Positions 1 to 49,491 of a stretch of DNA of 49,491 nucleotides are shown here, one piece after another. Made by a program: the position numbers and the translations under genes. A model generated the notes under the pieces. That model saw nothing but the letters and a program-made list of their open reading frames with translations. It searched no databases and was not told the origin of the DNA. This stretch comes from a virus. The DNA lies in the IMG/VR virus record IMGVR_UViG_3300010375_000023, positions 1-49,491 of that record; one strand, written 5' to 3'. Each line of letters starts with the position of its first letter. Position 1 is the stretch's first letter.

Positions 1-165
1 CGCTGGGACCGAAAGGTCGTACCAAGTCAATCCCGTCGAAAGGGTAACACCCTTCGCCAGTTGTCTGCCTTGTCGATCCGTAGGGCTCCCGAGGGATCCC
101 TTCATCATATCGAGGGTCTGCTGTGTTACCGACAGACCTCCGAAGTTGTTCTGCGAGCCACTCAT
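1..165 (-). CDS. N-terminus of probable major capsid protein (partial)
   Basis: An open frame begins with ATG at 165 and runs off the left window edge in frame after 55 codons. It starts MSGSQNNFGGLSVTQQTLDM, a soluble hydrophilic start with no signal peptide. It lies directly downstream of the protease-scaffold gene in the leftward head operon, which is where HK97-type phages usually place the major capsid protein. The ribosome site is weak (AACAGGATAAAG upstream). The identity rests on gene order; another head protein is possible. Confidence 0.6.
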   Translation of the reverse strand, partial: MSGSQNNFGGLSVTQQTLDMMKGSLGSPTDRQGRQLAKGVTLSTGLTWYDLSVPA

Positions 166-258
166 GGTGCTTTATCCTGTTGAGTTACGTGTTGCGTGTT
201 GCGCGTGATCTGTTAGCTTAGAGCCCGTCGGAACCGTCTCCGGAACCCGTAACCCCTA

Positions 259-2388
259 TCAGTCGACTTGAAGTACCGGATTGGCGAGGGAGAGCTTGAT
301 CATCTCCCTTGCCTGTTGATCTGGATCCATCTTGGAGAGATACTCCTGGAAGGCTGCTACAACCTCCTCATCGGACTTGTGAACAGTCCCTCCACCACCT
401 GTCTTGGAGTCCTGCTCCTTCGTGAGGACTCTGAAGACGCCTTTCGGAGGCTCAGGCTGGGCTGCCAGCTTCTCGACCCTCTCAAGCAAGGTGTTCACAG
501 TAGAGGTCATCTTGCCCAGCTGGAACTCCAGACCATTCGACTTGGCAAGGAGCTTTGCCACTGCAGGAGGCAACTCTGAGTTATCCAGTCTCAGATCTGC
601 ATCGCCCAGACCCATCAGGCTCTTGTTGAGGGAGCTCGAGAGATCCAGCTTGGCTGAGCTGCAAGATGCTCCAAGAGCTCCCATGTGATCATGGACTGTC
701 TTCACTCTCGCACGATCTGCCTGGGCAAGCTTGTCCATCGATCCATCCGAGCAAGCCTCGCCATCGGTCATAGCAGAGATGTGATCGTGGGCACTCTGCA
801 GGTGCATCATAGCTTCGCCACTCATCTTCGCACCCACCTTATTGAGCACCTCCGCAAGTCCTGCATGTACTCCTTCTACCTCAAGGAGCGACTTACGGAG
901 GTCTGACCGCATCACCCCAGCTGCGTTGGCGATGACAGCGATTCGAGTATCCCCTGACACTTGAACATCAGTGCCTGACATGATCTCGGAGACTTCCTCC
1001 TTGACCATATCCAACAGGAATGCGCACAGAGCATCACAAGCCTTCTGCACGCCTTCAGGAAGCTTCGAGTTCGTATCGCCTTCCAGAGACTGCTCCACAA
1101 GGATGTTCTGGCGGATGTACTTCAGCTCACTGACAATCGATGCCACTCGACCTACATCGTAGAGGTCCTTATGGAGCTTCTCAGCCAGCTCCTCCTCTTC
1201 CTCTGCAGGAGTCTTCTTCTTCGAGGGGTTTGGCGTATCCTTCTTGTCAGCAGACTTCGAATCCTTTTCGTCCGCGCCCTTCGAGTCCTTCGAGTCTGCT
1301 CCAAATGGAGGAGCTTTCTTCCCGCCGAAGGGCTCTTTGCCATCTCCAGCCTTCTCAAGGCTCTCAGGGTCTTCCGGAGTACCACCAAGTAGGGTGTCCA
1401 GCTTCCCGAGAGCGTCCTGCAGAGGTCCGATGTGGGCCTTCACAGCGACGTTTGTGTCCAGCTCCTGATTGTGCTTGACAGCATCGGCCTTCTTTGCGAA
1501 GGTAGTACCATCCTTCGACTTCCAGACCTGCTCAAGCTCGGGGACTTCTTCGCCCCCAGCTTTCTCAACGTTGTCAGTCTTGCCCATCTGGTGGGTGCGA
1601 GTGTCACCTGAATGGCCTGCTGCTCCGCTCTTGTCGCCGGCCTCATTGTCCTTGTTGTCATGGCCAGGATCTACTTTTGGAGTAGTCTTCTCCTTATCCT
1701 GCTCCGCGTTGATCTTGTCCTTGGAGTCGCCAGCTCCATCGGTCTTCTGCTTGGTGGAGTCGACAGCATTACCTGTTTCGTCTGAGTGCTCAGGAGCCTT
1801 CGGCTCTCCAGCACGCTTCTCGATCGTGTTTGGGGTCGGAGCCTCTGTCAGAGGTGGCGGAGGTTCCTCAGGAAGGCCAACCGACGTAAAGGGGCGATCC
1901 TCAGGTTGAGCGCCCTCAGCCTTAACAAACTGAAAGGTAGCTCCTGAAACACAGGGCAGATCGACCAGGGAGACTTCACTCGGGATAGCTGTATACCGAA
2001 TCAAAGAGGGGTTCTTGGGATCGATCCAGCGCTTGCCGTAGCGACCTCCTACTGAGAAGCCCGTGTACGTACCTGCTTCGACTTTCGCCCACTCCTCATT
2101 GTCAGTGACCCATGCCACTGCTGACATCTTGCGGGAGGCGTCATCGAACTCGATGGGCTGATTGAAATGCCCAGCAGCGATTGCCTTATGCATCGCACGG
2201 ACGTTGCCGTAGTTCTTGCCTCCGGACGTACCGTACAGCTCATTCGACCACTTCTCGAAGTTGGGCTTCGAGGTGTCATAGTCCATAATCTCACCGGATC
2301 GGTCTCCCGCCTCCTCGGTGAAGGTCCCGTAGACCAGCCGATGGGCTGCATCTACCTTCTCGATGGGCAGGAAGATCCTCAGTGACAT
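259..2388 (-). CDS. Capsid maturation protease fused to scaffold-like domain
   Basis: This 709-residue protein has an N-terminal domain (about 1-155) resembling the XkdF/HK97-type prohead serine proteases. A candidate catalytic His lies at about 67 (AMHKAI) and a Ser at about 112 in YTGFSVGG. A long linker rich in Lys, Asp, Glu, Gly and Pro (about 160-410) follows, then a mostly helical C-terminal region (about 410-709). Protease-scaffold fusions assemble the procapsid and then digest themselves. Genes on either side (portal upstream, probable capsid protein downstream) fit this role. The start is preceded by a purine-rich GGAGAAGTAGGAG run. The linker is unusually long. The protease call is by motif and context; the scaffold call is inference. 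Confidence 0.78.
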   Translation of the reverse strand: MSLRIFLPIEKVDAAHRLVYGTFTEEAGDRSGEIMDYDTSKPNFEKWSNELYGTSGGKNYGNVRAMHKAIAAGHFNQPIEFDDASRKMSAVAWVTDNEEWAKVEAGTYTGFSVGGRYGKRWIDPKNPSLIRYTAIPSEVSLVDLPCVSGATFQFVKAEGAQPEDRPFTSVGLPEEPPPPLTEAPTPNTIEKRAGEPKAPEHSDETGNAVDSTKQKTDGAGDSKDKINAEQDKEKTTPKVDPGHDNKDNEAGDKSGAAGHSGDTRTHQMGKTDNVEKAGGEEVPELEQVWKSKDGTTFAKKADAVKHNQELDTNVAVKAHIGPLQDALGKLDTLLGGTPEDPESLEKAGDGKEPFGGKKAPPFGADSKDSKGADEKDSKSADKKDTPNPSKKKTPAEEEEELAEKLHKDLYDVGRVASIVSELKYIRQNILVEQSLEGDTNSKLPEGVQKACDALCAFLLDMVKEEVSEIMSGTDVQVSGDTRIAVIANAAGVMRSDLRKSLLEVEGVHAGLAEVLNKVGAKMSGEAMMHLQSAHDHISAMTDGEACSDGSMDKLAQADRARVKTVHDHMGALGASCSSAKLDLSSSLNKSLMGLGDADLRLDNSELPPAVAKLLAKSNGLEFQLGKMTSTVNTLLERVEKLAAQPEPPKGVFRVLTKEQDSKTGGGGTVHKSDEEVVAAFQEYLSKMDPDQQAREMIKLSLANPVLQVD

Positions 2389-2395
2389 CTCCTAC

Positions 2396-2452
2396 TTCTC
2401 CTTACTCTTACTCTTACTCTACTCTACTCTACTTCGACTTTACTCTTACCTA
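2396..2452. repeat. Short tandem repeats upstream of protease gene
   Basis: Plus-strand reading shows repeated TTACTC units followed by TCTAC units in the gap upstream of the protease start. On the minus (coding) strand this is GAGTAAGAGTAAGGAG, so the repeat also supplies purine-rich ribosome-binding sequence. The rest of the 2389-2543 gap holds no recognisable gene. Confidence 0.7.
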
Positions 2453-2543
2453 CCCTAATCGTCCCCGAACAGGATAGGCAAGAGCTTGAGCCGTTCACGC
2501 GTTAGAGCCGCATTCGTGCCCCATCCGCGTTCGTTTAACGACG

Positions 2544-2876
2544 TTACGCCGCTGGAACTGCCTGCGGAACGTCGGTGACGTTGACTTCATCCAGAGCCAC
2601 TGACGTCGCAGCGACATCGTCGACCACGTCCATGATCTCGGTGAAGGCTGCCAGAGGGCCATTGTCGTCGACGGTGATCGAGACATCGGCAGCGGCCCGT
2701 ACGAGAGCATTCACCACCACGGTGTTGTCAACGATAACGGCCTGAATGGATGCCGGATCGCTAGAGACTGCCGTGTAGACTACACCTGCAGGTGCCGGCA
2801 CGACATCGCCTGCAGCATCCTTGCTGATGATCGGGAAGGTACGAACAACGTTGTTTGGGAGTTTGTAGAGAGCCAT
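2544..2876 (-). CDS. Small head-associated protein, possibly Ig-like decoration
   Basis: The start at 2876 gives 110 residues beginning MALYKLPNNVVRTF and has AAGGAG nine bases upstream; a longer frame opening at 2906 lacks such a site. The protein alternates short hydrophobic stretches with polar turns (for example VVYTAVSSDPASIQAVI, VSITVDDNG), a pattern typical of beta-sandwich folds. It sits between portal and protease genes with other head genes. No family is recognised. A head decoration or stabilising protein is a guess from position and composition. Confidence 0.72.
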   Translation of the reverse strand: MALYKLPNNVVRTFPIISKDAAGDVVPAPAGVVYTAVSSDPASIQAVIVDNTVVVNALVRAAADVSITVDDNGPLAAFTEIMDVVDDVAATSVALDEVNVTDVPQAVPAA

Positions 2877-2917
2877 TACTGTAGTCTCCTTGTTGAATCC
2901 GTTCACACGTGCGAATT

Positions 2918-2943
2918 TAGGCTAGGCTAGGCTAGGCTAGGCT
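2918..2943. repeat. TAGGC pentanucleotide repeat
   Basis: Five perfect TAGGC units lie between two head genes and run into the stop codon of the next gene (TAG, minus strand, 2944-2942). Slippage here would change the distance between the genes and could move the stop. Confidence 0.85.
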
Positions 2944-3214
2944 ACCTTGTTGGGCGTGGCTGGAACTTATCCGTAGCATGGTCCATATCCAACGCTACAG
3001 AGATCGGCACCTTCTCATTCTGAGCGGCTACAATCGCTGCCGCGTTAGCTGCCGCCCAGACTGCCATGTTAGGCGCGAATACGAAGTACTTATCCCCTCG
3101 ATCGTCTACGATCTGTACCAGCCATCCGCCTGCCTCAGCCATGTCGATAAGGCGTATCCTAGGCGCTCTAGCATGAGGATAGAACTCACGATCGTTCTTA
3201 CCAAAGGTTGACAT
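2942..3214 (-). CDS. Small unknown head-operon protein
   Basis: The ATG at 3214 gives 90 residues starting MSTFGKNDREFYPHARAP. An upstream TTG at 3271, overlapping the previous stop (TTGA), would add 19 residues. Those include a duplicated L-R-G-L-L-Y string that looks like translated repeat DNA, so I prefer the ATG, which has AGAGGA upstream. The protein has a mixed beta start (PRIRLIDMAEAGGWLVQIV) and an Ala-rich helix (MAVWAAANAAAIVAAQ). No family is recognised. The stop codon is supplied by the adjacent TAGGC repeat. Confidence 0.6.
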   Translation of the reverse strand: MSTFGKNDREFYPHARAPRIRLIDMAEAGGWLVQIVDDRGDKYFVFAPNMAVWAAANAAAIVAAQNEKVPISVALDMDHATDKFQPRPTR

Positions 3215-3267
3215 GCTGTATAGGAGTCCTCTCAGTCCGTAGAGCAGCCCTCTTAGTCTATCCAGTA

Positions 3268-3825
3268 TCAACCTTCAGACCAGTAGATGTCACCGTACAC
3301 GAAGACATCCGCAGTTGCAGGAGCTCCCTGAGCTGTCGTGAGATTCAGGAAGAGTGATGCGACAGATTCCTGCTCCCATACGGTGACTCCTGGAGTTGCG
3401 ACCAAGGTCAGATCCAACGCTCTCGCAGCAGCAGTCAGGGTAGAGTAGACCTGCGTACTCGCCACTAAGGCCGTACCTCCCTTTGAAGCTGCGGTGTACA
3501 CTCCACCGGCAGCGGTGGTCAGAGAGGTGCTGGCATTCTTCACCGTGATCTTACTGACTCGGAAGGATGCCCCGATCGGGAGAGCCAACGGGATGATGTT
3601 ATCCGTCGTCACGTTCATATCGGCGCCAATCAGGCATCCGAGATGGTTCGGGACGAATGGAATGCACCCCATGTGTAGCAGATCAGACAGGTCAGGAGCA
3701 GAGATAGCGCTGGCCAGAGAGGTGATAACTCCTGACGAGTCAGAGCGGAAGGTAGTCCCAGAAGCAGTCTCATACTGCTGACCACTATCAGGAGCCAGAA
3801 GGTAGACCTTACGAGCTAGAGCCAT
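3268..3825 (-). CDS. Structural protein of head operon, unknown family
   Basis: This 185-residue protein begins MALARKVYLLAPDSGQQYET. It is rich in Ser, Thr, Ala and Val with many short beta-like stretches. Residues 90-140 share the theme VYTAASKGGTALVASTQVYS with the VVYTAVSSDPAS region of the small protein at 2544-2876. This suggests a related beta fold, but it may be convergence. The gene is 7 bp downstream of the portal gene. No cysteine cluster, signal peptide or catalytic motif is seen. A head decoration or fibre-like protein is plausible; the function is unknown. Confidence 0.72.
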   Translation of the reverse strand: MALARKVYLLAPDSGQQYETASGTTFRSDSSGVITSLASAISAPDLSDLLHMGCIPFVPNHLGCLIGADMNVTTDNIIPLALPIGASFRVSKITVKNASTSLTTAAGGVYTAASKGGTALVASTQVYSTLTAAARALDLTLVATPGVTVWEQESVASLFLNLTTAQGAPATADVFVYGDIYWSEG

Positions 3826-3832
3826 CTTTCAA

Positions 3833-5482
3833 TCACTCCTGTTTGGTTGCTGATGTAGCATTTGGTGCATTTGGTGCATTCGGAGGCTTCACTGCATGAG
3901 TGCCTCCGTCATCCCCTGTCTTTGTCCCCTGGGTCGCATTCGCTCCGGGCGATCCGCTCGATGCTAAGGCAGCAGCGGCGTTAGGACCAGTAAGAGCCCC
4001 AAGAGGAACATAACCACTAGAAGTAGCAAGCATAGGGTCAGCAGCAGGACCACCAAATGGTAGCCATCCACGCTCCTGACGGACCTCATCAATTGGGCGG
4101 ATACCCTGCTTAGTGTATCCCGTATCGATCTCCATCTGGGTCTTAGGATCAGTTTCACGATCCTCCAGGAATACGAACTCTAAGTCCGGACGCTTGAAGT
4201 CATACCGAATGACTCTGTCAATTGTAGACTTCCACCACTTCAGCCTGGGAAGGAGACCGTCTTCAAGTGCTCGAGATCTGGAGGCTCCGGCAGTAGCCCG
4301 ATTCATCTGGTGGATAAAGGGCTCCGGTGACACTCCTAGGACGAAGCAGATTACTCGTGCCAGCCACTCATCATAGTCGTCCTTGAGTGGTGGCTCCTTC
4401 GTCTCCACGTACTTGAACTGGCCAGGCATGAATCTGGTCTTACGCCTAGCTGCGAGGTTGCCCTCCATCATGCTGTCGAACCAAGCCTGGAAGTCTTTGA
4501 TATTCTGCAGGTTCCACGTATCGGGAAGCCCTACAAACGCGTCTGGATTGGTCCCAGACAGGTAGTACTCCAACTGATAGATGGCCCTACGAATGGCTGT
4601 GTTCACTGTGATGACGACTTGCTCTACGCTAGACAACCCATAGACTCTATTGGTCATCTGGTTGCGAGGCAAGTACATCAACTCGTCAGCAGTGTAGTCC
4701 GCAGCAGGAACTCCATGAAGGATCTGCTGGAAGCAAGGATCTCCAGGATTCGAAGGCTTCCTACCGTCAGCACCTAGCAATGGGAAGATCGTGGCTCCGT
4801 CCATCACCTCTAAGGAATAGAGATCACCTCCCCTTGTACGACGCTTCCAGATAGTAGCTGCGTCAATGACGAACATGTCCTCATTGAGCATCCTACTCCA
4901 CTGATCCCAGCTGTTGTCTCTGTCAGGATAGGAAAGGAAGTCAGTGATCTTGCGGATCGCATCCTTGGTAGCAGGATCCAGATCTTTTGTAGGCTTTACA
5001 TCCTTACGGTCTACCGTAGGCTTTGAGTTGCCTGTAGGAAGTCCTGTAGGAGCTTCCACCGAACCATCTGATGTCAGCTTGACTACGGAGGCTCCTCCTG
5101 AAGACCCAATCTCAGGCTTGGGTCGAATGACCCAATCCAGAGCTGCTATCTGATCCTTACAGGCCTCTAGGACGCCTCGAAGGATGTCGCAGCTCGAACT
5201 CAGAGCCCTCAGATCCGCGAAGGAGATTACGGATTCGCTACGTGGTGTGTAGCTAAGATTCCTACCTGTGGGATAGTCGTACCGCCTTCCCTTTACGCCT
5301 GCATCGGGTGACGGATCTGCAAAGGGCTCGAGAGGCTGGAAGGGTCCAAACCAAGTGGTAGGAGTGACACCCGTGATCGCATACCTTACAGCACTTGAGA
5401 CCCTTTGAGCAAAGTTCGGCACTACAGGGACTATCTGTCCTCCGACTCTCGCTCCGTTAGGTCCTATAGGCAGCGAAGGCAT
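3833..5482 (-). CDS. Portal protein
   Basis: The protein (549 residues) fits HK97-type portals, the dodecameric ring through which DNA enters the capsid and to which TerL docks. Visible features are the early segment ILRGVLEACKDQIAALDWVI (about 95-115), a central region with EVMDGATIFPLLG and ADELMYLPRNQMTNRVYGLSS, and the helical clip/stem part with FQAWFDSMMEGN and WLARVICFVLGVSPEPF. Portals commonly show the string VSPEPF or similar before the stem. The C-terminus is low complexity, with a repeated N-A-P triplet encoded by a short tandem repeat near 3860-3890. It lies immediately downstream of TerL and one small gene. Confidence 0.9.
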   Translation of the reverse strand: MPSLPIGPNGARVGGQIVPVVPNFAQRVSSAVRYAITGVTPTTWFGPFQPLEPFADPSPDAGVKGRRYDYPTGRNLSYTPRSESVISFADLRALSSSCDILRGVLEACKDQIAALDWVIRPKPEIGSSGGASVVKLTSDGSVEAPTGLPTGNSKPTVDRKDVKPTKDLDPATKDAIRKITDFLSYPDRDNSWDQWSRMLNEDMFVIDAATIWKRRTRGGDLYSLEVMDGATIFPLLGADGRKPSNPGDPCFQQILHGVPAADYTADELMYLPRNQMTNRVYGLSSVEQVVITVNTAIRRAIYQLEYYLSGTNPDAFVGLPDTWNLQNIKDFQAWFDSMMEGNLAARRKTRFMPGQFKYVETKEPPLKDDYDEWLARVICFVLGVSPEPFIHQMNRATAGASRSRALEDGLLPRLKWWKSTIDRVIRYDFKRPDLEFVFLEDRETDPKTQMEIDTGYTKQGIRPIDEVRQERGWLPFGGPAADPMLATSSGYVPLGALTGPNAAAALASSGSPGANATQGTKTGDDGGTHAVKPPNAPNAPNATSATKQE

Positions 5483-5485
5483 CTT

Positions 5486-5728
5486 CTAATGCACCTCATT
5501 CAGGTTCACTGTGAAGTCTCCTTCAGGAGACACACAGAACTTGTCCCAAGCCTCCTGGAATACTGCCAGCTCATCAAGAGTAGCACTGCGCATCTCTAAC
5601 AGAGGCTTCCTCATGACTTTCCAGCAGTCTACAGCACTCTCTTTCCCTGCTACAGCCCCATCCACTATAGTCGCAAGGGTCTTCAGATACTTCCGTGCGC
5701 CCTCTTCGTCTGTCATTTTGAGGTTCAT
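5486..5728 (-). CDS. Small protein between TerL and portal genes
   Basis: The gene encodes 80 residues beginning MNLKMTDEEGARKYLKTLAT, with a mostly helical, acidic pattern. Its ATG overlaps the terminase stop (ATGA), which suggests translational coupling. An internal ATG four codons on is an alternative start. It ends 3 bp before the portal start. No family is recognised. Position suggests a packaging or connector accessory protein, but nothing in the sequence proves this. Confidence 0.68.
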   Translation of the reverse strand: MNLKMTDEEGARKYLKTLATIVDGAVAGKESAVDCWKVMRKPLLEMRSATLDELAVFQEAWDKFCVSPEGDFTVNLNEVH

Positions 5729-7641
5729 CTGCGAGCCCCTTCTACAGAGCTGATAGCATCAAGGGCCCGTCTCGACTCTTCACGATAATACGCCAGAAAT
5801 CCTTGACCAGGAATACTAGGCTGCGCGAACGCATTAACAATAGCATCCCCCTTGTCTGGGGATCTCCCAAGGCGCTCCTTGACCTTCGCCTTATCTTCGA
5901 CCTGAATCCCTCTGGGGGTAAGTCTCCACCTAGGTGCTGCCAGATCAGCAGCCAGGTCAGAATCCAAGGGAATAGCCATATTGAGACCCAGAGCAGGATC
6001 AAGAGCTTCACGTAGGACCCAAAGCCACTCAGATCTGGCATTGGCAAACTCCAATGTACCGCTTCTGTCACGCCCAACTGAGGCGTTAGCGCCGTTCATC
6101 GGGACCACATCCATCCCGCGCATCCTACCAACGTCGACTGGGGAGCTTCCCACTCCTACGACGTCGATCTTACACTTCCACTCCTTGTAGCCCAGCTCAA
6201 TGAGCTTGTCAACCACAGAAGGTCCATCAGGAGTTTGAGCTCCTGGGATCAGCTTGAGGGCTGCGAACCACGCACCTATCCTCTCGCTCACGACTGTCTT
6301 ATCTCTGCCACCTCGAGAGACGTCGACACCTACTTCCTTACTGCCAGGAAGATTCAGATTGAGGAGGAGAGCAGCAGCGTCTCGATTGAGCTGCCGCTGC
6401 TCTGGAGTGAGGAGTGCACTTGTGTCTACTCCTAGTCCACCCGCTCCATATTGATGAGAGAACGGATTTTCCGATGATGGGGGCTGCGACGACAGTGAAT
6501 CGAGCGAAGGCGCTCCTTCCGGCATTTTTGACGCAGTGTGGTAACCCCCAAATCCCTGAATGAGCTTATCGAAGGGATCGAGCTCCTTTTCAGCAATTGC
6601 AGGCATAATCGCCGTGGGATCTCCGTTTATCGGGGCCTCAGTTGTGTTTTTGGCCTCAGCTTGGGCTTTACGGACAGTAGCGAGCTTGACTAGGTACTCC
6701 TCATAGGTAGGAGCCCACCTAGCTTGAGCTGCATAGATCCACGCCGTAGGGATGACTTGCCACTTATCGTCATCCTCGCCTACACCAAAGTCCCCTTGTA
6801 GCATCCGACTGCGCAATGGCTCTGGGAGAGCCTGCAAGACGCTCAGATAACCTGAATCCAAGAGGAAGGGATTGTCTTGGATCCGTGCCCTAATGAACGT
6901 GCGACTCCGCGGCCGGACCGCAGTCTCCTGCCCATTGATGAGCATGTAGACAGGCTCGCTAGATGAGACCTCTTGATCCTCACCTTCAGAGTTGGTAATG
7001 AACCAACGGAGCTCTCCTGGCTTGGCAGGATTCGGATGGTTGGGATCCAACCAGGGAGCCCAGTAGTCTGTGACCCATTGACCCTCAGCAGTTGTAGGAG
7101 GATTACCTGCTGCTACTACACGAGAGCGGTAGTACTCCCCAGTCTGAGGATTGATCTTGGTGGTACGATTCCACCCCTTGAGGAACATGAACTGCTTCTT
7201 GGTAAAGTGGGTGATCTCATCAAAGGCCTTCAGATCATGCGGGCGCCCTTGATACTTCTGCTCATCACCGTCGTACTGGCAGGCTCCTAGCTCGATTCGC
7301 CTTCCGTCTTCAACACGCCATACGAGATCAGCCCCATTGTATTTGGCAATGTCTGCGAAGAGCTCCTGACCTCTATCACGGATCCCCTTGAGCTGCTGGA
7401 ACTCACGCCGGAAGATGATGCTCCTCCAGTGCTGTTGGAGAGCAGTTCCTAGGAGGAGATCCGTCTTACCACCTCCTGCAGCACCACCGTAAAAGAGCTC
7501 GTCGGCATCACAGTTATATGCCTCAGTCTGTGGGCCAAACAACGGCGACCAGACAGGGATATCGACATCGGCAAGCAGAGCGTCAAGCTCCGCCAGCTCG
7601 TTCGGTGTCAGATATTCCAGCAAGGTCTCAAGCTGGTCCAT
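5725..7641 (-). CDS. terL: Terminase large subunit
   Basis: This is the DNA-packaging motor and headful or site-specific nuclease. The 638 residues show a Walker A loop YGGAAGGGKTD (about 51-61), a Walker B AFDE (about 139-142), and a C-terminal RNase H-like nuclease. The nuclease starts with GVDVSRGGRDKT, has GVGSSPVDVGRMRG in the middle, and an acidic GDAIVNAFAQP near the end, which fits the metal-binding triad. A low-complexity insert of about 80 residues (roughly 345-415) separates ATPase and nuclease and is longer than usual. It starts 10 bp after a tiny membrane-protein gene and feeds the portal in the virion. Confidence 0.95.
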   Translation of the reverse strand: MDQLETLLEYLTPNELAELDALLADVDIPVWSPLFGPQTEAYNCDADELFYGGAAGGGKTDLLLGTALQQHWRSIIFRREFQQLKGIRDRGQELFADIAKYNGADLVWRVEDGRRIELGACQYDGDEQKYQGRPHDLKAFDEITHFTKKQFMFLKGWNRTTKINPQTGEYYRSRVVAAGNPPTTAEGQWVTDYWAPWLDPNHPNPAKPGELRWFITNSEGEDQEVSSSEPVYMLINGQETAVRPRSRTFIRARIQDNPFLLDSGYLSVLQALPEPLRSRMLQGDFGVGEDDDKWQVIPTAWIYAAQARWAPTYEEYLVKLATVRKAQAEAKNTTEAPINGDPTAIMPAIAEKELDPFDKLIQGFGGYHTASKMPEGAPSLDSLSSQPPSSENPFSHQYGAGGLGVDTSALLTPEQRQLNRDAAALLLNLNLPGSKEVGVDVSRGGRDKTVVSERIGAWFAALKLIPGAQTPDGPSVVDKLIELGYKEWKCKIDVVGVGSSPVDVGRMRGMDVVPMNGANASVGRDRSGTLEFANARSEWLWVLREALDPALGLNMAIPLDSDLAADLAAPRWRLTPRGIQVEDKAKVKERLGRSPDKGDAIVNAFAQPSIPGQGFLAYYREESRRALDAISSVEGARR

Positions 7642-7651
7642 CAGGTGCTAC

Positions 7652-7828
7652 TTATATCCCTCCTCGGAAGACTAGTAACAGTACCACCACAATGACCACC
7701 ACGAAGAGCAGGCCCCCTCCGTATTGGAATTGGTTGGGGCCTCCCCAGTAGCCGCCGTAATGCCCATATCCTCCTCCAAACAGAAGGAGCACAACTACGA
7801 CTATCAGGATGAGGCCTATGAGACTCAT
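7652..7828 (-). CDS. 58-residue membrane protein, DUF3309-like
   Basis: This short frame has two hydrophobic segments (LIGLILIVVVVLLLFGGG and LLFVVVIVVVLLLVF) around a Gly/Tyr-rich turn (GYGHYGGYWGG). That arrangement matches the small DUF3309-type membrane proteins common in Rhizobiales and related bacteria. Its ATG overlaps the stop of the upstream lipoprotein gene (ATGA), so the two are probably co-translated. Two helices and adjacency to a peptidoglycan-binding lipoprotein make a holin-like or envelope role possible. The other holin candidate, at 42847, lies near the endolysin. The function is not proven. Confidence 0.75.
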   Translation of the reverse strand: MSLIGLILIVVVVLLLFGGGYGHYGGYWGGPNQFQYGGGLLFVVVIVVVLLLVFRGGI

Positions 7829-8181
7829 GGATGTACACCCATTGCATCGAGGTTGTCAGCATCCAGCTTGCCTGTGACAGGCAGACTGTGCTGCATCTGA
7901 TACTTCCTCAGAGCAGACTCGGAGGATGGACCCCAGACTCCGTCTGCCTTACCTGCATAGAAGCCTTCGTCAGCCAGCTTCCGCTGTACCTGAACGATGG
8001 TATCGATGCTACGAGAACTGTCCCTCGTCTCAGTTGCAACAGGAGCTGTCGCATTCGGAGCAGGAGGAGCGGCAGCCTTCTGAGGCGCAGAGCTGAACAT
8101 CGAGCACCCAGCAACTGCAAGAACTACAATAGCCAGCGTCAGCGTCATGAACTGTCTGATAACCTTTAAGAGTCCCATCAT
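7825..8181 (-). CDS. Lipoprotein with peptidoglycan-binding domain
   Basis: The 118-residue product starts with a signal peptide ending in a lipobox (LAVAGC, Cys about 26), so it should be lipidated and held in the envelope. A Pro/Ala linker follows. Residues about 58-115 match a PG_binding_1 repeat (VQRKLADEGFYAGKADGVWG, then LRKYQMQHSLPVTGKLD). There is no catalytic domain. In a phage this could act in lysis (a spanin-like tether) or in blocking other phages. It overlaps the next gene by 4 bp. The ribosome site is weak, and the tandem ATG codons leave the exact start open by one residue. Confidence 0.83.
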   Translation of the reverse strand: MMGLLKVIRQFMTLTLAIVVLAVAGCSMFSSAPQKAAAPPAPNATAPVATETRDSSRSIDTIVQVQRKLADEGFYAGKADGVWGPSSESALRKYQMQHSLPVTGKLDADNLDAMGVHP

Positions 8182-8205
8182 TTAATCCAGTTCCACCCAG
8201 TTCAG

Positions 8206-9006
8206 TTACTTGACAGGCCCCGAAGCCGTAGGAAGACTACTTCGATTGCATATGACAGGATAGTAGGCGTTATCCGTAGGCATCTTGGAGCCTTCAAAAG
8301 ACTTATCCCACAGAAGCGATTGGACTCTCATATCATGAGCGTGCATTAAGTTCCTCATGATGTCTGCTGCACAGAACTGTGTCTCGATCTCTATCAAGGC
8401 TGCTGTCTGCTTTGTATTGTCTGATCTAATCTCAGCTACTCGATCAAAAGTCCTCTGCAAGTCCTGCTTCATGCTGCTGATGTCGGCTATCGCCTGACTT
8501 CTTACCTGTTGAGTCGATTCTATCAGTCTGACCCTCTCGCCTGTAGACGCCTGAGCTACCTTAGCCTGCTCTACACTGAGAGCTACAGGGGCTATAGACC
8601 CGTCAATCTTCAACCCCATCACCAGCCAAGCCCCTGCAATAACCACTAGGAAGATAGATAGGCACGAGGTGAGTAGTGCCCAGTTCGGCCGGGATTGTGC
8701 CTCAACCTTAGCCCTCAGAGGCTCGAAGTCACCCACCAGCCGACTGTCTAAGAAGAGCCTAACCTGTTCAAGCTTATCGGAGAATATGGATCTGCTCGTT
8801 TCGACTTCTACCTTAGTTGCAAACCTCGAATTAGCATCCGATAAAGCCCCTCGGAACTCGTTCATGCTATCGAGTCGCCTACTCGCAGCCTCCAAGGCTA
8901 CTCTCAGGGCTTCTTTGTCTGCCGTAGCAGCCTCAGAATAGCGCCTATCGTTGGCCCTGATCTCGTTCCTAAGACCTTCTATGAGTAGTTCTGTCTCCCT
9001 GTCCAC
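8206..9006 (-). CDS. Membrane protein with coiled coils
   Basis: This 266-residue protein has an N-terminal charged helical region (about 1-105), one transmembrane helix (about 110-131, LLTSCLSIFLVVIAGAWLVM) and a second helical region (about 140-205) with heptad-like spacing. Four cysteines are spread out. The likely start is GTG at 9006, with no strong ribosome site, so translation may depend on the gene just upstream (24 bp gap). No family is recognised. A single-span coiled-coil membrane protein beside a peptidoglycan-binding lipoprotein suggests an envelope or lysis function, but this is inference. Confidence 0.7.
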   Translation of the reverse strand: MDRETELLIEGLRNEIRANDRRYSEAATADKEALRVALEAASRRLDSMNEFRGALSDANSRFATKVEVETSRSIFSDKLEQVRLFLDSRLVGDFEPLRAKVEAQSRPNWALLTSCLSIFLVVIAGAWLVMGLKIDGSIAPVALSVEQAKVAQASTGERVRLIESTQQVRSQAIADISSMKQDLQRTFDRVAEIRSDNTKQTAALIEIETQFCAADIMRNLMHAHDMRVQSLLWDKSFEGSKMPTDNAYYPVICNRSSLPTASGPVK

Positions 9007-9029
9007 ATCGGTTACTAACTGTTGTACGG

Positions 9030-10565
9030 TTAGCCGGCTTTTCGAGCGCGGGCGCGATCGAGGAGCGTAGCGATCCTACGGGAGCGGTCATCCATAGCCT
9101 GCTTCTGCTGGATCTTGCTTGATTGCTCAGAGCCCGATCCGTCACCTCTATTCGCTTTGCCTGTCATGTAGACAGCGTCGGAGGCGGAGCCGTTACCATT
9201 GCCCTTTTGATTGAGTTGGGCCTCTACCCCTAGGAGTGGGCGAGCCGAATGATGTAGAGAATCGCGCGAAGGCGCATTTTCGCGAGTTTGGCCACTTCCG
9301 CGAGTTTGGCCCGTTTGATGACCCAACAATGGGGACATACTAGGGGCATTAGCAGGCATCCCAAGGGAAACTCTCTGAATCTGTGCGAGAGTCTTCATCA
9401 TGTCGATAGCGGTCTTCGGAGTCAGCTTCTGCCAGAAGAGAGGGAAGCCCTCACTGTCTACGCTCCAAGGAGCGAGTACCTTGTCCCCTTGGATGTGAGC
9501 CATGAGCTTTTCCCACATCTCGTTAGCCTTCACGAGGTGCGTGTTCTCCATGAGGAGCGCCTGCATCTCACGTGAGCGCTTGATGCTGTCCACATAGAAG
9601 AGGTCGTGAGCCAGCGCTCGAGAGCCCCAGTGGTAGATGTGATACCACTCCATGAGCTCCGTGTAGGATGCCCCATTTAGGACGCTTGGGAGATTTCCGC
9701 TATGACTATTTCCGCTATTGCCTCCATCAGCGCGACCAAGATGTTGATGAGAGCGAGGACTGCTATCAGAGTGGTCCTGTGATGTCCCAGATTCGGCAAT
9801 TGACGACTTTATGAAGCCACTGCCATCCAGGTGGCCCCTCGTAGGAGCGTTGTGAGGAGACTTCGAGTTCAGAGGAGGCTTGTAGAGGTCCCCGCTGCGC
9901 TCCTGATGTTTGACGTCATGCGTCTTTTGGGTACGGGCAGCCGCTATCCTCTGTTGGACGCTCGTCGTATCCGATAGGAGGAAGAGCTGTCGATTTCCTA
10001 CAGTTCCTTGCTCGAGGTACGCCTGAAATGCTACGTACGCGTCAGGCGGCTCAAAGTCTAGCTTCTTCCAGAACGGTCGCCCGTCTGGGAGCATAGGATA
10101 TCCCTCGTCATATGACAATGGGACATATGCACTTCGGAGGACTTGTTCGTTCAAGATGAGCGTTGGGAGCCTGTAGTCCTCACTGATCTCTGCGCCTTCG
10201 CTATTGAGTCGAGGGGAGTCCTCACTGAGGTGCCCTTTGGAGTTCTCCTTGTCTGCAATTGCGTCATGAGGCGCGCTAGCATTCTCTTGGGAGCTATCTG
10301 TGTTACGAGGGCGGTTTGTGGCTGCGAGGACTTCGCGTGCTTGTGCAGAGAGATGAGAGCTGTTACTGTTTGAGAGAGATGAGTTCGCTGTGAGTTGATC
10401 GATCTCTTGAGGGGATATGGGTGACAGGTGCCCCTTCACGGTGGTGGATGGGGCGAGGAGATCCGAACGGTGGAAGCCTTCAGGCAATCCTAGGGCGTTA
10501 AGGGGCACTCGCAAGGAGGCCTCTCTTACAACGTCAGCCCTAGTGATTTGACGTGAGATGGGCAA
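9030..10565 (-). CDS. First gene of late operon, possible small-terminase-like protein
   Basis: The 511-residue protein alternates folded blocks with low-complexity linkers rich in Ser, Asn, His and Gly. Folded parts include about 135-200 (GRPFWKKLDFEPPDAYVAFQ) and about 300-400, a Trp/Tyr-rich helical block with YHIYHWGSRALAHDLFYVDS and a heptad-like stretch. The C-terminus is Arg/Lys rich. It is the first gene after the late promoter and heads the packaging operon, where the small terminase normally lies; no other gene here is a candidate. A packaging or DNA-binding role is therefore likely but not demonstrated. The length exceeds that of typical TerS (150-250). Confidence 0.6.
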   Translation of the reverse strand: MPISRQITRADVVREASLRVPLNALGLPEGFHRSDLLAPSTTVKGHLSPISPQEIDQLTANSSLSNSNSSHLSAQAREVLAATNRPRNTDSSQENASAPHDAIADKENSKGHLSEDSPRLNSEGAEISEDYRLPTLILNEQVLRSAYVPLSYDEGYPMLPDGRPFWKKLDFEPPDAYVAFQAYLEQGTVGNRQLFLLSDTTSVQQRIAAARTQKTHDVKHQERSGDLYKPPLNSKSPHNAPTRGHLDGSGFIKSSIAESGTSQDHSDSSPRSHQHLGRADGGNSGNSHSGNLPSVLNGASYTELMEWYHIYHWGSRALAHDLFYVDSIKRSREMQALLMENTHLVKANEMWEKLMAHIQGDKVLAPWSVDSEGFPLFWQKLTPKTAIDMMKTLAQIQRVSLGMPANAPSMSPLLGHQTGQTRGSGQTRENAPSRDSLHHSARPLLGVEAQLNQKGNGNGSASDAVYMTGKANRGDGSGSEQSSKIQQKQAMDDRSRRIATLLDRARARKAG

Positions 10566-10587
10566 TATTGGATCCTAGTTTGAGCAA

Positions 10588-10617
10588 ATTATAACATAAG
10601 GAACAGAGTCGAATCAA
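10588..10617 (-). promoter_or_regulatory. Leftward late-operon promoter
   Basis: On the minus strand TTGATT (10617-10612) and TATAAT (10593-10588) are 18 bp apart, the same geometry as the plus-strand promoters in this genome. The upstream stretch ATTTCTTCC matches that of the promoter at 34969. It would drive the packaging and head genes. The first start codon is 23 bp past the -10 box. Confidence 0.75.
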
Positions 10618-10626
10618 GGAAGAAAT

Positions 10627-10644
10627 TATTAAATTTTGTTAATG
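10627..10644. promoter_or_regulatory. Palindromic operator, copy 1
   Basis: TATTAAATTTTGTTAATG is a near-perfect version of an 18-bp inverted repeat, CATTAA-N6-TTAATG, found at three other places upstream of promoters. Here it sits 9 bp upstream of the -35 of the leftward promoter, in the divergent control region. It is a plausible binding site for one of the phage's small regulators. Confidence 0.65.
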
Positions 10645-10650
10645 TTATCC

Positions 10651-10740
10651 TACCATTTTGGTAATATCCACCTTCAGCAATGTCCCTCAGGTTCTGTATG
10701 TAGGTTGGTATTTTGTCAAAATGGTCCGGCCCCGGCGATC
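10651..10740. promoter_or_regulatory. Divergent control region with inverted repeats
   Basis: This gene-free stretch between the two divergent promoters holds several symmetric motifs. They are TACCATTTTGGTA near 10652-10664 and ATTTTGTCAAAAT at 10710-10722. The reverse strand of the second reads CCATTTTGACAA, close to the box seen over the -35 of many promoters here. I see no coding frame in it. Operator sites for a phage regulator are the likely role. Confidence 0.5.
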
Positions 10741-10766
10741 CCAAAAAAGACCAATTGGTTAATTAA

Positions 10767-10814
10767 CACATGGCGAATTATTCATGTGCCTTCCTTTACG
10801 AGATCGCGTATAAT
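10767..10814 (+). promoter_or_regulatory. Rightward promoter with inverted repeat over -35
   Basis: TATAAT lies at 10809-10814. The -35 position (10785-10790, 18 bp away) is poor, TGTGCC, but it overlaps an inverted repeat, CACATG (10767-10772) and CATGTG (10783-10788). This suggests that a bound regulator controls or activates the first regulator gene of the rightward block. Confidence 0.6.
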
Positions 10815-10872
10815 GATGTTATTGAAGAGAGAAGGAATCCTTCCTTCCGTTCAATAAAGAAAGGTTCAGAAA

Positions 10873-11073
10873 ATGTCTTACGAAACCGATTATGAGATTC
10901 CGACCGTCAATACCGATTCTGAGAATCTTCTCCTTCTTCCCACCACCTCTTCAAAAATCAGATTCCTAAACCAAAAAGGATATTCCCGTTACCAAATCTC
11001 AAAAGTTCTCAAAATCCGTTACCAACACGTCAGAAATGTTCTCATCACCCCAGTAAAAACCCCCCGTACATAA
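10873..11073 (+). CDS. Small YQHVRNVL-type DNA-binding regulator, copy A
   Basis: The 66-residue protein has a short polar N-terminus and a C-terminal helix-turn-helix-like segment (about 27-66, KIRFLNQKGYSRYQISKVL then RYQHVRNVLITPVKTP). This motif is known in many small phage and bacterial proteins thought to bind DNA. It is repeated almost word for word in the proteins at 11566 and 12351. AAAGG precedes the ATG. It has its own promoter and is followed by a strong hairpin. Copy A is AT-richer than copy B, so the two diverged or came separately. A role as an early transcription regulator is inference. Confidence 0.82.
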   Translation: MSYETDYEIPTVNTDSENLLLLPTTSSKIRFLNQKGYSRYQISKVLKIRYQHVRNVLITPVKTPRT

Positions 11074-11081
11074 AAAGGTAA

Positions 11082-11101
11082 GGGATCCCGAAAGGGATCC
11101 C
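11082..11101 (+). terminator. GGGATCCC-GAAA-GGGATCCC hairpin
   Basis: A perfect 8-bp stem with a GAAA tetraloop lies 8 bp after the first regulator stop. No U-run follows, so it is either a weak terminator or an RNA-stabilising or processing hairpin between the regulator and the small membrane gene. Confidence 0.65.
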
Positions 11102-11125
11102 AACCCCTCAAAAAGGATCAAGGTC

Positions 11126-11254
11126 ATGTTGTTCGCAATGGTAATGGGATTCGGAGCGGCTTGTTTCGCCAGTGGTTGGTTTTTCGCACAGAAGGTCGAT
11201 TTCGAGATCGAGTCCCGTAAGCGGCTCCGGGCGATCGAAAAGCGTTGGAGCTGA
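11126..11254 (+). CDS. 42-residue membrane peptide
   Basis: An ATG after AAAAAGGATCAAGGTC opens a 43-codon frame. The product has one hydrophobic helix (MLFAMVMGFGACFASGWFF) and a basic, charged tail (ESRKRLRAIEKRW), a typical small inner-membrane protein. It shares the first regulator cassette and ends just before a strong terminator, which supports its reality. The function is unknown; small early phage membrane peptides often affect host physiology or superinfection. Confidence 0.68.
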   Translation: MLFAMVMGFGAACFASGWFFAQKVDFEIESRKRLRAIEKRWS

Positions 11255-11260
11255 TCAAGA

Positions 11261-11284
11261 AAGGGCCTTCGGGCCCTTTTTTGT
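11261..11284 (+). terminator. Rho-independent terminator
   Basis: AAGGGCC-TTCG-GGCCCTT followed by TTTT forms a 7-bp stem with a stable UUCG-type loop and a U-run. It ends the first regulator cassette. Confidence 0.9.
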
Positions 11285-11304
11285 TATGCCGTAGGGACCG
11301 GCCC

Positions 11305-11412
11305 GGACATGTCATAGTCATGGCTATCTATAGGCCCGGACCTGTCAGAGTCTTACCCACCCGGGGGACCAGTCAGGGTGTGATCCTTAACTCCTACAAG
11401 TCAGGGTGTGAT
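11305..11412. repeat. GGAC-NN-GTC repeats, cluster of four
   Basis: Copies read GGACATGTCATAGTC (11305), GGACCTGTCAGAGTC (11338), GGACCAGTCAGGGTG (11366) and a half copy AGTCAGGGTGTGAT (11399). Similar single copies lie at 12124 and 13124, also just after terminators. The core GGAC-NN-GTC is nearly palindromic, so these may be operators. No gene is seen in the surrounding 11285-11565 gap. Confidence 0.6.
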
Positions 11413-11484
11413 AATTCAATAGTAGGACTGCTCCTAGACTAATCAATAATGATGGGCGCCCATAGAAAGACCCTCTTTTGACCA

Positions 11485-11514
11485 TTGCTTTGACCCAAAG
11501 AATGATGATATAAT
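11485..11514 (+). promoter_or_regulatory. Promoter of regulator copy B
   Basis: TTGCTT and TATAAT are separated by 18 bp. The upstream TTTTGACCATTGC resembles the box over the -35 of other promoters in this genome. The transcript leader is about 45 bases. Confidence 0.75.
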
Positions 11515-11565
11515 ACTTATGTTCAATGGGATTCACCCAATGAATACACAAAAGGACTAAACCAA

Positions 11566-11808
11566 ATGAACACCGAACTGAACACCGAACTGAACACCGA
11601 ACTGAACACCGACGTCGAGACCAACACCGAGGTCGAGGTCAACCCGGTCGTCGCGCACCTCCTCGCGCTCCCGACCAAGAGCGCCCGCATCCGCTTCCTG
11701 TTCGAGCAGGGGATGTCGCGGGGCGCGATCGCGAAGGTCCTCGGGATCCGTTATCAGCACGTACGGAACGTGTTGATCACCCCCGTCAAGACCCCACGTT
11801 CGGTCTAA
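11566..11808 (+). CDS. Small YQHVRNVL-type DNA-binding regulator, copy B
   Basis: This 80-residue protein has a repetitive N-terminus (N-T-E-L units encoded by a 12-bp tandem repeat, GAACACCGAACT). A helix-turn-helix-like C-terminus follows (ARIRFLFEQGMSRGAIAKVL, then RYQHVRNVLITPVKTP). It is nearly identical to copy A over the last 40 residues, but its DNA is much richer in G and C (many CTC/GTC codons), so it may have been acquired separately. AAAGGA lies upstream of the ATG. It has its own promoter and terminator. Confidence 0.85.
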   Translation: MNTELNTELNTELNTDVETNTEVEVNPVVAHLLALPTKSARIRFLFEQGMSRGAIAKVLGIRYQHVRNVLITPVKTPRSV

Positions 11809-11820
11809 CAACAGGAAGGG

Positions 11821-11840
11821 AAGGGGCGAGAGCCCCTTTT
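11821..11840 (+). terminator. Rho-independent terminator
   Basis: AAGGGGC-GAGA-GCCCCTT with following T residues gives a 7-bp stem and short U-run, 12 bp after the regulator stop. Some transcripts must read through to the next gene unless that gene has a promoter I cannot see. Confidence 0.8.
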
Positions 11841-11867
11841 CCTACCAACCGAAAGGCACTGTTCGCT

Positions 11868-12071
11868 ATGACAAGAATCGCGGTCGTAGGGATCTTAGCA
11901 GGTGTGATCCTAGGGGTGTTCGCATCCCTAGGAGGCGACCTCTATGATGCCTGGAGCTATAAGTCATGCGTGTCCGAGTTCAATGGCATCGCCCAGATGT
12001 ACGGACACAATACCCCATCGGAGCAGAAGCACATCGCACAGCAGTGCTCCGAACTCACAATCTTCCCGTAG
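11868..12071 (+). CDS. Small membrane or exported protein
   Basis: The 67-residue product begins with a hydrophobic helix (IAVVGILAGVILGVFASLGG) that could be a signal anchor. A polar domain with two cysteines (about 33 and 60) follows, which could form a disulfide outside the membrane. GAAAGG precedes the start. It is the membrane-protein partner of the second regulator cassette and is followed by its own terminator. No family is recognised. Confidence 0.75.
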   Translation: MTRIAVVGILAGVILGVFASLGGDLYDAWSYKSCVSEFNGIAQMYGHNTPSEQKHIAQQCSELTIFP

Positions 12072-12085
12072 GAGCGGATCACGAG

Positions 12086-12106
12086 ATAGGGCTTCGGCCC
12101 TATTTT
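12086..12106 (+). terminator. Rho-independent terminator
   Basis: ATAGGGC-TTCG-GCCCTAT followed by TTT is a 7-bp stem with UUCG-type loop. It closes the second regulator cassette. Confidence 0.87.
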
Positions 12107-12123
12107 CGTCCGTATGACCGCCC

Positions 12124-12138
12124 GGACTAGTCAGAGTC
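12124..12138. repeat. GGAC-NN-GTC repeat, single copy
   Basis: GGACTAGTCAGAGTC repeats the motif of the cluster at 11305-11412. It again follows a terminator and precedes a regulator promoter. Confidence 0.6.
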
Positions 12139-12162
12139 CGAGTGGCGCTGCAAAGTCGGCTC

Positions 12163-12243
12163 TCATTTTGGACCGTATCAGGTTAAAATGAGGGTCGCCC
12201 ATCATTTTGACACTTGATTGCCCATCGAGTGGTGCTATATAAT
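12163..12243 (+). promoter_or_regulatory. Promoter and operator region of regulator copy C
   Basis: TTGATT (12214-12219) and TATAAT (12238-12243) have an 18-bp spacer, overlapped by the box CATCATTTTGACACTTGATT (12200-12219). Upstream lies an inverted repeat, TCATTTT (12163-12169) and AAAATGA (12185-12191), made of the same core. Two or three binding sites for one regulator are likely. The start point would be near 12250, which excludes an ATG at 12252 as the gene start. Confidence 0.78.
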
Positions 12244-12350
12244 AGAGGTAGATGAAGAGAGACACTTGCTCAAGGGAGCACGAGGTCGAGCTCCATCTAT
12301 TACCGAGTCGGATTTCCCGACACGGAGCACTAGAAAGGGCTACAACTACT

Positions 12351-13031
12351 ATGGCAAGACAGCCAAGAACCGAAGAGACAAACGTGTCCTCAGCACCTGA
12401 GGTCGCGGAGACGCCAGCTGCAGAAGTCGAGACCAAGGTCGAGGAGCAGAAGACCGAGGAGACCAAGACCGAGGAGCCAGTTGCAGAACAGCCTGCAGCA
12501 GCTCCTCCTGTGACTGCCGAGCAGTTCATACAGATCATGCAGGCGATGCTGGCCAACAGAACCACGTTGGTCCCAGTACCAATGCCAGCGACCACGAGGA
12601 TGATGGCTCCTATCCAGCCTCTGAGCCCTGCATACAGAGCAGAGCTCGTGAAGCTCCCCACCAAGAGCGCCATGATCAGGAAGATGGCAGCTGACGGCTA
12701 CACGAAGTCGGCGATCTCCAAGCATCTGAACATCATCTATCAGCACGTCAGGAATGTGTTGAACACACCAGTGAAGCGGCCGATGGGGATGGAGACCCAG
12801 GTCATCGAGGGTAACGTCTTCAGGCTCAATCCGGAGCTTGTGAAGGCAGAATCGGAGAAGGTCGGCCTCACGGAAGCTCAGATCACCGAGCTCTACAACA
12901 GGCTGTCGGGTATCACGCCGACTGTCGCTCCCACCGTTGCTCCGGCGTCTTCTGAGATGGCGCCGCAGTCGGGTGGCGGCGAGGAGGCTGTGAATGAGTC
13001 TGAGGAGCCTTCAAGTTCTCAGGCAGCCTAG
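12351..13031 (+). CDS. Large YQHVRNVL-type regulator, copy C
   Basis: Starting at 12351 (AAAGGG upstream), the protein has 226 residues. An acidic, Thr/Glu/Pro-rich N-terminus (about 1-50) and a helical segment (QFIQIMQAMLANR) precede the same helix-turn-helix block as copies A and B (about 105-145, SAMIRKMAADGYTKSAISKH then IYQHVRNVLNTPVKRP). A further domain of about 80 residues follows (VFRLNPELVKAESEKVGLTE), ending in a Ser/Glu-rich tail. The extra domains suggest a regulator that oligomerises or contacts polymerase. An earlier in-frame ATG (12252) lies at the predicted transcription start and is rejected. Confidence 0.83.
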   Translation: MARQPRTEETNVSSAPEVAETPAAEVETKVEEQKTEETKTEEPVAEQPAAAPPVTAEQFIQIMQAMLANRTTLVPVPMPATTRMMAPIQPLSPAYRAELVKLPTKSAMIRKMAADGYTKSAISKHLNIIYQHVRNVLNTPVKRPMGMETQVIEGNVFRLNPELVKAESEKVGLTEAQITELYNRLSGITPTVAPTVAPASSEMAPQSGGGEEAVNESEEPSSSQAA

Positions 13032-13082
13032 GGCGGATACAAACGACAGTCGTTTAGATAAGGCGACGCGGTAATAACTCGG

Positions 13083-13112
13083 AGGCGCCTGCAAAGGCGT
13101 CTCTGATTTTTT
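13083..13112 (+). terminator. Terminator hairpin after regulator copy C
   Basis: AGGCGCCT-GCA-AAGGCGTCT pairs with one G-U wobble, followed by CTGATTTTTT. It lies about 50 bp past the stop and closes the third cassette. Confidence 0.85.
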
Positions 13113-13123
13113 CACCTCTGCCA

Positions 13124-13133
13124 GGACTAGTCC
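13124..13133. repeat. GGACTAGTCC palindrome
   Basis: A perfect 10-bp palindrome with the core of the GGAC-NN-GTC repeats. It lies just past the third terminator, at the edge of the AT-rich island. Confidence 0.5.
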
Positions 13134-13134
13134 T

Positions 13135-13401
13135 ATGCATCCAATGGCCAAAATAGGAAACTATTTATTCACTTTAGGCACAATCGATAACTTATTGAAA
13201 TCATTAGACTTTTTTGGTTCCCTAGTTAGATTAGTTTTTACTAATACTATATACTATATTCAATACATAACAAATGAAAGGAATATGTTAGTTAGACATG
13301 TCCTCCTGGACTATTACATAACATACATACCAGTCATACCTTCATTTAATATTCTATTATCTATCTTCTATTTACTATTTATTTTTAACTACTCTAAGTA
13401 A
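13135..13401 (+). CDS. Doubtful AT-rich membrane-protein frame
   Basis: An 88-codon frame encodes a hydrophobic product (LDFFGSLVRLVFTN, LLSIFYLLFIFNYS). The DNA is far poorer in G and C than its neighbours, codon use is driven by base composition, and there is no convincing ribosome site before either ATG. It may be a foreign membrane-protein gene or a chance frame inside a non-coding AT-rich island. I favour chance. Confidence 0.25.
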   Translation: MHPMAKIGNYLFTLGTIDNLLKSLDFFGSLVRLVFTNTIYYIQYITNERNMLVRHVLLDYYITYIPVIPSFNILLSIFYLLFIFNYSK

Positions 13402-13550
13402 GTAAGTAGTGAATAGATAATAAAAACAACAAGATAGAGTTAGTCACCCTTCATGGATAAGCTAGTTCTTTTCAAAAAATTTCTACAACCCCCTACATGC
13501 CGTTACAAACAGAGAATGTCCCACTGCAACAGTACCCCATCTCGAACGGT

Positions 13551-13568
13551 CATTAAATCTTGTTAATG
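13551..13568. promoter_or_regulatory. Palindromic operator, copy 2
   Basis: CATTAAATCTTGTTAATG is a perfect 6-bp inverted repeat with a 6-bp centre, 15 bp upstream of a promoter -35. It matches copies at 10627, 20133 and 34938. Confidence 0.72.
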
Positions 13569-13583
13569 ACCCATGTTTCTGCC

Positions 13584-13613
13584 TTGATTTTAATGTTACT
13601 CCTATGATATAAT
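13584..13613 (+). promoter_or_regulatory. Promoter upstream of 153-residue HTH gene
   Basis: TTGATT and TATAAT with an 18-bp spacer. The upstream sequence GTTTCTGCC resembles the class that carries the CATTAA palindrome rather than the TCATTTTGAC box. Confidence 0.78.
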
Positions 13614-13649
13614 CTAGTAGTTACAGCAGAGGAGCAAGTAGTTAGCATC

Positions 13650-14111
13650 ATGCCAACCAACAACGAAGAAGAACTCAGCAGCGAGAAGAAGAACAACAAC
13701 AACAACACAGAGGAGGAACTGCTTATTCGCATCCAACAGGAGCTGCGACGTCCTAATATCACACCTGACAATGTCCTAGAGGAGCTTGGACTCATTGACA
13801 CTAACTGTAGCTACCTACCTAGTGACTTCGATCAAGCAGGGAACTACATACCTCGTCCTCTGGGGCTCAGAAGCATCCCCAAGAGAACTGCAGGGGCTCC
13901 CTTCAAGCTCACTCTCGCCCAGGAGAACGCAATTGCGGAGCGTATGAAGGATCCCAACCAAAAGATCCAGGACATCAAAAGGGAATTCAAAGTAACTCAA
14001 ACAGTAATCGACCGTATCCGTAGGGAACATAACATCCCGTCAAGGCGGAGCTACGTAGCTACCTACTTCGGAAGACAACTCAAGAGCGCACAGAAGAAGG
14101 AGAAGGAGTAG
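13650..14111 (+). CDS. Putative helix-turn-helix regulator
   Basis: The product has 153 residues. The N-terminus is acidic with an Asn run (EEKKNNNNN-like). A C-terminal helix-turn-helix is likely (about 100-140), where ENAIAERMKDPNQKIQDIKR leads to EFKVTQTVIDRIRREH and a basic tail. It differs from the YQHVRNVL family and resembles resolvase-type or HTH-7-like turn motifs. The stop codon lies inside a GGAGTA/GGAGAA tandem repeat, so the C-terminal length may vary with repeat number. GAGCAAGTAG lies upstream of the start. It has its own promoter and palindromic operator. Confidence 0.75.
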   Translation: MPTNNEEELSSEKKNNNNNTEEELLIRIQQELRRPNITPDNVLEELGLIDTNCSYLPSDFDQAGNYIPRPLGLRSIPKRTAGAPFKLTLAQENAIAERMKDPNQKIQDIKREFKVTQTVIDRIRREHNIPSRRSYVATYFGRQLKSAQKKEKE

Positions 14112-14157
14112 GAGTAGGAGAAGGAGTAGGAGAAGGAGTAGGAGTAGGAGTAGGAGA
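14094..14157. repeat. GGAGTA / GGAGAA tandem repeat
   Basis: Some ten hexamers span the end of the regulator gene and the gap after it. Every TAG-containing unit offers a stop in the gene's frame. Confidence 0.85.
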
Positions 14158-14182
14158 CCCTAAAAATAACCTTATGGCCACC

Positions 14183-14225
14183 ATCATTTTGACACTTGAA
14201 ACCCCTCCTTGGTTTCATATATAAT
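14183..14225 (+). promoter_or_regulatory. Promoter with CATCATTTTGACACTTGA box
   Basis: TTGAAA (14196-14201), an 18-bp spacer and TATAAT (14220-14225). The full box lies at 14182-14199. It drives the four small genes 14275-15436. Confidence 0.83.
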
Positions 14226-14274
14226 AGAAAGAAAATACCAACGAACACAAAGAAACGTAAGGAGCTAATACACA

Positions 14275-14532
14275 ATGTCCACTCAAGACGCATCTCCCAC
14301 TGTATGGTGGTCTACAAAGGCTCCGGAGCACTGTAATCTATGCAAGGCGCCTCTCTCAGCCACCTTTGTCGATGGCCAAGCTTACACCCCTAGACTCTGT
14401 TGGTGCATCCTTTGTGTCAAATGTCACAAAGCACACGGGAGAGGATTCGGCCCATCTCTAGGACAACTATATCAACAGCTCCCCACTCTAAACAAAGCAC
14501 ATCCAGATCGTTATTGGCGAGTGAAAGGGTAA
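14275..14532 (+). CDS. Small zinc-ribbon protein
   Basis: The 85-residue protein has cysteine pairs CNLC (about 20-23) and CWC-ILCVKC (about 43-50), which would bind zinc in a ribbon fold. A Trp-rich N-terminus (VWWSTKAPEHC) precedes them. Its leader is about 40 bases with AAGGAG upstream. It is the first gene after the promoter. No specific family is recognised; nucleic-acid or protein binding is the usual role of such folds. Confidence 0.8.
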   Translation: MSTQDASPTVWWSTKAPEHCNLCKAPLSATFVDGQAYTPRLCWCILCVKCHKAHGRGFGPSLGQLYQQLPTLNKAHPDRYWRVKG

Positions 14533-14540
14533 ATCCCACA

Positions 14541-14828
14541 ATGGTAAACACCTACTTCATAGACATTGGTCTAAAAGACATCAACGCTGAAGAGGCAATC
14601 CTAGATCTCCTAGGACCTCCAACAGACTCCGGAGCCGGATTCGGGCTCATCGATATGCAATGGTATGGCATCCCAGAAGGCTCCTACGCACCTTCTCTCC
14701 TAAAGGCGATCCAGGATGCGATCCCAGAGGCGTCACTCGCCTATGTAGTCTACTGCCAAGAGGGCAACAATTGTGTAACTCCTATCATTGACTACAAATC
14801 TCCCTGGTTCATAAAGGAGGAAACCTAA
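14541..14828 (+). CDS. Unknown 95-residue protein
   Basis: The ATG at 14541 has AAAGGG upstream and starts MVNTYFIDIGLKDINAEEAI. A longer frame opens inside the previous gene and is not supported. The sequence is mixed alpha/beta with an acidic character and two cysteines late (VVYCQEGNNC). Its stop overlaps the next ATG by one base (TAATG). No family is recognised. Confidence 0.75.
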   Translation: MVNTYFIDIGLKDINAEEAILDLLGPPTDSGAGFGLIDMQWYGIPEGSYAPSLLKAIQDAIPEASLAYVVYCQEGNNCVTPIIDYKSPWFIKEET

Positions 14829-15106
14829 TGGCTCTAACCACCTCAATTCACGCACAGCTAACGGATCAACTCGTTAACGTGTACTATCATCAGCCCTTAG
14901 ACCCTTCCCAAAGACCTACTTGGGAGCTGCGCCTCCTCGATATCCCAACTGGTGAATCCTTCACTATCTCTTACACGACTGAAAACGATGCCACATTATC
15001 TTTCGCAGCTTGGCTTTGTGCTGATAACCCTGGAGTGCTCCAATCATATGTAGAGGCTCTGAAAAAAGCGATCCCGCAACACTTACATAGGCTTTTTCTC
15101 CCATGA
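14828..15106 (+). CDS. Unknown 92-residue protein
   Basis: A textbook ribosome site (AAAGGAGGAAACCTA) precedes the ATG. The protein begins MALTTSIHAQLTDQLVNVYY and has a beta-rich middle (TWELRLLDIPTGESFTISY) and a helical end. It is part of the four-gene unit starting at 14275. No family is recognised. Confidence 0.78.
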   Translation: MALTTSIHAQLTDQLVNVYYHQPLDPSQRPTWELRLLDIPTGESFTISYTTENDATLSFAAWLCADNPGVLQSYVEALKKAIPQHLHRLFLP

Positions 15107-15151
15107 TGCAGAGCTGCTGCTGCTTCACAGTTACTATCAAGGCGAAAAACA

Positions 15152-15436
15152 ATGGCTAAAGAGAAAGGTCGCATCTCCTATAACGATGTGCTACGATTCC
15201 CACCAGCTATACAACAACAGATCTGGAATAAACTCGCTCAACAAGGTGTTATAGTTAACACATCTCCTGTTGAGCAAGGGAGTCCACAAGGTCGAAGAAA
15301 GGCATCTATGGCTTCTCTGCCATTGATGATCATCTGCTCCATCCTCATCCTCTCAATGATGTGGTTAGCAGGTCTAACTGGTGGTGGTGAGCATGGTGGG
15401 TCCAGCACTTCGTTCCGTACATCTATCATCAGGTAA
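15152..15436 (+). CDS. Single-span membrane protein
   Basis: The 94-residue product has a basic N-terminal domain (about 1-52) and one transmembrane helix (about 53-75, MASLPLMIICSILILSMMWL). A short Gly/Ser tail follows. AAGGCG precedes the ATG. The last codons and stop lie inside the first copy of a 35-bp tandem duplication. The function is unknown. Confidence 0.75.
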   Translation: MAKEKGRISYNDVLRFPPAIQQQIWNKLAQQGVIVNTSPVEQGSPQGRRKASMASLPLMIICSILILSMMWLAGLTGGGEHGGSSTSFRTSIIR

Positions 15437-15492
15437 ACTCTCTGCTAGTCAAGTTTGCTATCATCAGGTAAACTCTCTGCTAGTCAAGTTTG
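15423..15492. repeat. 35-bp perfect tandem duplication
   Basis: Two identical 35-bp units, 15423-15457 and 15458-15492, begin CTATCATCAGGTAAAC. The first contains the stop codon of the membrane-protein gene. This looks like a recent duplication. Confidence 0.93.
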
Positions 15493-15582
15493 ATATCACT
15501 GGCAGATCATTTTGATCCGAAAATAATGTTGTCCTGAGAATGAGGGTAAACCCCCCAATGAACACATCCATCCAACAATGAT

Positions 15583-15720
15583 GAAGACCCCCGAATGGCC
15601 CCTAGTTCGCGTTCATAGCATCTCAATCGTTTCGCATCCCCCATAGGTAGGAACTCGTTACCAAATGAAAACGATCGCCTCCACGCTCTCGCGTTCGCGT
15701 TCATAGCATCTCAATCGTAG
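15583..15720. repeat. Dispersed intergenic element, copy 1 with partial second copy
   Basis: The segment holds ACCCCCGAA ... GTTCGCGTTCATAGCATC ... ATCGTTTCGCATCCCCCATAG, with a second partial copy of the middle section at 15691-15720. Related sequence is at 23851, 24697 and 43613, always between genes. The whole gap 15493-15895 has no gene that I can support. Confidence 0.65.
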
Positions 15721-15769
15721 TTGCTCGCCCATATATCAAAACTCCTTCTCCAATCATTTTGTTGTCAAC

Positions 15770-15813
15770 CATCATTTGGACTCTTGATGTCCCCTATGGT
15801 CTTATTATATAAT
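15770..15813 (+). promoter_or_regulatory. Promoter with CATCATTTGGACTCTTGA box
   Basis: TTGATG (15784-15789), an 18-bp spacer and TATAAT (15808-15813). The box lies at 15770-15787, and a further AATCATTTTG lies at 15752. It drives the gene block 15896-18986. Confidence 0.83.
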
Positions 15814-15895
15814 ACTGCTGTTACGATACAATTGAGTACCACATAGACCGAATACTAACATACACAACCAAGTTAACCTTTTCGGTAAAGAGAGA

Positions 15896-16330
15896 ATGGT
15901 CCTAATGCACAACAAAGACGGAGACGATCCACAAGAAGACGACGAGTTACATCTACATCCTCACTCACACAGCAAGGGCGATAGGAACTATCAGTTCTTG
16001 GTCTCGATAGGGCACGCTCCTCTATCGCTCACGCGCTCTCAGATACGGGAGTTGATTACCCGTGCTCTGAAAGAGAGGCTTGGTGTCACTATGGACATCC
16101 GCGTGTCGCGTTACAATACACCCGCTGCAGTACGCCGTGGGAAAGAAATGCAACACGCTGCGGAGGAACTCATCCAGAACACGTTCTCAGTGCATGAGGC
16201 TAGGCTCTCCATCCTAGAACTGCATTCACCAAAAGCCAGCAACGATCCTGATGACTCTCAATGCAGTTCTAGTTCTAGTTCTAGTTCTACTAATGCAATG
16301 CCAACAAAGGGAAGCAAGACAAGTGAGTGA
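15896..16330 (+). CDS. Unknown protein with acidic/His-rich N-terminus
   Basis: The 144-residue protein has an Asp/Glu run and then His-rich stretch (LHLHPHSHS) at about 10-27. A compact domain follows (about 32-110, YQFLVSIGHAPLSLTRSQIR), and a poly-Ser tail is encoded by four AGTTCT repeats. The weak AAAGAGAGA is just before the ATG, and an ATG three codons on is possible. The His stretch may bind metal. No family is recognised. The end overlaps the next gene by 8 bp. Confidence 0.75.
   Translation: MVLMHNKDGDDPQEDDELHLHPHSHSKGDRNYQFLVSIGHAPLSLTRSQIRELITRALKERLGVTMDIRVSRYNTPAAVRRGKEMQHAAEELIQNTFSVHEARLSILELHSPKASNDPDDSQCSSSSSSSSTNAMPTKGSKTSE
16265..16288. repeat. AGTTCT hexanucleotide repeat
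   Basis: Four perfect units encode alternating serine codons at the end of the gene. They do not alter the reading frame if whole hexamers are lost or gained. Confidence 0.9.
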
Positions 16331-16670
16331 TGACGACAGCAGATACCACGACGTGTTTGAGCTCTCACTCCACCATGGGACCGGAGTCTTCAGAGACTTC
16401 GATGGCCTAGCTAGTAGGGATGAGGTCTTCAAGATATGTGAGGTCCCAGAGACGGAGACAAACCCTCCGAAGTACGTGTGGGATCTGGTATGCGAGGAGC
16501 CTGAGATAGAGTCCTTACTCCCAGCCATTAGAGACATTACCTTGAACATCATATTTGAGCAGCTCGATCTCACAGAGCATAAGCCCACCTGGGATGAGGC
16601 CTTCCAGGTAGCGAATACTGTCCATGAGCTCCTCACCGTTAGGAAATGGCTGAAAGTGAAGGACTTCTAA
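16323..16670 (+). CDS. Unknown 115-residue acidic protein
   Basis: The start is taken as GTG at 16323, which has AAGGGA ten bases upstream and overlaps the previous stop (GTGAGTGA). A longer frame begins in repeat-derived sequence and is rejected. The product begins VSDDDSRYHDVFELSLHHG, is acidic and mostly helical (LPAIRDITLNIIFEQLDL), and has a Trp-containing C-terminal helix. No family is recognised. Confidence 0.7.
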   Translation: MSDDDSRYHDVFELSLHHGTGVFRDFDGLASRDEVFKICEVPETETNPPKYVWDLVCEEPEIESLLPAIRDITLNIIFEQLDLTEHKPTWDEAFQVANTVHELLTVRKWLKVKDF

Positions 16671-16673
16671 ACA

Positions 16674-16916
16674 ATGGAACTATTCATATTCGATGTTGCT
16701 CTCGCAGTCTTACTGTTAGGCTCATGTCTATACGGCTTGCTTCTCGTACGTAGGCAGAAACGACAGCTCAAACTCATGCTGGCTTACAATGCCGTCATGT
16801 TATGCTTCATCAGGGATGCGTACATGATGCGTATGACTCCTTTGGGTCGTGCTCTGTTCGACGCGTACCTAGAAGGAGTGAGACAGGATACTGAAATGAA
16901 TAAGGAAGGATCCTAA
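16674..16916 (+). CDS. Small single-span membrane protein
   Basis: The 80-residue product has an N-terminal helix (FIFDVALAVLLLGSCLYGLL), then a basic stretch (VRRQKRQLK), then a helical amphipathic part. By the positive-inside rule the N-terminus should face out. It starts 3 bp after the previous stop and belongs to the same transcript. No family is recognised. Confidence 0.75.
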   Translation: MELFIFDVALAVLLLGSCLYGLLLVRRQKRQLKLMLAYNAVMLCFIRDAYMMRMTPLGRALFDAYLEGVRQDTEMNKEGS

Positions 16917-16920
16917 TCCG

Positions 16921-17508
16921 ATGAGTATGATGACAGTTGACGAGAGGGCTGCTCGTGTACATCCAAGAGCGTGTGGGGATTGTAAGCTATGTTGTAAGCT
17001 CCTACCTGTTCAAGACTTACACCCAGCCAATACTTGGTGCCCTCACGCAAACACAAACACAGATACAAACGCTCCTCACGCTAAGGGCTGTAAGATCTAC
17101 AATAACCGCCCATTGAGCTGTAAAGCCTTCGCATGCATGTGGCTTGCGGACAAGGACTTTCTCAGATCCCACAACATCAGGATCAGACGGCCTGATATCT
17201 GCCACTACGTCTTAGATGAAAGCGCTGACATTGTCTACATCAACAACACACAGTTCGCCTGCCTCCAGGTGTGGGCGGATCCCAAATTCCCTAACGCTTG
17301 GCGGGTAGACAAAGAGCTCAAAAAGTTGATGTCCCTTCTAGGGACTCACAGAAATGTTACAATGATCAGGAATGGGGATGCTGACGGAATCTGTGTAGTA
17401 CCTCCTACTCTAGGCCCCGATAGGAGATGGATAGAACGTAAGGTCCGATACACCAAGAATCCTACTACAGAGGCGGAGAAGATGGAGTTCTTCAACAAGG
17501 TAAGATAA
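16921..17508 (+). CDS. CxxCxxCC-type metal-chelating protein, copy 1
   Basis: This 195-residue protein has the cysteine signature of the YkgJ/CxxCxxCC family (PF03692-like), which is thought to bind zinc or iron-sulfur and includes flagellin lysine methylase. CGDCKLCC lies at about 18-25, GCKIYNNRPLSCKAFAC at about 56-72, and a third region near TQFAC. A Thr/Asn-rich insert (NTNTDTNA) looks repeat-derived. A second copy is at 18510. The stop lies inside a TAAGA repeat. Both could modify or chelate something in the host, but no substrate can be named. Confidence 0.82.
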   Translation: MSMMTVDERAARVHPRACGDCKLCCKLLPVQDLHPANTWCPHANTNTDTNAPHAKGCKIYNNRPLSCKAFACMWLADKDFLRSHNIRIRRPDICHYVLDESADIVYINNTQFACLQVWADPKFPNAWRVDKELKKLMSLLGTHRNVTMIRNGDADGICVVPPTLGPDRRWIERKVRYTKNPTTEAEKMEFFNKVR

Positions 17509-17530
17509 GATAAGATAAGATAAGATAAGG
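17501..17530. repeat. TAAGA pentanucleotide repeat
   Basis: Six units, TAAGATAAGA and so on, contain the stop codon of the gene upstream and end in AAGGAGTGG, the ribosome site of the gene downstream. Loss or gain of units would change the spacing. Confidence 0.88.
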
Positions 17531-17543
17531 AGTGGAGTGAACG

Positions 17544-17738
17544 ATGGATCGTGATCAACTGATAGCCCTTATGGCTGCTACGATTTTCGCTTCCGACCCG
17601 CGCAAGCACAACAACGACCACATAGAGGCTGCTCGTCATGCTGTGGCTCAAGCCGACATGATTTGGAGGTGCGTCAGCCGAAGGGGGGAAATCGAGCCAC
17701 TGCCCTATTACGCCGGTCCGTTCTTCAGCAAGGGGTAA
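17544..17738 (+). CDS. Small helical protein, possibly ATP-grasp-unrelated phage accessory
   Basis: The 64-residue product begins MDRDQLIALMAATIFASDPR and contains a helix with HIEAARHAVAQADMIW. This pattern (short helix, D-x-R turn, Ala-rich helix) is common in small unnamed phage proteins that accompany replication genes. AAGGAGTGG lies upstream. I do not recognise a specific family and assign no function. Confidence 0.7.
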   Translation: MDRDQLIALMAATIFASDPRKHNNDHIEAARHAVAQADMIWRCVSRRGEIEPLPYYAGPFFSKG

Positions 17739-17753
17739 GGTAATACACACATC

Positions 17754-17987
17754 ATGTTCAAAGAAGTAGCAACTCTGGGTTACTTCATCATCTGCTCGGC
17801 TTCCCTAGAAGCTGCCTCTGACTATGTCTGGAAATCTCCTCCGCCTTCTGTCGTCCCTATGACACGGCAGGAGTATAGAGAGCTAGTGCTTCAGGGGGAG
17901 ATAGCACTACGAGAGGAAGCTTTCCGTCAGCAGGGGGCTGCTAGAGCAGCTCTGGAAAAGGCCCAAAAGCTCTACGGGAAAGGATAA
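17754..17987 (+). CDS. Small protein with putative signal anchor
   Basis: The 77-residue protein starts with a moderately hydrophobic stretch (VATLGYFIICSASLEAA) and continues with a charged amphipathic helix (REYLxx-like, QEYRELVLQGEIALREEAFR). It may be membrane-attached. GGTAAGGTAA lies upstream. It overlaps nothing and lies in the same transcription unit. The function is unknown. Confidence 0.68.
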   Translation: MFKEVATLGYFIICSASLEAASDYVWKSPPPSVVPMTRQEYRELVLQGEIALREEAFRQQGAARAALEKAQKLYGKG

Positions 17988-17991
17988 CACA

Positions 17992-18228
17992 GTGCCTTTC
18001 TTTGGCTTCAGGAGCTCCAGATATCCCAAACAGAACCCACTGTGGCAAATCAGCACTCCCACCGCCTTCGACATGCTTGTTGCCGAAGCTCTCAGAATGG
18101 AACAGTTCCCAAATGACATCCTCAAACTCGGCTACGCCAAAGGGTTCTACGATCGCATCGTCATGCTAGGGGAGAAGCACAACTGGACTGTAAGCATCTC
18201 CATCACCGACAAGGACAAAAAGGAGTAA
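17992..18228 (+). CDS. Unknown 78-residue protein
   Basis: GTG at 17992 is the start, with GGGAAAGG eleven bases upstream. The product begins MPFFGFRSSRYPKQNPLWQI and has a helical middle (AFDMLVAEALRMEQFPND) and a beta-like end. No family is recognised. Confidence 0.7.
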   Translation: MPFFGFRSSRYPKQNPLWQISTPTAFDMLVAEALRMEQFPNDILKLGYAKGFYDRIVMLGEKHNWTVSISITDKDKKE

Positions 18229-18232
18229 CACA

Positions 18233-18499
18233 ATGACAAGAAGACCATCTGTCTCTTCGGCAGATATCACAAAGATCCTCACACATGATCTGAGGGAGGA
18301 AGCTGTACGTACGTCCCTAGCAGGCTACGTACATCAGGATCTGCGTAACATCCACAACATTGTGTTCCCTGCGGAGACTCTGTACAGAATCATTACAGAG
18401 TACGTCCAGTTAGTATCCTACGACATGCTTAAGCATGCTCAAAGGCTCCAAGCCGCAGGTGTGCGTCCTCGTAACTGGCCAAAGGAGGAGGAGGGGTAA
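18233..18499 (+). CDS. Unknown helical protein
   Basis: The 88-residue product is mostly helical and basic to neutral (RRPSVSSADITKILTHDLRE, then ETLYRIITEYVQLVSYD). AAGGAGTAACACA precedes the ATG. It is followed after 10 bp by the second CxxCxxCC gene. No family is recognised. Confidence 0.72.
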   Translation: MTRRPSVSSADITKILTHDLREEAVRTSLAGYVHQDLRNIHNIVFPAETLYRIITEYVQLVSYDMLKHAQRLQAAGVRPRNWPKEEEG

Positions 18500-18509
18500 A
18501 CTCACAACA

Positions 18510-18986
18510 ATGTCCAGTATCTCCAATCCTTGTGGCTCCTGTACAGCTTGTTGTAAGACGATGGCTGTGGAGGAGCTCAAAAAGCCCGATGGTGTCTCCT
18601 GTAAACATATCCGTAAGCACATTGGAGGTTGTAAGATCTACGCCAACCGACCCGAGAGCTGTAAGTCCTACGTGTGCTGCTATCACACCTGGGTCCAAAA
18701 CGGTGATAAGGTCCCAATCTCCCTAAGGCCGAATCACTCACACGTCATCATCGACTACATGCCTGACATGGATGCGCATTTCGTGCGAACCTTGTCGCCT
18801 TACCAGAACGCTTGGGCTAAAGCTCCCGTCGCTGGAGTCATCGCCGGCATGGTCTTACAGGGGCTCAAGATCATCCTAATGGTCGATGGATCTCCTGTAG
18901 GGAAGTTCCGAGAGGACACCACAAGACAGCTCACCATAGTCTCAGACTCAGAACTAGGCAAAACTATTGGTAGACCCTCATTTTGA
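18510..18986 (+). CDS. CxxCxxCC-type metal-chelating protein, copy 2
   Basis: The start at 18510 (GAGGAGGGG upstream) gives 158 residues. The Cys signature is CGSCTACC (about 8-15), then GCKIYANRPESCKSYVCCY (about 40-58), closely paralleling copy 1 (CGDCKLCC and GCKIYNNRPLSCKAFAC). A hydrophobic C-terminal helix (VAGVIAGMVLQGLKIILM) differs from copy 1. Conservation of the metal site with divergence elsewhere suggests duplication followed by different specificity. An in-frame ATG 25 codons earlier is not supported. Confidence 0.82.
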   Translation: MSSISNPCGSCTACCKTMAVEELKKPDGVSCKHIRKHIGGCKIYANRPESCKSYVCCYHTWVQNGDKVPISLRPNHSHVIIDYMPDMDAHFVRTLSPYQNAWAKAPVAGVIAGMVLQGLKIILMVDGSPVGKFREDTTRQLTIVSDSELGKTIGRPSF

Positions 18987-19019
18987 CACTTGAAGTCGAT
19001 CCTTAGTTTGCTGTATAAT
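18978..19019 (+). promoter_or_regulatory. Promoter with CTCATTTTGACACTTGA box
   Basis: TTGAAG (18990-18995), an 18-bp spacer and TATAAT (19014-19019). It starts at the end of the preceding gene and drives 19050-20130. The transcript start near 19026 excludes the upstream ATG at 18990 as a gene start. Confidence 0.83.
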
Positions 19020-19049
19020 ATAGACATAATAGCAAGAGGCCTTACTCAC

Positions 19050-19385
19050 ATGCACTTCATATATCCAGACAACGATCCCCCGAGAGGGTTCCACAGATCG
19101 ATAAAATACCATGATCTGGATGCCACCAAGTTCTGGAGTAGGCACTACTCGAACGCGAAGTACTTGACGTTCATCGCACAACACTCTGATACCTCCACAC
19201 CAGAAAAACTTCAGGCCATGAAGGAGCTCGACACCGCAGACAATAAAATGAAGTATTGGAGACGTCATCCTAACTTCAACCTCAAAACTGCCAACAGACT
19301 CAAAGAGGAGATGGACAGACAATGGACACCACCACAACCAACAACACAGAGAACACAAACAACAGCGAAGAGGAAGTCTGGGTGA
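19050..19385 (+). CDS. Unknown 111-residue basic protein
   Basis: The ATG at 19050 has AGAGG upstream. The protein begins MHFIYPDNDPPRGFHRSIKY, is rich in aromatic and basic residues, and is helical in the middle (EKLQAMKELDTADNKMKYW). The last 21 codons overlap the next gene in another frame and give a Thr/Gln-rich tail. No family is recognised; a nucleic-acid-binding accessory is possible from charge. Confidence 0.72.
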   Translation: MHFIYPDNDPPRGFHRSIKYHDLDATKFWSRHYSNAKYLTFIAQHSDTSTPEKLQAMKELDTADNKMKYWRRHPNFNLKTANRLKEEMDRQWTPPQPTTQRTQTTAKRKSG

Positions 19386-19624
19386 TGGAGATCCTCACTA
19401 CTCCTGGCAGCAAGGCATTTCTAAAGTCCTTCGATCCGGACAAACATAATGGCCGTGGTGATGTCGAGTTCACCTACGTCCTCAGCTTAGCCAGAAAATT
19501 CCCTAGCTTCGAGGCTTTGTGGGAGTGTTGGAGGACGCAATCCACCAAAAAGCCCTATCGCCCCGACGGCAAACCTAATCGCCCTCTCACATCTTTCACA
19601 ATCCATCCTAAGAGGATCAAGTAA
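19322..19624 (+). CDS. Unknown 100-residue protein
   Basis: AGAGGAGATGG lies upstream of the ATG at 19322. A low-complexity Thr/Asn start (MDTTTTNNTENTNN, encoded by a CAACAAC-type repeat) is followed by a folded domain with Trp residues (LARKFPSFEALWECWRTQ) and a Pro/Lys-rich end. It overlaps the previous gene by 64 bp. No family is recognised. Confidence 0.72.
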   Translation: MDTTTTNNTENTNNSEEEVWVMEILTTPGSKAFLKSFDPDKHNGRGDVEFTYVLSLARKFPSFEALWECWRTQSTKKPYRPDGKPNRPLTSFTIHPKRIK

Positions 19625-19639
19625 GAAGCAACAACTCTC

Positions 19640-19987
19640 ATGTCATACGCTCAATATCGATCACAGTCCCAATCCAACTCGTACTTCATACGTAATCCCA
19701 AACCCAACGTGTATGAGGTATCGAGGTACGATGGTAGTATGGGCGGGTACTCAAGCAGGCCCTCTCAGGTCTACCTCGTGAAAGGGAACCCACTCACAGA
19801 TGCCTGGGGATGTGATTGCCCGGGTGGTTGGCAGAGTAGCAACAAGGGATACTCCCCATGCAAGCACGGTTATATCGTAAGGCGTTGGATCCTCCTAACA
19901 CAGAAGTCTCTGAACAAGGGATACCCTGTGTACTACGACTCCAACACGGATAAGTTCTATCCTCTGAAGGGTCTTCCCCTCCAATGA
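19640..19987 (+). CDS. SWIM-type zinc-finger protein
   Basis: The 115-residue protein carries CDCPGGWQSSNKGYSPCKHG at about 58-77. This is the C-x-C ... C-x-H pattern of SWIM zinc fingers, which bind DNA or protein. The N-terminus is Ser/Tyr/Gln rich (YAQYRSQSQSNSYF). In bacteria SWIM domains occur with helicases and in small proteins; a genome-maintenance role is inferred. Its stop overlaps the next start (ATGA). Confidence 0.8.
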   Translation: MSYAQYRSQSQSNSYFIRNPKPNVYEVSRYDGSMGGYSSRPSQVYLVKGNPLTDAWGCDCPGGWQSSNKGYSPCKHGYIVRRWILLTQKSLNKGYPVYYDSNTDKFYPLKGLPLQ

Positions 19988-20130
19988 GCAAAGATAAAGA
20001 TGATCGTAACGATCACAGTCACTTCACATATCGTATTAGCGCAGGTCTAGAGACTCTGCTAGTTGGCATAGCTATAGGAGCTGTGAGCACAGCCCTTTGG
20101 TTCGGCCTCCTCTATCTGTTCTTCGGCTAG
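19984..20130 (+). CDS. 48-residue membrane peptide
   Basis: The ATG overlaps the previous stop (ATGA). The 48-residue product has a charged, His/Asp-rich start and a hydrophobic helix (LLVGIAIGAVSTALWFGLLY) that should span the membrane. It closes the transcription unit before the next promoter. The function is unknown. Confidence 0.68.
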   Translation: MSKDKDDRNDHSHFTYRISAGLETLLVGIAIGAVSTALWFGLLYLFFG

Positions 20131-20132
20131 TT

Positions 20133-20150
20133 CATTAACAACATTTAATG
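20133..20150. promoter_or_regulatory. Palindromic operator, copy 3
   Basis: CATTAACAACATTTAATG is the inverse orientation of the copies at 10627, 13551 and 34938, with perfect 6-bp arms. It is 21 bp upstream of the -35 of the next promoter. Confidence 0.72.
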
Positions 20151-20157
20151 GAATGCT

Positions 20158-20200
20158 CATCATTTGGACTCTTGATTTGATGTCTCAACTATTATATAAT
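20158..20200 (+). promoter_or_regulatory. Promoter with CATCATTTGGACTCTTGA box
   Basis: TTGATT (20172-20177), a 17-bp spacer and TATAAT (20195-20200). It combines both upstream signals, the palindrome and the CATTT box. It leads to the primase-helicase block. Confidence 0.83.
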
Positions 20201-20238
20201 GGTGTTAACATCACACATTTTGGATGGGTGTACAAAGA

Positions 20239-20598
20239 ATGAGTACTGCTGCCTCTACCAAAGAGAGACTACCAGATCTACGGAATGCTACGTTGGAGTT
20301 CCTCATTGATGAGACCCGTAACACGAGGGTCGAGCTCAATCGACTGAAGAAGCTGGAAGCTTATTACTCCACAGCCTTGAAGGCTCGAATCCCCACAGAT
20401 GAACAGGGTGCACAGATCTCCCAAAGCTCCCACTTCGCTGTCACAGTCAATACCGTCACTCAGGAGCGCATCTCAACGGAGCTCTGTAGAGAGCTCCTTC
20501 CCCCAGAGCTCCTAGCCCAAGTAACTGTCACCACCTCGTTTCAAACCCTCAAGTTCTCTCCAATCACTACTGCTGCTACGAATAACGAAAGAGACTAA
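20239..20598 (+). CDS. Unknown small phage protein before primase
   Basis: ATG at 20239 is chosen because GGATGGG lies upstream; the ATG five codons earlier has no ribosome site and lies only ~17 bases from the predicted transcription start. The 119-residue product has a helical N-terminus (RNATLEFLIDETRNTRVELN) and a C-terminal segment ISTELCRELLPPELLAQVTV. Such short proteins occur in many phage replication modules, but no function is known to me. Confidence 0.73.
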   Translation: MSTAASTKERLPDLRNATLEFLIDETRNTRVELNRLKKLEAYYSTALKARIPTDEQGAQISQSSHFAVTVNTVTQERISTELCRELLPPELLAQVTVTTSFQTLKFSPITTAATNNERD

Positions 20599-20610
20599 GG
20601 ACCAAAAGTC

Positions 20611-20952
20611 ATGAGCGATCTTGCCCAAGTGAACACGAACACGAACACGAACACGAACGAGGACTCCACAGAGGGACTCCTCAGTCCCGAGGAGAGTCTG
20701 AACGAGAAGATAGTGTTCACTCTTACAATGTTCCCCAAGCTCACTCCCAGCATGTTGCAAGTGGGTGTAGGGCCTCACATCCCTCCAAGGAAATGGCGCC
20801 CGCTAGTGGAGAAGCTCATCCTTGATGGAACTATCAAGAGGTCTGAGCTTGGTGTCACTACTCCTATTGGCCAATACAGGACTTATACTGTCCTCTCACT
20901 CACCAATCCCATCCCCTTACAGAAGCTGATGGAGAGGTACAGATTATCCTAG
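20611..20952 (+). CDS. Putative winged-helix protein
   Basis: The 113-residue protein has a low-complexity Asn/Thr start (encoded by a GAACAC repeat). A domain with winged-helix features follows: a helix (EKIVFTLTMFPKLTPSML), a recognition-like helix (RKWRPLVEKLILDGTIKR) and a beta wing (QYRTYTVLSL). It may bind DNA near the origin or regulate the primase gene downstream. AAGGACC lies before the ATG. The evidence is pattern-based. Confidence 0.7.
   Translation: MSDLAQVNTNTNTNTNEDSTEGLLSPEESLNEKIVFTLTMFPKLTPSMLQVGVGPHIPPRKWRPLVEKLILDGTIKRSELGVTTPIGQYRTYTVLSLTNPIPLQKLMERYRLS
20631..20660. repeat. GAACAC hexanucleotide repeat inside gene
   Basis: Perfect repeated units encode the Asn-Thr run of the protein. 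In-frame change would be tolerated because the unit is two codons long. Confidence 0.88.
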
Positions 20953-20957
20953 CGCCT

Positions 20958-20989
20958 ACAACACAACACAACACAACACAACACAACAA
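20958..20989. repeat. ACACA pentanucleotide repeat before primase gene
   Basis: Six or so CACAA units separate the winged-helix gene from the primase ribosome site (AAGGGTGACGG). Confidence 0.88.
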
Positions 20990-21007
20990 GGGTGACGGTA
21001 ACGTCTT

Positions 21008-23620
21008 ATGGCCAATGTAGTCAATTTCGGTAGTTCCCACTATGAGGGAGATCCAGCCGACTTCAACAATACTAACGGCCTCACGGAGGAGGCCCTGAGG
21101 GACCTACAGAAGTCAGGTCTCTTCCCCTCCGACCTAGTTGCCCGGCCACTAGAGGCCGTTGAGCGATCGATCACAAACTGCTCCCCTTCAACGCGTGGTT
21201 ACGTCTTACCTTACTTCGATCTATCCGGTGAACCCATAGGGTTCTATCGGGTAAAGGTTCTCACTCCTGCCTATGAGGAAGGTGCGAAGTACAAACAGCC
21301 TCGCAAGTCTGAGAACCACATCTACTTCCCAAGGCACTTCTCAACCACCTTAAAGTCCTGGATGTTTCATAATCCTCACGCACGCCTCCTCATAATCACC
21401 GAGGGCGAGAAGAAGGCTGCAGCAGCGTGCAAAGTCGGTCTCCCGTGTATAGCCCTGTCAGGAGTCTACTCTTGGAAGACGCGTACTATCTCCCTCCCAA
21501 AGGAGACTGAGCTCACTGCCACAAAGAAATCCCTGAGGGCCACCTTGCCAGGAAGCGATGCATCCCTTCCGGAGATGTCTCAGCTCGCTAAAGGGTTCTC
21601 AATCCTGTTTGACTTGATCACACAATACTCCCTCACCATTGTCATCATCTTCGACTCTGACTCCGACGGGTCTCTGAAGAATGAAGTACAACGTGCAGCG
21701 ACACTGCTGGGCTATGAGCTCCGCTACTTAGGGATTCCTAGCACACAAATCAAACAGTACATCCTTCCATCGATCACCACAAACGATAGTGATGCTGACT
21801 CTAAGATAGGTCTTGATGACTACTTGATGCATTCCCCAGCAGACCTCCTTTCAACAAACCTCAAGAAGGTCCTTTCGGATCCTAACGCTTTCCCTAAGCA
21901 TCCTAACCCTCAAGGGTTCCTGAACACTCAGTTGAATCGACCGCTAGGCCGTAAGGATCTCCAACAGCTCTCCTCAGTCCTTCTGGCCGAGCTCGATGCC
22001 TCCGGATCGCGTTATCGAGAGCAACACTCCGGGAAGCCCTACTTCTTCGACAGAACCTCTCACAAGTTGATCCCGGCTGCCCTCTCCACCAACGAAGTCC
22101 TGCATGAATCCCCTTTCGGTACCTTACTCTACAAGAAGTTCGGGCTCACCGCTACAGATAAGAACCTCCTCAGCTGGCTTGCTAGCCAGTTTACTGGAGA
22201 GGATCCTATCTCTGAAGTCCAGCCCCGTCGAGTGCGTACCTTGATCACAGAGCATGAGGACTCACGCAACCCATATGGTATCGCCTTACAAATCTCTGAC
22301 TCTCAGTTCATTGCAATCTCTCCTAGCGCCGCCTCCCCCATTGAGATCCTTACGAATGGTTCCAAAGGAATCTTGTTTGAGCAGAACCAAGTAGACCCCC
22401 TTGACACAGAGCTACTCCTCAGCTACTTCGATGAGTTCCGATCAGAAGCTCCCACCTTGGAGCCTTGGTGGAGATCAGTCCTAGAGGACTCGAATCTAGG
22501 TTCTTCAGTCCCTACTGAAGGCGACACAGATAGCTCGAACCCAAATAAGTCATCTAGTAGTAGTAGTAGTGTGCCAGATAGTGGTAGCGGAGCTCTAGAT
22601 GGAGCGCGTATGAGGGACTATGCTACACTCCTCTTCTACATCTCTCCTTTCCTGCAACGTTGGAGAGGAATCCAACTACCTGTAGAGATCATGATAGGTG
22701 AAGCCGGATCCGGAAAGTCCTCCCTCTACTCCATGCGCTTGCAGATCCTAACAGGTCGACCTCATTTGCGAAACATCCCTAATGACCTGAAAGATTGGAA
22801 TGCCTCCGTCACAAACTCAGGGGGCCTCCTAGTATTCGATAACGTCCACTTCTCCAAGAAGGATCTAAAGCAACAGATCTCTGATGAAGTATGTCGAATC
22901 ATCACTGAGCCTAATCCACATGTCGAACTCCGGAAGTACTTCACAACTTCAACCCTAGTGAGGATTCCCGTAGATGTCACGTTTGCTTTTACCGCAATAC
23001 AACAGCCGTTTCAGAATGCGGACCTCTTCCAGAGATCGGCCGTCTTCGAGCTGGTTAAGCTTGGAAGTTCGCCTGACGGATATTGGGTGGACAAACAGAT
23101 TGAGAAGCGTGGCGGTAGAGAAGCTTGGCTCGCACATCATCTTGTCTTCCTACACAGATTCCTCCGTATTGCGTCTCGAGATCCCCATGCAAGTGGATGG
23201 TCAGAAGACTTCATATCGACTCATCGCCTCGCCAGTCTCGAACAAGCCCTCTCCATTGCAGGTCGGATACTAGGTATCCATTCCGACGCCTTCTCTCCTG
23301 GGGATACTATCAAGGCCTCTCAGGAGAAGTCCCTCTCAGAAGCCGATTGGACTTTCGAGGCTATCTCCCGTTACGTCCAAGAACTCCGCAATAAAGACTC
23401 CCATGCCAAATTCTATGCGAAGGACATCTATGAGTGGGCACAAGGCTCTCAGGAGTACTCTGACAATCCCATCCTCCAATCGTCTAGGCGTATTGGTCGA
23501 TACCTAACAGCTCACGTGTCTCAGCTCGCCTCCTCACTGTATGTCCTTCCTGGAGGTCTTGTAGGGAATGCCTCTAGATATCGCCTAGTGGATAGCTTGC
23601 CACCCCTAGCCAAGAGGTAA
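21008..23620 (+). CDS. Primase-helicase (TOPRIM/DUF3854-like plus P-loop helicase)
   Basis: This 870-residue protein combines an N-terminal priming part with a C-terminal helicase. Residues 105-225 carry a TOPRIM/DUF3854-like fold: IITEGEKKAAAA (Glu about 132), GVYSW, and a metal-binding DSDSD at 216-220. After a spacer region and a Ser-rich linker (about 513-530, TAG-repeat encoded) come Walker A GEAGSGKSSL (about 564-573) and Walker B GLLVFDN (Asp about 611). The layout is typical of phages that prime and unwind their own DNA. It would act with the UDG-Pol fusion. Only one promoter is visible upstream, at 20172. Confidence 0.85.
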   Translation: MANVVNFGSSHYEGDPADFNNTNGLTEEALRDLQKSGLFPSDLVARPLEAVERSITNCSPSTRGYVLPYFDLSGEPIGFYRVKVLTPAYEEGAKYKQPRKSENHIYFPRHFSTTLKSWMFHNPHARLLIITEGEKKAAAACKVGLPCIALSGVYSWKTRTISLPKETELTATKKSLRATLPGSDASLPEMSQLAKGFSILFDLITQYSLTIVIIFDSDSDGSLKNEVQRAATLLGYELRYLGIPSTQIKQYILPSITTNDSDADSKIGLDDYLMHSPADLLSTNLKKVLSDPNAFPKHPNPQGFLNTQLNRPLGRKDLQQLSSVLLAELDASGSRYREQHSGKPYFFDRTSHKLIPAALSTNEVLHESPFGTLLYKKFGLTATDKNLLSWLASQFTGEDPISEVQPRRVRTLITEHEDSRNPYGIALQISDSQFIAISPSAASPIEILTNGSKGILFEQNQVDPLDTELLLSYFDEFRSEAPTLEPWWRSVLEDSNLGSSVPTEGDTDSSNPNKSSSSSSSVPDSGSGALDGARMRDYATLLFYISPFLQRWRGIQLPVEIMIGEAGSGKSSLYSMRLQILTGRPHLRNIPNDLKDWNASVTNSGGLLVFDNVHFSKKDLKQQISDEVCRIITEPNPHVELRKYFTTSTLVRIPVDVTFAFTAIQQPFQNADLFQRSAVFELVKLGSSPDGYWVDKQIEKRGGREAWLAHHLVFLHRFLRIASRDPHASGWSEDFISTHRLASLEQALSIAGRILGIHSDAFSPGDTIKASQEKSLSEADWTFEAISRYVQELRNKDSHAKFYAKDIYEWAQGSQEYSDNPILQSSRRIGRYLTAHVSQLASSLYVLPGGLVGNASRYRLVDSLPPLAKR

Positions 23621-23636
23621 CTCACAACAACATACC

Positions 23637-23876
23637 ATGGTACACAAGACTCCTATCGCTATAGTCCAGAGCGTCCTATCTGACTACGATGCTGGTATGC
23701 CTATCATACGCATCTCCATGATTCATGGACTCTCCGAGACAGCCATCAAGTCCCTAGTCCATAAGACTGGGAGACCTAGTAGGATTCCCGGTAAGGTTAC
23801 TGGTAAAACCTACCCCAACTCACAGAAAGCACGAAAGGCCTACTTAAATGCAAAGCCCCCGAACTCGCCCTCGTAG
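23637..23876 (+). CDS. Small HTH protein
   Basis: The 79-residue product has a helix-turn-helix-like segment (DYDAGMPIIRISMIHGLSET, then AIKSLVHKTG) and a basic C-terminus. GAGGTAA precedes the start. Its last seven codons (KPPNSPS) are supplied by the dispersed intergenic element copy 2, so the element may have replaced the original 3' end. A DNA-binding role is likely from the motif. Confidence 0.72.
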   Translation: MVHKTPIAIVQSVLSDYDAGMPIIRISMIHGLSETAIKSLVHKTGRPSRIPGKVTGKTYPNSQKARKAYLNAKPPNSPS

Positions 23877-23932
23877 CAACTTCATGCGTTTCTCACCCCC
23901 ATAGGCTGCGCGATCGTTCTCCAATCAAAACG
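23851..23932. repeat. Dispersed intergenic element, copy 2
   Basis: AAAGCCCCCGAACTCGCCC ... ATGCGTTTCTCACCCCCATAGG ... TCTCCAATCAAAACGA. It overlaps the end of the HTH gene and runs to the next tandem repeat. The same core appears at 15583, 24697 and 43613. Confidence 0.75.
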
Positions 23933-23959
23933 AAAGGCGAAAGGCGAAAGGCGAAAGGA
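23931..23959. repeat. GGCGAAA heptanucleotide repeat
   Basis: Four CGAAAGG units lead straight into the AAAGGAACCC ribosome site of the next gene. Confidence 0.85.
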
Positions 23960-23968
23960 ACCCACCTA

Positions 23969-24175
23969 ATGGCTCAATGCAACTACTGTAATCTGCAGGA
24001 CATCAAAAAGGCAGCTTCAAAGGTAGAGGGTGCCAGAGTCATTGTAACTCCTAGGCCCGAGGAAGGATGCTTCCCAGACGGAGTGGATATATACATACAC
24101 TACCCAAAAGACCCCATACCTACCCTTGCTGGGTGGTTAGCAAAGCTCCCTGATCATTGTGTATGTCATGAATGA
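23969..24175 (+). CDS. Small cysteine protein, possible zinc binding
   Basis: The 68-residue protein has CNYC at about 4-7 and CVCHE at the end, plus a Cys in the middle (EEGCFPDG). A beta-rich centre (GARVIVTPRP, VDIYIHYP) lies between. The pairing could form a zinc site. AAAGGAACCC is before the ATG. No family is recognised. Confidence 0.72.
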   Translation: MAQCNYCNLQDIKKAASKVEGARVIVTPRPEEGCFPDGVDIYIHYPKDPIPTLAGWLAKLPDHCVCHE

Positions 24176-24187
24176 GGAGCACTCCCT

Positions 24188-24442
24188 ATGGGAAGGAGAC
24201 CCAAAGTCGAGCGTGTGGAGCCTCTAAGATCCTCTCAGATAGGTGGGCGATTCCGAATGACTCCCCACAACATGGATCGTCTCGAGAACATCACCACTGA
24301 GCAAGTGGAGGTAGTGCAAAGAGTCTGCCTGAGCATCTATACTGATATGAGTAACAATGGATTCTCCCTAAGGGAGGCTCTTGCAGCTGTGTACTTAAGT
24401 GGTGTCTCTCATGCGTTCGAAACCTTAAAGTCAGGAGAGTAG
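24188..24442 (+). CDS. Unknown basic protein
   Basis: The 84-residue product has a basic N-terminus (MGRRPKVERVEPLRSSQIGG) and two helices (TTEQVEVVQRVCLSIYTDMS and LREALAAVYLSGVSHAFETL). ATGAGGAGC is the ribosome site and overlaps the previous stop region. No family is recognised. Confidence 0.7.
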   Translation: MGRRPKVERVEPLRSSQIGGRFRMTPHNMDRLENITTEQVEVVQRVCLSIYTDMSNNGFSLREALAAVYLSGVSHAFETLKSGE

Positions 24443-24449
24443 AGAAGAG

Positions 24450-24680
24450 ATGGCTCCTCGATCAGTAGTAGTCAAAGAGGGAGACACGTTGTGGTCATTA
24501 GCTCGTCTCCACCTTGGCAATCCAGATCAGTGGCCGAGGATCTGGTACCTGAATACTGCTCGCATCATCGGTGAACAGAGACGCAGAGGGTTGTACCCGA
24601 ACAAACCTGAAGACTGGATCTTTCCAGGGACGGAGTTAAGGCTACCTGAGGTATCCACTATGCGTTCGAAACCGTGCTAA
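24450..24680 (+). CDS. LysM-domain protein
   Basis: The 76-residue product is essentially one LysM domain: VVKEGDTLWSLARLHLGNPD, then WPRIWYLNTARI, and a C-terminal WIFPGTELRLPE. LysM binds peptidoglycan or chitin. There is no signal peptide or enzyme domain. It could be a tail or baseplate accessory, or a lysis partner. It lies in the early-strand block among replication genes, which is unusual for a structural protein. GAGAAGAG lies upstream. Confidence 0.83.
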   Translation: MAPRSVVVKEGDTLWSLARLHLGNPDQWPRIWYLNTARIIGEQRRRGLYPNKPEDWIFPGTELRLPEVSTMRSKPC

Positions 24681-24696
24681 AGGAGGAACACCCCTA

Positions 24697-24779
24697 AATG
24701 AAGCCCCCGAACTCGCGCTATTCTCTTTTCATTCGTTTCGAACCCCCATAGGTAAAACCTCAGTCTCCAATCAAAATGA
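24697..24779. repeat. Dispersed intergenic element, copy 3
   Basis: AAGCCCCCGAACTCGCGC ... CATTCGTTTCGAACCCCCATAGG ... TCTCCAATCAAAATGA. It fills the gap between the LysM gene and the next gene. A short frame of 17 codons with a ribosome site (AAGGAGG) crosses it, but the other copies do not keep that frame. Confidence 0.75.
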
Positions 24780-24799
24780 GTGAGAACAGGAGTACAATA

Positions 24800-25033
24800 A
24801 TGGAGCGTACTGGATACTTTCACGACCTTGCTACTGATGATGCCATCCAGACCGTTAAGGCAGAAGCCAAGCGGACGGCGGAGCTCACAGGGAAACCTGT
24901 ATGGGTCATCAGACACCCTAAGGATAATGTGCACTCTTGGACTACGCTAGGGCCCGACACCTTACAAGGCGCTTACTTGAAGTCAGCAGGTCTAGAGTAT
25001 GTAGAGGAGATCTGTGCTAATCTCAAAAGTTGA
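24800..25033 (+). CDS. Unknown 77-residue protein
   Basis: The ATG at 24800 has AGGAG eight bases upstream; an earlier ATG (24776) lacks one and lies in the repeat element. The product begins MERTGYFHDLATDDAIQTVK, is helical at first and then beta-like (GKPVWVIRHPKDNVHSWTTL). No family is recognised. Confidence 0.72.
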   Translation: MERTGYFHDLATDDAIQTVKAEAKRTAELTGKPVWVIRHPKDNVHSWTTLGPDTLQGAYLKSAGLEYVEEICANLKS

Positions 25034-25080
25034 GAAGCCTCTCAAGAAAGGGAATCTTATGGTCGCACTCAAAAAATTCC

Positions 25081-25110
25081 TTGATGACCCTATAGGAGTT
25101 CCTATATAAT
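25081..25110 (+). promoter_or_regulatory. Promoter of 25188 regulator gene
   Basis: TTGATG and TATAAT with an 18-bp spacer. Only the AAAAAATTCC stretch lies upstream, so it may be of the class without the CATTTTGAC box. Confidence 0.78.
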
Positions 25111-25187
25111 AGTGGTGTTGAGAGGGAGAGAAGAGAAGTGAATCCTCTCAACGTGTTCCACATTACTACCGAGAAAGGACGAAGACT

Positions 25188-25520
25188 ATGGACGACGAGA
25201 CTGCAGTGCAGGAAGGCGATCCGAATGCTACCGCAGCGGCAGCTGCTGCTGGCGCGACGAACGGAGGGCCTCTGAAGGACGGATCAAAGATCCTCCTGTC
25301 CAACGGCGTGGCTCGGCTGGACTACATCCGCAAGCGCTGGAAGGAAGGTGCCTCTCGGTCGGTGATCACGAAGGAGGTGAATGAGCTTCGGGCTGCTGGC
25401 TCGAACGAAATTCCCTACCAGATCGTCTTCTCGGCCACCAAGGGAGTTCCTGGAGGTCCTCCGAAGGCAGCTCCTGCGGAAGCAGCGACAGGCGAGGGAG
25501 CCCAACAGACGGCTGTGTAA
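25188..25520 (+). CDS. Distant relative of the YQHVRNVL regulators
   Basis: The 110-residue protein has an Ala-rich N-terminus and a helix-turn-helix-like core (about 42-90): RLDYIRKRWKEGASRSVITK, then a longer turn, then IPYQIVFSATKG. This lines up with the regulators at 10873, 11566 and 12351 (aromatic-basic helix, S-R/K, I-x-K, Y-Q-x-V). The tail is Pro/Ala/Gln rich. It has its own promoter and leader and is GC-richer than the genes near it. Its DNA-binding role is inference. AGAAAGGACG precedes the ATG. Confidence 0.72.
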   Translation: MDDETAVQEGDPNATAAAAAAGATNGGPLKDGSKILLSNGVARLDYIRKRWKEGASRSVITKEVNELRAAGSNEIPYQIVFSATKGVPGGPPKAAPAEAATGEGAQQTAV

Positions 25521-25582
25521 GCAGTTCAAGTCTCGCTCACTCGCTCTGATCTAACTGCCTAGCGTGACTGAGAGCGGGAGCG

Positions 25583-25617
25583 GGAGGGGAGTGCTATCTG
25601 ATATGGTACTCTCCTCC
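25583..25617 (+). terminator. Long hairpin after regulator gene
   Basis: GGAGGGGAGTGC pairs with GTACTCTCCTCC (two G-U pairs) around an 11-base loop. There is no U-run, so it is a structure or attenuator rather than a clear terminator. A second imperfect pairing of CTCGCTC-type repeats lies just upstream (25532-25580). Confidence 0.5.
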
Positions 25618-25636
25618 TAGCTCTCATCCACCTCTC

Positions 25637-25662
25637 GCTCCCCAGGGAACGAATGCGGCGCG
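25637..25662. repeat. 26-bp direct repeat, left copy
   Basis: GCTCCCCAGGGAACGAATGC plus GGCGCG, identical to 25836-25861. The two copies flank a small zinc-finger-like gene. Confidence 0.9.
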
Positions 25663-25674
25663 GATGCGACACTC

Positions 25675-25878
25675 ATGACAGAAGATAAGTCGGTAGTACG
25701 TCCTCCCTGTTTGGTATGCCAAGAGTGTCCTAGAGGGCCTGATCACCCTGTATGTGATGGATGCTGGAGAGATCTCCATCAACATAGTAGACGCCCTATA
25801 AAGTTTTGGCGTTTGCCATCACATCACCATCATCAGCTCCCCAGGGAACGAATGCGGCGCGAGAATAACATCACATAA
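25675..25878 (+). CDS. Small cysteine-pair protein
   Basis: The 67-residue protein has CLVCQEC (about 12-18) and CDGCW (about 27-31), a zinc-finger-like arrangement, then a His-rich basic tail (SHHHHQLPRERMRR). The tail is partly encoded by the right copy of the 26-bp direct repeat. I see no good ribosome site, so expression is uncertain. Confidence 0.55.
   Translation: MTEDKSVVRPPCLVCQECPRGPDHPVCDGCWRDLHQHSRRPIKFWRLPSHHHHQLPRERMRRENNIT
25836..25861. repeat. 26-bp direct repeat, right copy
   Basis: Identical to 25637-25662. It lies within the 3' end of the small gene. The pair is 199 bp apart start to start and could mark a mobile or recombining segment. Confidence 0.9.
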
Positions 25879-25898
25879 CACAGTAACAGTATGAGGGC

Positions 25899-27506
25899 AT
25901 GATGGCAGTATCTGTCCCTACCCAATCCGAGTTCGATGCCTTGGCTGCCCGAGTTACAGCTCTTGAGCATACAGGTGGAATTATAGTCCCTCCTGTAGTC
26001 TCTCCAGATGGTACTATCATCACTCCAGGGAAAGGTGTCATCGACGACGGCTTAGGCCACAAGTGGACTGTTACGGCTGCCGGGCAAATAGCTCGAGACC
26101 TCAGCACGGATACAAGTACAAGCGGTGTCATTCAGGCTGGGTGGTTCGGAAAAACGATATGGCAGATGCACTCCACGCGTCTAGCGTGGTCCTCGCTTCC
26201 TGTATGGCCTCCGATTTGGCTCCCCTCCGGAGGGAGCACAACATCTCCATTTCCTCCTTCTTCTTCTTCTCCTCCTGTTCCTGCTCCTTCTACCGTCTTG
26301 AGATGTAGTGCATTCACTCGTAACATTGGGGTTAACAACCATCTAGGATGGTCAGGTACTCCGTACTCGAACACAGCTGTCATCCAAGCAGCACTAGCCT
26401 TCTTGGGAATTACCTTAGTGCGCGATGCGGTCCCTTGGTCGGATGATGTCCAGAAGCAATACCAGGCCCTTTCAAACGCAGGCGTCCGTTGGAACTTTGT
26501 AGTAGGCCCATCAGGGCAAGATATGACTACAAGCCTCCCTCTGGAACTGAATCGCATCGTCTCAATGGGTGCCCCAGCCGTCAGTATCGAAGGGCCTAAC
26601 GAATTGAATGGTCAGATTGTGACCTTCAATGGTGCTCCTTCTTCAGATCCCGCAGTTGGTGCTGCAATCCAAAGGTTTGTTGCACAAAGTGTCCGTGCGA
26701 ACTCCCTTCTCGCCGGGAAGCTTCTAATCAATATCTCCTTGACCAACGGGGCAGCCAACTGGGAGAACTATCTGAATGCCCTCGGAGATCTTTCAGGATC
26801 TTGCGACAGAGGGAACTGGCACGTCTACTTCAATGGCGGAGCTCAGCCTACAGCTAATCTCACAAACATGAGGCAGTACGCTCTGAGATCCGCTCCCAAT
26901 CGTCCTAGCATCTATACTGAGACAGGGTACTTCACAGCCTTCCAAGACTCCTCAGGCTGGGGCGGATGTGATGAGGCTACTCAGGCGAAGAACACTCTGA
27001 ACCTCCTTGCTGCGACCGCGAAGATGGGGATCGCTCAGACCTTCCTCTATGAGCTCCTAGAAGGTACACTGAATCCCTCCTCGACCGATATCGAGAACAC
27101 TTTCGGATTGTTCCACTCCGATGGGAGCGTCAAGCCTGTTGCTACGGCTATCCACAATCTGTTTCTAATCCTCGCAGACTCCAATCCTTCACCTACTACT
27201 GCTCTCACTCCTACATTCACCTTCACAGGCCTACCTTCTACTGCTCTGTGGCTCCTGCTATCGAAAGGGAGTAACGTCTTCGAGTTGCTGGTGTGGAACG
27301 AAGCTCCGAACTGGGACTTCACGAACAAAAGGGCAATAGCAGTCCCACCGACTAACGTAACTCTCACGCTCTCCAAGCCTATGACATCGATGAAAGTATA
27401 CGACCCTGTAAACAGTGTGAATGTTGTACAGATAGCTGCTGCCCCAATCTCCACGTTGACGTTCCCACTTGCGGACCGCATGCAGGTCATCGAGCTGACG
27501 CCGTAA
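25899..27506 (+). CDS. Glycoside hydrolase (clan GH-A type) with N-terminal adhesin-like module
   Basis: The 535-residue protein has a short coiled N-terminus (about 8-24), a small beta module (GHKWTVTAAGQIARDLSTDT to VIQAGWFGKTIWQM, about 50-90) of the kind found before extracellular glycosidases, and a Ser/Pro linker. A TIM-barrel-like enzyme follows. Likely catalytic residues are the acid Glu at about 235 (SIEGPNELNG) and the nucleophile Glu at about 341 (SIYTETGYFT), as in GH5/GH39-like enzymes. A C-terminal beta domain closes it. It may degrade a host capsule or exopolysaccharide. Its place among early-strand genes is unusual for a virion enzyme. GAGGGC is close to the ATG. Confidence 0.82.
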   Translation: MMAVSVPTQSEFDALAARVTALEHTGGIIVPPVVSPDGTIITPGKGVIDDGLGHKWTVTAAGQIARDLSTDTSTSGVIQAGWFGKTIWQMHSTRLAWSSLPVWPPIWLPSGGSTTSPFPPSSSSPPVPAPSTVLRCSAFTRNIGVNNHLGWSGTPYSNTAVIQAALAFLGITLVRDAVPWSDDVQKQYQALSNAGVRWNFVVGPSGQDMTTSLPLELNRIVSMGAPAVSIEGPNELNGQIVTFNGAPSSDPAVGAAIQRFVAQSVRANSLLAGKLLINISLTNGAANWENYLNALGDLSGSCDRGNWHVYFNGGAQPTANLTNMRQYALRSAPNRPSIYTETGYFTAFQDSSGWGGCDEATQAKNTLNLLAATAKMGIAQTFLYELLEGTLNPSSTDIENTFGLFHSDGSVKPVATAIHNLFLILADSNPSPTTALTPTFTFTGLPSTALWLLLSKGSNVFELLVWNEAPNWDFTNKRAIAVPPTNVTLTLSKPMTSMKVYDPVNSVNVVQIAAAPISTLTFPLADRMQVIELTP

Positions 27507-27515
27507 GGCCTTAAT

Positions 27516-27821
27516 ATGAAACGGCTCTTTAATCCTGCAGCTTTTGCTGACCGCGTGCATCGGAAGATGCAGCAAGACAAGCTGTCGTTTCGAGATGTCG
27601 AGTTACAGTCAGGAGTCGATCACGCCAATATCCACAGAGTGGTCATAACACGTACTCGCGTACCGAGTGTAGAAACATACCTCCGACTGGTCCGTTGGTT
27701 GAACTCAAAGCAAACCAAAGCAAAGCAAACCAACTCAAAGCAAACCAAAGTCGCGCTAGGCGCGGGGAGGGGCGCACGCCGCGATCAACGATGTGCGCGC
27801 CTGCGCCAGCATCTACTTTGA
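27516..27821 (+). CDS. Cro/C1-type HTH protein with repeat-derived tail
   Basis: Residues 1-65 form a typical helix-turn-helix repressor fold (FADRVHRKMQQDKLSFRDVE, then LQSGVDHANIHRVVI, then TYLRLVRWLN). The remaining 36 residues are read through a CAAAGCAAAC-type tandem repeat into GC-rich sequence and look like junk (KQTKAKQTN). The tail suggests repeat expansion or a shifted frame that extended a normally shorter protein. The likely role is transcription control. Confidence 0.72.
   Translation: MKRLFNPAAFADRVHRKMQQDKLSFRDVELQSGVDHANIHRVVITRTRVPSVETYLRLVRWLNSKQTKAKQTNSKQTKVALGAGRGARRDQRCARLRQHLL
27704..27750. repeat. AAAGCAAACC tandem repeat
   Basis: Repeats of CAAAGCAAACCAA cross the C-terminal part of the HTH gene. 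They change the encoded tail to Lys/Gln/Thr. Confidence 0.8.
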
Positions 27822-27844
27822 GCTGCGGCGAAGGGAGTCAGCAA

Positions 27845-27931
27845 ATGCCTGAAGAGATTGTCGCTATTATATTGCTCGCTGCCTACTTCGCAGCGGTTGG
27901 TTTCACCCTGGTTCATTGGCGAGTAAAGTAA
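27845..27931 (+). CDS. 28-residue membrane peptide
   Basis: An ATG after GAAGGGAG opens a 29-codon frame ending in TAA. The product (MPEEIVAIILLAAYFAAVGF, then TLVHWRVK) has one hydrophobic helix with a charged end. Size and a good ribosome site support it, but such short frames are easily chance. Confidence 0.5.
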   Translation: MPEEIVAIILLAAYFAAVGFTLVHWRVK

Positions 27932-27963
27932 CCAAGCCTTAACTGAGTATCAGTAATGACTAC

Positions 27964-28497
27964 TTGTTGACGTTTAAGGAGCTGTATGCCGTAAGGCGTG
28001 AGCGACTAGATAGTCGGTCCGCTCCAGAACGTTTACTCTGTTTCGATCCGGGAGAGACGACAGGCACAGCAGTGTTCCACAATGACGCCTTCATCACCTC
28101 AGAGCAGTATAACACCTCATCGCCTCCTTTGGCAATTGAAGTGTTTACGGGGCTGTTCCAAAAGTACTCCCCTACAGAGGTCCTGATGGAGGACTATCGT
28201 GTGTACTCCAATCGAACAGAGCAGCATGCAGGCTCCTCTCTGTCTACACCAAGACTGATTGGGATGCTAGAGACTCTCTGCATGCAGTTCAGAGTGCCCT
28301 GGCACAAGCAGCCTGCAGCTATGCCCAAACAGTTCGTAACTGATGAAAAGCTCAAGGCCTGGAAGTTCTATCAAACAGGGAAGCAGCACTCCCGTGATGC
28401 CATTCGACATGGTTGCTACTTCATCCTCTTCCCTCCTAAAGAGCTGTCCTCTCGTCAGATAACCTCCTCCCGTACAACTGGTCGCCATGTAGGATAA
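27964..28497 (+). CDS. RuvC-like / RNase H-fold nuclease
   Basis: The 177-residue product has LLCFDPGETTGTAVFHN (about 24-40), the first strand and loop of RuvC-like Holliday-junction resolvases with the catalytic Asp. Acidic residues follow (VLMEDYRVYSN and TPRLIGMLETLC), with a C-terminal HSRDAIRHGCYFI matching the last helix of the fold. Such enzymes resolve branched recombination intermediates before packaging. The start is probably TTG at 27964, with no clear ribosome site, so its extent is uncertain by a few codons. Confidence 0.82.
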   Translation: MLTFKELYAVRRERLDSRSAPERLLCFDPGETTGTAVFHNDAFITSEQYNTSSPPLAIEVFTGLFQKYSPTEVLMEDYRVYSNRTEQHAGSSLSTPRLIGMLETLCMQFRVPWHKQPAAMPKQFVTDEKLKAWKFYQTGKQHSRDAIRHGCYFILFPPKELSSRQITSSRTTGRHVG

Positions 28498-28505
28498 TAC
28501 AGACC

Positions 28506-28955
28506 ATGATACGTGTAAGACTGGAATACTACGATAAGATACTTGGCACCCCAGCACTAAAGCTCCTGCTCAATGGGTGGCATGAGCTGTCCGAGCAAGG
28601 CGTTATTGGCGACATCTCGGTAGGTATAAACTGGGACCACAAAGCCATCGTAGCATTCGGTACGGAGGAATCTCCTGCCTGGAAAGACGATCCAGTAGGA
28701 GTTCTTGGCTTCCAGCACTTTGATTGGGCCAACTACTTTAACACTACCATTGCTTGGGTTACTCCTGCTCTCAGACGCCATGGTGTTCATACACAGATGT
28801 GGGAGTTCCTCATACTCAAAGCACAGGAGCTGAAGGTCTTAAAGATCACCAGCAGTACTCACGTCGACAACCTTGCTAGTCAGAAGATGCACAACAAGCA
28901 AGGCAGACCGCTCCACGGATACTCCTATGAGTACTGTGTTCCTAAAGTGGGATGA
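28506..28955 (+). CDS. GNAT-family acetyltransferase
   Basis: The 149-residue protein fits the GNAT fold. It has a long beta region (ISVGINWDHKAIVAFG, VGVLGFQHF), then TTIAWVTPALRRHGVHTQMW, matching the acetyl-CoA-binding loop (V-x-P-x-x-R-x-x-G-x-G pattern, here R-R-H-G-V), and a helix EFLILKAQELKV. The substrate is unknown; phage GNATs may modify host proteins or toxins. Its stop overlaps the next start (ATGA). Confidence 0.8.
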   Translation: MIRVRLEYYDKILGTPALKLLLNGWHELSEQGVIGDISVGINWDHKAIVAFGTEESPAWKDDPVGVLGFQHFDWANYFNTTIAWVTPALRRHGVHTQMWEFLILKAQELKVLKITSSTHVDNLASQKMHNKQGRPLHGYSYEYCVPKVG

Positions 28956-29158
28956 AGGCCACACTCATGAAGCTCACAGAAGAGGAAGAGGATGATATCC
29001 GTAGGTATTTCCAGGATACGATTGACTCCTACAGCAAGTTCCGATTCGATAAGTTCCTAGTGCCTCTATGTGAGCGAGTGCTCGAGAGGCTAAAAAGGTC
29101 TGACAACTACAGCAACAGCAACAGCAACAACCACAGTGAAGACTTAGAGGCCCAGTAG
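28952..29158 (+). CDS. Small acidic helical protein
   Basis: The 68-residue product starts MKATLMKLTEEEEDDIRRYF and has a long charged helix followed by a Ser/Asn-rich tail encoded by an AACAGC repeat. Its start overlaps the GNAT stop, and the next gene begins 1 bp after its stop. No family is recognised. Confidence 0.72.
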   Translation: MKATLMKLTEEEEDDIRRYFQDTIDSYSKFRFDKFLVPLCERVLERLKRSDNYSNSNSNNHSEDLEAQ

Positions 29159-29159
29159 T

Positions 29160-29738
29160 ATGGTATACCATCAAGGGACGTTCATAGGGTTCACTGGAGC
29201 TGGTGGTACCGGAAAGACTACTACTGCTAAGGCTCTCCTAGAATGCCTCCCAAAGTACTCGTTTCTCCCTTCAGCTTCCAGAGAGGTCTTCAAACGATTC
29301 AAGCTAGAGAAGGAGAGCGATCAGGATGGTATGTCAGAGATCCTCAGGTGGAAGCTGCAGCAGGAGATCCAGATAGCTCACAGAGCTACCCAGATCGAGA
29401 ACTACAATAGGCTGATGATCTGTGATAGGACGCAGCTCGATCAGTACTGCTATGCCACCATCCAGTGCTCTAAAGTCCTACAACCCGACGACCTGGAGTT
29501 CCTTGATACCCTACTTAGGGACAGCCTCCCTCAGTACAGGAGGATCTTCTACTTCCCCTTACACACCTACGCGCCTCTAGATGATGGTATGAGAGACGAT
29601 CGGGAAGGTCTCAGAGTTCACTTTGACCTACTGCTCAGAGGACTATTTGAGAAGTACAGAGTCTTCCCTGTAACTGTTCCTATAGGCTCTGTTGAGAAGC
29701 GTTGTGACTTCATACTCAGGCACATCTCTCACAAGTAA
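29160..29738 (+). CDS. P-loop nucleotide/nucleoside kinase (AAA_28-like)
   Basis: The 192-residue protein begins with the P-loop FTGAGGTGKTTTAKALL (about 11-27). A lid and substrate-binding region with MICDRTQLDQYCYATI (Asp-Arg pair about 96-97) follows, as in deoxynucleoside kinases and NadR-type AAA_28 kinases. The C-terminal part (REGLRVHFDLLLRGLFEKY) is helical. In phages such enzymes supply nucleotides for replication. The exact substrate cannot be told. It is the last gene before the promoter at 29790. Confidence 0.82.
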   Translation: MVYHQGTFIGFTGAGGTGKTTTAKALLECLPKYSFLPSASREVFKRFKLEKESDQDGMSEILRWKLQQEIQIAHRATQIENYNRLMICDRTQLDQYCYATIQCSKVLQPDDLEFLDTLLRDSLPQYRRIFYFPLHTYAPLDDGMRDDREGLRVHFDLLLRGLFEKYRVFPVTVPIGSVEKRCDFILRHISHK

Positions 29739-29776
29739 GGTAAGGAGTCCCAGCAATAAAATTTTTTAGACCTACA

Positions 29777-29819
29777 CTCATTTTGACTCTTGCTTGACTA
29801 CATTAGACTCCTATATAAT
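29777..29819 (+). promoter_or_regulatory. Promoter with ACTCATTTTGACTCTTGC box
   Basis: TTGCTT (29790-29795), an 18-bp spacer and TATAAT (29814-29819). It drives the block from 29855. GAAAGGAG follows in the leader. Confidence 0.83.
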
Positions 29820-29854
29820 GAGGGTGTAAGCTGAAGAAAGGAGCTCACACTGCC

Positions 29855-30124
29855 ATGTATCAATGGGAACGCCCTCCAGTAACTCGCCACTACAGCCTAG
29901 CCACCATACAAAGATGCGTCCGACAGGAAGACTGGCAAGCCTTCCGAGAGGGCCTCAAAGGTCTTCCTACGTCGGACAAGCTCGATGAGCTCTCTAACTG
30001 GCTCTCCATCAACAGATATACTGATGAGTTAGGCATCTGGACAGCTCACGTCCAAGTGTCGAACTACCTTAATGCTCTGAAGAGGGGAGGACTTCTGAAC
30101 TCAGATCTCAAGGTAGTACGATAG
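29855..30124 (+). CDS. Unknown 89-residue protein
   Basis: GAAAGGAGC lies before the ATG. The product is helical with several Trp residues (LATIQRCVRQEDWQAFREGL, ELGIWTAHVQVSNYLNALKR). The C-terminus has a winged-helix-like Leu-Lys-Arg-Gly-Gly-Leu-Leu turn. A DNA-binding accessory role is possible. No family is recognised. Confidence 0.73.
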   Translation: MYQWERPPVTRHYSLATIQRCVRQEDWQAFREGLKGLPTSDKLDELSNWLSINRYTDELGIWTAHVQVSNYLNALKRGGLLNSDLKVVR

Positions 30125-30141
30125 GAGAGGGAGAACTCACC

Positions 30142-30444
30142 ATGAATAACTCGAACGTCAGAAGCAGATCCGCTGCATCTCCTATAGACAACTGGCCTTC
30201 AGATGGAAGATCCATAATAGTGAAGGTCCAACTCCCTCTGTACTCGACTATGAAGCCTCAGGCTCTGGTGTACGATAAGGACAAGAAGTACCAAATCCTC
30301 GTCCCTATAACTCCTCAGCTCCTCATTACTGTCAAAGGCGAAGTGAAGAGCTACTTCTATGCATATCTTGTAGCGGACAAGAAAGCAGGGCCACATAAGT
30401 ACAAGATCAGACTCCACCAGATGGTGGGAGAGCAATCATGGTAA
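30142..30444 (+). CDS. Unknown 100-residue protein
   Basis: AGGAGAGGGAG precedes the ATG. The protein is beta rich in the middle (IIVKVQLPLYSTMKPQALVY, YQILVPITPQLLITVK) with a Lys-rich end. This looks like a single-sheet OB-like or ribosome-binding fold, but it matches nothing I know. Its stop overlaps the next start by 7 bp. Confidence 0.72.
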   Translation: MNNSNVRSRSAASPIDNWPSDGRSIIVKVQLPLYSTMKPQALVYDKDKKYQILVPITPQLLITVKGEVKSYFYAYLVADKKAGPHKYKIRLHQMVGEQSW

Positions 30445-30668
30445 CAACGTCTGATGACGAATGGCCTATCTGCACTCGTCAGACGAGTGAGCACTGTGAG
30501 GTGGAAGTCAATCCTAGGCGTTGGTCTCTAGGCCTACAGTGGTGTATGTCCTGCGCAGACAAGCCCAAGCAGTACTGTGCAGTCCCAATGCACAAGAGCA
30601 ACACCGTACTCGTCACAAACATAAAGGAACTGAGGTATGTCGGAACAAAGACCCCCTCTGCCACTTAG
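30438..30668 (+). CDS. Small cysteine-rich protein
   Basis: GGGAG lies before the ATG. Cysteines at about 12, 20 (SEHCEVEV), and CMSC/YC near 37-47 (WCMSCADKPKQYC) could hold a zinc. It overlaps the previous and next genes. No family is recognised. Confidence 0.7.
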   Translation: MVTTSDDEWPICTRQTSEHCEVEVNPRRWSLGLQWCMSCADKPKQYCAVPMHKSNTVLVTNIKELRYVGTKTPSAT

Positions 30669-30939
30669 GTATGTAGAGGAACTTGTAGCGCGTCTGGAGC
30701 TGAATCACCAGTGCTATCAATCTACTGGCATGCTTCCTACAGTCTCTGCGGAGGAGTTTAAGTGCCTTCTGGAGGTAGCCAACGACTGGCTTCGAATGAC
30801 GAAGTTGCTAGAGGCATCAAAGAGTATGGTCGCTGCCGCTCGTGCGGAAACATTCTCTGGCCAGGAACGTTCTATGAGAGTAGCCGGAGGATCTGCAAGT
30901 ATTGCCACGGACTCGAAGTCAAGCTCAACAGAGCAGTGA
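30637..30939 (+). CDS. Unknown helical protein overlapped by second frame
   Basis: AAAGGAACTGAGG precedes the ATG. The first 75 residues form a helical domain (RYVEELVARLELNHQCYQST, FKCLLEVANDWLRMTKLL). The last 25 are Ser/Ala rich and coincide with the zinc-ribbon frame at 30762. Either the true protein ends earlier or the two frames are both used; the overlap is 178 bp. Confidence 0.7.
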   Translation: MSEQRPPLPLRYVEELVARLELNHQCYQSTGMLPTVSAEEFKCLLEVANDWLRMTKLLEASKSMVAAARAETFSGQERSMRVAGGSASIATDSKSSSTEQ

Positions 30940-31067
30940 AGCACGAGTTCTACAAAGAACGTGGCTGGTACAACAAAGACCGACGGAAAGGCAAAGAAGC
31001 GAGCAGCCAAGCCTCGAAAAGGCTCGAAGGCCGATCTACGCACTCGCACTTATCATTCGTGGAGTAA
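30762..31067 (+). CDS. Zinc-ribbon protein in an overlapping frame
   Basis: GTG at 30762 has GGAGGAG five bases upstream. The 101-residue product carries RCRSCGNILWP (about 24-34) and ICKYCHGLE (about 44-52), a classic zinc ribbon seen beside HNH endonucleases, then a Lys/Arg-rich tail. It overlaps the previous gene by 178 bp and the HNH gene by 107 bp, in different frames. The cysteine pairs and strong ribosome site argue that it is real. Confidence 0.72.
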   Translation: MPSGGSQRLASNDEVARGIKEYGRCRSCGNILWPGTFYESSRRICKYCHGLEVKLNRAVKHEFYKERGWYNKDRRKGKEASSQASKRLEGRSTHSHLSFVE

Positions 31068-31524
31068 CATGTTAGCTAGGTGCTACAACGATAAGCATGT
31101 GAGCTACCACGAGTACGGAGGTAGAGGCATCACTGTGTGTAAGGCTTGGAGGCCCGAGTCCGATGGGAGGGCTAATGCATTCGCAAGATTTGTACGGGAT
31201 GTTGGCATCAAACCTACCTGGCGTCATACTCTTGACAGGCGTGATCCAAACCAGCATTACACTCTGGACAATTGTAGATGGGCGACTCCTAAGGAACAAG
31301 GTGTTAACAAGCGTGATACTCACTTTGTCAGTGATCCTCGTACTGGAGCTCGTATTGCTGCAGCTACTCTCGCGGACGAGTTGAAGATCTCCTATCAGAC
31401 ACTTCGCGTAAGAATGATGAAGAGTGGTACGTGGTACGCCCTATCATTCAAGGAGAAGGGAATCACCACGGCAACTCTACTCAAACCAGGAGACAAACCA
31501 AATGAGCCTGAAGACAACCTTTGA
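30961..31524 (+). CDS. HNH-type homing-endonuclease-like protein
   Basis: The 187-residue product has SWSNMLARCYNDKHVSYHEY (about 34-53), GGRGITVCKAW, LDRRDPNQHY and NCRWATPKEQGVN. This is the pattern of small phage HNH/AP2-type endonucleases. A C-terminal helix-turn-helix-like part (AAATLADELKISYQTLRVRM) would bind DNA. The start is GTG at 30961 with a weak ribosome site. It may be a free-standing homing endonuclease or a packaging-related nuclease. Confidence 0.8.
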   Translation: MAGTTKTDGKAKKRAAKPRKGSKADLRTRTYHSWSNMLARCYNDKHVSYHEYGGRGITVCKAWRPESDGRANAFARFVRDVGIKPTWRHTLDRRDPNQHYTLDNCRWATPKEQGVNKRDTHFVSDPRTGARIAAATLADELKISYQTLRVRMMKSGTWYALSFKEKGITTATLLKPGDKPNEPEDNL

Positions 31525-31756
31525 CGGAATTGATAAGCAGCAGTTCCAGGAGCACAATCCAACGGTCATTCAGCTCTCCCAAGCGGAAGCTCGGATGCTG
31601 ATTGACCACATCAACGACAATCGGGATGATTTGGATGACGAGGATCCTGACTTCGGGGAGATGCTAGACCAAATCACAACGGAGCTAAATCTCGCTCAGG
31701 GAAGCCTCACGCAACATGACAACTGCGCCTACGTAGTGCTACGCCTCACAAGGTAG
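31502..31756 (+). CDS. Unknown acidic protein
   Basis: The start at 31502 has AGGAG upstream; a longer frame opens inside the HNH gene and is not supported. The 84-residue product is acidic (DHINDNRDDLDDEDPDFGEM) and helical. It overlaps the HNH gene by 23 bp. No family is recognised. Confidence 0.73.
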   Translation: MSLKTTFDGIDKQQFQEHNPTVIQLSQAEARMLIDHINDNRDDLDDEDPDFGEMLDQITTELNLAQGSLTQHDNCAYVVLRLTR

Positions 31757-31786
31757 AGGGGAGCGCCTCACAAAGGAATCGATGGT

Positions 31787-32707
31787 ATGGTAGCTATGTT
31801 TAGGCCTATGTTGGCCTATGATGGAGGAGATGAACACTACAGAGAGGCCCTTGGAAGAGGGTCTCTTCTAGTCTCCAACAAGCTGGATGGGATACGAGCG
31901 ATCGTAAGAAATGGAATACTAGTATCCCGATCCTTGAAGCTCATTCGAAATACCCACACGCAGAGGGTATTCAGTAATCCCTTACTAGAGGGAGTTGACG
32001 GAGAGCTGATCGTAGGACTCCCTTTTGGAGAGGGAGTATTTGCTAGGACCTCAAGCGGTGTGATGTCAGAAGGAGGTACTCCTAACGTAAAGTTCCACGT
32101 GTTCGACTACATCCATCCTCCAGAGGAGCCTTACATCAGACGACTATCCAGACTGCATGAGGCCATAAGCAAAGCCGAAAACGATGAGCTGTCTGAGCAC
32201 CTCGTCATAGTAAAGCAGCATCATGTCACCTCGCTCGAAGTGCTGAACAGACTTGAGGCAGACGCAGTTGAGAGGGGGTACGAAGGTCTGATCGTGAGAT
32301 CTCCCAATGCGCCTTACAAGTTTGGAAGGTCTACACTCAAAGAAGGCTACATGGGGAAGCTCAAACGCTTCCACGACTCAGAAGCCATCGTCATAGGGTT
32401 TGAGGAGTTAATGCACAATGATAACCTTCCCACCCAGGACGCCCTTGGATACACTCACAGAAGCAGTCACAAGGCTAATCAGAGACCATCAGGAATGCTT
32501 GGGAACTTGCAAGTTCGTGATCTCAAAACAGCCGAATGGGTCTTTGGTATTGGATCTGGTTTTGACCACAACACCAGACGACAAATCTGGGAGAATCGAA
32601 GTTCCTTCCTTGGAAGAACTGTCAAGTACAAGTACCTCCAAGTTGGAACCATAGACGCTCCCAGACATCCGATCTTCTTAGGCTTCAGACACAAGGAGGA
32701 TCTGTAA
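31787..32707 (+). CDS. lig: ATP-dependent DNA ligase
   Basis: The 306-residue protein has the adenylation motif SNKLDGIRAI (Lys about 32), the GELIVG and YEGLIVR motifs, and YMGKLKR, the motif V lysines. It is a minimal ligase of the T7 type, sealing nicks in replication and repair. AAAGGAATC lies before the ATG. It lies upstream of the SNF2 helicase gene, and the next gene starts at its stop (TAATG). Confidence 0.9.
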   Translation: MVAMFRPMLAYDGGDEHYREALGRGSLLVSNKLDGIRAIVRNGILVSRSLKLIRNTHTQRVFSNPLLEGVDGELIVGLPFGEGVFARTSSGVMSEGGTPNVKFHVFDYIHPPEEPYIRRLSRLHEAISKAENDELSEHLVIVKQHHVTSLEVLNRLEADAVERGYEGLIVRSPNAPYKFGRSTLKEGYMGKLKRFHDSEAIVIGFEELMHNDNLPTQDALGYTHRSSHKANQRPSGMLGNLQVRDLKTAEWVFGIGSGFDHNTRRQIWENRSSFLGRTVKYKYLQVGTIDAPRHPIFLGFRHKEDL

Positions 32708-33039
32708 TGCCTACGCCAGGTAATAAGAACAGAGGTTTCGGAAAGAGCTACAAGGAGTTCTCCCAAGAAGGTATGCTGAGTGAGGAGGAGCTCAAGAAAG
32801 GCCTTGAAGGTCTCCTAAGGGGTAACCCTGAGGAGATGGCTACGCCAGTCATGGAGGGCTGGGCTAGAAATGGAATCGACCCTAAGAGTCTCCTACTGGC
32901 GGCCAGACTGTGCGGCATTGCAGCAGATAGCGCTCCTATATGGTCTAGCTACCACACAGGAGCAGTTGCGTGTGAGAAGTTGATGGTGTACTGCTCAGAG
33001 AAGCTGGCCGAGTACCTCGATCAGTTCGGTAGGCCTTAG
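32707..33039 (+). CDS. Unknown 110-residue protein
   Basis: AAGGAGG precedes the ATG, which overlaps the ligase stop. The protein is helical and Gly/Lys rich at first (NKNRGFGKSYKEFSQEGMLS), with a helix near the end (VACEKLMVYCSEKLAEYLD). No family is recognised. Confidence 0.73.
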   Translation: MPTPGNKNRGFGKSYKEFSQEGMLSEEELKKGLEGLLRGNPEEMATPVMEGWARNGIDPKSLLLAARLCGIAADSAPIWSSYHTGAVACEKLMVYCSEKLAEYLDQFGRP

Positions 33040-33070
33040 CACGCCCTCTTAGAGAAAGGAGCTCCACACA

Positions 33071-34522
33071 TTGGAAGAGCTAGATCTGATTTACACCCCA
33101 AGGACCTATCAGTTGGAAGCAGTAAGATGGATGTTGGAGGATGCTAAGGGAAAGGCTATCATAGCAGATGAGATGGGGCTTGGCAAAACCGGTGAGATCT
33201 ATATGGCTTGGAGGCAGCTCCACTATCCGCTTCCTTGCCTCATCATAGCAGGAGTCAACGCTCAGATAGCTTGGATCAACCAATCAAAGATGTGGGGCTG
33301 TCCCTCTCCTATCCGAATTGCCGGCTCAGCCGTAAAGAGGGCTGCCTTGTGGAAGAAGCATTCTAACGGCTTCGTCATCATAACTAGGGAGAGTCTGAAA
33401 GCAGATATCAAGTCAGGAGTAGTAGACCTCGGCTCCCACAAGTTCCAGTGCGTCATAGTTGACGAGTGCCATAAGGACTCCAACCGTAAGACGCAGAACT
33501 ACAAAGCTCTCAAGGCCATCTCGAAGAACTCCACCTACATCTTCTTGTCCAGTGGATCTATCATGAGGCGAGGTGCTCAGAACCTATGGGGGCCTCTCTC
33601 TATCATCGCCCCGCAGGAGTACCGATCCTACTGGAAGTTCATCCATCAGTACTGCGTCGTATCCCAAGGAGCCTTTGGACTGGAGATCCTAAGGGCTAAG
33701 GATCCTGTGCAACTCCAAAAGGACCTGTCTACTAAGCTCATCAGGAGAACTAAGAAGGAAGTCCGGCCTGAGATGCCCGCGAAGCACCGGGACTTGGACT
33801 CAAACGTTCTACAGATGCTACCTGGTCAGGAGAGGCTATACAGGCAGCTTGAATCAGACTCAATTGCTGAGCTACCTAGTGGTGGAGTCCTAATGACTCC
33901 TAGCCTCCTAGCGAACATCACCAGACTACGTCAAACACTGATAACTCCTAAGCTCCTAGATAGCTCCTTCCCGGAGTATGGAGCTGGGATCGAAAGGATA
34001 GTGGAGCTCCTCGATGAGAGTGACGATAGGCATATGTGCATCTTCTCTCCATTTAGTTCGGCCTTGCCTTTTGTACGAGAGCGTCTCCTCGATGCAGGAC
34101 TTGGTACCGACAGAAGCATCATACAGCTGTCCGGTGGATTGCGCTATGAGGAAGTGGTGCAAAGAATTGAACAGTTCAGACAAGAACGGGGGATTGCTCT
34201 ATGCAGCATCCGCTATGCTGAGTCGTTTGATCTTGTCCCAGCCACCTGGGGAATATTCCTTGGATATGAGTGGGACGCTTGGGACAATCTGCAGGCTGAG
34301 GATAGACTTCACCGTGGGGACATTACCTCTCCCATCCAGTTCTATTATATCTCCCACGAGGGGTGTATTGACCAGTCTCTCGTCCTACCAGCCTTGGACA
34401 CCAAAGCTAATAACGTAATGGCCATCCTGAAGGACATTGACGCTGTCAGAAGGCTCCTCTCAGCACGACAAATATCAATAGCAGGAGTGGGATCAATAGC
34501 AGGAGTAGGAGCATCACAATGA
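33071..34522 (+). CDS. SNF2-type helicase/ATPase
   Basis: The 483-residue protein has motif I ADEMGLGKT (about 32-40), motif II VIVDECHKD (about 128-136), the TR/IITRESL region, and a C-terminal half with LAEDRLHRGD-like motif VI (NLQAEDRLHRG). These match SNF2-family DNA translocases of phages. TTG at 33071 is the start, with AAAGGAG nine bases upstream. The final codons repeat an 18-bp unit and end in the ribosome site of the next gene. It probably remodels replication or recombination complexes. Confidence 0.88.
   Translation: MEELDLIYTPRTYQLEAVRWMLEDAKGKAIIADEMGLGKTGEIYMAWRQLHYPLPCLIIAGVNAQIAWINQSKMWGCPSPIRIAGSAVKRAALWKKHSNGFVIITRESLKADIKSGVVDLGSHKFQCVIVDECHKDSNRKTQNYKALKAISKNSTYIFLSSGSIMRRGAQNLWGPLSIIAPQEYRSYWKFIHQYCVVSQGAFGLEILRAKDPVQLQKDLSTKLIRRTKKEVRPEMPAKHRDLDSNVLQMLPGQERLYRQLESDSIAELPSGGVLMTPSLLANITRLRQTLITPKLLDSSFPEYGAGIERIVELLDESDDRHMCIFSPFSSALPFVRERLLDAGLGTDRSIIQLSGGLRYEEVVQRIEQFRQERGIALCSIRYAESFDLVPATWGIFLGYEWDAWDNLQAEDRLHRGDITSPIQFYYISHEGCIDQSLVLPALDTKANNVMAILKDIDAVRRLLSARQISIAGVGSIAGVGASQ
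34480..34515. repeat. 18-bp duplication at helicase 3' end
   Basis: The unit ATCAATAGCAGGAGTGGG is repeated with one or two changes. It encodes the C-terminal S-I-A-G-V-G pair and provides AGGAGTAGGAG as the next gene's ribosome site. Confidence 0.75.
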
Positions 34523-34917
34523 AGAGGAGCTTCAAGGACTCTGATGGCCGTGGTGACAGGGCATTCAAGCCCAGACTGCTTGAGGCTCCCAGAGCCGCTC
34601 GGACTTCTGCTTGGACCGAAGAGGAGGATGCTCACTTGGAATACCTCTTGCTTGATCTAGGCCTCTCTAACTTTGCTGCAGGAGTTATCATAGGACGATC
34701 TGAGGCAGCAGTCAAGAGGAGAAAGGCTATCAAGGGATGGGGCAGTCTTCTGCCCGACGCTGAGAGGCTCAAGAAGGGGCACGAAGTCCTGAGGAAGATA
34801 ATGAAGTCCCGTGAGCAGAAGATTGCCGAGAGCTCTCTCAAGCAGGAGCTGTCTGAGGCCCGAGCAGAGATGCGTAATGGGACGCCTCTTTACAAGAAGG
34901 GCAAGCTGGAGTACTAA
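34519..34917 (+). CDS. Myb/SANT-like DNA-binding protein
   Basis: The 132-residue protein has a SANT-type start (SAWTEEEDAHLEYLLLDLGL, then GRSEAAVKRRKAIKGWG), typical of phage Myb-like HTH proteins. A long charged C-terminal helix follows (RKIMKSREQKIAESSLKQEL). It starts 3 bases before the helicase stop (ATGA). A DNA-binding accessory for the helicase or a regulator is likely. Confidence 0.78.
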   Translation: MKRSFKDSDGRGDRAFKPRLLEAPRAARTSAWTEEEDAHLEYLLLDLGLSNFAAGVIIGRSEAAVKRRKAIKGWGSLLPDAERLKKGHEVLRKIMKSREQKIAESSLKQELSEARAEMRNGTPLYKKGKLEY

Positions 34918-34937
34918 TGCATCATGTGCGTGCGTCA

Positions 34938-34955
34938 CATTAAATTTTGTTAAGC
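34938..34955. promoter_or_regulatory. Palindromic operator, copy 4
   Basis: CATTAAATTTTGTTAAGC has one good arm and a degenerate second arm. It is 13 bp upstream of the -35, like the other copies. Confidence 0.65.
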
Positions 34956-34968
34956 ACACAATTTCTTC

Positions 34969-34998
34969 CGTGATTTTGTTTACTAACCCATATATAAT
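34969..34998 (+). promoter_or_regulatory. Promoter of recombination and deazaguanine block
   Basis: TATAAT at 34993-34998, with an 18-bp spacer to CGTGAT (weak -35) preceded by ATTTCTTCC. A 120-base leader follows before the ATG at 35125, without a visible terminator or uORF. Confidence 0.72.
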
Positions 34999-35124
34999 GG
35001 GGTAACAATTAAGAGATAAGGAGCCACTAGGCTTCTACCTTAGGTAACGTAGCTCACTCAACTCACTCGCTGTTCTCTTTCTGTCTATTCCCTATGACTC
35101 TGTGAGGATATAGGACTGTTCACT

Positions 35125-36288
35125 ATGGACCAAGACGAAATTTTCCCTGTGCAAGTGATTGACCGAGTAGCGTATATACGCACTTCGGATAGGATTACCT
35201 TCAGGCGCTGCAGAAGGAAATTCGATTGGTCATACGTACATCGTCATAATCTCACAAGCATCTCTGCCAAGTCTCCTCTATGGTTCGGCACTTTGTTCCA
35301 CTATGCGATGGAGGATTATCATGGCCACAGACTATTCGACACCCCCGCAGAAGCCTTCAGCGCCGCAGTTAAAGCTAGTAGGAGGGCAGAGGGACGATCC
35401 GGCTCCCTTCCTTCCGATCACGAAGAGCTCCTCGAGCTTGGAATCGGAATGTGCAACTACTACCAGGAGTGGCTCGGCTACAGAGACCCTCTCGTCACAC
35501 TGGAAATTGGTGGGATACCTCAGGTCGAGGTCAATTTCCAAATCCCTATTGGGCTCGATGATGCTTTTCTTGCTCGGTGTAACTTCGATCGTGCTGTCTA
35601 TACTGGTACTATTGATCGTGTTGTGGTTGATGATGAAGGACGTCTCTGGCTGGTTGATTACAAGACTGCTAAGGCCATTCAGACAGATCACCTCGACACG
35701 GATCCACAGATAACGGCATACTGCTGGGCTGCTCAGAAGATCTACAGCATGCCCGTAGCTGGATTCATCTATCAGCAGCACCGTAAGGTGGTGCCACACG
35801 AGCCAGCATTCCTTGCTAGCTCTAAGATGTTCTCCATTGCAAAGAATCAGATGACAACGCATACCCTCTATCGGGTTGCCCTGCTCAAGTTGTATGGATC
35901 CATCGCAAGTGCTCCGGAGCCTAACGTTCAGTTCCTGAATTACCTGGCTACTCAGGAAGACCAGAAGCGCGACTCCCTAATCCGAAGGGACTTCGTAGAG
36001 AGGAATCAAGCACAGATAGATTCGGAAGAGATAAAGATCACCCTTGAAGCCTATGAGATGCTCAATCCTGATCTTCCTCTCTATCCGAACCCTACTAGGG
36101 ACTGCAGCTGGGACTGCGACTTTCGCCTCCCCTGTATGCACCTAGACAGCGGCCTCGACTGGAACAGTGAACTCGAGGCCAGCACCACAGAGCGTGAAGA
36201 GGACAGTAAATCATGGCGGATGCACCTACAGGAGTTCCTCCCCTTCAGGGAGACTCCACTACCAAGACTGAGAACTCGTCGGCGTTGA
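35125..36288 (+). CDS. Cas4/RecB-type PD-(D/E)XK nuclease
   Basis: The 387-residue protein has FGTLFHYAMEDY (about 54-65), TGTIDRVV (Asp about 164), LVDYKTAKA (Asp 178, Lys 180) and DPQITAYCWA, the PD-(D/E)XK core of RecB/Cas4 exonucleases. A Cys early (FRRCRRKF, about 29) and three near 337-352 (RDCSWDCDFRLPCMHL) fit an iron-sulfur cluster. It should act with the Sak4-type recombinase and DUF669 protein just downstream. AGGA lies before the ATG. It overlaps the next gene by 76 bp. Confidence 0.87.
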   Translation: MDQDEIFPVQVIDRVAYIRTSDRITFRRCRRKFDWSYVHRHNLTSISAKSPLWFGTLFHYAMEDYHGHRLFDTPAEAFSAAVKASRRAEGRSGSLPSDHEELLELGIGMCNYYQEWLGYRDPLVTLEIGGIPQVEVNFQIPIGLDDAFLARCNFDRAVYTGTIDRVVVDDEGRLWLVDYKTAKAIQTDHLDTDPQITAYCWAAQKIYSMPVAGFIYQQHRKVVPHEPAFLASSKMFSIAKNQMTTHTLYRVALLKLYGSIASAPEPNVQFLNYLATQEDQKRDSLIRRDFVERNQAQIDSEEIKITLEAYEMLNPDLPLYPNPTRDCSWDCDFRLPCMHLDSGLDWNSELEASTTEREEDSKSWRMHLQEFLPFRETPLPRLRTRRR

Positions 36289-37334
36289 AGCCTGGAGCAG
36301 TTGTTCAAGCAGCTGGAGGGCAGAGAGTACAAGGAGACCAGCCAGCAGCAAGGACTTCTACCCCTTCTTCTGACCCTCGGCCTGCAACCAATCCAGCAGG
36401 GCCTACAAGCCCTTCGAAGGCTGCTGCCTCTTTTGTCATCCCTTCGAAGAGGCCTCCACTGCCTTACTTCAAGGGGCTGTTCTACGGAGACTACGGCTCA
36501 GGTAAGACTTACTTGTGCGGGACAGCGGTTGAAGTGCCTGCTATGCGAGACGTCTTGATGATCAGCGCCGAAGCCGGAGAGCTCACACTATATGATCCGG
36601 ATGGGAAGTACCCTTTCCACCTGATTGATACGGTGCGTGCCACCGACTACAAGACCATTGCACGCATCTACGACTTCCTGAAGTTCCACTGCCAGCTACG
36701 TGATCTCGCAAATTCCAATACGGATGCAAGAGATCGCTTGATCAAACTGCAGAAGGTCGTCATGCCTGATATGGTTGACGGTGAGCGCATCAGGGAGTAC
36801 CGCACTGTTATCATCGATTCCCTAACGGAGGCAGAAGCCTACTGTATGGCTCAGCTCCTAGGTGTCAATGATGCCACCAAGATGGATGAGGAGGTACAAG
36901 CAGCTGAGTGGGCGGAGTATAGGAAGCAGCACACAATGATCCATCGGATGGTTCGAAACTTCCGTGATCTCCCTACGCACACTTTGTTCACTGCTGCTCG
37001 TGCTTACATCCAGGACGAGTCCAAGCGACAGATTTACTCCCCTATGATGACTGGGAAGCTCTCCTCTCAGGTCCAAGGCTTCATGGATCTAGTGGGCTAT
37101 TTAGTCGTCGGACAGCCGGGAGAAGACAATCAACCTCTACCCCGGAGGTTGTACGTACAGCCTGCTCCACGCTTCGCAGCAAAGAGCAGACTGTCGAAAT
37201 ACAAGGGGGCACACTTCGATAATCCCACAATGCACTCCATCTTGAGCAACGTAGGACTCCTACCGAAGGGTGACGTGTCTGCAACTACATCTACATCTGC
37301 AACTGCAACTGTAAACCCAAGCCGGGCCGCATAG
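36213..37334 (+). CDS. Sak4-type recombinase ATPase
   Basis: The 373-residue protein has a Pro/Ser/Thr-rich N-terminus (about 1-75). An ATPase follows: Walker A LFYGDYGSGKTYLCG (about 89-103), MISAEAGE, and Walker B TVIIDSLTE (about 196-204). It fits phage Sak4/AAA_24 RecA-like annealers, which pair with DUF669-type single-strand-binding proteins. The N-terminus overlaps the nuclease gene. GAGGACAG is the ribosome site. The tail is Thr/Ser/Ala rich. Confidence 0.82.
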   Translation: MADAPTGVPPLQGDSTTKTENSSALKPGAVVQAAGGQRVQGDQPAARTSTPSSDPRPATNPAGPTSPSKAAASFVIPSKRPPLPYFKGLFYGDYGSGKTYLCGTAVEVPAMRDVLMISAEAGELTLYDPDGKYPFHLIDTVRATDYKTIARIYDFLKFHCQLRDLANSNTDARDRLIKLQKVVMPDMVDGERIREYRTVIIDSLTEAEAYCMAQLLGVNDATKMDEEVQAAEWAEYRKQHTMIHRMVRNFRDLPTHTLFTAARAYIQDESKRQIYSPMMTGKLSSQVQGFMDLVGYLVVGQPGEDNQPLPRRLYVQPAPRFAAKSRLSKYKGAHFDNPTMHSILSNVGLLPKGDVSATTSTSATATVNPSRAA

Positions 37335-37359
37335 GCGCCGGGATGAAAGGTTACTACTG

Positions 37360-37851
37360 ATGACGAGTGATACGTTTGAAGAAGCCTCTGGGATGTCATC
37401 TGAGGCATCCGATGGGTTGACTGTCGACCTCTCCTCCACAGATGAGAAGGGCAACTTCGAGGCGTTGCCTCGAGGGATCTACGATGTGACAGTTGCACAG
37501 CTGGACTTCGGTCAGTCCCAGCGAAGCGGCAATAACATGTGGACCTGGATCTTCGAGATCGAGGACGGAGAGTTCGCTGGACGGAAGCTCTTCTACCACA
37601 CGGTCTTCAATGAGGGAGGGATGCCGAGAGTGAAGAGGACTCTCGCTCGTCTGAAGACGGACGACGGATACGAAGCACAGCTCCTTTCGAACCGTTTCTC
37701 TCCCAGTGCAGTTGCTGAGGAGGGACGTCTCTTGGGAGCGCGTTGCCGAGTTCGGGTCGACATCCGTATGTATGAGGGTCGTAAGACCAACAATATCAAG
37801 GATGTCCTCCCGGCAGCGGGTGGAGAAGGCGGTGGATTCTCTGGGGTCTGA
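37360..37851 (+). CDS. DUF669-like single-strand-DNA-binding protein
   Basis: The 163-residue protein has an N-terminal low-complexity start. An OB-like core follows: GIYDVTVAQLDFGQSQRSGN, MWTWIFEIEDGEFAGRKLFY, and RCRVRVDIRMYEGRKTNNIK. It matches DUF669, which accompanies Sak4-type recombinases. The acidic Gly-rich C-terminus (GGEGGGFSGV) resembles SSB tails that recruit partners. AAAGG precedes the ATG. Confidence 0.85.
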   Translation: MTSDTFEEASGMSSEASDGLTVDLSSTDEKGNFEALPRGIYDVTVAQLDFGQSQRSGNNMWTWIFEIEDGEFAGRKLFYHTVFNEGGMPRVKRTLARLKTDDGYEAQLLSNRFSPSAVAEEGRLLGARCRVRVDIRMYEGRKTNNIKDVLPAAGGEGGGFSGV

Positions 37852-38092
37852 CAATCTCCAAACTACCTCAGGCCCAAGCTTAGTCGCGGAGCGAGCAGCC
37901 ATACTTAGGCTGCTCGCCACGCGCGGGTGGATCTCTTTGAAGCAGTTCAGTACCCTGATAGGAGTATCTTACCCTACGGCCTTACGGATGAACGGCTCTA
38001 AGCAAGTCCACACTGTACGAGTAGGTTGGACTCACAGAGTGTCCATCGAGGAATACAATAGGTTCATGCGCGAAGGGAACAGAAAACTGTGA
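37832..38092 (+). CDS. Small HTH protein (excisionase-like)
   Basis: GTG at 37832 with GGAG upstream gives 86 residues; a longer frame in the DUF669 gene has no support. The core (about 35-80) is a MerR/excisionase-type helix-turn-helix: WISLKQFSTLIGVSYPTALR, then a wing and RVSIEEYNRFM. With no integrase in view, it is more likely a regulator than an excisionase. Its stop overlaps the queC start (GTGA). Confidence 0.75.
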   Translation: MDSLGSDNLQTTSGPSLVAERAAILRLLATRGWISLKQFSTLIGVSYPTALRMNGSKQVHTVRVGWTHRVSIEEYNRFMREGNRKL

Positions 38093-38814
38093 CAGACACA
38101 CTGCTTGAAACATCGACTGTTCGTAGGCATTTCGTACTGCACTCCGGAGGGCTTGATAGCTCTACAGCTCTGTTGATGTGCTGCGATCAGAACCCTGACG
38201 ATCAAGTGATTGCAGTGTCAGTCCATTATGGACAGCGACACAAGAGGGAGATCGAGCTCTCGAAGGCTCTGTGCTCCTCCCGCAGTATTCGCCACCTGAC
38301 AGTCGATATGGCCCAACCTCCAAAGTCTATGCTAACGGATCCCTCGAAGAGGGTTCCGGAGATAAGCTATAGTGACATCACAGGGATGTCTCCTACTTAC
38401 GTCCCATTCCGTAATGGCCAGCTACTCTCTCGCATTGCAGGCATTGCTCAAGGCTGGGTAATGGAGGGAGACATCCAAGATCCTGCTACTCGCGAGGCTA
38501 CTATCTGGTTCGGAGCCCACGCGGAGGATGCCCACAATTGGGCATACCCTGATTGTACTCCGGAGTTTGTCGGAGCGATGGCCAACGCCATCTACATCGG
38601 TACGTACCATCGAGTCCGACTGATCACTCCTTTCTTATTCTGGAAGAAGTCTAGCATTGTCCTTGAAGGTGAAGTCCTTGGACTCCCATTCGAACTCACC
38701 TGGAGCTGCTACAAAGGGGAGGAAAAGCAATGCGGTGTCTGCATGACTTGCCAGGCTCGCAAGGGAGCTTTCAGGGATGCTGCCATCCTAGATCCCACTG
38801 AATACGCTCGCTGA
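38089..38814 (+). CDS. queC: 7-cyano-7-deazaguanine (preQ0) synthase QueC
   Basis: This ATP-dependent enzyme turns CDG into preQ0. The 241 residues have the PP-loop HSGGLDSST (about 18-26), SVHYGQRH (about 43-50) and four C-terminal cysteines (about 207, 215, 218, 221) that hold zinc. The start GTG overlaps the previous stop. QueD, QueE and FolE follow, so the set from GTP to preQ0 is complete. No amidotransferase domain or QueF is present. Confidence 0.93.
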   Translation: MTDTLLETSTVRRHFVLHSGGLDSSTALLMCCDQNPDDQVIAVSVHYGQRHKREIELSKALCSSRSIRHLTVDMAQPPKSMLTDPSKRVPEISYSDITGMSPTYVPFRNGQLLSRIAGIAQGWVMEGDIQDPATREATIWFGAHAEDAHNWAYPDCTPEFVGAMANAIYIGTYHRVRLITPFLFWKKSSIVLEGEVLGLPFELTWSCYKGEEKQCGVCMTCQARKGAFRDAAILDPTEYAR

Positions 38815-38829
38815 AAGGGAAAACTCTCT

Positions 38830-39396
38830 ATGCCTTATAGCATCACCAGAGAGATCGGCATCGACATGGCACATAGAGTGCCTACGCATGGGAGTAAATG
38901 CTGGAACCTTCATGGACATCGTTACAAGATCCTCGCAACTGCTCAGTCGAGTACACTGCACGAGGGCGGAGTCCAACAGGATATGGTGTTGGACTTCTCC
39001 TTCCTTCACTCCGTGATGATGGCTCAGATCCATGACTTCTGTGATCATGGCCTTACGATATGGAAGGATGATCCTTGGCTCCCAAGCTTCTTCCTTCATC
39101 CTCCCAACAATGAATACTTCGGAAACACTTACAAGGAGCTCCTTGAGGCAGACGGATACTACTACGTCCCATCAGACCGAAACCACCAGCAGACTCAGCT
39201 CCTGATCGTAAACTTCATCCCTACGGCTGAGAAGCTTGCAGAGTTCTGGTTCAAGAGGATGACTCCGGGAGTCAATCTACTGTCCAACAAGAAGGCTCAC
39301 CTCTCCAGGATTGAGGTGTTTGAGACACCTAACTGCTCTGCTGTCTATCCTGCCGTACTATCCAGCTTACCTCTCTCCACTCACGAGGGTGCCTAG
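38830..39396 (+). CDS. queD: 6-carboxytetrahydropterin synthase QueD
   Basis: The enzyme makes 6-carboxy-5,6,7,8-tetrahydropterin from dihydroneopterin triphosphate. The 188 residues contain zinc histidines His15, His28 and His30 (HRVPTHGSKCWNLHGHRYK) with catalytic Cys24, an acid-base pair FCDHGL, and a final EVFETPNCSAVY motif. An insert of about 35 residues (FLHPPNNEYFGNTYKELLEA) makes it longer than the bacterial norm (about 120). GAAAGGG is upstream. Confidence 0.9.
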   Translation: MPYSITREIGIDMAHRVPTHGSKCWNLHGHRYKILATAQSSTLHEGGVQQDMVLDFSFLHSVMMAQIHDFCDHGLTIWKDDPWLPSFFLHPPNNEYFGNTYKELLEADGYYYVPSDRNHQQTQLLIVNFIPTAEKLAEFWFKRMTPGVNLLSNKKAHLSRIEVFETPNCSAVYPAVLSSLPLSTHEGA

Positions 39397-39398
39397 CA

Positions 39399-40151
39399 AT
39401 GGTTGAGAAGCTTCCCGTCATAGAGCTGTTTGGTCCTACATTGCAAGGAGAGGGAGCTCTGTGCGGGAAGACCTCCTACTTCATCCGGTTCGGAGGATGC
39501 ACCTACAGATGTAAGTGGTGTGACTCTATGCATGCTGTTGATCCTGAACAGATCAGCAAGAATGCCACCCGTATGGATGAGGCAGACATCGCCAAGAAGA
39601 TCACAGGTCTAGGAGGTCCCAACAGAGCCGTATGGGTTACCTTAAGTGGTGGAGATCCCTGCATCTATGACCTAAGAGGCCTAGTGCTAAAGCTTGCTGC
39701 ATCAGGTATGCGAGTAGCCGTGGAGACTCAGGGAGCCTTCTATAAGCCTTGGCTACAGTACTGCCAGGCAGTAACCTGTTCTCCTAAGGCTCCTTCTTCT
39801 GGAATGTCAGAAAAGACAGACCTCAAAGTCCTCAAGGAGTATGTAGGCCAGCTTGGAGGTATTTATATACCCACAGGAGGAAAGGTCCTAAACTTCAAGG
39901 TTGTCGTCTTCGACGAAGAAGACCTCCTCTTTGCAGCTGAGATCCACAAGAAGTTCAAGAGCATCCCGTTCTACCTGTCTGTGGGGACTACAGCTCTCAA
40001 CAGACCCGAGAGCCCTGAGGAAGTCACCACTGGCATCATGGAGAGGTTCAGATGGCTGAGTGCAGAAGCTCTCGCCTCTCCGGTATTCGCTGATGCTACA
40101 GTCCTTCCACAGATGCACGCAATGTTGTGGGGTCACCAACGAGGCGTCTAG
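39399..40151 (+). CDS. queE: 7-carboxy-7-deazaguanine synthase QueE
   Basis: This radical SAM enzyme forms CDG from QueD's product. The 250 residues start with SAM-binding CTYRCKWC (Cys34, 38, 41; CxxxCxxC). The substrate signature FGPTLQGEGALCGK (about 11-24) precedes it, and LSGGDPC follows at about 83-89. The C-terminus carries LPQMHAMLWGHQRG. Length is typical. GAGGGTGCC is the ribosome site. It is coupled to queD by a 2-bp gap. Confidence 0.92.
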   Translation: MVEKLPVIELFGPTLQGEGALCGKTSYFIRFGGCTYRCKWCDSMHAVDPEQISKNATRMDEADIAKKITGLGGPNRAVWVTLSGGDPCIYDLRGLVLKLAASGMRVAVETQGAFYKPWLQYCQAVTCSPKAPSSGMSEKTDLKVLKEYVGQLGGIYIPTGGKVLNFKVVVFDEEDLLFAAEIHKKFKSIPFYLSVGTTALNRPESPEEVTTGIMERFRWLSAEALASPVFADATVLPQMHAMLWGHQRGV

Positions 40152-40164
40152 GACACAAATTCCT

Positions 40165-40860
40165 ATGGTAACTGTTAGCTGGAGCAACCCAATGGACCAC
40201 TTCGAACATCCCTCACTCCCTCCCCTGGAGAAGGCTAAGCCTAGAGAAGTGCTGATGGATGTTCTTGCACACGCCAAGCTGAAGCCACATACAGCAGAGG
40301 CGTACGCAGCTGACCACCTCAGTAACGCTATCCATCTGATCTTCCCGGATGCTACAGAGCAACTTCAGAGACTCACTCCGGGTCGATTTATTCGCTACCT
40401 CGCAGAATTCAATAAGCCCTATCGTCCTCAGGACATCCTCGGAGACCTGTTCGACGGTCCGAATGCCGAAGGGATTCATGGTCTCATCATTCAGAACGGT
40501 ATCCCTTTCCGGATGGTATGTGAGCACCATCTGCTGCCTGCGATTGGAAGGTGCCACTTAGGATATGTTCCTAATGGGCATGTAGTAGGCCTCTCCAAGC
40601 TCGCACGCCTTGTGGATGCAGTTGGGACTTCTCGCCCGGGAATGCAGGAGCTTTTCTGCGAAGAAATCGCCAATACACTTGAGACGTACATCAAGCCGAA
40701 GGGAGTGATGTGTGTCATCAGTTCCATCCACAGCTGTATGGCTTGTAGAGGTGTGAACGTACCAGACGTGTCAACGACTACGAGTTGCATCCGTGGAATC
40801 TTCAGGGATGTAGCCTCTGCCCGTGAGGAGTTCCTAGCCCTCATTACTGCCTTCAGATAG
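40165..40860 (+). CDS. folE: GTP cyclohydrolase I
   Basis: This enzyme makes dihydroneopterin triphosphate, the first intermediate. From the ATG at 40165 there are 231 residues, with zinc Cys and His in MVCEHHLLP (about 117-124) and SIHSCMACRGV (about 187-197). An ATG nine codons on (40192) has a better ribosome site (GGAG, seven bases) and is an equally possible start. The protein is of type IA length. Confidence 0.9.
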   Translation: MVTVSWSNPMDHFEHPSLPPLEKAKPREVLMDVLAHAKLKPHTAEAYAADHLSNAIHLIFPDATEQLQRLTPGRFIRYLAEFNKPYRPQDILGDLFDGPNAEGIHGLIIQNGIPFRMVCEHHLLPAIGRCHLGYVPNGHVVGLSKLARLVDAVGTSRPGMQELFCEEIANTLETYIKPKGVMCVISSIHSCMACRGVNVPDVSTTTSCIRGIFRDVASAREEFLALITAFR

Positions 40861-40873
40861 GTCATCCCATGTT

Positions 40874-41152
40874 ATGGTAACCATGATGATAGTAGGGCCT
40901 CACGAGATCCTACGGTTCGACTACACCAATTACCGTATGGAGCACTCGTGTCGAACCGTCATGGCTATCAGCGTGTGGCAAGGTAGTACTGAATGGCATC
41001 CGGAAGAGCAGTGGTTCCTCAGAGCGAAGGACATCACAGGCAACGCCTCAGACGGGAAGATACGTGACTTCGCGATGAGGGATATCAAGAACGTGAAAGG
41101 AATGTCTGACAGATGGGACAATTTGCACCAGTTTGCCCACCTCAGATCCTGA
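40874..41152 (+). CDS. WYL-like small protein
   Basis: The 92-residue protein has the pattern DYTNYRMEHSCRTVMAISVW then GSTEWHPEEQWFLRAKDIT, seen in small WYL-like domains of phages, which may sense nucleotides or nucleic acids. It overlaps the start of the next gene by 40 bp, so the two are likely coupled. Its role beside a deazaguanine cluster is unknown. The start may be the ATG at 40874 or the tandem ATGs at 40883. Confidence 0.7.
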   Translation: MVTMMIVGPHEILRFDYTNYRMEHSCRTVMAISVWQGSTEWHPEEQWFLRAKDITGNASDGKIRDFAMRDIKNVKGMSDRWDNLHQFAHLRS

Positions 41153-41892
41153 AAGCCTTAAGGGCTTATGGAGATCAGATAGTAGGAAAGTATCACCTCC
41201 TACTGGCACACGATGTAGCGGCTAAGCCACATGAGTACAAGGATCTTCTACCTGAGAAGTCCCTCATCATCATGGACAACAGCATTATCGAGATGGGATA
41301 CCCTGTACCTCTGGACGTCATGCAGGAGGCCTTAAGAATCGTTCCCTCTCAGATAGTAGTCCTTCCGGATGTCATCAAGAACCGTTCTCTTACACTTGAT
41401 CTGAGCTTCCAGGCAGCTGAGGACTACTCCCACATCATGGACTTCAACCTCAGCTCCTTCATGTGTGTCCCACAAGGAGAATCCCTCGAAGAGCTGATGG
41501 ACTGTGCTATCCAAATGAGGCACCTCGAGAACGTAGGTGCTTGGGGCATTGGCAGATTCGTCACAGAGATGCTAGGCAGCCGTAAGGATCTTGTCGAGTG
41601 GATCTGGAATACGCCAGAACTCCACCTTCCCTACCGGCGTCATGGGCCTTTCATTCACCTCCTAGGCTTCTCGGAGAACATGGAGGACGACATGCTGTGT
41701 GCCAGACTTCCTGGAGTAATGGGGATTGACTCGGCTGTCCCGGTGCGTATGGGACAGAACAGACAAGTCATGCAGAGGACTCAGAGAGCACACTCTCCCA
41801 GAGGTGACTGGTGGGATACTGCGGTCCCTTTCATCTATCCAGAAACACTTGCGAACCTTTCGCTTGTCCGTAACTGGATCAACTTCAAATAG
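41113..41892 (+). CDS. dpdA: DpdA-like tRNA-guanine transglycosylase paralogue, DNA base exchange
   Basis: TGT-family enzymes exchange guanine for a deazaguanine; DpdA versions do this in DNA. The 259-residue protein has LIIMDNSIIEMGYPV (about 50-65), VVLPDVIKN (about 84-92), FMCVPQGES, WGIGRFVTEM, HLLGFSENMEDDM and GIDSAVPVRMGQN (about 210-222). The two Asp residues in MDNSIIE and GIDSAVP would be the nucleophile and acid-base residues. The alignment is by memory. AAAGGAATG lies upstream. Together with QueC-QueD-QueE-FolE it indicates preQ0 in DNA. Confidence 0.78.
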   Translation: MGQFAPVCPPQILKALRAYGDQIVGKYHLLLAHDVAAKPHEYKDLLPEKSLIIMDNSIIEMGYPVPLDVMQEALRIVPSQIVVLPDVIKNRSLTLDLSFQAAEDYSHIMDFNLSSFMCVPQGESLEELMDCAIQMRHLENVGAWGIGRFVTEMLGSRKDLVEWIWNTPELHLPYRRHGPFIHLLGFSENMEDDMLCARLPGVMGIDSAVPVRMGQNRQVMQRTQRAHSPRGDWWDTAVPFIYPETLANLSLVRNWINFK

Positions 41893-41902
41893 GCAACACC
41901 TT

Positions 41903-42322
41903 ATGCTGCACACACAGGAAGTAGACGTCCTAGCTCGTACCTTATGGGGCGAAGCTAGAGGAGAAGGCACTCGAGGGATGGCTGCTGTTGCGTGTGTCAT
42001 CGTGAACAGGGCATCTCATCCTAGTTGGTGGGGTAACTCTATTGAGGCCTGCTGTAAGGCTCCTAACCAATTCTCCTGTTGGCTCCCGAACGATGCCAAT
42101 CTGAAGAAGCTGATGGACGTCACTGACGAAGACGACGCCTTCTACACAGCACTCATAGTGGCCTCTCTCGCCGTGCTCAAGCAGATACCTGATCTCACCA
42201 ATGGAGCTGACAGCTACTATGCTCCTAGTTACTTCCACTATCCGCCTTACTGGACTAAAGGAGAAACGCCCACAGCAATCATCGGTCACCACAAGTTCTA
42301 CAAACTTCGCAAAGGAGCGTAA
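41903..42322 (+). CDS. Endolysin, SleB-like cell-wall hydrolase
   Basis: The ATG at 41903 gives 139 residues; earlier frames overlap dpdA. The catalytic Glu is in LARTLWGEARGEGTRGMAAV (about 10-29), followed by VIVNRASHPSWWG, KAPNQFSCW and a C-terminal half with NGADSYYAPSYFHYPPYW. This is the Hydrolase_2/SleB pattern of muramidase-like lytic enzymes, common among phages of alphaproteobacteria. No signal peptide is visible, so it needs a holin. The holin candidate is at 42847. Confidence 0.87.
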   Translation: MLHTQEVDVLARTLWGEARGEGTRGMAAVACVIVNRASHPSWWGNSIEACCKAPNQFSCWLPNDANLKKLMDVTDEDDAFYTALIVASLAVLKQIPDLTNGADSYYAPSYFHYPPYWTKGETPTAIIGHHKFYKLRKGA

Positions 42323-42326
42323 CAAC

Positions 42327-42575
42327 ATGCCCAACATGTCTGACAAGTCAGAGAAGATCGACAGCACGTCCGATCGGCGGACAGAGAACAACGTGATGCG
42401 TCATGAATATCGGATCCTCCAAGACTGGGAGAAGAAGAACATGCAACTCATCAAGGATCTTGGGAAGGAGTTCTTCGATGAAGTCAATAGTCTAGGAGAG
42501 TCCAGAGAGCTCTTACTTGCCAAGACCAAGATTGAGGAAGCGGTGATGTGGGCGGTGAAGCATATCACCAAGTGA
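42327..42575 (+). CDS. acb2: Acb2/Tad1-family anti-defence sponge protein
   Basis: AAAGGAG lies before the ATG at 42327. The 82-residue protein matches the hairpin-domain family of Acb2 and Tad1, with IDSTSDRRTENNVMRHEYRI near the start and AKTKIEEAVMWAVKHITK at the end. Acb2 hexamers bind cyclic oligonucleotides made by CBASS (and Thoeris) and hide them from effectors. The sequence match is from memory and strong in the C-terminal helix. It lies between endolysin and a Tad2-like gene, so both are made at about the same time. Confidence 0.85.
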   Translation: MPNMSDKSEKIDSTSDRRTENNVMRHEYRILQDWEKKNMQLIKDLGKEFFDEVNSLGESRELLLAKTKIEEAVMWAVKHITK

Positions 42576-42611
42576 GCAGTCTCTAGGGCAACTCAGCAGG
42601 AGAACATCGCA

Positions 42612-42842
42612 ATGCAAATTCACGACATTGGCTGGGCCGTAAAGCAGATGTGGAACGGTGACCGCGTACGCCGTACCGGCTGGAACGGCAAAGGAATGTA
42701 CCTCGAACTGCAACAACCTGACGCCCAAAGCAAGATGACTCTCCCCTACGTCTACATGAAGACGGCGGATGAACACCTGGTTCCTTGGTTGTGCTCGCAA
42801 ATGGATCTCCTAGCTGTTGACTGGGAGGCCGTCGACGCGTAG
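42612..42842 (+). CDS. tad2: Tad2-family Thoeris anti-defence protein (DUF2829)
   Basis: CAGGAG lies upstream. The 76-residue protein has DIGWAVKQMWNGDRVRRTGW then NGKGMYLELQQ and VYMKTADEHLVPWLCSQMDL then LAVDWE. This is the DUF2829 signature (R-x-G-W-N-G-K-G-M ... M-K-T-A-D ... P-W-L-x-S-Q-x-D-x-L-A-x-D-W). Tad2 tetramers bind gcADPR signals of Thoeris and some bind CBASS dinucleotides. Its place beside the Acb2-like gene makes a two-protein signal sponge module. Confidence 0.88.
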   Translation: MQIHDIGWAVKQMWNGDRVRRTGWNGKGMYLELQQPDAQSKMTLPYVYMKTADEHLVPWLCSQMDLLAVDWEAVDA

Positions 42843-42846
42843 TCAG

Positions 42847-43143
42847 ATGAGTGAACACTCTCAAGAGCTGAAGACACCAGATTCAGCTTCAGCGGCAGAG
42901 AGCAAGCCAGAGTCATCCAAGGTACCTCCTTGGGTGACTCCTGCTATAGCTATAACCTGTATAGGATTGGAGGTGGTTGCATTACTCATCTCCTACTACA
43001 AGGATAACCTTACGTTGCTGAGTATGGTAGTAGGTGCTATTGTAGTCCAAGGTGGTACAGCTACCAACTATTACCTTGGGAGTTCAAGTGGTTCCCAGTC
43101 TAAGAGCGAGACTATCGCAAGCATCAAAACGCCCGTAAACTGA
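42847..43143 (+). CDS. Holin-like membrane protein
   Basis: The 98-residue protein has a polar N-terminus (about 1-28), two transmembrane helices (TPAIAITCIGLEVVALLISY and TLLSMVVGAIVVQGGTATNY) and a C-terminal GSSSGSQSKS tail, as in many phage holins of the G-S-S-S-G-S type. It lies three genes after the endolysin. The start has a weak ribosome site, so coupling to tad2 (stop 5 bp upstream) is likely. Confidence 0.78.
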   Translation: MSEHSQELKTPDSASAAESKPESSKVPPWVTPAIAITCIGLEVVALLISYYKDNLTLLSMVVGAIVVQGGTATNYYLGSSSGSQSKSETIASIKTPVN

Positions 43144-43155
43144 AAGGAGTTGTCC

Positions 43156-43602
43156 ATGTCTGGAGGCGGTAATACAAAACCCATCCTATGTCTAGACTTT
43201 GACGGAGTCATCCACTCCTACGAACGGGGATGGCAAGGAGGAGAGATATACGGTAGCACCCTTCCAGGTTTCTGGGAATGGTGTGAAAAAGCTGTAAAGC
43301 GCTTCCAGCTCTGGATCTACTCCTCCAGATCAAAGGATCCGAATGGCACACTGAGTATGGAGCTTTGGTTACGGCAGCAAGCCCCACAGAATTGGCAATG
43401 TACGGATCGTCCTACTACCGGGGGGCCAATACTGAGATTCCTAGACGCTCAGAGAGCAGAAGTCATCTGGTTTGTATTCGCCCATGAGAAGCCTAGCGCT
43501 TTCCTCACCATCGATGATAGGGCCATCCAATTCAAGGGCCATTGGGACTCCGAGGAGCTCGAGCCAGAGCTATTGAGGCAATTCACCCCATGGAACAAAT
43601 AG
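43156..43602 (+). CDS. HAD-superfamily phosphatase
   Basis: AAAGGAG is six bases before the ATG at 43156. The 148-residue protein has LCLDFDGVIHSY (Asp14 and Asp16, motif I), a SSRS motif II-like region (IYSSRSKDP) and LTIDDRAIQF (motif IV). It may hydrolyse a nucleotide phosphate. HAD phosphatases also occur as phage counter-defence or DNA-end enzymes. The substrate cannot be told. Confidence 0.82.
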   Translation: MSGGGNTKPILCLDFDGVIHSYERGWQGGEIYGSTLPGFWEWCEKAVKRFQLWIYSSRSKDPNGTLSMELWLRQQAPQNWQCTDRPTTGGPILRFLDAQRAEVIWFVFAHEKPSAFLTIDDRAIQFKGHWDSEELEPELLRQFTPWNK

Positions 43603-43612
43603 AAGAACACTC

Positions 43613-43690
43613 CAAAAGGACGCCCGGAAACTCGCCTTCGTAGCATCTCATTCGTTTAGCACCCCCATAAGCTAACACGTCATTATGATA
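43613..43690. repeat. Dispersed intergenic element, copy 4
   Basis: GACGCCCGGAAACTCGCCTT ... GTAGCATCTCATTCGTTTAGCACCCCCATAAG. It follows the HAD gene, and the rest of the gap (43691-43756) has only a ribosome site for the next gene. Confidence 0.7.
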
Positions 43691-43756
43691 GGAGAACGAA
43701 ATCGCGCCTATGGGGAGAAGAAACAGTAAAGGAACCAGCGTCACTAGGAGGAAGCT

Positions 43757-44056
43757 ATGCGAAGACCCAAACGGAAGCTCCCAGATTGCATCTGCGCACT
43801 CCCAGAATGTCAAAGGCCCTTCGTAGGATATCCAGGAGGGCTCAATCGTTTCTGCTCGCTCTACTGCATGTCCATTGGGAGGGAGAGGCCTTACCACAAA
43901 GAGCTGACTGTGGTTAGCGTACACGCAATGCGGATGGATGGGATCTCAGCAAGAGTGATTGCGGAGGAGCTAGGATTAGTCTCCAGGAATGCTGTGTACG
44001 GCATAGCATTCAGAAAGCACCTCCCAAAGTCAGCACGAAAGATCAGGAGCGTATGA
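43757..44056 (+). CDS. Zinc-finger plus HTH protein
   Basis: AGGAGGAAG precedes the ATG. The 99-residue protein has a Cys-x4-Cys motif (CALPEC, about 13-18) and FCSLYC at about 32-37, a zinc ribbon. A helix-turn-helix (HAMRMDGISARVIAEELGLV, then SRNAVYGIAFRKHL) follows. It resembles GcrA-type or transposase-linked DNA-binding proteins. Its stop overlaps the polymerase start by 4 bp. A regulator of the polymerase operon is plausible. Confidence 0.78.
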   Translation: MRRPKRKLPDCICALPECQRPFVGYPGGLNRFCSLYCMSIGRERPYHKELTVVSVHAMRMDGISARVIAEELGLVSRNAVYGIAFRKHLPKSARKIRSV

Positions 44057-46737
44057 AGCTAGCAGGACCATCCTACGAATATGCTACAGAGCTCCCTTCA
44101 TGTGCTCTCTGCCCTTATGGAGGACCTCGAGTGGGGAGCAGAGGCAATCCTCAAGCTAAGGTTGTGTTCATCGGGGAGGCTCCTGGCGCTCAGGAGTTGA
44201 CTCACGGGATCCCATTGGTGGGTCCATCAGGTGAAGTGTTCTGGAGGACATTGCCTCCAGATGCGCCGTTGGACGACATACTGATCCTTAACGCTTGCCA
44301 GTGCTTGCCACCGAGATCGAAGGACACTGCGAAGAACACTGCTGCTGTTGCCAGAGGAGCTCAAGCATGTCATGCAAGGCTCATGATGCAGGTAGAGGAG
44401 TTCCCAAGGTCCTTGATTGTGGCGATGGGGAATCATGCATTACGTTCATTAACCTTGAACAATTCTTGGAAGATCACCCAGATTCGGGGACAATTATTAC
44501 AGTACGCTGGTTCGGCGATTGGGCTATTACCTATATTGCACCCAGCAGCTTTGTTGAGGGGTACAGGGAACTACAGACAGTTCCGAGAGGACATCCTCTA
44601 TGCGTTCGATTTACTGCGTGGGATCCCGAGGAGGTCCCCAGTCACCCCTAGGTACTTCGTAGCACGCCATAAGTACCATGTGGCACAGATTTGTAACTCG
44701 TTGATATCTAAGACGTATATCGCGTTAGATACTGAGACAGGAGGATTCAATCACCTCACTGATGAAATCCTTGCTGTTGGCCTGTGTGCTGATGCTGATT
44801 TGGTATATATTGTGCCAGGTGATCTCACCAGATACCTCAAACCCCTCTTCAGTAACGGTGATCTTTCTGGGCCTAAGTTCATATGGCACAACGGCAAGTT
44901 CGATATGCGCTTCATGCGTAGGCCCGATGCAGTAGGAGAGGCGGCTAGATGTGATGAAGACACCATGCTGCTTAGCTACACTCTGGATGAACAGGGAGGC
45001 ATACACGACCTTGAGCAGGTTGGAAATGACCTTATTGGAGCGCCTGACTATAAACACATGCTCAAGCCTTACCTGCCCAATAAGAAGACTAGTTACCGTG
45101 CTATCCCAAAGCCCATCCTGTATCGATACCTAGCACTGGACACCTCAAACACAAGACAGATCTTTGACGTTCTGCGCCCTCGTGTTAGCTCCGACGCCAA
45201 GCTGGAGAAGTGCTACACACGAGTCCTAATGGCAGCTAGCGAGTTCCTCTATAGGGTAGAGCAACAAGGTATAATGGTATGCCCTAACAGAGTGAAGCAT
45301 CAGGCTAAAGTCCTTCAGCAAGGCATTGATGATTCGAACAGTCGTCTTCAAAATGCCGCAGTTAAGGCTGGATCGAACGTTGAGATCAATCCTAACTCCC
45401 CGCAGCAGCTTGCGGTTCTACTCTTCGACAGGCTCCGGCTGAAGAGTCCAAAGGCTGGAGAGAGATCGACAGCTAAGGGCATTCTTGAAAAGCTGCCTAA
45501 GCACCCTGTGGTTGAGGCTATCAGTGATTACCGGAAGGCCAAGAAGGCGAAGAGTACCTATGTTGACTCCCTCGTCAAGAACGTCAACATCGATGGGAGA
45601 GTTCATGCGACATACCTCATCCACGGAACTAGAAGTGGACGCCTTTCAAGCCGCGGACCTAATATGCAAAATATTCCTCGTGGGACTGCTATTCGGTCTA
45701 TGTACATGGCTGCTCCGCATCACGTATTCATTAAGGCAGATCTTAACCAAGCAGAGCTGAGATCTCTTGCAGTTCTATCAGGAGACGATTACCTCCTAGA
45801 GGTCTATGCACCAGGTTCTAAACGAAAGCTCCACTGGGAGACTGCTGCAGACTTCTATCCAGGATGGGAGAGACTAGATCCTAAGCAAGGTGTTGGATTA
45901 GATCAGCTGATGAGAGCCAAGGCAGTGAACTTCGGTATTGTATACGGCCGCCAAGCGCCTTCTCTTGCAGCCGAGTTCAGTATCCCAGTACTAGAAGCAC
46001 AGAGATGGATTAACAAGTGGAGGGATCGTTCTCCCAAAGCGTGGGACTTCATCGAGAAGTGTCGACAGGCTCCCATCCAAGGATATAATCTGGTAACATT
46101 GTTTGGAAGGAAGAAGAGACACTGGCTGGTAACACAGGAGAACCTGATAGGGCTACAGAATGAGGCAGCTAACTTCCCTCACCAGTCTATAGCACATGAC
46201 ATCTGCTTGCTGGGTGGTGCGAAGGCAGAACCTATTCTAAGGCCCTTCGGAGTACACCCTGTGAATGAGGTGCATGATGAGATCATGTTCGAATGCCCAG
46301 ACATCCCGGAGCTGATTGCGTATGCAAAGTACGTGATCATAAGGTGTATGGAGTCTATAGCTCCTGAGTGGGGGCTTACCAGAATACCCTTCATAGCTGA
46401 GGCAGATGTGGGGAGGAGATGGAATATCTACCGCAATCCGAAATTGAAGGAGTTCCGATATGAATACTCCCCTGATGACTCAGACAGATGGTGGGAGCCT
46501 AATAGTTCCGTCAGAGCTGCCTATCTACAGACAGAGACAGATCCCAATACGCATAAGGACTCAAGCATATTGGGCAGTAAGCAGGGGATGGAGACATCCA
46601 GAGTCCTCTGGGATAAGACTGGACTTGGCTATGAGCCTGATACAGACGGGACTGATGGGGACGAATCCGACCTCCAACAGGGTCTTGTATGGGGCCCTCC
46701 TCCTTCTTCGCAACCAGATCACCGAGACTATGAATAG
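44053..46737 (+). CDS. Uracil-DNA glycosylase fused to DNA polymerase I
   Basis: The 894-residue protein starts with a family 4/5 uracil-DNA glycosylase: Cys pair SCALC (17, 20), GEAPGAQE (about 41-48), ACQC (82-84) and LHPAALLRG (about 162-170). A 3'-5' exonuclease (DTETGG with Asp226 and Glu228; HNGKFDMRF with Asp284; YLALDT) and a PolA palm follow. Motif A is ADLNQAELR (Asp563), motif B RAKAVNFGIVYG (Lys623) and motif C VHDEIMFE (Asp742). Here Asn-Gln replaces the usual Tyr-Ser in motif A. About 80 acidic residues follow motif C. The enzyme could remove uracil as it copies, or its UDG part may instead be structural. Confidence 0.93.
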   Translation: MKLAGPSYEYATELPSCALCPYGGPRVGSRGNPQAKVVFIGEAPGAQELTHGIPLVGPSGEVFWRTLPPDAPLDDILILNACQCLPPRSKDTAKNTAAVARGAQACHARLMMQVEEFPRSLIVAMGNHALRSLTLNNSWKITQIRGQLLQYAGSAIGLLPILHPAALLRGTGNYRQFREDILYAFDLLRGIPRRSPVTPRYFVARHKYHVAQICNSLISKTYIALDTETGGFNHLTDEILAVGLCADADLVYIVPGDLTRYLKPLFSNGDLSGPKFIWHNGKFDMRFMRRPDAVGEAARCDEDTMLLSYTLDEQGGIHDLEQVGNDLIGAPDYKHMLKPYLPNKKTSYRAIPKPILYRYLALDTSNTRQIFDVLRPRVSSDAKLEKCYTRVLMAASEFLYRVEQQGIMVCPNRVKHQAKVLQQGIDDSNSRLQNAAVKAGSNVEINPNSPQQLAVLLFDRLRLKSPKAGERSTAKGILEKLPKHPVVEAISDYRKAKKAKSTYVDSLVKNVNIDGRVHATYLIHGTRSGRLSSRGPNMQNIPRGTAIRSMYMAAPHHVFIKADLNQAELRSLAVLSGDDYLLEVYAPGSKRKLHWETAADFYPGWERLDPKQGVGLDQLMRAKAVNFGIVYGRQAPSLAAEFSIPVLEAQRWINKWRDRSPKAWDFIEKCRQAPIQGYNLVTLFGRKKRHWLVTQENLIGLQNEAANFPHQSIAHDICLLGGAKAEPILRPFGVHPVNEVHDEIMFECPDIPELIAYAKYVIIRCMESIAPEWGLTRIPFIAEADVGRRWNIYRNPKLKEFRYEYSPDDSDRWWEPNSSVRAAYLQTETDPNTHKDSSILGSKQGMETSRVLWDKTGLGYEPDTDGTDGDESDLQQGLVWGPPPSSQPDHRDYE

Positions 46738-46751
46738 GAGCTAGACAGACA

Positions 46752-47195
46752 ATGGAAGTATACTCGGTACTCACCCGTGAGGATGCCCAGACACACGTCA
46801 GGAGCATAGCGTTTGAGAATGACTCTGCCGCAGCACCTGTTAGGATCCAGAAGCTATGTCTGCAGTGCCACTCACTCGCAAACTCCATGGGCTGGTGGGT
46901 CAATCCATCGACAGGAGAAGCTATCTGGCGTAACTTCGGGGAGATGATAGCCCTCATCCATAGTGAGCTGTCAGAGGCCCTTGAAGGAGCTCGAAAGAAC
47001 CTCCCCAGCGATCACATTGAGGGCTTCAGCATGGTCGAGGAAGAGCTTGCTGATGCTCTCATCCGCATCTTCGATCTTGCCGGAGCGATGGACCTTAATC
47101 TAGGAGAGGCCTTCCAAAGGAAGATGGAATACAACCAACATCGGGAGGATCACAAGCTCCACAATCGTTCTCAGGAGGGCGGTAAGAAGTTCTAA
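46752..47195 (+). CDS. MazG-like NTP pyrophosphohydrolase
   Basis: The 147-residue protein has the all-alpha pattern with metal-binding acids: GEMIALIHSELSEALEGARK (Glu72, Glu75) and VEEELADALIRIFDL (Glu98, Asp101). MazG-like enzymes cleave NTPs, dUTP-like nucleotides or alarmones. AGGAGC precedes the ATG. It is the last gene of the rightward block. Any transcript would run into the convergent leftward gene at 47223. Confidence 0.82.
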   Translation: MEVYSVLTREDAQTHVRSIAFENDSAAAPVRIQKLCLQCHSLANSMGWWVNPSTGEAIWRNFGEMIALIHSELSEALEGARKNLPSDHIEGFSMVEEELADALIRIFDLAGAMDLNLGEAFQRKMEYNQHREDHKLHNRSQEGGKKF

Positions 47196-47216
47196 GTTCT
47201 AAGAAGTTCTAAGAGC
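47192..47216. repeat. AAGTTCT repeat between convergent genes
   Basis: Three or four AAGTTCT units fill the 27-bp gap between the last rightward gene and the leftward fibre gene. I see no hairpin terminator for either strand. Confidence 0.75.
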
Positions 47217-47222
47217 TCTCCC

Positions 47223-48413
47223 TCAACCAAAGAACATACCGTAGGCTGGATAACTGGAGCCGACGGCGACTGCAGGGCGGTAAATGATAACGAGAATACC
47301 TTGTGCGCCGTCACCTCCCAGGCTTGAGTTTGCACCACCGCCTCCGCCGCCGCTTCCGTAGAGACCTCCCGCGCCGCCCGCGCCGGAATTGCCTCCCGTT
47401 GCGCCGACGCCACCACCACCGCCGCCTCCTGGGCCGTGCGTCGCGTCCCAAGCGCTATCTTGGCCGGGCCCTCCAGCACCTCCCGAAGCGTTTACACCGC
47501 CGGAGCGTCCACCACCACCGCCTGAGCCAAGTGTGCCAGCAGTGTGCGCTGCGCCTCCAGCCGTCCCCATCCCCGACGCACCGCCTAGACTTGTTGATGT
47601 CCCCGATAAACCAACAGAACCACCCGCAGGAGTATTTCCCGCGCCGCCACCACCTCCCGCCGGACCTGAGCCGTTACCTTGACCGCCGCCGCCTCCAGTC
47701 CCTCCCGGCCCTGCCGCACCACCTCCACCTGACGCCCCGAATTGACCGGCGAGCTTCCCGGCGCCGAAGCCTCCAGCACGAACTACTGTCGTGCCGACAT
47801 CGTTGGTCGTCGCAGTCGCCGCGTTGGAAGTTGTCCCGGTCGCAGCGGCACCCCCGAGCGCTCCACAGTAGGAAGTCGCGAGGCTAGAACCGCCAAGCCA
47901 AGACGAACCTCCTCCCGTCGCCGGCTGACCTCTAGAACCTCCAGGGCCGATCGCGCAGTTCAGTACCGCGCCGGGAGTTAGTGTGACATTGCTAGACTTC
48001 GCATAGTGACCTGCCTCGCCTCCCGTTCCACCTACGCCGCTCAGAAGATCTTGTCCGCCTCCTCCACCGCCGATCGCCTCGATCGAGTTGTCAGCATTGT
48101 TCCAATCGCTCGGCACCGTCCAGGTGGTCGTCGCGGTATTCGTAATGAAGATGAGGATTTGCGGGACGAGCTTGAGCCAAGCTTCGACGCCAACCTGAGT
48201 AACGACAACAGAAGACAGGCCCGCCGCCCACGCCTCCACACCCATTTGGGTGACGATGAGCTGATGCGGGCCATCCAGTACCGCGTAGGCGACCTCTTTC
48301 GAGAGCTGCAGGCCCGTCTGATCGAGTACAACGTAGGTGACGAGCTTCGATATCTGAAGCCCGCTCTGGTTGAGCGCATTATAGGTGACGAGCTTGCTGA
48401 GTGACTCGGACAT
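47223..48413 (-). CDS. Glycine-rich tail fibre or adhesin
   Basis: The 396-residue product begins with short internal repeats (LSKLVTYNALNQSGLQ / ISKLVTYVVLDQTGLQ / LSKEVAYAVLDGP, then VTQMGVEAW / VTQVGVEAW). After about residue 95 it is dominated by Gly with Ala, Ser and Thr (polyGly runs such as GGGGGGVGA), as in glycine-rich phage receptor-binding tips. It lies 7 bp downstream of another fibre gene. The Gly-rich part (about 110-385) probably forms a polyglycine-II-like or trimeric fold that binds the host surface. Confidence 0.83.
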   Translation of the reverse strand: MSESLSKLVTYNALNQSGLQISKLVTYVVLDQTGLQLSKEVAYAVLDGPHQLIVTQMGVEAWAAGLSSVVVTQVGVEAWLKLVPQILIFITNTATTTWTVPSDWNNADNSIEAIGGGGGGQDLLSGVGGTGGEAGHYAKSSNVTLTPGAVLNCAIGPGGSRGQPATGGGSSWLGGSSLATSYCGALGGAAATGTTSNAATATTNDVGTTVVRAGGFGAGKLAGQFGASGGGGAAGPGGTGGGGGQGNGSGPAGGGGGAGNTPAGGSVGLSGTSTSLGGASGMGTAGGAAHTAGTLGSGGGGGRSGGVNASGGAGGPGQDSAWDATHGPGGGGGGGVGATGGNSGAGGAGGLYGSGGGGGGANSSLGGDGAQGILVIIYRPAVAVGSSYPAYGMFFG

Positions 48414-48419
48414 GAGAGA

Positions 48420-49451
48420 CTACGCCAGGCTCTCGATACCTGCGTTGATAAGATCCCCAACCGCCCAGGCCGCTGAGGTCTGCGGGTTGGTCGCCCAGTT
48501 ATTTGCGAAGTTCTGAAACGACGTGATAGGCGCGACTGACCCGGTGACATGATCAGTCCCATCAACCGTTCGCACCAGCCACTCGAAATGCTGCGGACCG
48601 GTGGCGCCTCGCGAGACGCGAGCCTCTTGTTGCACCGAGCTGATCGTCCAGGTTCCAGTCGGCAGAGTGGTCGAGACGGTCCACTCGGAGAGAGAATTGT
48701 TGCTGCTGGTGGCTACTAAGGTCGCGTCGCTAGTCAGTACTTCGTTGATGTTGGCGACCGTGTTCGGCGTCCAGCTCTGCGTATTGCCTGCTGCGACCGG
48801 CGGGATCGTAAATACCGCTGCGCCAAGCGTCGTCGAGTCGCGGATCAGAACTTCAGACCATCCAGTGTTATGTCCCGTATTGGCGCTGGTGGTTTGCGAG
48901 AAATCCGCTTGCGCTAATGTCGTGGCGCTATCGGTCGTGACATCGACGCCGGCACCTGTATCAGCGACATTGACGCCGTCAATCCAAAGCTGACATTGCC
49001 CAGAGACAGCATAGTTGATCCATAGGTCGATGGAGGTCGGCGTGGCCTTTGCCGGCAAAGCGCCGGCCGCCGAGGTAACAAGATTGGTGAATGTCCCGGC
49101 GCTGTTGCGCTTGTCGATTTTTAGCTGACCGCTGGTCGCCGTGCCGCGAACGACTATGCGAGCCACTCCGGTTCCGTCCAACGCTCGCAATAGCGTTGCG
49201 TTCAAAGTTGTGCCGGCCGTGCTTTGTGTCGAGTATTGCCCATGAATCCAAATACTTGACGTCGCGGCAAATACGGGAGTAGTCGCACGGGCGGCGGGAG
49301 GATCCGCCGTGCTTATACTTATAGCAGCCGCTCCCACGACACCGCGAGCAAAAGCCGTTCGGTAAGAATCGCCAGTACCGAGGGTTCCGAAACCAAAACC
49401 TCCGGTCATTGTGAAGCTGAGATCCTCGCCGCCGACGAACAGATCCGTCAT
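48420..49451 (-). CDS. Fibre/appendage protein with lectin-like domain
   Basis: The 343-residue protein has an N-terminal region of Gly/Phe/Ser-rich start (VGGEDLSFTMTGGFGFGTLG) and a central beta-sandwich-like part (about 60-200: IWIHGQYS, KIDKRNSAGTFTNLVTSA, LWINYAVSGQCQLWIDGVNV) fitting a LamG/concanavalin-like fold. A C-terminal beta domain follows. AGGAGATAGCAG is the ribosome site. It is the gene before the Gly-rich adhesin and should be a virion surface protein. The call is by fold pattern. Confidence 0.78.
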   Translation of the reverse strand: MTDLFVGGEDLSFTMTGGFGFGTLGTGDSYRTAFARGVVGAAAISISTADPPAARATTPVFAATSSIWIHGQYSTQSTAGTTLNATLLRALDGTGVARIVVRGTATSGQLKIDKRNSAGTFTNLVTSAAGALPAKATPTSIDLWINYAVSGQCQLWIDGVNVADTGAGVDVTTDSATTLAQADFSQTTSANTGHNTGWSEVLIRDSTTLGAAVFTIPPVAAGNTQSWTPNTVANINEVLTSDATLVATSSNNSLSEWTVSTTLPTGTWTISSVQQEARVSRGATGPQHFEWLVRTVDGTDHVTGSVAPITSFQNFANNWATNPQTSAAWAVGDLINAGIESLA

Positions 49452-49462
49452 CTGCTATCTCC

Positions 49463-49491
49463 TCATGCCGTCACGTACGGGCCGACTTGCA
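49463..49491 (-). CDS. C-terminal end of an upstream gene (partial, uncertain frame)
   Basis: The last bases give three possible frames on the minus strand. The frame ending QVGPYVTA then TGA (49463) looks most like the end of a phage structural protein. Only eight residues can be read, so this is a weak call. Confidence 0.3.

Follow-up and report, generated by a model that had tools for sequence, protein, structure and literature searches.

The DNA analysed here, referred to below as the window, comprises all 49,491 bases of one virus contig. It lacks a terminal repeat, and since its nearest relatives measure 59-70 kb, it is probably incomplete, a fragment of a larger genome. Its plus strand carries four consecutive and complete genes for the synthesis of preQ0 (QueC, QueD, QueE and FolE), together with a candidate DNA-guanine transglycosylase and the further genes listed here with their profile matches.

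29160..29738, + strand: candidate P-loop nucleotide kinase (phrog_2107 'thymidylate kinase', 2.5e-21; phmmer to the CP220-type neighbour kinase, 6.1e-9)
38089..38814, + strand: QueC, 7-cyano-7-deazaguanine (preQ0) synthase (Pfam QueC, 2.8e-46; PHROG QueC-like, 2.6e-47)
38830..39396, + strand: QueD, 6-carboxytetrahydropterin synthase (Pfam PTPS, 2e-25; PHROG QueD-like, 2.2e-28)
39399..40151, + strand: QueE (phrog_2076 QueE-like, 4.6e-36 across the full length; CxxxCxxC)
40165..40860, + strand: FolE, GTP cyclohydrolase I (Pfam GTP_cyclohydroI, 1.3e-43; PHROG, 2.1e-42)
40874..41152, + strand: 92-aa ORF (phrog_3715, 1.3e-17)
41113..41892, + strand: candidate divergent DNA-guanine transglycosylase (DpdA-type), 259 aa (fold, active-site residues, alignments)
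42201-42842, + strand: Acb2/Tad1-hairpin protein, then Tad2-like protein (9.6e-17; 2.5e-22)
44053..46737, + strand: family A DNA polymerase (Pfam DNA_pol_A, 4.3e-67; N-terminal UDG-like domain, UDG 8.1e-22; 3'-5' exonuclease, 8.2e-9)
46752-47195, + strand: MazG-like pyrophosphohydrolase, 3' of the polymerase (phrog_5658, 9.9e-49)

The positions of the four synthesis genes and their intact, consecutive arrangement, proposed in an earlier sequence-only reading of this DNA, are borne out by the Pfam and PHROG matches and by the retention of their metal, ATP or [4Fe-4S] motifs. QueC, a protein of 241 aa in which a fused amidotransferase domain is absent, has the SGGLDS loop and the zinc motif C-x8-C-x2-C-x2-C; QueD keeps its catalytic Cys and HGH, and FolE the zinc motifs CEHH and HSCMAC. 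QueC begins with a GTG that gives a 4-nt overlap with the stop of the preceding ORF, and the FolE frame is open from a GTG at 40060, with an ATG at 40165 that comes after the QueE stop. The same reading had the TGT-like gene follow these four. That gene is present and conserved, with its MDNSIIE and GIDSAVP motifs, but the 92-aa ORF intervenes, lying between the two and overlapping the start of the TGT-like gene. Homologues of this small ORF occur in 285 phage records, L001 has one at another place, and it is probably not specific to the pathway.

Some further observations concern the window at large. An ORF at 41726-42322 (+) that encodes a Hydrolase_2 cell-wall hydrolase domain (4e-17) overlaps the end of the transglycosylase gene, and its true start probably lies further downstream. 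At 43757-44056 (+), a short protein gives a weak GcrA match (9.7e-5, below the cut-off), a hint of an alphaproteobacterial host that agrees with the presence of Brevundimonas phages among the relatives. A megablast comparison of the downstream 19.5 kb of the window with known phages returned no match. Rfam and tRNA scans of the window found nothing, and hence no preQ1 riboswitch; its local repeats were at chance level, and its restriction-palindrome counts gave no clear signal.

Fold and active site of the candidate transglycosylase

The TGT-like protein of the window has no Pfam match of its own. Its AlphaFold (AF2) model (pLDDT 93.5, pTM 0.91) adopts a TGT-type (beta/alpha)8 barrel, and the best 50 PDB matches to this model are all tRNA-guanine transglycosylases (best E 1.6e-7; TMq 0.53-0.69). 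Searches of viral contigs confirmed 234 relatives, of which 80 were retained, and 40 homologues were aligned. Across this alignment, in which identity falls as low as 18-27%, nine positions are invariant (D55, N56, E60, D86, G122, H182, L183, G185 and D206), and Q121 is kept in at least 90% of the sequences. Because D55-N56 and D206 belong to the invariant set, MDNSIIE and GIDSAVP are conserved motifs and not chance resemblances; the earlier proposal would have fallen with the loss of both catalytic Asp residues, and neither of the two has been lost.

Profile alignment with E. coli Tgt (hhalign, E 0.0011) sets GIDSAVPVR opposite MFDCVMPTR, so that D206 falls at the position of the E. coli nucleophile, D264. 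D55 corresponds to the second catalytic Asp by motif order, as it does in a weak alignment with the CAjan enzyme. The best PDB sequence match, itself weak (E 0.0041), is the Salmonella DNA-guanine transglycosylase 7ui4, with the HLLG and IDS..P motifs in register, and PADLOC DpdA models match 4 of the 40 family members (best 2.3e-6). Net charge, taken as a sign of DNA binding, does not differ between families. The window protein combines the features that mark the TGT superfamily, namely the barrel, the two catalytic Asp residues and the base-binding Asp and Gln-Gly. The restriction of the 50 best PDB matches to TGT enzymes, the invariance of the Asp residues and the alignment of D206 with D264 make it a candidate DNA-guanine transglycosylase of the DpdA type.

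A separate viral family and its gene neighbourhood

Profile comparisons place the window enzyme in a separate viral family, which is neither that of CAjan and Dp-1 (DpdA1-type) nor that of nt-1 (DpdA2). The family profile gave an E of at least 10 against the DpdA proteins of CAjan and Dp-1 (DpdA1 type, 9g/CAjan/Dp-1) and, against the 464-aa DpdA2 of nt-1, an E of 0.089 at Z = 1000 and of 180 at Z = 1e6; single-sequence hhalign comparisons with the CAjan, Dp-1 and nt-1 enzymes were not significant. In a tree the family falls into two halves. Profiles built from the window's half detect gp056 of Campylobacter phage CP220, a Firehammervirus (NC_027997 54675-55451; L003, L067), with an E of 1.4e-13, and profiles of the CP220 clade detect the window protein with an E of 7e-10 (both at Z = 1e6). 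The CP220 protein is annotated 'Hypothetical protein', and a relative in Flavobacterium phage immuto, 44% identical to it, has been deposited as 'DNA guanine transglycosylase, DpdA'; both share the active-site motifs of the window enzyme. The fold of the CP220 clade alone is a TIM barrel that has TGT at rank 2, the other barrels being unrelated. The TGT identity of this clade is thus drawn from the profile matches, its own fold match being weaker than that of the window enzyme. Campylobacter phages had been grouped in 2019 with phages that have preQ0 genes but no DpdA (PMC6884629), and 100% replacement of dG by dADG is reported for CP220 and CPt10 (PMC8306585). Since the family profiles miss the members of DpdA1 and DpdA2, it is the fold, the genomic context and the deposited annotation that point to DNA as the probable substrate. 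A DpdA3 subfamily that permits complete guanine replacement was reportedly described by Cui et al. in 2023; the window family is probably this published DpdA3, with the membership of CP220 serving as a lead only.

The family co-occurs with QueC in most records, which provides a genomic link to preQ0 synthesis in phages. The usual order in relatives is QueC-QueD-QueE-FolE-transglycosylase-PolA, in which PolA comes straight after the transglycosylase, although this link is not universal, because the polymerase of CP220 belongs to family B. The Brevundimonas phages vB_BpoS-StAshley and MaInes resemble the window in carrying QueC-QueD-QueE, the same transglycosylase (33%) and the DNA polymerase in order, and StAshley likewise lacks QueF and ArcS. 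In these phages, however, FolE lies ~8 kb away, after a ribonucleotide reductase, and the enzyme is annotated as hypothetical. The CAjan DpdA and the dPreQ0 group of Hutinet et al. 2019 (PMC6884629) are alike in bringing together FolE, QueD, QueE, QueC, a TGT-fold enzyme and a DNA polymerase, in the absence of an amidotransferase and in the small size of the enzyme. In CAjan, DpdA stands between the FolE and polymerase genes, a design also seen in the window, yet the gene order is otherwise different and the two transglycosylase families show no detectable relationship in sequence. As opposed to the window, phages of the CP220 type have dispersed preQ0 genes or possess QueF, a formyltransferase and a kinase, and CP220 DNA is reported with dADG, not dPreQ0.

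Two additional features of these neighbourhoods can be mentioned. A PurN-like formyltransferase (PF00551 in the member tested) is located directly 3' of the transglycosylase, usually together with a kinase and QueF, in loci L053, L058, L060, L062, L065, L066, L069, L071, L077, L080 and L084-L086; in seven PurN-like loci a small protein beside QueC, with no Pfam match, resembles by eye a class-II glutamine amidotransferase. In the window itself, the Acb2/Tad1-hairpin and Tad2-like proteins encoded between the transglycosylase and the polymerase are candidate anti-CBASS and anti-Thoeris sponges. A sponge module acting alongside the modification had been predicted here; the genes are real and lie 0.3-0.7 kb downstream, but their cooperation with the modification would be only additive, because the sponges would target signalling by cyclic nucleotides (CBASS, Thoeris) and not restriction.

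The predicted base and the proposed route to it

The 7-deazaguanine module at this locus is real, intact and coherent; it represents a system type already known, with a divergent transglycosylase. We estimate at about 70% the probability that the cluster works as a module for modifying the phage's DNA, in which preQ0 is made and then swapped for guanine in phage DNA. FolE, QueD, QueE and QueC would convert GTP into the free base preQ0, and the TGT-like enzyme would exchange it for guanine in phage DNA through a transglycosylase mechanism, in which D206 would attack C1' and release guanine, D55 would be the second catalytic Asp, and the base would be held by D86 and Q121-G122. Without QueF, ArcS or an amidotransferase, the product would be 2'-deoxy-preQ0, which would be expected to block many restriction enzymes whose recognition sites contain G.

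The lack of QueF, ArcS and an amidotransferase fusion in the window, already suggested from the sequence, was upheld by profile searches. No QueF match exceeded the cut-off in the window, nor in the other records on its side of the tree, among them the complete StAshley genome of 69.9 kb; the same search was positive in Dp-1 and in CP220-like records, and within the family QueF is confined to those members of the other half that resemble CP220. Over the same range, StAshley included, the ArcS domain was likewise not detected above the cut-off, nt-1 being its only positive, and no class-II amidotransferase (GATase_6) was detected. Absence of ArcS, QueF(-L) and Gat-QueC thus characterizes both the contig, probably fragmentary, and the window's half of the family, as far as the profiles for QueF, ArcS and GATase_6 show. 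Because this 49.5-kb contig is a fragment that lacks end repeats, the case against QueF draws mainly on the nearest relatives and StAshley. Weak QueF matches (E 1e-4 to 1e-8) in FolE-bearing records were read as FolE, a T-fold relative, and those in records W02 and W03, narrowly past the cut-off, fall within annotated FolE genes.

The set of FolE, QueD, QueE, QueC and DpdA leads to dPreQ0 in CAjan (~32% of G) and Rosebush (~28%) (PMC6884629). Given this precedent, and since no QueF, ArcS or amidotransferase was found, dPreQ0 is the best prediction for the DNA of the window phage. A different final base (dPreQ1, dADG, dG+ or another), formed either by enzymes of the host or by phage genes outside the contig, seems unlikely, but it retains some weight. 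A later enzyme could be missing from a fragment without end repeats, preQ1 could come from a host QueF, and other family members have QueF, a PurN-like formyltransferase or a candidate split class-II amidotransferase; gene content also mispredicted the base of Salmonella phage 7-11, which has only dADG (PMC6884629). Nonetheless, the tested profiles gave no hit anywhere in the window's half, StAshley again included, and CAjan DNA contains only dPreQ0 and no dPreQ1, even though its E. coli host makes preQ1. As to the extent of replacement, the membership of the enzyme in the same family as that of CP220 suggests that it may be extensive or complete, far above the levels of Rosebush and CAjan, and not limited to some guanines.

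The kinship with CP220 bears also on where the exchange takes place. Guanine might be swapped for the 7-deazaguanine on a deoxynucleotide (dGMP or dGTP), with a kinase restoring the triphosphate and the polymerase inserting it, so that replacement would be complete. The complete replacement reported for CP220 would be accounted for in this way, and a modified-dGTP path has been suggested for Campylobacter phages (PMC6884629). About 20 CP220-type loci have a P-loop kinase adjoining or near the transglycosylase, and 4 Bacillus-type loci have an unrelated kinase adjoining it; the window encodes a member of the CP220-type kinase family, as do the four large relatives closest to it, and the MazG-like gene after the window polymerase has strong matches in five further records from the same half of the family. 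Kinase and MazG genes are, however, common in phages, and for this reason we deem exchange on the deoxynucleotide improbable. Besides, the window kinase lies 12 kb away, several family clades lack the CP220-type kinase, and the link to PolA does not extend to CP220, with its family B polymerase. We know of no characterised TGT or DpdA enzyme that does not act on nucleic acid, and Cui et al. are said to have concluded in 2023 that insertion is post-replicative. It is, finally, very improbable that the cluster serves to raise host queuosine, or that the TGT-like protein modifies tRNA rather than DNA. Hutinet et al. put this forward for phages with preQ0 genes but without DpdA (PMC6884629), whereas the window phage has a transglycosylase of its own, which lacks a Pfam TGT match, has ~115 fewer residues than E. 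coli Tgt, belongs to a virus-specific family (one weak relative in genome contigs) and is linked to a DNA polymerase.

Exchange of guanine for bases of the preQ0 type is a known disguise of phage DNA against bacterial DNA-cutting defences. As a DNA-modification module, the cluster would extend 7-deazaguanine modification to a little-studied phage lineage, and it ties the 'hypothetical' transglycosylase of this lineage to a protein of Campylobacter phages that were listed in 2019 as lacking DpdA and are reported to replace 100% of their guanine. If the window phage swaps all of its guanine for preQ0, it would exceed the dPreQ0 levels given in PMC6884629, 28-32% of G, and exchange at the level of the nucleotide or of the DNA would become directly testable. 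Should the exchange take place on the deoxynucleotide, this would be, to our knowledge, the first TGT to act on a mononucleotide.
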